A stretch of 34,711 nucleotides of DNA, taken from contig CACZFF010000056.1 of assembly GCA_902780385.1 (NCBI GenBank), positions 1 through 34,711 on the forward strand, read 5' to 3'. The stretch comes from an uncultured Lachnospiraceae bacterium (GTDB lineage: Bacteria; Bacillota; Clostridia; Lachnospirales; Lachnospiraceae). The position numbers were made by a program, and so were the translations under genes. This document shows, piece by piece, positions 1-34,711 of this stretch; the first letter of the stretch is position 1, and every line of letters begins with the position of its first letter. The notes under the pieces were generated by a model that did no database searches, was not told where the DNA came from, and saw only the letters and a program-made list of their open reading frames with translations.

Positions 1-87
1 ATCAGCTCTGTTTTGAGAGGTACAGATAGTGTGTCAGGTGCCTGAAAGCCTTATAGATCAAGGCTCTGGGGCTTGACATAGTAGGAA

Positions 88-135
88 GGGGACGGTTCTT
101 TGTCTCCTCCGAGGAGGAGACAAAGAACCGTCCCC
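88..135. repeat. Perfect 23-bp inverted repeat of the GGGGACGG family
   Basis: The arms at 88-110 and 113-135 are exactly complementary with a 2-nt centre, so the RNA or single-stranded DNA would form a long hairpin. The arm begins GGGGACGGTTCTTTGTCTCC. It lies just past the queA stop codon and could end queA transcription, but no T-run follows it on the minus strand, so an ordinary intrinsic terminator is not clear. A related hairpin with the same AACCGTCCCCTGTCTCC core lies at 34248-34284, and a fragment lies at 6962-6976. This looks like a dispersed repeat rather than a gene-specific signal. Confidence 0.85.
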
Positions 136-166
136 TGTCTCCACCTTTCTCCGCCTGTCTCCCTCG

Positions 167-1261
167 TTATTGGATCATCATGGCATCGCCGAAGCTGAAA
201 AAGCGGTAGCGCATGTCAACAGCCTCTTTGTAGGCCGCAAGCACGTTTTCCCTTCCGGCAAAGGCGGACACAAGCATGATCAGTGTGGATTCGGGGAGAT
301 GGAAGTTGGTGATCAGAGCATCCATGGCGCGGAACCTGTATCCGGGATAGATAAAAATCGAGGTGTCATCGCTCCCGGCATGGACAATGCCGTTTTCATC
401 CGCTGCACTTTCGATGGTGCGGCAGCTGGTGGTGCCGACACAGATGACGCGGTGTCCGGCTTCATGGGTACGGTTGATCAGATCCGCCGTCTGCGGTGGA
501 ACATTGTACCACTCCGTGTGCATGGTGTGCTGTTCGACATCATCCACCTTGACGGGCCGGAAGGTTCCAAGCCCGACATGCAGTGTCACGAAGCCGATTT
601 GCACTCCCAGAGCCCGGACCTGGTCCAGAAGTTCCGGTGTAAAATGCAGGCCTGCAGTGGGCGCTGCCGCCGATCCCTCATATTTTGCATATACCGTCTG
701 ATAGCGGTTCCTGTCCTGCAGCTTATGGGTGATGTAAGGAGGAAGGGGCATCTCTCCCAGCCGGTCCAGGACCTCCTCGAAGATCCCCTCGTACTCAAAG
801 CGGACAAGGCGGTTGCCGCCCCCGGCGATCTCCAGGATCTCCGCTTTCAGACTCCCGTCGCCGAAAACAGCCCTGGCGCCGGGGCGGAGCTTCTTGCCGG
901 GGCGCACCAGACACTCCCAGACATCCGCCTGCAGCCTTTTCAGGAGCAGGATCTCAATGGCGGCGCCGGTGCCCTCCCGCGTTCCCAGAAGTCTGGCAGG
1001 AATGACCTTGGTGTCATTCAGGATCAGGGCATCACCGGGCTGCAGATATTTGAGAATATCCCGGAATGTCCCGTGTCTGCGCTCTCCTGTCTCTCTGTCC
1101 ATCACAAGAAGCCTGGAGGACGAACGGTCCTCCAGGGGATCCTGCGCGATCAGTTCCTGAGGCAGGTCAAAATAATAATCCGCAGTGCGGTGGCCGACAG
1201 GGACCTCCCTGCCGGCATTGAGGCTGGTTTCTGTTTTTTCAGTCGTCATTGGTTTTTCCAT
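167..1261 (-). CDS. queA: S-adenosylmethionine:tRNA ribosyltransferase-isomerase QueA
   Basis: QueA transfers and isomerises the ribosyl part of SAM onto 7-aminomethyl-7-deazaguanine in tRNA, giving epoxyqueuosine at the wobble position of GUN-anticodon tRNAs. Family blocks are clear: [12 protein letters not shown] near the N-terminus, [41 protein letters not shown], and [10 protein letters not shown] near the C-terminus. The protein is 364 residues. About 27 residues precede the usual QueA start, and the only ATGs available there are codons 1 and 5. It starts 44 nt after the M18 peptidase stop, with a small hairpin (GCGGC/GCCGC, 1273-1287) in the gap, so the two genes are probably co-transcribed. 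No other queuosine genes are in the window. Confidence 0.96.
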
Positions 1262-1305
1262 ATTTCTCTTCCGCGGCGTGATGCCGCAGACTATACATGA
1301 ATTGT

Positions 1306-2739
1306 CTACGCGTTGCGGAAATCCATCCTGGCCAGGAAGGCCTTGTATCCGCGGAATGCTTCGTAGATGTCGGCCTTGCTGGTTGCTTCCCAGGGAGCGT
1401 GCATGCTTAGCACGGGCACGCCGCTGTCGATGACATTCATGCCGTAGAGGGCAAGGATATAGGCGATGGTACCGCCGCCGCCGACATCAACTTTTCCCAA
1501 CTCTGCGGTCTGGACCAGGACATCATCTTCTCCCATGATCCTGCGCAGGGAGGCGATGTATTCCGCATTTGCGTCGTTGGATCCGGATTTGCCGCGGGAG
1601 CCGGTGAATTTGTTGAAGACCATACCGCCGCCCAGGTATGCGCAGTTCTTTTTCTCAAAAGCAGAGGAATAGGCAGGATCAAAGGCGCTGCTGACGTCAG
1701 AGGAAAGCATGGCACTGTTGGCCAGCGTGCGCCGCATGGCAAGCTCAGAGTACTGTCCGCAGAGCTCCATGACTTCCGCGAGAGTATTTTCAAAGAAACG
1801 GGACCGCATGCCGGTGGCACCGACACTTCCGATCTCTTCTTTGTCGACAAGCAGGGTGCAGCTGGTGCGGGCGATATCGGTCACTTCCATCTGGGCGCGG
1901 AAGGAAGGATAGGCACAGACACGGTCATCCTGTCCGTAGGCCAGGACCATGCTGCGGTCAAAACCTGCGTCGCGGGCCTTGCCGGCGGGAACGATCTCCA
2001 GCTCCGCCGAAATGAAGTCCTCTTCCTCGATCCCGTACAGTTCGCTGATAGTCTGCATGAGTGCCTTTGTCACTGCGTCCTTCTCAGAGGGCTTTTTGTC
2101 CTTGCTGCCGGCTTTTGTGTCATGGTCGATGATGACAGGCTTGTTGCCGATCACCAGATCAAGGGCCTCTCCCTCAATGAAAGCAGAGGCATTCTTTTTC
2201 ATCTGATCCTGTGCCAGATGCGGCAGCAGATCGGAGATGAAAAATACGGGATCATCCTCTTCTTCTCCGATGTTGACGATCACGGTCTCCCCGCTCTTTT
2301 TCACGACGACGCCGTGGATGGCCAGAGGAAGAGTGACATACTGGTATTTTTTGATACCGCCGTAATAGTGTGTATCCAGATAGCAGAGACCGCCGTCCTC
2401 AAAGACCGGATTCTGCTTGACATCCAGGCGGGGAGAATCGATATGCGCCCCGAGGATATTCATTCCTTCTTCAAAAGGCCTGTCTCCGATCCTGAACAGG
2501 ACCATGGATTTGTTCATCCAGACACTGTAGACACAGTCTCCTGCCTTGAGCTGTCTTTTCTCCGCGATGGCGCGGCTGAGCTCTATATAACCGTTCTTTT
2601 CCGCTTCCGCGACAAAAAAATCCACGCATTCGCGCTCTGTCTTTCCCACATTCAGGAAATCCATATAGTCTCTTGCAAAATCCATGCAGTCATTCTGCAT
2701 TGCAAGGTCATAGGTGTTCCATGCATTGAGTCTTTCCAT
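1306..2739 (-). CDS. M18 family aminopeptidase
   Basis: This is a cytosolic zinc aminopeptidase of family M18 (aspartyl aminopeptidase/aminopeptidase I group), which removes N-terminal residues from peptides. The 477-residue length fits the family. Visible metal and catalytic blocks are [12 protein letters not shown] in the first third, [14 protein letters not shown] in the middle, [11 protein letters not shown], and [13 protein letters not shown] near the end with a late metal-binding His. There is no signal peptide. The ATG at 2739 has GGGGA upstream. The pheT terminator ends only about 17 nt before this start, so there is little room for a private promoter; expression may come from read-through or from a promoter inside the 3' end of pheT. 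Exact substrate preference cannot be read from the sequence. Confidence 0.94.
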
Positions 2740-2755
2740 TATTGTTCCCCTGTTT

Positions 2756-2798
2756 CAGAAAAAGCGGGCGGGGGAATCTGACATCCTCTCCCGCCCGC
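2756..2798 (-). terminator. Intrinsic terminator of pheST
   Basis: A perfect 9-bp GC stem (GCGGGCGGG at 2764-2772 against CCCGCCCGC at 2790-2798) is followed, reading the minus strand, by TTTTTCT. It lies about 110 nt past the pheT stop and directly before the M18 peptidase gene. Confidence 0.85.
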
Positions 2799-2852
2799 AT
2801 ATATAGTTTCAATACGATGATGATCAGAGATGATCCGACGTTCAGAAGATCA

Positions 2853-2924
2853 GTTCCTGAGCCTGACGATCTGCCGGTCAGTTCCTGATCCCGATAGTCT
2901 GCCGGTCAGCTCCTGAGCTCGATA
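2853..2924. repeat. 28-bp tandem repeat across the pheT stop codon
   Basis: Units start at 2853, 2881 and 2909 (28-nt period). The first two match at about 23 of 28 positions, and the third, which contains the last codons and stop of pheT, matches over about 16 nt. It appears that the 3' end of pheT, including the stop codon, was duplicated outward twice and then drifted. The coding sequence is intact. Confidence 0.8.
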
Positions 2925-5413
2925 CCGAGGTTTTCCAGGCCGTTCAGGATCTTCTTCATGGCTGCGGTGATCTCCGCTTCCTCGAGGGTCTTCTCGCGGT
3001 GGCGGAAGGTCAGGTTGTAGGCGATGGACTTGTAGCCCGCGCGGACCTGCTTGCCCTCATAGATGTCAAACAGATGATAGGACTCGAGGATCTTTCCGCC
3101 GCGCTGCTCGATGACTGCCTCGATCTGACCGGCTGTGACCTCGTGAGGCACCAGCATACTGATATCTCTGGAGACCGCAGGATACTTGGCGATGCCTGTG
3201 TAGTGATAGTCGAAGCTGGTGTGAGGGATGACACTGTGCAGGTCAATGACAGCGATATAGGCTCTGCCGCCGATTCCGTAGGAGCCCGCCACATCGGGAT
3301 GGACCTCGCCGAAATAGCCGAGGGTCTCACCCTTGTACTGGATGAGGGCCTGACGGCCGGGGTGCAGGAAGGGCTTGCCCGCCTTGGGGTCGCAGATCAT
3401 CTTTTCGTTCATTCCCACCATCTCGAAGAACTCTTCGATGACGCCCTTCATGGTGAAGAAATCGCCCTCTCCGTACATACCCAGGCAGAACATGGAGCGC
3501 TCGTCGGGAAGCTCGGTCAGAGGCAGGGCTTTGGGAATGTAGACATTTGCCAGCTCAAAGAGCCTTGCGTCCTTGTTGCGGCGGCTGTAGTTGGTGCCCA
3601 GGCTGGTCAGCATGCCGTTGAGAGGAGTGGTCCTCATCATGGAGAAGTCCTCACCCAGAGGATTGGAGATGCGGATGGCCTGACGCTCGGGGGCATCCTC
3701 TGCAAAGAGCAGACGGTCAAAGACCTTGGGGCTCTCGAAGGAATAGGTCATGGCCTCGGAGAAGCCGTTGAACATGGCCGCCTCACGGGCCTTGTCCTGT
3801 ATGCGCATCTTGTAGGTGAGACCGCCCATGACGGAAGAGCCGCCCGGAAGGGTCATGGGAATATTTTCATAACCGGTGAAGCGTGCAACTTCCTCGGCCA
3901 GATCGCACATTGCCTTCACGTCCTGACGGAAATAAGGGACAATGACTTCTTCTTTGTCGACATCGTAGTCCATCTCCAGCTTGGCGAAGATGTCCAGCAT
4001 GACCTCGGGTGCATAGTGAGTGCCCAGGAAAGCATTGATCTCACGGGCGTTGAAGGGGATGCGTGTGCGCTCCGGGATCGGGGAGCAGGCGTCCGCCATA
4101 CCCTTGACAGGAGTTCCGCAGCCGAGCTCGCGCATGAGCTGGCAGGCGCGGTTGACAGCTGCCTCAGCGTTTGTGGGATGAAGGCCCTTTTCAAAAATAC
4201 CGGATGCATCCGTGCGCAGACCGATGCGCTTGGCGGATTTGCGGATATTGGGGCCGTTGAAGGTCGCGGACTCAAAGAGCACGGTCTTCACATCGTCGGT
4301 GATCTTGGAATTCTCACCGCCCATGATACCTGCAATGCCGATCTCCTTCTCCGCGTCGCAGATCATGAGGACATCGTGGTCCATCCGGCGCATCTGGCCG
4401 TCCAGAGTCTGGAACATATCGCCGTCCTGTGCGCGGCGGACAATGATCTTGTGCCCCGCAACGGTATCAAGGTCGAATGCGTGCATAGGCTGGCCGTACT
4501 CGATCATGACATAGTTGGTGATATCGACCAGGTTATTGATGGGACGGATGCCGCTGGCGGCAAGACGTCTCTGCATCCAGTAGGGGGAAGGGCCGATCTT
4601 GACATCGGTGCAGACACGCGCGGTATAGCGGCTGCACAGGTCGGGATCCTTGACCTCGACGGAGACATAATCATTGACATCCCCGGTCTCATCCTCTGCG
4701 GGAGTCACATCGGGCTCCACAAAGCTGGCGCCGAAAGTCACGGCCGCTTCGCGGGCAACGCCGAGCAGGCTGTAGCAGTCCACGCGGTTGGAAGTGATCT
4801 CATATTCAAAGACAGTGTCGCGAAGGCCCAGGAGCTCCACGGCGTCCATGCCGGGCTTCACGGGATGCATTGCACGGGCTTCTTCACTGTCAAGCTTGCC
4901 GGCCTCTGCCAGTTGGCAGGTCTCTTGCTCTGTGATCGGGCCTAGGGCCTCGGGGAAGATATAAATGCCTTCTTCGGGAGCTTCCGGATAGGCATTGCGG
5001 TCAGAGCCCAGCTCTTCGACAGAGCACATCATACCGAAGGAGGGCACGCCGCGGAGCTTGCCGGACTTGATCTTGATGCCGTTCTCGGGAAGGGGGCCGC
5101 CGTCATGTCCGCCCGCCACACGTCCGCCGTCAAGGACGACCGGAACGAGAGCGCCTTCAAAGACGTTGCTGGCACCGGTGACGATCTGCACAGTCTCTGT
5201 GCCGACATCGACCTGGCAGACGATCAGCTTGTCCGCGTCGGGGTGTTTCTCGATGGACAGGACCCTGCCCACCACGATTTTTTCCAGATTCTTGTCCAGA
5301 CGTACGACGCCGTCAACCTTGGTCCCGGTCATCGTCATCCGGTCATTGTATTCCTTGTCGGTGCATGCGAGCTCCGGCACATATGCTTTCAGCCATGAAA
5401 TAGGTGTGTTCAT
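2906..5413 (-). CDS. pheT: Phenylalanine--tRNA ligase beta subunit
   Basis: This is the beta chain of the alpha2-beta2 phenylalanyl-tRNA synthetase. It binds tRNA(Phe) and edits misacylated Tyr-tRNA(Phe). In order it shows an N-terminal MNTPISWLKAYVPEL, a tRNA-binding OB-type domain (about residues 40-150, with HPDADKLIVCQVDVG), the B3/B4 editing region, the B5 domain, a catalytic-like core, and a C-terminal FDX-ACB domain (YPAVSRDISMLVP to FRHREKTLEEAE). The ATG at 5413 is chosen because GGAGG sits 5 nt upstream; an in-frame TTG at 5425 would add four residues. The result is 835 residues, slightly long because of an acidic insert just before the B3/B4 part. It follows pheS by 17 nt in one operon. 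Confidence 0.97.
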   Translation of the reverse strand: MNTPISWLKAYVPELACTDKEYNDRMTMTGTKVDGVVRLDKNLEKIVVGRVLSIEKHPDADKLIVCQVDVGTETVQIVTGASNVFEGALVPVVLDGGRVAGGHDGGPLPENGIKIKSGKLRGVPSFGMMCSVEELGSDRNAYPEAPEEGIYIFPEALGPITEQETCQLAEAGKLDSEEARAMHPVKPGMDAVELLGLRDTVFEYEITSNRVDCYSLLGVAREAAVTFGASFVEPDVTPAEDETGDVNDYVSVEVKDPDLCSRYTARVCTDVKIGPSPYWMQRRLAASGIRPINNLVDITNYVMIEYGQPMHAFDLDTVAGHKIIVRRAQDGDMFQTLDGQMRRMDHDVLMICDAEKEIGIAGIMGGENSKITDDVKTVLFESATFNGPNIRKSAKRIGLRTDASGIFEKGLHPTNAEAAVNRACQLMRELGCGTPVKGMADACSPIPERTRIPFNAREINAFLGTHYAPEVMLDIFAKLEMDYDVDKEEVIVPYFRQDVKAMCDLAEEVARFTGYENIPMTLPGGSSVMGGLTYKMRIQDKAREAAMFNGFSEAMTYSFESPKVFDRLLFAEDAPERQAIRISNPLGEDFSMMRTTPLNGMLTSLGTNYSRRNKDARLFELANVYIPKALPLTELPDERSMFCLGMYGEGDFFTMKGVIEEFFEMVGMNEKMICDPKAGKPFLHPGRQALIQYKGETLGYFGEVHPDVAGSYGIGGRAYIAVIDLHSVIPHTSFDYHYTGIAKYPAVSRDISMLVPHEVTAGQIEAVIEQRGGKILESYHLFDIYEGKQVRAGYKSIAYNLTFRHREKTLEEAEITAAMKKILNGLENLGIELRS

Positions 5414-5430
5414 TGATTCCTCCAATACTA

Positions 5431-6453
5431 TTAGAACTGCTTCAGGAAGCGGATGTCGTTCTCATACAGAAGACGCATATCGTCGATCTCATAATTGAGC
5501 AGCGCAATGCGCTCAAGGCCTACGCCGAAGGCAAATCCGCTGTACTCGTTGGGATCAATGCCGCAGATCTCCAGCACGTGGGGATGTACCATACCGCAGC
5601 CGAGGATCTCGATCCAACCCTCGCCCTTGCAGAAGCTGCAGCCCTTGCCGCCGCACTTGAAGCAGCTGACATCCATCTCAGCGCTGGGCTCGGTGAAAGG
5701 GAAATGGTGGGGACGGAAACGGGTCTTGGTCTCTTCGCCGAAAAGCTTTTTGGCGAATTCGTCCAGGGTTCCTTTGAGGTCCGCGAAAGTGACGCCCTTG
5801 TCGACGACCAGGCCTTCGACCTGATGGAAAGTCGGGGAATGGGTCGCGTCGACTGCGTCGGAGCGGTATACTCTGCCGGGCGCGATCATACGGATCGGAA
5901 TCTTGCCGCTCTCCATTGCATGGATCTGCGTGGAGGAAGTCTGTGTGCGAAGAAGAATATCTCCGTTGATGTAGAAGGTGTCCTGCTCATCCTTTGCCGG
6001 ATGGTCCGCGGGGATATTCAGGGCTTCGAAGTTGTAGTAATCGCGCTCGACTTCAGGTCCTTCGATCACCTCATATCCCATACCGACGAAAATACGCTCC
6101 AGCTCTTTGAGTGCGATCACGTTGGGATGACTGTGTCCCTTGGGGAGGCGCTTTGAAGGAAGCGTGACATCGATCGTCTCCGATGCCAGGCGCTGCTCCT
6201 GAACCTTGCGCTCGATGGATTTCTGTGCCTTGGCGATCGCTTCTTCGATCTGCTGACGCACCTCATTGACCATCTGGCCGACCTGGGGACGCTCCTCTGC
6301 GGGAACATTTTTCATTCCCTTGAGGATTTCTTTGAGGCTGCCCTTCTTTCCGAGGACACCGACACGGATCTCATTGACCATGTCCAGCGATTCGGATGAC
6401 TCGAGACGCTGCTGCGCCTCTTTTTTGATTTTCTCAAGTTCTTCCTTAAACAT
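5431..6453 (-). CDS. pheS: Phenylalanine--tRNA ligase alpha subunit
   Basis: This is the catalytic subunit that activates phenylalanine with ATP and charges tRNA(Phe). The 340-residue protein has an N-terminal coiled-coil arm (about residues 1-85), class II motif 2 around [10 protein letters not shown] and [16 protein letters not shown], and motif 3 at [15 protein letters not shown] four-cysteine knuckle ([14 protein letters not shown]) lies before motif 3, as in a subset of bacterial PheS. The ATG at 6453 has AAGGA upstream. It is the first gene of pheST and is preceded by a long structured leader with its own promoter at 6914-6943. No T-box sequence was found in that leader, although aminoacyl-tRNA synthetase genes of Firmicutes often have one. 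Confidence 0.97.
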
Positions 6454-6612
6454 ATCTGATATCCTTCTTGCCTGGGTTTATGTGTTTCAATTTATCAAAA
6501 ACCCTGTAAAGAGCTTTTGCAATTGCTGTACAGATTCCTCACCGGGGTATGTGCAGCAATCTTTTGTTATCCTGATGGTCTGTTCGTTCGCCGCCACGGG
6601 CTGTCCATGACT

Positions 6613-6628
6613 TATCGTTTATACGATA
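6613..6628. promoter_or_regulatory. Palindrome TATCGT-TTAT-ACGATA in the pheST leader
   Basis: This is a perfect 6-bp inverted repeat with a 4-nt centre, about 160 nt before pheS and just after the terminator-like stem on the minus strand. It could be an RNA hairpin or a protein operator. The sequence does not decide. Confidence 0.4.
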
Positions 6629-6631
6629 CAC

Positions 6632-6697
6632 AAAAATAAAAGCGCGAATGCCCCGCCGTGAGCAAGCTCCCGCAGGCCTTCCCGCTTCGCAGCGCGC
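6632..6697 (-). terminator. Terminator-like structure in the pheST leader
   Basis: Reading the minus strand, GCGAAGC (6684-6690) can pair with GC-A-UUCGC (within 6642-6651, one bulged A). GCC/GGC and GAGC/GCUC stems lie inside it, and UUUUAUUUUU follows at 6641-6632. An alternative outer stem GCGCG/CGCGC is also possible. Part of the inner stem is shared with an 8-nt segment (6673-6680) that can pair upstream instead, so this may be a conditional terminator. Confidence 0.55.
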
Positions 6698-6907
6698 AGA
6701 ATTCAACATCTGCACACACAAAGGCCTGAAACGCCGGACCTGCATTTTGACTCCTAGCACGCATGCCAGGTGGGTGTCCGCAGCGTATGCTTTTGTCTTC
6801 CTCTGCCGGTGCTTTCGCACGGAAGGCCTGACATCCACACAGCAATAATAGGATTCCCGTTTAAAGTAATTGTAGGTTCAAAATAGCAGATAATTGGCAT
6901 CTCAGGT
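6632..6907 (-). ncRNA. Candidate structured leader RNA or small RNA upstream of pheST
   Basis: A promoter at 6914-6943 would start a minus-strand RNA near 6907. It contains a hairpin with a GAAA loop (6804-6820), a GCAGA/UCUGC hairpin (about 6694-6711), and two copies of CAGGCCUU (6830-6823 and 6728-6721) that can each pair perfectly with the single AAGGCCUG at 6680-6673. A terminator-like stem with a U-run ends it at 6632. Either it is the attenuator leader of pheST or a separate small RNA of about 275 nt. I do not recognise it as 6S RNA, SRP RNA, tmRNA, RNase P RNA or a T-box. Confidence 0.5.
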
Positions 6908-6913
6908 GCCTTT

Positions 6914-6943
6914 ATTATAGCATACAGGCAGGCCTTATGACAA
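6914..6943 (-). promoter_or_regulatory. Sigma-A type promoter for the pheST leader
   Basis: On the minus strand, TTGTCA (6938-6943) and a perfect TATAAT (6914-6919) are separated by 18 bp. TGC directly precedes the -10 box, giving an extended -10. Start is predicted near 6907. It is the best promoter match seen in the window. Confidence 0.75.
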
Positions 6944-6982
6944 CTACTGCTTTCTATGTTTGGGAGACAGGGGACCGCTGCT

Positions 6983-7105
6983 GTTACTATTCACAGCCTC
7001 TGTATTCGAGGTGTTTTTGCACGACTTTTTCGTGCAAAAACCCGAGTGAAACGGCGTTTGCCCATGCTCGAAGAGCATATGTCCGAAGGGACTGTGAATA
7101 GTAAC
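6983..7105. mobile_element. MITE-like element, copy 1, with 8-bp target duplication
   Basis: The 123-bp element has perfect 14-bp terminal inverted repeats (GTTACTATTCACAG at 6983-6996 and its complement at 7092-7105). It is flanked by the direct repeat CCGCTGCT (6975-6982 and 7106-7113). Inside are a small CCTC/GAGG hairpin, a perfect 12-bp hairpin (7013-7024 with 7030-7041), a conserved CCCGAGTGAAACGGCG and an ATGCTC/GAGCAT hairpin. It encodes no protein, so any transposase must act in trans. The right target repeat ends at the first base of the complement of the M24 stop codon. Confidence 0.85.
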
Positions 7106-7112
7106 CCGCTGC

Positions 7113-9020
7113 TCAGATCGCTGCGGTCTGCTCACGGAGCCACCGGCGTTCCTCTTCGTTGAGAAGAGGTGCGATCTCGGCGTAGACACGGGCGTGATAA
7201 CGGTTCAGCACGCCGCGGGTCTGCGGCGTCAGGAAAGCCGGATCGATCAGCGCAGGATCGAGCGGAACGAAGGTCAGAGGACTGAAGCACAGAAATCTTC
7301 CGTCGCCGTTCTTCGCCGCCTCGACCACTTCCAGGATGGTCTCGATGCGGATCCCGTACTCTCCCTCAATATATACACCGGGTTCATCAGAGACGATCAT
7401 ACCCGGCTCCAGGACTGCTTCCGCCATTCCTTCCGAGAAACGCCAGCGGATGTTCTGAGGGCCTTCATGGACGCCCAGCAGGTAGCCGATCCCGTGACCT
7501 GTTCCGCACTTGTAATCGACAAAAGTGCTCCACAGGGGCTGTCTTGCCAGGATATCCACATTTCTTCCGGTACAGCCGTATAAAAAAACTGCATCCAGAA
7601 GCTGGAGATTGCCGACTGCGGTCAGGGTGTAATGACGGCGCATGTCTTCTGTCACAGGGCCGAGTGCCATGGTGCGGGTGACATCTGTCGTCCCGCGCAG
7701 GTACTGTCCGCCGCAGTCCACAAGCAGCATACCCTCGGGGCGCAGCTTTGCACAGTCATCCTTTTTGGCGCTGTAGTGCATCATGGCAGCGTTGGGGCCA
7801 TATGCGGAGATTGTCCCGAAGGACAGATCGATGAAGTCGCGGATCTCTGTGCGGAGAGAATCCATTTTCTCTGCAGCAGTGTACTCTGTAAGGGAATCCA
7901 CAGTGCCGTTCTCCACGTGCTTGTGGAGCCAGTAGAGGAAGCGGCAGACCGCAGCGGAATCGTCCCGGTAGGCAGCACGGATATTTTTGAGCTCCGTCTC
8001 GTTTTTTGCCGCCTTGAAATCCTCGACAGGACTGCGTTTTTCAAGGTCATAATGTGTCCGGCTCTTTATGCCTGCGGCTTCCCTTCCCTTGGTAAAGGCA
8101 TTCCACAGACGGATGCTGAGGCTGCCCGGATCAAAGAAGACCCGGCAGTCCTCCTGGTCATCATCTGCCGCAGCCTTCCCTGCGTCAGCTGTGCCGCCCC
8201 TGGCTGCAGCCCTCCGATAAATCTCCGGATCTTCCAGAAAAGCGCTCACGCTCTCATAGGGCTGAAGCTCAAGGCCGATGGAATCCGCATAGGCGCGGAT
8301 CTTTTCAGTCACTTCCCGGTCCTGGATGAACAGGACCTGCCGGTCCATGGTCACCAGACCGAAGCTAAGGGCAACCGGTGTGCACTCCACATCGCCGCCG
8401 CGCAGGTTGAACAGCCACATCAGGTTGTCCAGCTTGCTCTCCACATAGACCTGCGCACCTGCCTGCAGCATTTTTTTACGAAGCCTTGCCAGCTTCGATC
8501 CCGTGCTCTCCCCGCTGTATTCCTCTCCCAGCACAAAAGCAGGGTGAGCGGGAAGTGCGGGCCGGTCAGTCCAGATCCCCTCTGCGGGATCATATTGTGA
8601 TACAAACCGCACCTTTTTAAAGGCCAGCTTTTTTCTCAGATTCCGGACCTGACGGACATTCAGACATCCGCCGTCAAAACCAAGTGTGCCGTTTTGAGGC
8701 ATGCGGTCCGCCAGCCACTCGGAAACCGTGGGCACGCCCTCCTCCATCTCCCGATAGAGATCGATGCCGGTCCCTTCCAGCTCTTTCCCGGCCTGGATGA
8801 AATAACGCCCGTCCGTCCACAGGCCGGCTTCTTCCATGCCCACAACCAGCGTTCCATTGGAGCCCGAGAAACCGCTGAAATAATGCCTGGTCTGAAAATA
8901 CGGGGCGACATATTCCGAATTATGATAATCCGCCGTCGGAATCAGAAAATAATCGATTCCCAGGCTCTCCATCTTCCGGCGAAGCTTTCCGAGTCTGTCA
9001 ATAATGTTTCTATTTACCAT
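7113..9020 (-). CDS. M24 family aminopeptidase P-like metallopeptidase
   Basis: This probable Xaa-Pro aminopeptidase removes an N-terminal residue before proline. At 635 residues it matches the long three-domain aminopeptidase P type: two creatinase-like N-terminal domains (about 1-330) and a C-terminal pita-bread catalytic domain. Metal-site blocks are visible: VDCGGQYLRGTTDVTRT, GHGIGYLLGVHEGP, and SDEPGVYIEGEYGIRIET. A poorly conserved acidic insert, GGTADAGKAAADDDQ, lies before the catalytic half. There is no signal peptide, so it is cytosolic. The ATG at 9020 has AGAGG upstream. It follows thrC by 36 nt and is likely co-transcribed with it. A MITE-like element was inserted exactly at its 3' end without changing the reading frame. 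Confidence 0.94.
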   Translation of the reverse strand: MVNRNIIDRLGKLRRKMESLGIDYFLIPTADYHNSEYVAPYFQTRHYFSGFSGSNGTLVVGMEEAGLWTDGRYFIQAGKELEGTGIDLYREMEEGVPTVSEWLADRMPQNGTLGFDGGCLNVRQVRNLRKKLAFKKVRFVSQYDPAEGIWTDRPALPAHPAFVLGEEYSGESTGSKLARLRKKMLQAGAQVYVESKLDNLMWLFNLRGGDVECTPVALSFGLVTMDRQVLFIQDREVTEKIRAYADSIGLELQPYESVSAFLEDPEIYRRAAARGGTADAGKAAADDDQEDCRVFFDPGSLSIRLWNAFTKGREAAGIKSRTHYDLEKRSPVEDFKAAKNETELKNIRAAYRDDSAAVCRFLYWLHKHVENGTVDSLTEYTAAEKMDSLRTEIRDFIDLSFGTISAYGPNAAMMHYSAKKDDCAKLRPEGMLLVDCGGQYLRGTTDVTRTMALGPVTEDMRRHYTLTAVGNLQLLDAVFLYGCTGRNVDILARQPLWSTFVDYKCGTGHGIGYLLGVHEGPQNIRWRFSEGMAEAVLEPGMIVSDEPGVYIEGEYGIRIETILEVVEAAKNGDGRFLCFSPLTFVPLDPALIDPAFLTPQTRGVLNRYHARVYAEIAPLLNEEERRWLREQTAAI

Positions 9021-9056
9021 AATTGCCTCTAAAGTGTCTGTACTCTTGGCCTTACA

Positions 9057-10544
9057 TCACATTTCCAAAAACTTCCTCACTTCCGCCTTCATCCCTTGTC
9101 TGTCGCAGACGATGTTGTGGCGGATCTCAGCCGTGCGCAGGACGTTGACTGCTTCGGGAACAGGGACGCCGGCCTTGTCACTCAGACGGTCCGCGAGTTC
9201 CAGATCAGGGAGATCCGCGGGCTCGCCGAGGGCGCGCATGACACTGTTCTCAAATTTAAAGGGGCTGGCCGTGGATGCGATCACAGCAGGTGTCTTGTCC
9301 CCGGTCTGTCTGCGATAGTCGTCGTAGACAAAGGCGGCTACAGCCGTGTGGGGATCGATCACATATCCTTCTTCTTTATAAAGCTTACGGATCGCCTCCG
9401 CAGTATTTTCTTCTGTCGCATAGCCGCCCGCAAAGTCAGACAGTCCTTCCTTCATCTCATCCGTGATGCAATAGACGCCCTTTTTGCCGAGATCCTTCAT
9501 CAGAGCCGCAGTCTTTTCGGAGCTGTCGCCGCTGATGTGGTAGATCAGGCGCTCGAGGTTGCTGGAGATCAGAATGTCCATGGAAGGAGAACTGGTCAGG
9601 ATGAACTCGCGGTTGCGGTCATAGGTTCCTGTTGTAAAGAAATCAAACAGGACCTTATTGGAATTGGAGGCGCAGATGAGCTTTCCTACCGGCAGTCCCA
9701 TCTTCATGCCGTAATATGCCGCCAGAATGTTTCCGAAGTTTCCGGTGGGGACAACGATATTGATCTTGTCGCCTTCTTTAATGACACCTTCCTTCAGGAG
9801 TCTGGTGTAGGCGAAGACATAGTAGACGATCTGGGGAACGAGGCGTCCGATATTAATAGAGTTGGCCGAGGAGAAAGCAAAGCCTTTTTCCGCCATCTCT
9901 TCACGAAGGGCAGTATCACCGAAGATCTTCTTGACTTCGCTCTGGGCGTCGTCGAAATTGCCGCGGATGCCGACAACGCAGGTGTTATCTCCCTTCTGTG
10001 TCACCATCTGGCGCTCCTGGATGGAGGAGACACCGTCCTTGGGATAAAAGACCATGATCCGGGTTCCTGCAACATCCGCAAAACCTGCCATGGCGGCCTT
10101 GCCTGTATCGCCGCTGGTCGCAGTCAGGATGACGATCTCCTTCTGCTCCGCATTCTTGCGGGCGGATGTCGTCAGAAGATGGGGCAGGATCTGCAGGGCC
10201 ATGTCCTTGAAGGCGATCGTAGGGCCATGGAAAAGCTCGAGGAAATAGGCGCCGTCTGCCTTGCGGACAGGAACGATCTCTTTGTCATCAAAATTGTCGC
10301 CATAGGCATTTTTGATGCAGTTCTTCAGCTCATCCTCGGTAAAGTCAGTGAGCATCAGCTTCATGACTTCATAGGCCACACCGCGATAGTCCATTCCGGC
10401 CAGATCGGAGAGACTTTTATCGAGCGACGGAAAATCAGTGGGAACAAAAAGGCCGCCGTCTTTCGCAAGTCCCATAAGGATGGCTTTCGAAGCAGGGACC
10501 GGAAGGCTGTCCGAACGCGTACTCTTGTATAAAATCTCTTTCAT
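9057..10544 (-). CDS. thrC: Threonine synthase
   Basis: This PLP enzyme converts O-phosphohomoserine to threonine and phosphate. The 495-residue protein starts MKEILYKSTRS at 10544, where AGAGGT lies upstream. A longer frame to 10787 exists, but its extra 81 codons run into a mobile element and do not look like ThrC. The PLP lysine is K113 in FHGPTIAFKDMALQ, and the phosphate-binding loop is TATSGDTGKAA. The N-terminal domain and length match the class of threonine synthase typical of Clostridia and E. coli. It is upstream of the M24 peptidase gene, with a promoter candidate at 10627-10655. No other threonine pathway gene is present. Confidence 0.97.
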   Translation of the reverse strand: MKEILYKSTRSDSLPVPASKAILMGLAKDGGLFVPTDFPSLDKSLSDLAGMDYRGVAYEVMKLMLTDFTEDELKNCIKNAYGDNFDDKEIVPVRKADGAYFLELFHGPTIAFKDMALQILPHLLTTSARKNAEQKEIVILTATSGDTGKAAMAGFADVAGTRIMVFYPKDGVSSIQERQMVTQKGDNTCVVGIRGNFDDAQSEVKKIFGDTALREEMAEKGFAFSSANSINIGRLVPQIVYYVFAYTRLLKEGVIKEGDKINIVVPTGNFGNILAAYYGMKMGLPVGKLICASNSNKVLFDFFTTGTYDRNREFILTSSPSMDILISSNLERLIYHISGDSSEKTAALMKDLGKKGVYCITDEMKEGLSDFAGGYATEENTAEAIRKLYKEEGYVIDPHTAVAAFVYDDYRRQTGDKTPAVIASTASPFKFENSVMRALGEPADLPDLELADRLSDKAGVPVPEAVNVLRTAEIRHNIVCDRQGMKAEVRKFLEM

Positions 10545-10626
10545 TATGATATGGACCTCTCTTTCAGGATGAAGCGGCTGCGGCACAGACCGGATCATTA
10601 GATCATTAGTTTCCGAACAACCATAA

Positions 10627-10655
10627 ACTATATCACAAATCAGCATATAACACAA
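10627..10655 (-). promoter_or_regulatory. Candidate promoter of thrC
   Basis: On the minus strand, TTGTGT (10650-10655), a 17-bp spacer and TATAGT (10627-10632) lie about 83 nt before the thrC start. The -35 match is weak. Confidence 0.45.
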
Positions 10656-10692
10656 AGTAAAAAATGAGAAGGTATCAAGGCGAGGTATCAAG

Positions 10693-10824
10693 GCTACTGT
10701 ACAGACCCACCTGAAACGCGAGGTGTTTTTCGCGCGCTTTTCGCGAAAAACCCGAGTTAAACGGCGAAAATCGCGCGCACAGCGCATTGCTTGTACACGC
10801 CCTCGATAGGGCGTGTACAGTAAC
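10693..10824. mobile_element. MITE-like element, copy 2, with 8-bp target duplication
   Basis: The 132-bp element is bounded by G(C/T)TACTGTACA inverted repeats (11 bp, one mismatch) and flanked by direct copies of GTATCAAG (10685-10692 and 10825-10832). It shares with copy 1 the core AGGTGTTTTT...AAAAACCCGAGT(G/T)AAACGGCG, and the stem between is different but still paired (10725-10734 with 10742-10751). At the right end there is a perfect 11-bp hairpin (GTACACGCCCT with loop CGAT). No protein is encoded. Confidence 0.85.
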
Positions 10825-10956
10825 GTATCAAGGGATCAGGAAGGGATCAGTAAATACAAATACAGGAAACTTTTTTCAAACATTTACACAACTATTGGGT
10901 TTATTAATTTTTTATATTTGTCATATTTGACTATTCCATTCTTGCCTAAAAAGTCC

Positions 10957-10962
10957 TATACT
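10957..10962 (+). promoter_or_regulatory. Candidate -10 box of the symporter gene
   Basis: TATACT lies about 18 nt upstream of the first leader hairpin, giving a predicted start near 10969. No good -35 box is seen at 17 bp; TTCCAT is the only sequence there. The start site is therefore tentative. Confidence 0.35.
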
Positions 10963-10974
10963 CACATCATAAAA

Positions 10975-11058
10975 GTTACGAGACCGGTATCGTAAGTCTT
11001 CCGGAAATTCTTCTTACGGCGGTCTCTAATTTTTAAAAGAGTTGCGAGACCGGTATCG
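10975..11058 (+). promoter_or_regulatory. Candidate transcription attenuator in the symporter leader
   Basis: The hairpin TTACGA-(GACCGGTA)-TCGTAA (10976-10995) overlaps the left arm of a terminator. In that terminator GAGACCG (10980-10986) pairs with CGGTCTC (11020-11026), CGTAAG (10991-10996) pairs with CTTACG (11013-11018), and TAATTTTT follows. The two folds exclude each other. A second copy of the 18-nt motif (11041-11058, 17 of 18 identical) follows. It keeps the loop GACCGGTA exactly and changes the closing pair from A-T to G-C, still paired. The layout resembles antiterminator control by an RNA-binding protein or a riboswitch; the ligand is unknown. Confidence 0.6.
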
Positions 11059-11244
11059 CGCGCAAGAAGTTCATCTTTATCACTTACTTGCTCTGCTGGC
11101 TGCACTGATACGGAAATGACAGCAAATACAGAATACTGTCTCATCTGTATTCAACAAAATGACGGACGGCCTACTGCTTTCTGCCGCAGCATCAGGACCA
11201 AGCTTCACAAAAAGAAAAAGGCATAAAAGAGAGGGTATGTAAAA

Positions 11245-12909
11245 ATGGGATTTTTCAGTTCTTTGGCGTGGATCATCATCACGTTCCTGTTTTTCACTGT
11301 AATGGTAGCTGTTGTTTCAAGTCTCAAGACAAAGGAAGATAATCTTGACACGGCCGAAGGCTATTTCCTGGCCAGCCGCAGTCTTCCCGGTGTTGTCATC
11401 GCCGGTTCTCTGCTTCTCACAAACCTGTCCGCCGAGCAGCTGGTCGGTCTGAACGGCCAGTCCTGGGCAACCAACATGAGCCCCATCGGCTGGGAAGTCG
11501 GTTCCATCTTCACACTGCTGATCCTGGCCTATTATTTCCTGCCCCGCTATCTGAAAATGGGCACAACGACGATCCCCGCTCTGATGGAGGAGCGTTTCGG
11601 AAAATCTACCAAGCTTGTTTTCTCCACCATCATCGTGATCATGTATTCGATCCTCAACCTGCCCGTCATCCTGTACTCCGGCGCGGTTGTTTTCGAAAGG
11701 ATCTTTGATATTTCCGGTATGATCGGCTGCAGCAAATTCGCGGCAGTTGCAGGTCTGTGTGTAGTCATCGGTATTGTCGGCGGCTGCTACGCCATCTTCG
11801 GCGGCCTCAAAGCGGTTGCTGTATCTGATACGATCAACGGCATCGGACTTCTGATCGCCGGCGTCCTGATCCCCTTCATTGCACTGGCTGCCCTTGCAAA
11901 AGAAACAGGCGGCAGCGGCATCATCGACGGCTGGAAATACATGGTCGAGGCGGATCCCGCCAAGATGAACGCCTGGAGCGACTGGAACTCTGCAGAGCCC
12001 AACCTGCCCTGGCCCCTGATCTTCACCGGCATGCTGTTCAACAACATTTACTGGTGGTGCTGCAACCAGTCCTTCGTTCAGAGATCTCTTGCAGCCAAGA
12101 GCCTGAAAGAAGGCCAGAAGGGCGCTATCTTCTGCGGTTTCCTCAAATGCGCAGGCCCCCTCTACCTGATCATCCCCGGCATCATCGCCTATCACCTTCC
12201 CTCCATCCAGGAGACCATCAAGAGCGCAGGCGACTCCGCGATCGACTTTGCTTATCCCGCTCTGATCTCCGCAGTTGTCCCCAAACCGATCATGGGCTTC
12301 TTCGCAGCTGTTCTTTTCGGCGCGATCCTGTCCTCCTTTAACTCGGTACTGAACTCCGCCTCCACCATGTTCACACTGGACATCTTCCGTTCCACCGAAG
12401 TCGGCAAGAGAACCTCTGATGAGAAGTGTGTGCGCATCGCAAAATACTACGGCACAATCGCAGGCATCATTGCCATCTGCATCGGACCCTTCGTAATGTA
12501 TGCAAACGGCATCACGACATTCCTGAACTCGATGTCCCAGTTTGTCTCCCTGCCGATCGTCTGCACCATCCTGGGCGTATTCATGTTCCGCAAGGCTCCC
12601 AAGTATTCTCCCATGCTGATCACTGTCTTCCATGTGATCGTCTACGGAGCTTTCATGCTGATCAAGCCCTGCTATCCCGGAACCACTGAGCCCGTACACT
12701 ATCTGTACGCAATGGCTGTGCTCTTCCCGATCGAACTGATCATCATGTATGTACTCAACAAGATGGGCAAAGATCCCGAATACGAAGTCAAGGATGTGGG
12801 CGCTGTTGATCTGACTCCCTGGAAATACCGCCATGTGGTATCCATCGTCGGTATCATCATTGCCGTGATCATCTACCTTGTTTTCTCCCCGTTCGGAATC
12901 GCTAAATAA
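11245..12909 (+). CDS. Sodium:solute symporter family protein (YidK-like)
   Basis: This is an integral membrane transporter of the SSS family, which couples solute uptake to the sodium gradient. The 554 residues form roughly 13-14 hydrophobic segments. Family blocks include GYFLASRSLPG, LLLTNLSAEQLVGLNGQ, GWEVGSIFTL, FLPRYLKMGTTTIPALMEERFG, GGLKAVAVSDTINGIG, WWCCNQSFVQRSLAAKSL and GAILSSFNSVLNSASTMF. These most resemble the YidK branch, whose members are thought to carry sugars or related solutes. The substrate is not evident here. The ATG at 11245 has AGAGG upstream. It is a single gene on the plus strand, preceded by a candidate attenuator and followed by a strong bidirectional terminator. 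Confidence 0.92.
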   Translation: MGFFSSLAWIIITFLFFTVMVAVVSSLKTKEDNLDTAEGYFLASRSLPGVVIAGSLLLTNLSAEQLVGLNGQSWATNMSPIGWEVGSIFTLLILAYYFLPRYLKMGTTTIPALMEERFGKSTKLVFSTIIVIMYSILNLPVILYSGAVVFERIFDISGMIGCSKFAAVAGLCVVIGIVGGCYAIFGGLKAVAVSDTINGIGLLIAGVLIPFIALAALAKETGGSGIIDGWKYMVEADPAKMNAWSDWNSAEPNLPWPLIFTGMLFNNIYWWCCNQSFVQRSLAAKSLKEGQKGAIFCGFLKCAGPLYLIIPGIIAYHLPSIQETIKSAGDSAIDFAYPALISAVVPKPIMGFFAAVLFGAILSSFNSVLNSASTMFTLDIFRSTEVGKRTSDEKCVRIAKYYGTIAGIIAICIGPFVMYANGITTFLNSMSQFVSLPIVCTILGVFMFRKAPKYSPMLITVFHVIVYGAFMLIKPCYPGTTEPVHYLYAMAVLFPIELIIMYVLNKMGKDPEYEVKDVGAVDLTPWKYRHVVSIVGIIIAVIIYLVFSPFGIAK

Positions 12910-12927
12910 GATTGATCTGCAGGATTG

Positions 12928-13018
12928 TTGTCCGGGAAACTGTGAACCAGGCATCTCTACCGGCATCTCCAATAGTAATCTCTGTGACATCAATATTCTT
13001 ACAGTTTCCCGGAAACAA
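12928..13018. repeat. Inverted repeat downstream of the symporter gene
   Basis: CCGGGAAACTGT at 12932-12943 is perfectly complementary to 13001-13012. TTGT/ACAA pairs extend the stem past a 2-nt bulge. The 57-nt loop makes it a long RNA arm just after the stop codon. It may stabilise the mRNA 3' end, because a full terminator follows at 13035. Confidence 0.6.
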
Positions 13019-13034
13019 TATACAGGCATGTACG

Positions 13035-13091
13035 AAAAAAGGAAACAGGCACATTGCCGCCGCAGACGGCAATGTGCCTGTTTCCTTTTTT
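13035..13091. terminator. Bidirectional intrinsic terminator, 25-bp perfect stem
   Basis: The arms at 13035-13059 and 13067-13091 are exactly complementary, with a 7-nt loop. A-run and T-run flanks allow termination in both directions, though only the symporter gene reads into it. The following gene starts 81 nt later, so its promoter must lie between about 13092 and 13160. Confidence 0.92.
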
Positions 13092-13172
13092 TAAAAATAT
13101 GATACACTAAGTTCGGTTACAACGATTCTTTTATCCATCTAATCATGTGAAGGGCAGTGCGAAAGGAACAAT

Positions 13173-14285
13173 ATGCGTATCATCAGCAAATCGATCGATC
13201 AGGACATATCATTCTCCCTGCCGGATGTGCCGGCAGACACGCAGGAGGTCCTGTTTCTGGATATAGAGACGACAGGGATCAGCCGCGCCAACAGTACAGT
13301 TTACCTGATCGGATGCATTTATAAGCAGCCCGAAGGATGGCAGATCACACAGTGGTTTGACGACACAGGACTGGATGAAAAGATGATCCTCTCCTCCTTC
13401 CTGGTCTTCTGCGGAAAATATAAATATATCATCAATTACAACGGCAACCGCTTCGACCTGCCTTTTCTGAGAGCCCGCATGGAGTTTCACGGTCTTTTAT
13501 CCGACGCGGCTTCTTTTCTGTCCATGGAATCCGTGGATCTGTATGCCTACATTGCCCCCTACCGCCATCTGCTGGGACTGCCGGATTACAGGCAGCAGAC
13601 CGTGGAGGCCTGTCTGCAGACCGGCCGCACAGAGGATGCGGACGGAAAAGAGCTGATCGATACCTACAAAAAATATCTGCTCCTGCCCTCACTTGAGATG
13701 CTGGACATTCTCACGCTCCACAATCAGGCCAATGTCGAAGGTCTCTTAAAACTCCTTCCGCTCTCGGCCTTCTCCCATCTGGAGAAAATGAATGTGACTG
13801 TCACCCGGGCACAGGCCAATATGTACACTGATCACGAGGGAAAAGAGGCTGAAGAGCTTTTTATACGCTTCCGAATGGACTTCGCTCTCCCCGCCCGGAT
13901 CTATGCCGGCGCAGATCACTGCTATCTCAAGATCGAGGAGGACAGCGGGATCCTCAAAGTGCCGCTCTACAGCGAAGAGATGAAGTACTTTTACGCCAAC
14001 TACAGAGACTACTACTACCTGCCCGCAGAGGATATGGCCATCCACAAATACATTGCCACCTATGTCGATCCCAACCGCCGGATCCAGGCAAAGCCCGAGA
14101 CCTGCTACACCCGCAAGACTTCGGCTTATCTCCCCCAGTGGAGTCTCTACCGCACGCCCTTTTTCAAGCGTTCTTTTGAGGACAAGAGCATTTTCTTTGA
14201 ATTTTCGGACGAGATGAAAAAAGACCGCGCCGCCCTCTCCGACTATGCGGCCTATGTGCTCCGGCATATTATTTTCCGCAAGTAA
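13173..14285 (+). CDS. YprB-like ribonuclease H-fold exonuclease domain protein
   Basis: The 370-residue protein has an N-terminal DEDD-type 3'-5' exonuclease fold of the YprB/RNase_H_2 group. Exo I is LDIETTG (D30, E32), and exo II is the YNGNRFDLPFLRARM block near residue 90-105. The exo III site, expected as HNxxDV in relatives, reads HNQANVEGLL here, with Asn at about residue 187 (codon AAT, 13731-13733). The second half (about 200-370) is not recognised as a catalytic domain. The ATG at 13173 follows AAGGA. No signal peptide is present. It is a single gene between two terminators. A role in DNA or RNA processing is likely from the family but unproven, and catalytic competence is uncertain. 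Confidence 0.8.
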   Translation: MRIISKSIDQDISFSLPDVPADTQEVLFLDIETTGISRANSTVYLIGCIYKQPEGWQITQWFDDTGLDEKMILSSFLVFCGKYKYIINYNGNRFDLPFLRARMEFHGLLSDAASFLSMESVDLYAYIAPYRHLLGLPDYRQQTVEACLQTGRTEDADGKELIDTYKKYLLLPSLEMLDILTLHNQANVEGLLKLLPLSAFSHLEKMNVTVTRAQANMYTDHEGKEAEELFIRFRMDFALPARIYAGADHCYLKIEEDSGILKVPLYSEEMKYFYANYRDYYYLPAEDMAIHKYIATYVDPNRRIQAKPETCYTRKTSAYLPQWSLYRTPFFKRSFEDKSIFFEFSDEMKKDRAALSDYAAYVLRHIIFRK

Positions 14286-14356
14286 CCAGGGGGAATAATC
14301 AAATATCAAGGTCAGATATCCAGGTCAGAATGAATGATTTGATTTAAAACAAAAAA

Positions 14357-14403
14357 AGCCCTGCCGGCATTGATCACCAAAGATCACCATTGACGGCAGG
14401 GCT
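14357..14403. terminator. Intrinsic terminator between convergent genes
   Basis: AGCCCTGCCG (14357-14366) pairs perfectly with CGGCAGGGCT (14394-14403). An A-run lies on the left and GTTTT on the right, so it can serve both the plus-strand exonuclease gene and the minus-strand glycosyltransferase gene. The loop contains GATCACC twice. Just before it, around 14303-14328, a 13-nt near-identical doublet is present. Confidence 0.85.
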
Positions 14404-14419
14404 GTTTTCTATTTATCCC

Positions 14420-14479
14420 GGTATTAAATATCTGTATTCCTCACGCGCTGGTATTTAAAATCTGTATTCCTCGCGCAGC
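14420..14479. repeat. 30-bp tandem duplication of the glycosyltransferase gene 3' end
   Basis: Units 14420-14449 and 14450-14479 are similar along their length and share TCTGTATTCCTC. The inner unit contains the last codons (EEYRF) and stop of the GT2 gene, and the outer unit lies past the stop. It parallels the 28-bp duplication at the 3' end of pheT. Confidence 0.75.
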
Positions 14480-15447
14480 TTTTTGTGAAGGATCCCGTAG
14501 GCGGCAAAGCGGGTGGCCAGGAGGATCTTCAGGATCTTGCTGGTGCGGAGGAGTTCCTTGTAGATCAGGGGCTGCTCGCGCTTGAGATATCTGAGAAAAT
14601 TGATCAGCTCCTGCCGGTGCATGTTGGATTTGGAGATCACAAGGAATACCTTGATCTGCAGGAAGGTGCGCAGGACAAAATAATTGAAGATATATTTGTC
14701 CTTGGAAGTCTTCTTTTTGCCCGCGTCCGGATAAACCGTGTAGAGGCGCTTGAGGACGATGGTCTGGTCATTGTAGTGCTTTTCCAGTCCCTCGGGGCTG
14801 ACACTCTGCTCGCCGCGGCCGATCCGATAGCAGTAGACAACATGGGGAAAGATACGGACCGTGTCCACATAGGGAAGGGGCAGAAGGTCGTACTCCTGAT
14901 CCGTGTAGAAGCAGTGCTCCGTCAGACGGATGTCGTTTTCCTGCAGGATCTTTGTGCGATAGGAAATGGCATGCATGGTAAACCAGTCATGACCGCTGAG
15001 TGCATCAAAGTGGACGACTTTTTCCTTGATATCCTCTGCCTCATCGCGCAGCTCTTCGTGGCCGTCTTCTTCGAAAACGCGCTTGAACCGGGCGATGATC
15101 ATATCCTCCTCTGCCTGAGTGAGCTCATCAATAAATCTGACCAGACCGTCGCGGTCAAACCAGTCATCTCCGTCCAGAAGGCGGAAATATTTACCTGTCG
15201 CGGCCTTGATGGAGGCATTGACAGTCGAACCGTATCCGCCGTTCTTTTTGTCGATCACGCGGAAGGTCTGGGGATATTGGGTCTCATATTCGCGGGCGAT
15301 CTCCAGTGTGCTGTCTGTGGAGCCGTCGTTGACGACGAGGACCTCCAGCCGGTCCATGATCTCGGGCACACAGCAGGAATCCAGCGCCTTGCGGATAAAT
15401 TTTTCAACATTATAGGATGCGATCGATACGCTCAGTATTTTTTCCAT
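14455..15447 (-). CDS. Family 2 glycosyltransferase
   Basis: This inverting GT-A glycosyltransferase transfers a sugar from a nucleotide donor to a surface glycan or lipid-linked acceptor. Of its 330 residues, the first 130 carry the GT2 signature: VSIASYNVEKFI, LVVNDGSTDST and the DxD region RLLDGDDWFD. The C-terminal part has basic, hydrophobic stretches but no clear transmembrane helix pair. The ATG at 15447 is chosen for its GGAGAGAG ribosome binding site; a GTG at 15525 would add 26 residues of unlike character. It lies 126 nt after the cytidylyltransferase gene in the same direction and probably belongs to the same surface-polysaccharide module. The donor sugar cannot be inferred. Confidence 0.9.
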   Translation of the reverse strand: MEKILSVSIASYNVEKFIRKALDSCCVPEIMDRLEVLVVNDGSTDSTLEIAREYETQYPQTFRVIDKKNGGYGSTVNASIKAATGKYFRLLDGDDWFDRDGLVRFIDELTQAEEDMIIARFKRVFEEDGHEELRDEAEDIKEKVVHFDALSGHDWFTMHAISYRTKILQENDIRLTEHCFYTDQEYDLLPLPYVDTVRIFPHVVYCYRIGRGEQSVSPEGLEKHYNDQTIVLKRLYTVYPDAGKKKTSKDKYIFNYFVLRTFLQIKVFLVISKSNMHRQELINFLRYLKREQPLIYKELLRTSKILKILLATRFAAYGILHKKLREEYRF

Positions 15448-15573
15448 TCTCTCTCTCCGGATTAGCGCGAAGTGTTTGCCCTGAAGGAGGCATGACCCAT
15501 CAAAAAAACATGAAAAACGCCTCACGTCTCAGGTGGTTCTGGGCAGTAAACTACAGTTTGTACAGGAATCTGA

Positions 15574-16290
15574 TTAAAACAGCTGGTCATTCTCCCTGGC
15601 ATCGGCCACGGCGCGGAACATGAAGAAATCCTCCGGCGTCGTGATCTTGACATTGTCAGCCCGGCAGTCAACGATGGACAGATCGTGTCCATAGTGCCGC
15701 ATCAAAGTGCAGGTATCGATCATATTGGTCAGGCCCTCGCTGATGGCCTGCTCCTCAACACCCAGTACATCCTCCAGCCAGTATCCCTGGGGCGCCTTGG
15801 CGACACGGGAATTATTGCGGTTGACAACCTCCTGGACCTGTTCTGAGTCACTGACCAGCACGACCGTTTCGCTGACGGGGCCGCAGCTGATGCTGGTGCC
15901 GAATTTTTCAACGGAACGGATATTTGCCGTGATCAGGTCCTCGTCGATCAGAGGCCGCACACCGTCATGGATGAGGACAACGTGCCCCTCCCGTCCGTAA
16001 ATGCGGGCTGCTTCCGCGAGGCCGTTGTAGATCGACATCTGACCGGTCTCGCCGCCGGGAACGATCGAGGAGATCTTGTCCAGGCGGAAGGTATATTTGA
16101 GCTCTTCCATATAGGGGATCCAGTCTTCGATACAGACCACGACGATCCCGTCAATCTCCGGATGCCTGTTGAAGATTTCAATGGTATGAACAATGATCGG
16201 CTTACCATGTACAAAAAGGAACTGCTTGGGCCTGTCCTTGGCGTGCATCCTCTTGCCGGATCCGCCTGCAAAAATGACTGCAAGATTCAT
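15574..16290 (-). CDS. IspD/TarI-family cytidylyltransferase
   Basis: This 238-residue enzyme attaches CMP to a sugar- or polyol-phosphate. The CTP-binding loop FAGGSGKRM, the HDGVRP motif in the middle and NVKITTPEDF near the end are all present. The family includes IspD (methylerythritol phosphate) and TarI/Bcs1 (ribitol 5-phosphate). Its position directly after an epimerase gene (2-nt spacing) and before a GT2 gene favours a role in a CDP-activated precursor for a surface polymer over isoprenoid synthesis. That is inference, and IspD activity cannot be excluded because ispH is nearby in another operon. The start at 16290 has GGAG upstream, inside the end of the epimerase gene. Confidence 0.88.
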   Translation of the reverse strand: MNLAVIFAGGSGKRMHAKDRPKQFLFVHGKPIIVHTIEIFNRHPEIDGIVVVCIEDWIPYMEELKYTFRLDKISSIVPGGETGQMSIYNGLAEAARIYGREGHVVLIHDGVRPLIDEDLITANIRSVEKFGTSISCGPVSETVVLVSDSEQVQEVVNRNNSRVAKAPQGYWLEDVLGVEEQAISEGLTNMIDTCTLMRHYGHDLSIVDCRADNVKITTPEDFFMFRAVADARENDQLF

Positions 16291-16292
16291 AG

Positions 16293-17363
16293 TTATTTCT
16301 CCATGGCCGCCATCATCCGGCGGAAGGTATCCGCGAGGCCGCGGGAAGGTTTCCAGCCCAGCGCACGCAGCTTTGAAGTGTCCAGGTTCATATGCAGAGT
16401 AGGGGCATATCCGAGTTTGGAGGGATCCTCTGCGGCTTCAATGCGGACGCCGATCTTTCCGTCGGCGCACTCAGCCGCAACAAGCTCTGCCATCTCCCGG
16501 ATACTGCAGTAGGTCGATTCATTGGCCGCATTATAGGCCTGCCCGTCCTCTCCGCGCAGCATGACCGTCAGGATGGCCGATGCGGCATCCGCTGTGTAGA
16601 GATAAGAGCGGCAGGTCAGTCCGGCCGTCTTGAGGACAATGTCTCTCTTCTCCATGGCACAGCGGGCAAATTCCGCAAACACCCGCCCGTCATCGCAGCG
16701 GACACCGGGTCCGAAGGTCTGCGTCAGCCGCAGTACACGGACCGGAAGGCCGTATTCCTTCTGCCAGGAGGCACAGAGGATCTCACAGAGGCGCTTGGAC
16801 TCCGGATAACAGCTCCGGGGCTGCATGGTGTCCAGATCGGTGCCGTGTTTTTCATCGATCTTCTCATCATCAGAGGGAGTCCCGTAGACTTCCATGGTGG
16901 AAAGATAGACAAAGCACTTCACGTCGTTGTTCTTTGCAAATTGCAGAGCCCGTCTTGTTCCGTCGATCGCGGTAAAGATGGTTTCCACAGGCTCATCGAC
17001 GAAGGCGCGGCTGGAAGTCTGGCTGGCTGCGTGGATCATGTAGTCGACCCTCTGCGTCAGTCTGTCTGTCGGCATCGATAAAATATCCGATATCAGAAGC
17101 TGCAGGTTTCCCCGGTCGGCACTGCCGAACATACGGCGGGCCTTGTCCTCATTGCGCACACAGGCGATCACATGCACAGGTTCTTTTGCTTCCCGGGGAT
17201 TTTCCCTTTCCCCGCAGCGCAGAAGCGCCGATACGATCGTCTGTCCGATCAGCCCGGTCGCCCCGGTCACGAGTACAGTCTTTCCGCGCAGTTCCTCCAT
17301 CAGAGGAAGTGCACAGATCTGCTCTATATCTTCTGTAAAAATCCCGTTCTTCTGAAGATCCAT
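16293..17363 (-). CDS. NAD-dependent epimerase/dehydratase (extended SDR)
   Basis: This extended short-chain dehydrogenase probably acts on a nucleotide-sugar or nucleotide-polyol. The Rossmann loop GATGLIG is near residue 34, the active-site Ser/Thr region is YLSTMEVYG, and the Tyr-Lys pair is in CYPESKRLCE. The C-terminal half holds substrate-binding blocks (LRLTQTFGPGVR, YNAANEST, LRALGWKPSRGL) as in GDP- or UDP-sugar epimerases and decarboxylases. The ATG at 17363 (356 residues) follows GAGGAG; the ATG at 17375 has no such site. It leads the epimerase-cytidylyltransferase-GT2 gene set. The exact reaction is not identifiable. Confidence 0.9.
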   Translation of the reverse strand: MDLQKNGIFTEDIEQICALPLMEELRGKTVLVTGATGLIGQTIVSALLRCGERENPREAKEPVHVIACVRNEDKARRMFGSADRGNLQLLISDILSMPTDRLTQRVDYMIHAASQTSSRAFVDEPVETIFTAIDGTRRALQFAKNNDVKCFVYLSTMEVYGTPSDDEKIDEKHGTDLDTMQPRSCYPESKRLCEILCASWQKEYGLPVRVLRLTQTFGPGVRCDDGRVFAEFARCAMEKRDIVLKTAGLTCRSYLYTADAASAILTVMLRGEDGQAYNAANESTYCSIREMAELVAAECADGKIGVRIEAAEDPSKLGYAPTLHMNLDTSKLRALGWKPSRGLADTFRRMMAAMEK

Positions 17364-17446
17364 TGTGCTCCTCATACCATGTAAAAGAATTCAGCCTTTT
17401 CCGGCAGGGCCGCTTTGACAAGCCGGCCGTTACGGCATAAAAACTG

Positions 17447-17483
17447 AAAAAAGGGACCGGAACCCGCAGGGATTCCGGCCCCG
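17447..17483 (-). terminator. Intrinsic terminator after the S1 gene
   Basis: On the minus strand a GC-rich stem centred on CCGGAA/TTCCGG (arms within 17453-17482) is followed by CTTTTTTC. It ends the cmk-ispH-S1 operon about 35 nt past its last stop. Confidence 0.85.
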
Positions 17484-17516
17484 TAAAATCAGAACCACAT
17501 ATGCAGAATCAAAAGA

Positions 17517-18683
17517 TTATTCTGCGTCGTCTTCCTCTCCCCTCTGGGCATTGACGAAAGCATCAACGTCAACAGATACGACGTCAGCATCTGCATTCGC
17601 ACGCTCAGCAGCGCGTTTCTCGCGCTCCTTGTCGATGAGAAGCTGCTTGACGCTCAGGCTGATCTTGTTGCTGTCTTCGTTGAAGTCAACGATCTTTGCG
17701 GTGACTTCCTGTCCGGTCTTGAGGACATCTGAAGGCTTGTCAATGTGCTCGCGGGCGATCTGGGAAACATGAAGCAGGGCGTCGATGCCGGGCTCAAGCT
17801 CTACGAATGCGCCGAAATCGGTCATTCTGGCAACTTTGCCGGTCACGATAGTGCCAACCGCATACTTCTGTGCTGCGCCGACCCAGGGATTCTCCTCGGG
17901 GAACTTCAGGGAAAGAGCGATCTTTGTGCCCTGGATATCCTTGATCAGGACGCGGAGCTGCTCGCCAACCTTGAAGACCTTCTTGGGATTCTCGACGCGG
18001 CCCCAGCTCATCTCGGAGATGTGCAGGAGTCCATCTGCGCCGCCCAGATCGATGAATGCACCGAAATCTGTGATATTCTTGACAGTGCCCTCGACTGTAT
18101 CGCCGGGGTGGATGGTCTCGAAGAGCTTGCGCTGCATTTCCTGGCGCTTAGCAACGAGAAGCTGTTTACGATCACCAATATATCTGCGCCTGTGCGGATT
18201 GTACTCGGTGATTACGAACTCGATGTCCTGTCCGAGATACTTGCTCAGGTCTCTCTCATAAGTATCGGAAACAAGGCTTGCAGGGATGAATACCCTGACT
18301 TCCTCAACAACAACGCTCAGGCCGCCGGAAAGGACCTGGGTAACCTTGGCTGTGAGGACTTCCTTATTGTTGTACGCTTCCTCGATGCGCTTGTTGCCGC
18401 GGTCTGCTGCAAGGCGCTTATAGGAAAGGACAACCTGGCCGTCTCCGTCATTCACTTTCAGGATCTTAACTTCAAGTTTGTCGCCTACGTGCAGGACTTC
18501 TGTGAGATCAACAGAATGATCATTCGTGTATTCATTCCTGGTAAGGATACCATCGGACTTAGCGCCGATATTCAGGACTGCCTCATCGGGCTTGACGTCG
18601 ATGATCTGTCCCTCGACTACCTCACCGGTATGAATCGTCTTGAACGATTCGTCCAACATTTGTTCAAAGGTCTGCTCTGACAT
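17517..18683 (-). CDS. rpsA: 30S ribosomal protein S1 homologue (four S1 domains)
   Basis: This RNA-binding protein of the S1 family helps mRNA bind the 30S subunit in its classical form. The 388-residue protein contains four S1 OB-fold repeats, including TVKNITDFGAFIDLGGADGLLHISEMSW and the later VARMTDFGAFVELEPGIDALLHVS stretch (each cited in part of a longer repeat). An acidic tail ends EEDDAE. Firmicutes typically have this four-domain form rather than the six-domain form of E. coli. The ATG at 18683 is fixed by a GAGGAGG site. That site and the first codons lie inside the end of ispH, overlapping by 20 nt in another frame, so translation is probably coupled. Confidence 0.93.
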   Translation of the reverse strand: MSEQTFEQMLDESFKTIHTGEVVEGQIIDVKPDEAVLNIGAKSDGILTRNEYTNDHSVDLTEVLHVGDKLEVKILKVNDGDGQVVLSYKRLAADRGNKRIEEAYNNKEVLTAKVTQVLSGGLSVVVEEVRVFIPASLVSDTYERDLSKYLGQDIEFVITEYNPHRRRYIGDRKQLLVAKRQEMQRKLFETIHPGDTVEGTVKNITDFGAFIDLGGADGLLHISEMSWGRVENPKKVFKVGEQLRVLIKDIQGTKIALSLKFPEENPWVGAAQKYAVGTIVTGKVARMTDFGAFVELEPGIDALLHVSQIAREHIDKPSDVLKTGQEVTAKIVDFNEDSNKISLSVKQLLIDKEREKRAAERANADADVVSVDVDAFVNAQRGEEDDAE

Positions 18684-19521
18684 GGTTATAAACCTCCTCA
18701 ATGATATTCTTTGGGGTCGAAGCCCCCGCGGTAATGCCTATCACCTTTTCTGCACCAGTCAGAGTAAGATGTAAGTCGTTCCACGTTTGTATGAAATGAG
18801 TCTCGGGGCATTCTTTCCTGCAGATCTCGTAAAGCTTTGCAGAATTGGAACTGCTCCGATCCCCGATCACTATCATAATGTCAGCCCTGGCTGCAATCGC
18901 CTTTGCCTCCGACTGCCGCTCATGTGTTGCATTACAGATAGTATTCACACAAAGTACATTGTAACTTTTTTCTTTCAAAATAGCAATAAAATCTTGAAAT
19001 TTATTTGCGTTAAAAGTCGTCTGCGCTACGACGCAGACCTCTGTCCCATCGGGTACCGAGAAATTCTCCGCCTCTTCAGCTGTCTGGATCACCGTAACGG
19101 GAGTTGAGGACCAGCCCATGATCCCGATGACTTCCGGATGGACGGGATTTCCTATGATCACGATCTTTTTGCCGGCGGCACTCTCCGCTTCCACTGTGCG
19201 GTGAATGCGCTTGACAAAAGGACAGGTGGCGTCGATGCATTTGTAAGCGGAATCCCGGATCAGTCTGTCAATGTCTCTGGAAACGCCGTGCGAGCGGACG
19301 ATGACCGTACCGCCGTGCAGTGCGCGGACTTCCTCTTCGGATTCCACGACATGGACACCCTTTTTTTCCAGGTCCGCCACTACCTCTTTGTTGTGGATGA
19401 TCGGTCCGTAAGTGTAGATATCGCCGCCCTTCGCCGCTTCTTCATATACCTTATTGACAGCGCGTTCCACGCCGAAACAGAAGCCCGCACTCTTTGCGAG
19501 GATGATTTCCGGTTTAGACAT
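18664..19521 (-). CDS. ispH: 4-hydroxy-3-methylbut-2-enyl diphosphate reductase
   Basis: IspH is the last enzyme of the methylerythritol phosphate pathway. It uses a 4Fe-4S cluster to make IPP and DMAPP. The 285 residues match the family length. Cluster ligands are visible as C15 (AGFCFGVERA), C100 (DATCPFVK) and C196 (NTICNATHERQ), with histidines in IIHNKEV and RSHGV. The ATG at 19521 follows AAAGGAG. It overlaps cmk by 8 nt upstream and S1 by 20 nt downstream. In many Clostridia IspH and S1 are a single fused protein; here they are separate, overlapping reading frames. Confidence 0.97.
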   Translation of the reverse strand: MSKPEIILAKSAGFCFGVERAVNKVYEEAAKGGDIYTYGPIIHNKEVVADLEKKGVHVVESEEEVRALHGGTVIVRSHGVSRDIDRLIRDSAYKCIDATCPFVKRIHRTVEAESAAGKKIVIIGNPVHPEVIGIMGWSSTPVTVIQTAEEAENFSVPDGTEVCVVAQTTFNANKFQDFIAILKEKSYNVLCVNTICNATHERQSEAKAIAARADIMIVIGDRSSSNSAKLYEICRKECPETHFIQTWNDLHLTLTGAEKVIGITAGASTPKNIIEEVYNHVRADL

Positions 19522-20203
19522 TGCTGTCTCCTTTCAGGAGGCCGGTCTTTTCCTCCACGATCCTGAGGATACGCTCCGTGACTTCGTCGATGGTCATGTC
19601 CGATGTGTCTACTAAAACCGCGTCGTCCGCCTGTTTGAGGGGTGATACTTCGCGGGTCATATCTCTGTGGTCCCGTTCCGCGATGTCAGCGGCAATCGTT
19701 TCAAAGACAGCCGGTTCGCCTTTTTCCTGCAGCTCGAGAAAACGGCGTCTGGCGCGGACTTCGACACTGGCTGTCAGATAGACCTTGACCTGCGCATGCG
19801 GCAGGACAACTGTGCCGATATCCCGGCCGTCCATGACGACGTTCTGCGCCGCAGCGAGCTCCTGCTGAAGCTGGACAAGGCGGGTGCGGACCTGCGGCAC
19901 GGCACTGCTCTTCGAGGCCATCGCGCTCACTTCCTCAGTACGGAGGAAAGGATTGACGTTTTCGCCGCCGAGAAGGACAACCTGTTCGCCGTTTCTGTAT
20001 TCGATGGAAATCTCAGCACCTGTGCAGGCAGCGGCGATCCGCTCCGTGTCATCCGCTGAGATGCCGTTCCTGTGCAGGTAAAGCGCCATTGCCCTGTACA
20101 TAGCACCTGTATCTACATAGATAAAAGACAGCTTTGCCGCAACTTTTTTTGCAATCGTGCTTTTTCCGGCACCGGCAGGTCCGTCAATTGCGATATTTAT
20201 CAT
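19514..20203 (-). CDS. cmk: (d)CMP kinase
   Basis: This cytidylate kinase phosphorylates CMP and dCMP with ATP. The 229-residue protein has a P-loop GPAGAGKST at residues 8-16, YVDTGAMYRA following it, and the NMP-binding and lid parts MDGRDIGTVVLPHA and RDHRDMTREVSPLKQADDA. The ATG at 20203 has GGAGG 8 nt upstream. It sits between the HI0933-type flavoprotein gene (63-nt gap) and ispH (8-nt overlap), an order common in Clostridia. The plsC gene often found between cmk and ispH is missing. Confidence 0.97.
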   Translation of the reverse strand: MINIAIDGPAGAGKSTIAKKVAAKLSFIYVDTGAMYRAMALYLHRNGISADDTERIAAACTGAEISIEYRNGEQVVLLGGENVNPFLRTEEVSAMASKSSAVPQVRTRLVQLQQELAAAQNVVMDGRDIGTVVLPHAQVKVYLTASVEVRARRRFLELQEKGEPAVFETIAADIAERDHRDMTREVSPLKQADDAVLVDTSDMTIDEVTERILRIVEEKTGLLKGDSNV

Positions 20204-20266
20204 GGTATTATCCTCCTGTCCCGCTTTCGCGTGCTTTCTCCATTATTATATACCTATACATCCTGT

Positions 20267-21691
20267 TTAAACACATACACTGCTTCCGGCCAGATATCCG
20301 GTCGACCATGCGATCTGCAGGTTGAATCCGCCTGTATGGGCATCGACGTCCAGCACCTCTCCCGCCGCAAAAAGTCCCCGGATGGTCCTGCACTCCATTG
20401 TGGAAGGATTGAACTCCTTCACGCTGATCCCTCCGCGTGTGATGATCGCCTCCGTAAAACCACGCGTCCCGGTGATCGTGACGGGAATCTTTTTGATCAG
20501 GGAAGCCAGCCCTTCGATCTCTGCCTGCGTAAAAGCGGCTGCACGGCGGTCTGTCCCCAATCCGGAGAGCTCTGTCACCGCTTCCGCCAGCCTGGCAGGA
20601 AAGAGCGGCCTCACTGCACCGGGAAGGTGACGGTTGGGCGCTTCAGAAAACTCCCTCCGGATCCGTTCGACCAGCTGCTCCTGCGACAGGGCCGGTTTCA
20701 GGTCCATAAAGAGTCTGAATCCCTGCGGATATCTATCAAAGTCACAGTAGCAGGAAGCTGTCAGGATGACCGGTCCGCTGAGTCCGAAGTGGGTAAAGAG
20801 AAGCTCTCCGAAAGCCTCGTAAACCGGCTTTTCTTTCTTTTTCTTTTTGTTCTTCCCGCCTTTTTTAGTCTGCCTGCCGCCCTGTAGAACAGGATCCCCG
20901 GATGTGGTGGACTGACTTCTCTCTGAGGCGTCCGGATTCCCGGATGCAGCAGGCGCCTCTCCGGAAGGCATCAGCGAGTCTTCGGTCTCTTCGATCGGAA
21001 AAACCCTGATGGCTGTGTTTTTCAGGGCAAGACCCTGCAGGTCCCGGCACCATTGTTCCTTTGTCTCAAAAGGAACAAGAGACGGCGCCGCAGGGATCAC
21101 CGAAAGGCCTGCTTTTTCTGCCATTTTCAGTCCGTCTCCCGTGGAACCGGTCGATGGGTAGGAAAGGCCGCCGGTACACAGAATCACGGCGTCCGCGGGC
21201 ATTACCCTGCCTCCGCGAAGGCGCACACCCGAAACCCTGCGCACGGAAACGTCAGTCTCCGGCTCTTCTGCGGGTTCCGTCAGGATTTCCATTGCTTCTG
21301 TATGATAAAGGATCCGCGCACCCAGTCTGGAAAGGCGGCGGACAAGTGCCGCCGTCACATCAGACGCATGGTCTGAGACCGGGAAAACGCGATTGCCGCG
21401 TTCCACTTTTACCGGGCAGCCGTTTTTTTCAAAGAATTCCTTGACCATGTCATGATCAAAGCCATAGACAGCGCTGTAAAGGAACTTATGATTGCGGACA
21501 ACGTGTCCGAAAAAATCTTCTGTGGCACAGTCATTGGTAAGATTGCACCTGCCCTTGCCTGTGATGTAGATCTTTTTTCCGGCTTTTTCATTCTTTTCCA
21601 GAACAGTCACGCTGTTTCCGTTCTCCGCGGCTGCAGCCGCCGCCATAAGCCCGGCTGCGCCCGCTCCGATCACGATGACATTTTTTCCCAT
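20267..21691 (-). CDS. HI0933-family NAD(P)/FAD-dependent oxidoreductase
   Basis: This flavoprotein of the HI0933/BaiN-like family has an N-terminal FAD-binding GAGAAGLMAA (residues 8-17), GKKIYITGKGRCNLTN typical of the family, and a C-terminal TRGGISVKEFNPSTME and GLFAAGEVLDVDAHTGGFN block that closes the FAD site. It is 474 residues, longer than the usual roughly 400. The excess is mostly a low-complexity insert at about residues 232-288 ending in a lysine run (KKGGKNKKKKKEK). The start at 21691 has only a weak GGAT site. It is first in the operon with cmk, ispH and S1. The physiological substrate is unknown; one characterised relative reduces bile acid intermediates, but that is not implied here. 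Confidence 0.92.
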   Translation of the reverse strand: MGKNVIVIGAGAAGLMAAAAAAENGNSVTVLEKNEKAGKKIYITGKGRCNLTNDCATEDFFGHVVRNHKFLYSAVYGFDHDMVKEFFEKNGCPVKVERGNRVFPVSDHASDVTAALVRRLSRLGARILYHTEAMEILTEPAEEPETDVSVRRVSGVRLRGGRVMPADAVILCTGGLSYPSTGSTGDGLKMAEKAGLSVIPAAPSLVPFETKEQWCRDLQGLALKNTAIRVFPIEETEDSLMPSGEAPAASGNPDASERSQSTTSGDPVLQGGRQTKKGGKNKKKKKEKPVYEAFGELLFTHFGLSGPVILTASCYCDFDRYPQGFRLFMDLKPALSQEQLVERIRREFSEAPNRHLPGAVRPLFPARLAEAVTELSGLGTDRRAAAFTQAEIEGLASLIKKIPVTITGTRGFTEAIITRGGISVKEFNPSTMECRTIRGLFAAGEVLDVDAHTGGFNLQIAWSTGYLAGSSVCV

Positions 21692-21705
21692 TTGTATTCA
21701 TCCAG

Positions 21706-21950
21706 TATATATATGATGTTGAGGTCAAAAGGTGGTTAAGGGAATACCGTCTCGTCAAGTTGCACAAACGCCTTGGGCACGCTCTCGCTCTACCCTCGCT
21801 GGCAGCGGTACTAAGGCCGCTAAAAAACAGCGGCCAAGTACCGGTGCAACTTGACGAGACTCAGAGCCATTAGATACCTTTTGACCTTTACATCATATAT
21901 ATGTATGATGTTAAAATCAAAAGGTAATAAAGGGACACCGTCCCGTAAAC
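21706..21950. repeat. Composite inverted-repeat element with an extra solo arm
   Basis: Outer arms 21706-21733 and 21876-21902 are inverted copies of an ATATATGATGT..AGGTCAAAAGGT type sequence. Inner arms 21749-21765 and 21844-21860 are perfect 17-bp complements starting GTCTCGTCAAG. In the centre is a hairpin with CGGTACT/AGTACCG (21806-21812 with 21837-21843) and GGCCGCT/AGCGGCC (21815-21821 with 21829-21835). Next to it, about 21903-21950 is a direct, diverged copy of the left arm, containing the palindrome GGGAC-ACC-GTCCC. No open reading frame of note is inside. Confidence 0.8.
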
Positions 21951-22047
21951 TTCTTTCGTTACTGTAAGGTTTTTACTGCCGTTTTTCTATTTTCTGACAT
22001 TCAGGCAAAAAAGGCAAGACAATAAAAGCATTTACCTGTTAAGGGTT

Positions 22048-22084
22048 CAATAAAAGGACCCGGGCGCTAAGCACCCGGGTCCTT
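22048..22084 (-). terminator. Intrinsic terminator of the giant surface-protein gene
   Basis: AAGGACCCGGG (22054-22064) pairs with CCCGGGTCCTT (22074-22084), and TTTTA follows on the minus strand. It lies about 115 nt after the stop codon. Confidence 0.8.
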
Positions 22085-22198
22085 CTGCGTGATCACAGGG
22101 CATCCTCCGCCCTGTGTCTGAACGCTGATGTGTTCAGAAGGAAATATGTACCTGTTCAAGCCCTGGAAAGGGCAGGCAATAAATCGTAAATGCTGCTG

Positions 22199-25100
22199 TT
22201 ATTTGATGATAAAGGTTCCGATGTAGGTGTTGGCGGCAGGCATGGGCACGGTGCAGAAGACACCGTTGCGCTGACGCCTGGTGACGATCCGTACATAGTA
22301 ACGGGTATTCTTTTTGAGCCTGGAGCTCCTGTGCTTTGTGATCACGGCGCTGGTCGCGGTCGCTTTAATGGAAGTGGACTGGTTCCAGTACCAGGTTCCA
22401 TTGGGATTCGTTGTGAGGAAAACGTTGTATCCGTTGCAGCCGTAGATGATATTCCAGCTGATGTTCATCTTCAGGTTGGCTCCTGAGCTCGCGTTTTTGG
22501 TAGTGAGTCTGGTCGGCGACGGTGTGATGTATTCCACATTGGACCAGGGGCCGAATTTGCGCTGGCCGCCTGACATGTAGAATGCCCTGACCATCATCTG
22601 GCTCACGTGCTGGGGATGGACTGTGCAGTCCCTGTAGAGGACATTGGATTTGACAATGGTCCTGCTGGCATGGGATCCGTCTGTCCATGACAGCAGTGTC
22701 TCATAGCCATCTGCACCTTCAGTCTTATTCCAGCCGATCCGGCAGCTTGTGTACCTGGAATTGTTCCACTTGACAAAGTGGCAGTTGCCGGGTTTCTTCA
22801 GAACCTTGTTGACAGTGATCTTGACCGTCTTTGACGCAGTCTTGTAGTTGGCGGTTTCCGCAGCCTTGACCGTGATCGTGACGGTTCCTGCCGACTTGCC
22901 GGTCACGGTACCTGCCGTGTCGACTGTCGCGACCCTGGTATTGGAGGATGTGAAGGTAAACCTGGGTTTTTCCTTGGCACCGGAAGCTGTCACTTTTGTG
23001 GTCTTGCCGGTGTTAATACTGGCAGCCCCTGCTTTGACCGTGAAGTTCTGGGCAGCTTTTTCGATGGTAAAGTCCTTGCTGAGGGTGCCGGTGTAACGGC
23101 CTGTGCCCGTAACGGTAACAGTGGCAGTGCCGGCATTTGTATTGCTGCTGTAGGTGACTGTGAAATCAGTGCCTTCCGTCAGGCCGTCGATCGTGGCGGC
23201 AGGGGTCTTCTGCTTTCCGTCGTAGACGAAGGGGCCGCCTGCGACGTTGACGGTATAAGCGCCGTTCTCCAGGTTTATTATCTGGGCAGGTTCCCTGACA
23301 ACATCGATACTGACCTCAGATGTGAGTGTTGTGCCGTCCAGCGAGACGGAGAGAACACCCTGACCGAGAAGTTTTCCGTCCAGGACAAATGTTGCGACTC
23401 CGTTTTCGTCTGTCGTGGCGGTCTGCTCTCTGGCGGAGACAATACTGGGTGAGTAGGATGTAATGGTGACCGTGCGGCCGCCGCCCGCCTCTGCGGGAAG
23501 GACCTTGACAGTCAGCTCTCCGCTTTCATGGTGCTTGATCTCTTCCGCACCCGAAGCGGTCAGTGACCTGGGCATCAGCACTACTTCATGATCTCCGCTG
23601 TAGGCTTTTGCAATGGATTTTCCATTGTAGTTCTTTACGCCCTTGACAGCGACCTTCACCGTCCCGGAGATTTCCTCGGCGGGAGTAAATGCGAAGGAGG
23701 AAGCGTACTGCGCTGTCTTCTCATAGTTGTCTTCAGCGTTGAGAGGTGTAATCGTTCCTTTCACGGCTTTTCCGCCGATGGTGACTGTGACGTTGCTGCT
23801 GTTTACGGTGTTGATCTGCATGTACTGGCTGAAGTCGATCCGCACCTGATCCGGATAGGCGGACACTGTGCTGACCGTCGGGGCGACCTTGGAGACCATG
23901 GCCGTATTCACCTCGGTCTGGATGGGAGGCACGGGCAGGTAGTTCTTTCCGTTTTCACCCACAGAGGTCGCCGCTGTGTCATGATAACTGTCAGCATCCT
24001 TATATCCGTCCTTTGTGAACTTGACGACCCAGCTGCCTTCGGGGACGTCCCAGGCAAAGGTGCCGTAGAGATCCGTGGTCTGCGGGTTTACCTGGTCGTA
24101 GTTCTCCGCATCCCAGAGGATTTCGGATTTCTCTTCGTCCTGCATGCCGAATTCATCCACGGCATAGGTGTACTGATAGATCGTCGCCGTCACACCTTCG
24201 ACGCGGTTGGACGGCACGGCCTCGTAAACGAAGCCGGACGGGTCGGCCTTGGGGACGACCTCCTGCTCTTTTTTCTTCTCCGGATCCTCCTTCGGTTCCT
24301 CATGGTCGCATTTGCAGTTTTTGCCGCAAGGGCATTGTGCCTGCAGGAACTTCTCAGTCTCCACCCGGATCCTGCGGTCGAGATCCTGAAAACTGCGATC
24401 CAGGCTTTTGCGGACATTGATGGAGGAGACGAAGGAGATCCATGTGTTGTCGGCAAAGTTCACATACTTGGCCGTATATTGTTCTCTGAGTTTCTTCATC
24501 TGGGGCCCTGACAGGAAAGGCGATCCATATAAGTAAAGTAAGCGCGCGCTTTTTTCGAGCGCCTGTCTCCTGATAAACCGATAGGCCTGTGTCTGGTTTG
24601 CGCCTTTGCCATACTGGCTTGCATACATTTTTGCCAGTCCGCTGCATCTTGCCATCAGGCCGTCAGCCGCATAGGCCCCGCCCGCAAGAATGAGGGAAGC
24701 CTTGATGTATTCGCCCCTCTCCATTTTAAAGTCTTCCAGCGGTTTCTTCATATAGTCGTCGCTAAGGCATTTGCAGTTCTTTTTCTTAACGACTCTCTCC
24801 ATCCTGTCCAGGTGCTTCTTCAGGGTCTTTGCGTTTTTCTTAAGGCCTTCCCAGTCTCCGATGAGTCTCTTATATACCTCATCATATTCCTTCTGACCCG
24901 ATACATAGTCCAGGCCTTGTCCTATCAGCTCCGCGCTGACGTCATAAAAGGCCGCCAGAGCATCGAGATATACAACTATCTCCCACCAATTTTCAGCGGC
25001 TTTACTGAGCCTGTTGTAGGCTTTGATCCAGTTATCAAGCGTCACTCCCTTGGCGGTGCCGCGAAATACTGCGGACTCTGCCCGGGACGGCAGGAAGGCG

Positions 25101-28100
25101 TCCGTCCCGCCGAAAGCCGTACCGGTGGCTATGGCGTCAGGCGAAAGCTTCATTGTCTCCTTTGCATACAGCCTCTCGTCGGGGTATGCTGTGCGTACCG
25201 TATACGTGTCTCCTGTCAGGTTATAGGTCTGATAGCTGATGGAGCCGTTTTCATCCTCGAACTCCATATAATTGTCTGCTGCCCAGTCTTCGAGGCGGAA
25301 CTCTTCGAAGTCAAGCATCTCCAGCTTATAGTCAGCGATCTTTATCCCGTCCACGGTGAGGTCAAAGGAGATTGTCTCGTCACCGAACACCTCATTGGCG
25401 CCGGCTGTGGTCTGTCCAAGTCTCGTCGACATATTCTGGTCGAGATTTACGGCATTTGCGAGCATATCCACCATATCCTCGGCTTCCATGCTGTCATCAT
25501 AGTCTTCTCCGCTCCAGTTGTCGCAGCTGACAGTCACTTTGCAGGGGACATCGCTGAATGTCCTGTAATCATGCGTGCCTGTCCAGACCCTGCCGATCTC
25601 GTCATAGGTGCAGGGCACATAGGTCCTTTCTCCCGAGGAATCGGTTGTGACCACGTTGACATTGCTCAGCACGTCCGCATCGCCGCCCGTAAATTCCACA
25701 AGGAAGGTGAATGTCGGATAAGAAGGCCAGTAATTATAAGTGGGCACGGCGGACGAAGGATGCAGAAAATCAAACACGGTGTTGAACTCTTTAGGTTTCA
25801 GACTATCATCGGGGTGCGCCGTGTTGATCATGGTGACCTTTGCTACTTCGACAAAGTTAATGTTATAGAGAAGCTCCGCGACATCCGTCTCTATGTCGAC
25901 GTCATATTCCGTACTCTTCACTGCCGCATAAATCTCATGGAAGGAGAATTTCATGGGCCGCACCAGTTCGAATTCCAGGCTCCAGGAGCCGTTCTTTTTT
26001 GAGGTCGTCGTCCCCACAGCCGTTCCGTTGTCATAGACAGTGACCTGGCAGCCGGCGATCGCCCTGCCTGTAGCCGTGACCTGTCTGAAACCGGTCTCGT
26101 CCGGTACAGAAATGGCAGCTGCCGAAACCTCTGCCACGGCAGTTCCGATCGGCTGCGTCACTTCCTGCGCGGACTCCGCCCCGTTTTTATTTGTGAAGGA
26201 CAGATAGGCGTGCAGCTTCTTTGTTCCGGCGGAAACGGGCAGTACATAGAAACGCAGGGTTCCTTTCGCTGTATTCACAGGTACGGAGACGCTGCTTCCG
26301 CCATCCGGGTTTTCCGTGACTGTGCAGGCAGCCGGCCTGCCATTGACCGTAAGGCTTCCCTCTATGAATGTCATTCCAGCGGGAATATCCAGCAGGACGG
26401 TCTCCCCGCTGGTAGTGTACTGATCCGCGATCTCGTACATTGCCCGCATGGTCACATACTGTCCGGTAACAGCCCGGCTGCTGCCGGCCCACACGCGGGT
26501 GTTGTTTTCCACTGTGTAGTAGAGTTTGCTCTCATCGAAATCAGGGACGTTGATCTCTCCAAGAACCCTGATCACGCCTTCTTCGACGGTGACATTTTTC
26601 TTTACAAAATCTTTGTTTTCTTCGGACAGGCCGAATTCATCGAACCTTGCCAGATGATCGACACTGGTCAGCAGGGAGGTCTTCTCCATCAGGACAACGG
26701 TATAGGCTCCGGCCGGAAGCTGCCCGGTCGTGTAGGCGCCTTCCGCACTGCCGGTCTCCACGATGCGTCCTGTGCTGTCAAACACCATAACCATCGCTTT
26801 TTCAGCTTCCTCATCGCTCAGGGCCATACCGGTAAGACGGATGCTGCCGTTCTCGACCAGTGTCCAGGAGGCGCTGCCGCAGCGGTACTCATCCAGTGTG
26901 ACCCTGACCTGTCCGTCGGCAAGTTTTCCGGTATTGTCGGTTATGGTGATCCGGATCACGTCTCCGGCAGCCGGAGCTTCCGCATTCCTTCTGTCCGGAA
27001 GGATCAGATAGGGGTACTGCACCCGGAGGTCTTTGACCTCCTTGTCCTGCGTCTCGTTGTAGGCGGAAAAAGCAAGGCCGTTGGCATTCTGCAGAACCGT
27101 GACGACAGGTTCCTCCCCGTCCGCGGCGGCACTCATCCGGGCAAGGGGCAGAGTGATCATATCGGCGGGCAGCTTTTCAAGGACAGCGGCGATCACGGCG
27201 GTCTCGCTCTCGCTTGTCCCGGAGACCGCATAGATCCCGTCATAATATCCTTCCGCCGAGACAGTCAGGACTGCTCTGGTCCTGTCTGCATCAAAGGAGA
27301 AGGCTCCCGTTTCTCCTGATTCGGTCTCAGACGTCTTTTCAAAAACTTCATTATAGATCTGCCTGAGCTGTACAGACGCTCCCTGTATAGGATTTCCGTC
27401 TGAATCTTTTACAGTGCCTGTGACAGCGCGTTTGCCAAAGGCTGTGAGCGCGATCTCGACAGTGCCGTCCTTATCAGACGCTGTATAAGCGACATCCTCC
27501 GGCCACTCATAAACAGTGCCCAGCTCCTCACCAAGGAAAACGCGGCAGAGGATCTGTGTACCCTCCTCGACATTCCTCAGCTTGCTGCCGCTTCCTAAAA
27601 GCTCGTCCGTATCATCCCGGTACCAATAGACCTCATAGCCGCCGCTGATGATCTTCCCGTCAGGATCCTTTACGTTTGCCTGCACGCTGTGGCCCAGATT
27701 TGTCGCGTACTCGTAGGGGATGTCATGTTCCTCAGCATATTCCTCTGCATAGCTTCCCGGGAAAACATAAAGCACAAGCTTGTCCGTTTTCTGGAAGGAA
27801 TTGTCAATCGATTCGACGCTGTCGGGGACCGCGACCATTGTGAGGTTGGCGCAGTTATGGAAAGCATAGGCTCCGATCGTCGTGACGCCATCCGGAATAT
27901 AGAGGGTTGTCAATGCGTTACAGTGATTGAAGGCATAGCTGCCGATCTGTGTGAGAGAATCGGGCAGATTCACATCTGTCAGGGACTGAATATAGTGAAA
28001 AGCATAATCCGGTATCTTGTCCGTCCAGCCGAATTCATAGTCAGCGCCCGAGCCGGAAGGCCCGGCTGTCTCAATGGCTGTGTTTCTGAACACTTCGCTG

Positions 28101-31100
28101 CCCATACTTGTGACAGTACCGGGCATGACAACTTTTTTCAGATTCGTGCAATCGCGGAATACTGAATTGCCGAGCGTCGTGAGTGATCCGGGAAGTGTGA
28201 CCGATTTGAGATTCGTTCTGTTCCGGAAAACTTCGTCCGCTATCCCTCCGATCGTAAAGCCTGACAGCTTTTCAGGAAGAACGATCTCCTCAGAATCATC
28301 CACCCATTTGGTAATGGTGTAGGTATCCTTCGACGCGTCCAGTACGGCCGTATAGTTAAAAGCGTCTTCTGAAATCTCATTTCCCTTATAGATCAGCTGA
28401 TCCCAACAGGGAACGCGGCTGAAAAGATACTTGGAAGGATCCTGTTTGATCTCCAGAATATGGAATTTGCAGTCTTTGTTCAAAAACTGCACAGCTTTAT
28501 TGCCTGTGCCTGTCATGATCGTTTTATGGGTACCGCCGGCCTTAAAGGCTTTTTCCCCGCTGACCATCTGGAAAAAGCTTCCGCCGATTTCAAGAGTGCC
28601 CGCTGTCAAGGTCTCATCCACTCTGTTGCTGTTCTTATCGTTATAATTGGCATCTCCGGCTGTATAGAAACTCCCTCCGATCTTAACGCTGTCCTCTTCC
28701 TTGTGCATGGCAAGAACACCGTTGCTTTGTCCGTAGGTCCCGTCCTCATTCTTCTGCTGGATCCGGTAATCTCCCGTCACTGTGAGTGCGCCGCCGTCAA
28801 TGACCACCGCGCCCTCGGGCTGCAGGATATTGCCGTCAACGGTCAGTGATCCCATGGTATCGGGTCTTAAGCCGGTGTCTCCTTCCGCGAGGCTTGCTCC
28901 GCCTATATAGAGCTTTCCGACTATGGTCTGCACATTGCCCTCGACCGTCAGCTCATGACCGTAAAAATCCATCCGGCCGTTTTCGGTCCGGATCATGATC
29001 CCGTCTTTATCCACAGCATTGACGGTCACATCGCTGCCCAGCTTTCCGACATTGAACCAGCCCTGCCAGTCGATGGAAGCCTCTCCTTCCGTCTCCAGCG
29101 TGGCAATATAGTTTTCGCGGTTGGCAAAGGAGACCTTGTGCTCACCGCTCCCCTTGGCCAGGAACCTGTGTGTGCCGGCCGCCCGGACGGGGCTTTCATT
29201 GCTGCGGATCTGGTAAAAGCCCTTACCGATCTCTAAGGTACCAGCCGTAAAGGTCTCATCCACCCTGGTTCCGTTCAGGTCGTTATAGTTCACATCTCCT
29301 GCGTGGTAAAAATCTCCCTCTACCTTTACGTAGTCGTCTTCATTGTGCATGGCCAGGACGCCGTTGCTGTTTGTACCGTAGCTTCCGTCAGAATTCTTGT
29401 CCTGGATACGGTAATCTCCTGTCACCGTGAGCGCGCCGCCGTCAATGACCACTGCGCCCTCAGGCTGCAGGAGATTTCCTTCGACAGTCAGTGATCCCAT
29501 GGCATCGGGTCTTGAGCCGCCTCCTCCCGCCAGGCTGGCTCCGCCTATATAGAGCTTTCCGACGATGGTCGCCACATTGCCATTTACAGTAAGCTTGTGG
29601 CCGTAGAAATCCATCCGTCCGTTTTCGCTCCGGATGCTGATTCCGTCTTCATCCACAGCATGGAGGGTCACATCGCTGCCCAGCTTTCCGACATTGAACC
29701 AGCCCTGCCAGTCGATGGAAGCCCCTCCTTCCGTCTCCAGCGTGGCAATATAGTTGTCGCGGTTGGCAAAGGAGACGGTATGTCCGCTGCTCCCCTTGGC
29801 CAGGAACCTGTGTGTGCCGGCCGCCCGGACGGGGGATTCATTGTCGCGGATCTGGTAAAAGCCCTTACCGATCTCGAAGGTGCCAGCCGTAAAGGTCTCA
29901 TCCACTCTGGTTCCGTTCAGGTCGTTATAGTTCACATCTCCTGCGTGGTAAAAGTCTCCCTCTACCTTTACGTAGTCATCTTCATTGTGCATGGCCAGGA
30001 CGCCGTTACTGTTTGTGCCATAGGTCCCGTCATCATTCTTGTCCTGGATACGGTAATCTCCTGTCACCGTGAGCGCGCCGCCGTCAATGACCACTACGCC
30101 ATCCGGCTGCAGAATATTCCCGTCGACAGTCAGTGATCCCATGGCATCAGGTCTTGAGCCGCTGGCTCCTCCTGCCAGGCTGGCTCCGCCTATATAGAGA
30201 TTTCCGATGATGGTCGCCACATTGCCATCGACAGTGAGCTTGTGGCCGTAGAAATCCATCCGGCCGTTTTCGCTCCGGATCATGATCCCGTCTTCATCCA
30301 CGGCATGGAGAGTCACATCGCTGCCCAGCTTTCCGACATTGAACCAGCCCTGCCAGTCGATGGCAGCATCTCCATCGGTCTCCAGCGCTGCCATATAGTT
30401 GTCGCTGTTGGCAAAGGAGACAATGTGTTCGCCGCTGCCCTTAACCAGGAACCTGTGTGTGCCGGCCGCCCTGACGGGGCTTTCATTGCTGCGGATCTGG
30501 TAAAAGCCCCTCCCGATCTCGAAGGTGCCGGCTGTAAAGGTCTCATCCACCCTGGTACCGTTCAGGTCGTTATAGTTCGCATCTCCGGCGTGGTAAAAGT
30601 CTCCCTCTACCTTTACGTAGTCGTCTTCATCGTGCATGGCAAGGACGCCGTTACTGTTTTCTCCGTAGGTTATGTTGATATCACCGGTTTCAGGATCCAT
30701 ATCGGTCGACCTGTCCTGAAGGCGGTAATCCCCGCGCACAATAAGAGAACCCCCGTTAACCAGGAGCACGCCCGCTTCCTGAACCAGACTGCCGTTGATG
30801 GTCAAAGAGTGACCGTTCAGGTCAACAAATCCATTCGAAATATAAGCGTCGCCGTCAATGACACGGTCCTCTGTCAGGGTCGTGGCTGAGAGATCTGTCT
30901 CGCCTTCTATGGCTCCCATCACGGGATCTTCCTGGACAGTCCCGGCTTCCTCTGCTGCCGGAGGTGCTTCGTAGTCTTCAGGAACATCTGTCCCGTCATC
31001 CAGCTGGTCCGAAGCCTCCTCCCCGGCATCATCTGTCTGACCGGATCCGCCCGGTTCAGAGCTTTCCTCTTCCCAGCCGGATTCATCTTCGGCTTCTCCG

Positions 31101-31510
31101 GCATTGACATCTTCCGCCGCTTCATCGGTTTCGTCCGAACCGCTTTCTTCTGCAGGCTCTTCTGCCGATTCGCCGGTTTCCTCTGCCGCCCGGTCAGATT
31201 CATCCGACCCGGTTTCCTCTGCCGGGTCTTCGCTTACATCCGAACCGCTGCCGTCATCCGACAAAGCTTCGTCCTCATTCATGGACTCTGCGGATCCATC
31301 CTCTCCGGATTCTTCCGGGGCAACTGTGGATCCTTCCTCTCCGGACTCCTCTTCGTTTCGGGCAGCATCACCCATCATGGCTTCCTCTGCCTCAATCGTC
31401 GTTGTCCCAGGAGCTTGTTCTACCTGCTCAGCAAAAACAGATCCGCCCAGCGAAGCTGTCAGTAAAGATGCCGCAAGCAGTATTGCCAGAAATTGTTTTT
31501 TTCTCTTCAT
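22199..31510 (-). CDS. Giant multidomain secreted surface protein (3103 aa)
   Basis: A signal peptide (basic start, hydrophobic core, cleavage likely after SVFA at residue 27) shows export. In order: an Asp/Glu/Ser-rich stalk (about 40-195); four repeats of about 215 residues (from about 237, 461, 675 and 890) with beta-helix-like strands such as TVDGNILQP and DGGALTVTGDYRIQ; BspA-type leucine-rich repeats (about 1065-1255); a carboxypeptidase-regulatory-like fold (about 1357-1425); Ig-like segments; a helical region with NCKC motifs (about 2155-2405); a second regulatory-like domain (about 2410-2500); an MBG-like domain (about 2745-2820); a Big_2 domain (about 2821-2904); and two Fn3-like domains. 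No LPXTG motif or C-terminal anchor is seen, so it is either released or held non-covalently. An adhesin or matrix role is inference. AGAGG lies about 12 nt before the ATG. Confidence 0.88.
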   Translation of the reverse strand: MKRKKQFLAILLAASLLTASLGGSVFAEQVEQAPGTTTIEAEEAMMGDAARNEEESGEEGSTVAPEESGEDGSAESMNEDEALSDDGSGSDVSEDPAEETGSDESDRAAEETGESAEEPAEESGSDETDEAAEDVNAGEAEDESGWEEESSEPGGSGQTDDAGEEASDQLDDGTDVPEDYEAPPAAEEAGTVQEDPVMGAIEGETDLSATTLTEDRVIDGDAYISNGFVDLNGHSLTINGSLVQEAGVLLVNGGSLIVRGDYRLQDRSTDMDPETGDINITYGENSNGVLAMHDEDDYVKVEGDFYHAGDANYNDLNGTRVDETFTAGTFEIGRGFYQIRSNESPVRAAGTHRFLVKGSGEHIVSFANSDNYMAALETDGDAAIDWQGWFNVGKLGSDVTLHAVDEDGIMIRSENGRMDFYGHKLTVDGNVATIIGNLYIGGASLAGGASGSRPDAMGSLTVDGNILQPDGVVVIDGGALTVTGDYRIQDKNDDGTYGTNSNGVLAMHNEDDYVKVEGDFYHAGDVNYNDLNGTRVDETFTAGTFEIGKGFYQIRDNESPVRAAGTHRFLAKGSSGHTVSFANRDNYIATLETEGGASIDWQGWFNVGKLGSDVTLHAVDEDGISIRSENGRMDFYGHKLTVNGNVATIVGKLYIGGASLAGGGGSRPDAMGSLTVEGNLLQPEGAVVIDGGALTVTGDYRIQDKNSDGSYGTNSNGVLAMHNEDDYVKVEGDFYHAGDVNYNDLNGTRVDETFTAGTLEIGKGFYQIRSNESPVRAAGTHRFLAKGSGEHKVSFANRENYIATLETEGEASIDWQGWFNVGKLGSDVTVNAVDKDGIMIRTENGRMDFYGHELTVEGNVQTIVGKLYIGGASLAEGDTGLRPDTMGSLTVDGNILQPEGAVVIDGGALTVTGDYRIQQKNEDGTYGQSNGVLAMHKEEDSVKIGGSFYTAGDANYNDKNSNRVDETLTAGTLEIGGSFFQMVSGEKAFKAGGTHKTIMTGTGNKAVQFLNKDCKFHILEIKQDPSKYLFSRVPCWDQLIYKGNEISEDAFNYTAVLDASKDTYTITKWVDDSEEIVLPEKLSGFTIGGIADEVFRNRTNLKSVTLPGSLTTLGNSVFRDCTNLKKVVMPGTVTSMGSEVFRNTAIETAGPSGSGADYEFGWTDKIPDYAFHYIQSLTDVNLPDSLTQIGSYAFNHCNALTTLYIPDGVTTIGAYAFHNCANLTMVAVPDSVESIDNSFQKTDKLVLYVFPGSYAEEYAEEHDIPYEYATNLGHSVQANVKDPDGKIISGGYEVYWYRDDTDELLGSGSKLRNVEEGTQILCRVFLGEELGTVYEWPEDVAYTASDKDGTVEIALTAFGKRAVTGTVKDSDGNPIQGASVQLRQIYNEVFEKTSETESGETGAFSFDADRTRAVLTVSAEGYYDGIYAVSGTSESETAVIAAVLEKLPADMITLPLARMSAAADGEEPVVTVLQNANGLAFSAYNETQDKEVKDLRVQYPYLILPDRRNAEAPAAGDVIRITITDNTGKLADGQVRVTLDEYRCGSASWTLVENGSIRLTGMALSDEEAEKAMVMVFDSTGRIVETGSAEGAYTTGQLPAGAYTVVLMEKTSLLTSVDHLARFDEFGLSEENKDFVKKNVTVEEGVIRVLGEINVPDFDESKLYYTVENNTRVWAGSSRAVTGQYVTMRAMYEIADQYTTSGETVLLDIPAGMTFIEGSLTVNGRPAACTVTENPDGGSSVSVPVNTAKGTLRFYVLPVSAGTKKLHAYLSFTNKNGAESAQEVTQPIGTAVAEVSAAAISVPDETGFRQVTATGRAIAGCQVTVYDNGTAVGTTTSKKNGSWSLEFELVRPMKFSFHEIYAAVKSTEYDVDIETDVAELLYNINFVEVAKVTMINTAHPDDSLKPKEFNTVFDFLHPSSAVPTYNYWPSYPTFTFLVEFTGGDADVLSNVNVVTTDSSGERTYVPCTYDEIGRVWTGTHDYRTFSDVPCKVTVSCDNWSGEDYDDSMEAEDMVDMLANAVNLDQNMSTRLGQTTAGANEVFGDETISFDLTVDGIKIADYKLEMLDFEEFRLEDWAADNYMEFEDENGSISYQTYNLTGDTYTVRTAYPDERLYAKETMKLSPDAIATGTAFGGTDAFLPSRAESAVFRGTAKGVTLDNWIKAYNRLSKAAENWWEIVVYLDALAAFYDVSAELIGQGLDYVSGQKEYDEVYKRLIGDWEGLKKNAKTLKKHLDRMERVVKKKNCKCLSDDYMKKPLEDFKMERGEYIKASLILAGGAYAADGLMARCSGLAKMYASQYGKGANQTQAYRFIRRQALEKSARLLYLYGSPFLSGPQMKKLREQYTAKYVNFADNTWISFVSSINVRKSLDRSFQDLDRRIRVETEKFLQAQCPCGKNCKCDHEEPKEDPEKKKEQEVVPKADPSGFVYEAVPSNRVEGVTATIYQYTYAVDEFGMQDEEKSEILWDAENYDQVNPQTTDLYGTFAWDVPEGSWVVKFTKDGYKDADSYHDTAATSVGENGKNYLPVPPIQTEVNTAMVSKVAPTVSTVSAYPDQVRIDFSQYMQINTVNSSNVTVTIGGKAVKGTITPLNAEDNYEKTAQYASSFAFTPAEEISGTVKVAVKGVKNYNGKSIAKAYSGDHEVVLMPRSLTASGAEEIKHHESGELTVKVLPAEAGGGRTVTITSYSPSIVSAREQTATTDENGVATFVLDGKLLGQGVLSVSLDGTTLTSEVSIDVVREPAQIINLENGAYTVNVAGGPFVYDGKQKTPAATIDGLTEGTDFTVTYSSNTNAGTATVTVTGTGRYTGTLSKDFTIEKAAQNFTVKAGAASINTGKTTKVTASGAKEKPRFTFTSSNTRVATVDTAGTVTGKSAGTVTITVKAAETANYKTASKTVKITVNKVLKKPGNCHFVKWNNSRYTSCRIGWNKTEGADGYETLLSWTDGSHASRTIVKSNVLYRDCTVHPQHVSQMMVRAFYMSGGQRKFGPWSNVEYITPSPTRLTTKNASSGANLKMNISWNIIYGCNGYNVFLTTNPNGTWYWNQSTSIKATATSAVITKHRSSRLKKNTRYYVRIVTRRQRNGVFCTVPMPAANTYIGTFIIK
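28843..30802 (-). repeat. Near-identical long repeats inside the giant gene
   Basis: Equivalent points of the repeats lie at 30802, 30130, 29488 and 28843, giving spacings of 672, 642 and 645 bp. Matching segments, for example near 30241-30360 and 29596-29716, differ at only a few bases. The first unit has about ten extra codons (in the RSTDMDPETGDINITY area), and the fourth is diverged in its second half. Confidence 0.9.
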
Positions 31511-31902
31511 GTCCGCAGCCCACCTCTTTTCAACAATGTTTACGCTTCCCCGGCAGGATGGCTTCCAGCCCTGCAGATCCTGTTTGGAAATCCAGTCTGA
31601 AAATTCCCGCCTGAATAAAGAAAAAGGTATATCATGAAATCATGAACGATTTTCAGATATACCTTTTCCTATATATAAATTATCTTGATATCAGCCCTCC
31701 GGTGCAAGCCTGTACTGGTATAGCAGGGGGCAAAGAGGGGGGTAGTTTTCGGGTAGGCAGGGTTTTGCGGCCTTTGTGCCGGCCGCCCTTTCCCGCATGG
31801 AAGATGGCATGGAAGATGCATGTGAGACAGCCTGTGACAGTACCTGCGCTCGAAACAAATGCTCACGCGGAAAAAAACCTCTGTATTACTGACTGATCCG
31901 GT
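31511..31902. other. Intergenic region between the LuxR-type gene and the giant gene (392 bp)
   Basis: No gene is seen. It contains a 12-bp perfect stem (31622-31667), a GCGGCC/GGCCGC hairpin (31767-31772 with 31781-31786) that may end the regulator transcript, and a CATGGAAGATG doublet near 31796-31817. I could not find a convincing -35/-10 pair for the giant gene. Confidence 0.55.
31622..31667. terminator. Terminator-like stem upstream of the giant gene
   Basis: AAAAGGTATATC (31622-31633) is exactly complementary to 31656-31667, and the stem is flanked by A and T runs on both strands. The 22-nt loop holds TCATGA twice. It may end transcription arriving from the regulator gene or form the start of the giant gene's leader. 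The low GC content of the stem makes its terminator strength uncertain. Confidence 0.55.
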
Positions 31903-33360
31903 CTAGTCATCAAAAAAACCCACATACATAAATACCAGGCTGTTCCTGTTTTTACATCCGGTCTTCTGCAGGATATTTTTTACATGGAATTTAACCGTAT
32001 TCTCCGATATGGAAAGGGCATTGGCGATCTCCGAATTTGTCTTCTCTTTCAGGAGAAGGCGCAGTACATCTCTTTCCCGGGCAGACAGGTCATGCTGTGC
32101 GGAAAACTGGTAAAAGCGCTCCTCCTCACTCTGTCTCCTGGACGGCTCAGGTTCATAGAGATAATGATAAACCTTAAAAAAGACCATTACTGTCGCCGCA
32201 AAAAGAAGGGCTGCCAGACTCACAAAAACAGTGACATAACCCTCCAGGGAAAGGCAGATTCCCTCCCCGAGTGCGTCACCGAGCCTTCCGAACAGAAGTC
32301 CGAAGCCGGACAGATAAATCAGATTTTTCTCTGATGCCACATCAGAAAAGAGGATGATCCTGTACACGGCATAAAATCCAAAAGAGAAGTAACCCAGGAT
32401 CCAGAGGACCGCAGCAGAAACCGACGTTCCCCGCAGAGACAGTATGATAAAAGGGATCACCAGTGCAGTCAGCGCACAGACCGCCCCGTATTTTCTGTTT
32501 TTGTCCGTCACAAATCCGGCGATCATGAGCCCGACCGCATAAACAAGGCGGAAAAGCTCCACATTGACATATTTTCCGATATCCGCGGAAGGAAAGGCAA
32601 AACCGCTGCTGTTCAAAAGGCTGAAAAGAAAGACCAGCACACAGGCATAGAGGAAGAAATCCGCTTTTTCGGATCTCTGTGTTTTTTGGCCGTCCGAAAC
32701 CGTTTTTTCCTCTGTCCCGCGCTCTGAAGCAGCCATCTCCTGCCCTGTTTTTTTCCTTTCAGGCGGGTCTGTAAGGAATCGGCTGTTCTTTTCAAAACTA
32801 TTTTTCTGTCCATTTTCCCCGTCCGAAAAACGTCTGACTGCATACATTGTGACCACAGTGAGAACGAGGCAGATGATCAATACCTTTCCGGAATAATACC
32901 AGTCTGTAAGCGAGAGGACCCAGGAAGCCAGAATGGAAAGTCCGTAACCGACGCCGAACACCGATGCTTTCCTCTCCGGTCCGACACGATCCGCAAGGTC
33001 ATACAGATAGTATCCCGCTATGACTCCGCATGCAATATTCATGAGCAGCCCGAAAGTCAGGGTTCCTGCCGTGTAAGAGCTGATAATAGCAGGGAACATA
33101 AAGGCAAGATGCGCCGCAAGGGCTAAGAACATGACCCGGTGTGTAAGGTGGGGTGCTCGATGTACTACTGCGGCAAAGATCCCGATACCTGTTGCCTGCA
33201 GAAGGTATCCGACCACCATCGACATCACGTCCAGAGCTCCTGCAGAGATCTGGCTGCCAAGGTGATAGGTCCATCCCAGCCATCCTGTAGATGTGAGCAA
33301 AAAGCACAGAAATATGATAGTCAGGCTTTTTGCAGCCGGCAGTTTTATACTCTCTCTCAT
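31903..33360 (-). CDS. Membrane-embedded LuxR-type transcriptional regulator
   Basis: The 485-residue protein has about 11-12 hydrophobic segments (residues 10-410), arranged like a transporter, with a charged loop at about 180-245. A cytosolic C-terminal LuxR/GerE helix-turn-helix follows (about 422-480, LSARERDVLRLLL through SISENTVKFHVKNILQKTG). Such proteins are probably one-component sensors whose membrane part senses a ligand. There is no receiver or kinase domain. The ATG at 33360 is 25 nt after the YkgJ-type gene stop, so the two are likely co-transcribed; its ribosome binding site is weak. The next gene downstream is the giant surface protein, a plausible but unproven target. Confidence 0.85.
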   Translation of the reverse strand: MRESIKLPAAKSLTIIFLCFLLTSTGWLGWTYHLGSQISAGALDVMSMVVGYLLQATGIGIFAAVVHRAPHLTHRVMFLALAAHLAFMFPAIISSYTAGTLTFGLLMNIACGVIAGYYLYDLADRVGPERKASVFGVGYGLSILASWVLSLTDWYYSGKVLIICLVLTVVTMYAVRRFSDGENGQKNSFEKNSRFLTDPPERKKTGQEMAASERGTEEKTVSDGQKTQRSEKADFFLYACVLVFLFSLLNSSGFAFPSADIGKYVNVELFRLVYAVGLMIAGFVTDKNRKYGAVCALTALVIPFIILSLRGTSVSAAVLWILGYFSFGFYAVYRIILFSDVASEKNLIYLSGFGLLFGRLGDALGEGICLSLEGYVTVFVSLAALLFAATVMVFFKVYHYLYEPEPSRRQSEEERFYQFSAQHDLSARERDVLRLLLKEKTNSEIANALSISENTVKFHVKNILQKTGCKNRNSLVFMYVGFFDD

Positions 33361-33385
33361 AGGTTTATCTTTTCTGCTTTCTCTC

Positions 33386-34129
33386 TCAACAAAGTATTTC
33401 TTTCAGCGCATCACGGCAGACATCCATGCGCGCCTCATACTGCGGATAAAAACCTATTTCCCTCAAATATGGATGAACGAAAAAAATCTGAAGAATATAG
33501 CTCCTGACAGAGCTTTTGCTGTTCTGTGTCAAACGAGGAAGAGCCTCCCGGATCTTTTTCAGGAAGTCATGCCAGTCCAGAATATAAGCTTCATAGGCCG
33601 GCAGATTATCTATCCCAAGCCAGTCCCTCACACGTACAGGCGTCTTATCCCGTCCGCTGCACTCGTCCTTCTGCAGGATATAGCAAAAGCCCTTGTCTGT
33701 ATAGTATCTTCCCAGCGGATACAGGCGGCAGATTCCCGGCCTGAATGCGTGGATGGAACATCTCCCCGCAGATGTAAGGAAAGGACACCGCTCTCCTTCA
33801 GGGTGACTGCTTCCAGATGGTTCCGACGCCTGCTCAGAAGCGGCAGGTTCCTTCTGCCCCTTCCCGTCGCCCGCGCATTTCATCAGGTTGGGCAGGATCA
33901 GGCCATCCACAAGACGTATCTCTATCTCCCGTTCGATCATGTCCTCAAAGGTTTTCCCTGTTCCCAGACTCAGCATATACAGATCGAAGGGATCCAGTAT
34001 GATGCTGTCTCCTGTGTTTTGGCAGCATGACGAACAGCCCTGACAATCCCCGCAGCCCACAGGGACCAGGTCGTCAGATGAATAAAAAAAACCGTCATAT
34101 ATCTCTTCAATAGTCTGGTCTCGCAGCAT
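33386..34129 (-). CDS. YkgJ-family cysteine-cluster protein
   Basis: This 247-residue cytosolic protein has the CxxCxxCC-type cluster GCGDCQGCSSCCQN near residue 27 and later cysteines in CPFLTSAGRCSIHAFRPGICRLYPLG, the pattern of the YkgJ/CxxCxxCC family. The cluster is presumed to bind zinc or an iron-sulphur centre; the function is unknown. A variable stretch (about 90-115) separates the two Cys groups. The ATG at 34129 is chosen because GGAGG lies 7 nt upstream; a TTG at 34150 would add seven residues. It precedes the LuxR-type regulator gene by 25 nt. Confidence 0.87.
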   Translation of the reverse strand: MLRDQTIEEIYDGFFYSSDDLVPVGCGDCQGCSSCCQNTGDSIILDPFDLYMLSLGTGKTFEDMIEREIEIRLVDGLILPNLMKCAGDGKGQKEPAASEQASEPSGSSHPEGERCPFLTSAGRCSIHAFRPGICRLYPLGRYYTDKGFCYILQKDECSGRDKTPVRVRDWLGIDNLPAYEAYILDWHDFLKKIREALPRLTQNSKSSVRSYILQIFFVHPYLREIGFYPQYEARMDVCRDALKEILC

Positions 34130-34174
34130 GAATGTCCTCCGGCGGCACAATCTTTTTGCTCATACATGGGGGTC

Positions 34175-34233
34175 CGATCAAATGCCCGTGGCCGCCTGCG
34201 TGCAAGCACGCGGCGCCCCCGGTCGCTTGATCG
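34175..34233. repeat. Hairpin element between tpiA and the YkgJ-type gene
   Basis: Outer arms CGATCAA (34175-34181) and TTGATCG (34227-34233) enclose a GC-rich stem: CGCC-(T)-GCGTGC (34193-34203) pairs with GCACGC-GGCG (34206-34215) around an AA loop. No T-run follows, so it is not an ordinary terminator. Confidence 0.6.
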
Positions 34234-34247
34234 AACTTTTACAGTAA

Positions 34248-34284
34248 AGAAGGGAGACAGAGAACCGTCCCCTGTCTCCCTTCT
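34248..34284. repeat. GGGGACGG-family hairpin near tpiA
   Basis: A perfect 13-bp stem (34248-34260 with 34272-34284) encloses an 11-nt loop, AGAACCGTCCC. The core AACCGTCCCCTGTCTCC is the same as at 126-142. It lies 35 nt past the tpiA stop and may also act in 3'-end formation. Confidence 0.8.
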
Positions 34285-34318
34285 ATAATGATCTGTCCCC
34301 GGCTTTCCGGGAATCAAA

Positions 34319-34711
34319 TTACTTGTAGTTGACGATCTTTCCGAAGTCTTCCTTCAGGGAAGCGCCGCCGATGAGGCCGCCGTCGATATCGGGCTGTGCG
34401 AAGAGCTCGGGAGCGGAAGCGCCGTTGACGGAGCCGCCGTACTGGATGCGGATCTTCTCAGCTGTGTCGGCATCATAGATCTCAGCGATGAGCTCACGGA
34501 TCGCATGGCAGACTTCCTGTGCCTGCTCAGTGGTAGCGACCTTGCCTGTGCCGATTGCCCAGATGGGCTCATAAGCGATAACCATGGAAGCTGCCTGCTC
34601 AGCAGTAACGCCGATCAGATCGCTCTTGAGCTGCAGACGGATCCAGTCGATGGTCACGTTTGCTTCGCGCTGCTCAAGGGACTCGCCGCAGCAAAGGATC
34701 GGAATAAGGCC
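34319..34711 (-). CDS. tpiA: Triosephosphate isomerase (3' part, cut by the window edge)
   Basis: TpiA interconverts glyceraldehyde 3-phosphate and dihydroxyacetone phosphate in glycolysis. The last 130 residues are present, entering at the right edge in the frame [18 protein letters not shown]. The catalytic glutamate is in [12 protein letters not shown] (loop 6 follows it), the phosphate-binding YGGSV is present, and GGASL lies near the end. The reading frame is open through the window edge, so the gene continues outside. A GTG at 34657 is an internal codon, not the start. Confidence 0.96.

Follow-up and report, generated by a model that had tools for sequence, protein, structure and literature searches.

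The window analysed here is a stretch of 34,711 nucleotides from an uncultured Lachnospiraceae bacterium that contains two related short insertions, copy 1 and its sister copy 2 (Table 1). Based on open reading frames and Pfam matches, copy 2 is located between two divergently oriented genes, for threonine synthase (- strand) and for a sodium:solute symporter (+ strand), and copy 1 lies just beyond the stop codon of an M24 peptidase gene. Both are bounded by exact 8-bp target-site duplications. The original prediction that copy 2 has such a duplication of its own is confirmed by the identical bases on its two sides, and the same eight bases occur once more in the left flank (10672-10679).

The two insertions were also predicted to have a common core. 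A 21-base core is indeed present twice in the window and in none of 100 shuffles (up to three mismatches allowed). Their first hairpin (H1) has different stem sequences that nevertheless pair in each case, as had been claimed: GTTTTTGCACGA/TCGTGCAAAAAC in copy 1 and GTTTTTCGCG/CGCGAAAAAC in copy 2. H1 of copy 2 consists, in order, of CGAGGTG, a T5-CGCG arm, a T-rich loop, a CGCG-A5 arm and CCCGAG. The left terminal inverted repeat of copy 2 resembles the ends of an IS66-type transposon (L062, see below). The second hairpin (H2) is incomplete in both insertions because both are internally deleted relative to full copies of ~154 bp; copy 2 is 22 bp shorter than the 154-bp copies.

Table 1. Parts of the two element copies in the window
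Feature	Position	Strand	Basis
Left target-site duplication CCGCTGCT, copy 1	6975..6982	.	exact match to 7106-7113
Copy 1, end type B (GTTACTATTCA), 123 bp, internally deleted	6983..7105	+	ends match IS66-type transposon L061
Hairpin H1, copy 1 (GTTTTTGCACGA / TCGTGCAAAAAC)	7013..7041	+	sequence and DNA fold
Right target-site duplication CCGCTGCT, copy 1	7106..7113	.	exact match to left one
Left target-site duplication GTATCAAG, copy 2	10685..10692	.	exact match to 10825-10832
Copy 2, end type A, 132 bp, internally deleted	10693..10824	+	covariance model, 110.5 bits
Left terminal inverted repeat GCTACTGTACA, copy 2	10693..10703	+	one difference from reversed right end
Hairpin H1 and conserved base, copy 2	10719..10756	+	pairing counts over copies
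H2 5' arm and inner hairpin, copy 2; 3' arm deleted	10764..10789	+	comparison with full copies
Terminal hairpin H3 (TGTACACGCCC/GGGCGTGTACA), copy 2	10792..10819	+	DNA fold of copy 2 and of full copy
Right terminal inverted repeat GTTACTGTACA, copy 2	10814..10824	-	end comparison and end-sequence search
Right target-site duplication GTATCAAG, copy 2	10825..10832	.	exact match to left one

Family spread and IS66-type partners

A covariance model built from 18 full copies gives at least 101 matches in the own genome (E<=0.001, fragments included, with scores for 150 of 804 candidates); this assembly comprises 96 contigs and is 92% complete. At the genus level, the model matches 11 of 61 genomes (own genome counted), and no match was found in 24 genomes of other families of the order. 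Since only part of the candidates were scored (at most ~49 per genome in the genus- and order-level scans), element copy numbers are lower bounds. The exact core pattern is present in 68 stretches of a species-genome collection. Of these, 63 also match the model and come from Lachnospiraceae or Eubacteriales MAGs or from Sarcina sp. DSM 11001, a cultured carrier of many copies that NCBI places in Clostridiaceae; the other five (L154, L159, L163, L176 and L184) have no model match and were discarded as chance occurrences. Viral contigs contain no exact core match, and viral carriage was therefore rejected.

Element lengths peak at 152-155 bp, and the window copies are shortened forms. Both ends are present in 119 of 165 loci (fuzzy match), 68 of these 119 being 150-155 bp long, and 11 rows, mostly 169-173 bp long, contain an extra small hairpin. 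Our survey of the own genome covers 74 of 84 rows, after duplicates and weak, partial or contig-cut rows were removed by hand. Simple ORF calls place 68 of these 74 copies between genes, and the 8-bp target duplications are exact in 31 and have at most one mismatch in 44 of the 74. Badly damaged copies from other genomes are under-represented because those copies were recruited by the exact core pattern or as the best model matches.

The element ends are GTTAC..GTAAC, and 80 rows could be sorted into end type A (47), type B (12), type C (6), unclear (11) and without recognisable core (4). Searching with the end sequences led to two long elements (L061 and L062), each encoding an IS66-domain transposase, and no third such transposase was found in the own genome. 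The ends of L062 are of type A and are flanked by an exact CAAAAATT duplication; those of L061 are of type B, and this element runs up to the end of its contig. The IS66 family carries accessory tnpA/tnpB genes, and L061 and L062 each have one small upstream ORF without a Pfam family. The IS66 DDE transposase domain (PF03050) scores 52.0 and 41.6 bits in L061 and L062 (cut-off 23.1). Both are divergent members of the family, as NCBIfam NF033517 gives them 149.7 and 110.5 bits and has a cut-off of 180. When a search required inverted ends and a duplication with no more than one mismatch, 8 of 16 transposon loci had GTTAC/GTAAC ends and an exact 8-bp duplication. Six copies combine type C ends (GTTACAAGTCACA) with the same core (L046, L198, L201, L205, L208 and L214), and no transposon with matching ends was found for them in the own genome.

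Two loci contain neighbouring copies. On contig C47 of the own genome (L085, 1493-1801), a type A and a type B copy lie side by side with three copies of CACTTTTG, which indicates that the duplication of one copy served as the insertion site of the other. The order in L075 is truncated copy, CCAGTCTA, full copy and a further CCAGTCTA. The element is best read as an IS66-dependent MITE because its two commonest end types match the two detected IS66-type transposons; judged on these sequence matches, its status as a MITE with IS66 partners is almost certain.

By contrast with the ends, the core appears to be absent from the transposons. Across 15 transposon loci, and apart from a separate element copy next to one of them, model matches are weak and confined to the ends of L062 (14.9 and 10.5 bits). 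These loci do not show the element's interior as a deletion product of an autonomous partner, and an extinct partner that carried the core is conceivable. The partner transposons have palindromes of their own in their non-coding ends (L062 333-443 and 2725-2836; L061 395-623), which in L062 are arranged in mirrored order on both sides and are of a CAGCAG type and a TTTTTGC..GCAAAAA type. Derivation of the core from the partner transposons was considered and rejected, as none of these palindromes gives a model match.

Across the 61 genomes, the element is present in 11, an L062-like transposase in 10 and both in four, and any IS66 domain is present in 8 of 11 carriers versus 18 of 50 non-carriers. 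No IS66 domain was found in carriers G009, G017 and G061, all of which have many copies. The link between element and transposase across genomes is thus loose.

We then compared the element with known systems. It resembles IS66-family insertion sequences (PF03050, NF033517) and IS-derived MITEs in its 8-bp duplications, its matching inverted repeats, its resident autonomous partners and its short, non-coding form. It differs from them in having an interior unlike a deletion remnant of the partner transposons and a hairpin core that is combined with three or more types of ends. In REP/RAYT and other single-stranded-DNA hairpin elements, the hairpins may act as folded DNA. In this respect the element could be alike; unlike REP/RAYT, it has 8-bp duplications and DDE-type inverted-repeat ends. 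Bacterial stem-loop repeats with MITE features include NEMIS/Correia, RUP, ERIC and CIR, as outlined in PMC2229807, and the SLS families with Bcr1, as outlined in PMC2267715. As far as these outlines go, the element shares with them a length of ~100-200 bp, many copies, a mostly intergenic location, stable stem-loops and target duplications. Most such repeats are described as A+T-rich with a 5'TA3' end motif (PMC2229807), whereas the element has GTTAC..GTAAC ends and ~44-61% GC (matches in the full-length range), a distinction drawn from the descriptions. CIR, with two arms and a linker, is the nearest in layout, again by description. No IS66-dependent MITE with hairpins and no Lachnospiraceae MITE was found in the literature searched, i.e. 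titles, abstract openings and PMC3189936.

Hairpins and covariation

Full copies have three hairpins. H1 has a T5-GC stem, a T-rich loop and A5; H2 combines a fixed GCG/CGC base with a variable stem, an inner hairpin and a bulge of TTGGAAT; H3 lies at the right end. When folded as DNA, a full copy has a z-score of -7.3, copy 2 one of -5.3 and copy 1 one of -9.0, the last including a contribution from end-to-end pairing; folded as RNA, a full copy has a z-score of -6.0. Two tandem G.A pairs could form at the base of H1 (CGAGG..CCCGAG), and in 4 of 83 copies the H1 base pair next to CGAG/CGAG is C-G in place of G-C.

Pairing was counted in a non-redundant set of 102 copies, out of 116 unique full-length copies from 181 alignment rows. 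One copy has no core, and in the other 101 a helix was found for H1 in 96, for H2 in 93 and for H3 in 88. Mismatches affect 10 of 842 pairs in H1, 27 of 982 in H2 and 25 of 1027 in H3 (62 of 2851 in total), in a stem search that treated G-U and A-C alike; these counts are flattered because the best helix per copy was taken.

Covariation was tested on these many copies, as the original prediction had proposed, with an in-house tree-aware version of the R-scape null. In a structure-blind MAFFT alignment (96 of the 102 sequences), seven pairs reach E<=0.05, five being true stem pairs of H2 and H3 and two being neighbours of these. An anchored test covers the 83 of 102 copies in which the anchors were found. 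A single H2 pair is significant here (E=0.025) and another comes close (0.06), with comparable scores for two pairs within one arm (E 0.07 and 0.18). H1 alone fails the 0.05 level in this test (best pair E=0.23). The claim that pairing is kept as the sequence changes is supported over many copies and several genomes, with significant pairs in H2 and H3, although H1, the stem that it named, fails when taken alone.

Reconstruction of changes along the tree gives 45 double changes from one Watson-Crick pair to another versus 38 one-sided changes to G-U or A-C. The one-sided changes from Watson-Crick pairs comprise 20 to G-U, 18 to A-C and 74 to other mismatches, the last partly through register shifts. 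Double changes may be inflated by recombination of whole hairpins because stem types are mixed between copies.

What keeps the stems paired

Covarying stems are commonly regarded as strong evidence of functional RNA. A selected RNA tolerates G-U far more than A-C, and no such preference is expected from a DNA fold or a DNA mutation process; G-U versus A-C counts thus offer a simple control for RNA-motif discovery. The element stems contain 24 G-U and 24 A-C pairs (H1 3 v 1, H2 7 v 18, H3 14 v 5). Reading of the rows traces 8 of the T-G pairs in H3 to a single pair that type B copies inherited, and 9 of the 18 A-C pairs in H2 to wrong-register helices; both corrections together leave ~17 v 15. 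Anchored pairs of H1 and H2 give 14 v 26 (75 rows left of 83 after identical ones were merged). By contrast, RNase P RNA of the same genus (26 of 30 loci retrieved, 26 genomes) has 331 G-U versus 9 A-C, or 111 v 5 at pairs with at least two Watson-Crick types, in a comparison where control pairs chosen by RNAalifold favour G-U, as do element copies found by an RNA model. A MAFFT/RNAalifold count on the element gives 59 G-U, 45 A-C and 71 other mismatches. With no G-U excess over A-C, we see no strand-specific RNA selection. The lack of G-U tolerance suggests that the stems keep Watson-Crick pairing as DNA and not as a transcript, and the covariation is probably DNA-level.

These counts bear directly on the idea that the hairpin is selected as RNA, which was part of the original prediction and is not upheld. 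In such an RNA cargo, a promoter within the element or next to it would drive transcription of one strand, and selection would act on the fold of the product, e.g. a small RNA, a leader or an RNA-stability element. Covarying stems with conserved unpaired motifs and the strong RNA fold are what it would produce, and own-genome copies are oriented in gene sense more often than not (28 v 11, p=0.009). However, the orientation bias is not repeated in other genomes (10 v 12) and was dropped for this reason, Rfam has no match on the element, either at the gathering threshold on the window or in permissive searches of nine loci (where four permissive hits lie in flanks), and the parity of G-U and A-C is unlike RNase P. 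An RNA cargo thus appears quite improbable. An intrinsic terminator was also considered and rejected: whichever strand is read, the H1 stem begins with T and ends with A, opposite to the order in a terminator. A different explanation is that the palindromes are functionless. Template switching between inverted-repeat arms, as outlined in PMC8794818 and PMC8604942, homogenises the arms and can keep pairing without selection, and it can also invert spacers. Replication alone could then yield double changes, in agreement with the equal rarity of G-U and A-C, with the 45 double versus 38 one-sided changes and with the spacer of the extra hairpin, which is GAA in seven rows and inverted as TTC in three (same-sense own-genome copies). 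Spacer inversions in H3 are largely antisense matches of a palindrome and were not used. The inverse is present for none of the 30 H1 loop types listed, which argues against a purely mutational origin. Mutation alone is also inadequate because some sites are slow and because amplified groups are free of shortened forms. CGAG, CCCGAG, AACG and the GCG base of H2 have 4.2, 3.2, 4.8 and 0.7 changes per site, respectively, compared with 12-13 at the left end (a value raised by copies whose ends are damaged), 7.0 in GTAAC of the right end, 6.3 in TTGGAAT and ~9 in the variable H2 arms. In the 119 of 165 loci from which the shortened-copy and H3 tallies were drawn, shortened copies account for 0 of 33 in near-identical groups versus 20 of 86 singletons (p=0.0009), or 0 of 33 versus 18 of 80 if a recognisable core is required (p=0.0014). 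We therefore regard a purely mutational explanation as unlikely.

The palindromes might instead be double-stranded DNA sites for dimeric proteins, i.e. a host factor, the transposase or the small protein that partners it. Such sites would yield symmetric change without G-U pairs, in line with the symmetric change without G-U excess seen here, and H3 is a palindrome of the transposon end. However, different palindromes change as whole blocks, whereas asymmetric motifs outside them remain constant, and the transposons searched lack the core. Dimeric-protein sites are a very unlikely cause of the paired change. In H3, a variable base agrees with its hairpin partner in 48 of 49 copies and with the left (opposite) transposon end in 14 of 35; because it follows the hairpin partner, the hairpin and not an end-to-end match is kept. 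The conserved core motifs that are unpaired or non-canonical (CGAG/CCCGAG and AACG, and less strictly TTGGAAT) could themselves be a protein site in double-stranded DNA.

Taken as a whole, the account towards which we lean is that of an IS66-dependent MITE with a DNA-level hairpin core that aids mobilisation in cis. The MITE would be moved in trans by resident IS66-type transposases, probably that of L062 for type A and that of L061 for type B copies. Its palindromes would fold as hairpins or cruciforms on single-stranded DNA, e.g. on the lagging strand or during transposition, and template switching between the arms would then correct mismatches. The folded core would be retained by aiding the element's own mobilisation in cis, e.g. 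by drawing the ends together or binding the transposase, for which the palindromic H3 is a candidate doubled site. The lack of shortened copies in near-identical groups and the agreement of the H3 base with its hairpin partner speak for such a role. The core was not found in the 15 transposon loci and is therefore not required for IS66 movement in general. A helping role in cis is the more tentative part of this account, possible but not favoured; if the core acts in this way, the element would be a DDE-type MITE that needs internal folded DNA. A functional structured cargo, at which the original prediction hinted, is plausible. Its other suggestion, selection as single-stranded DNA, may hold, and template switching could also keep the pairing without selection.

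A further reading treats the core as the real unit of inheritance, a module that is under selection in the form of folded single-stranded DNA and that pairs with different IS66 ends over time. It would fit the occurrence of the same core with at least three end types and the faster change of the left end than of the core motifs, and we consider it doubtful. If true, it would describe a DNA-transposon parasite that needs a multi-hairpin single-stranded or cruciform DNA besides inverted repeats. Covariation without G-U tolerance in a repeat of several genomes points to DNA-level folding or template switching, and the many copies provide a natural test case for telling the two apart.

Other repeats in the window

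Three other repeat structures lie in the window. A perfect 24-bp inverted repeat (AGGGGACGGTTCTTTGTCTCC...) is located at 87-136, with a further partial copy near the other window end (34253-34273). The AGGGGACGGTTCTTTGTCTCC motif looks like a second repeat family because it also flanks element copy L005. At 21707-21902, two 59-nt arms that start with ATATATATGATGTTGAGGTC are 80% complementary and lie 78 nt apart, possibly a MITE-like structure; similar sequence flanks the element copy in L014. Finally, a putative secreted protein of 3103 aa is encoded on the - strand at 22199-31510, and its gene contains DNA repeats that are spaced 642-645 bp apart and are up to 86-89% identical.
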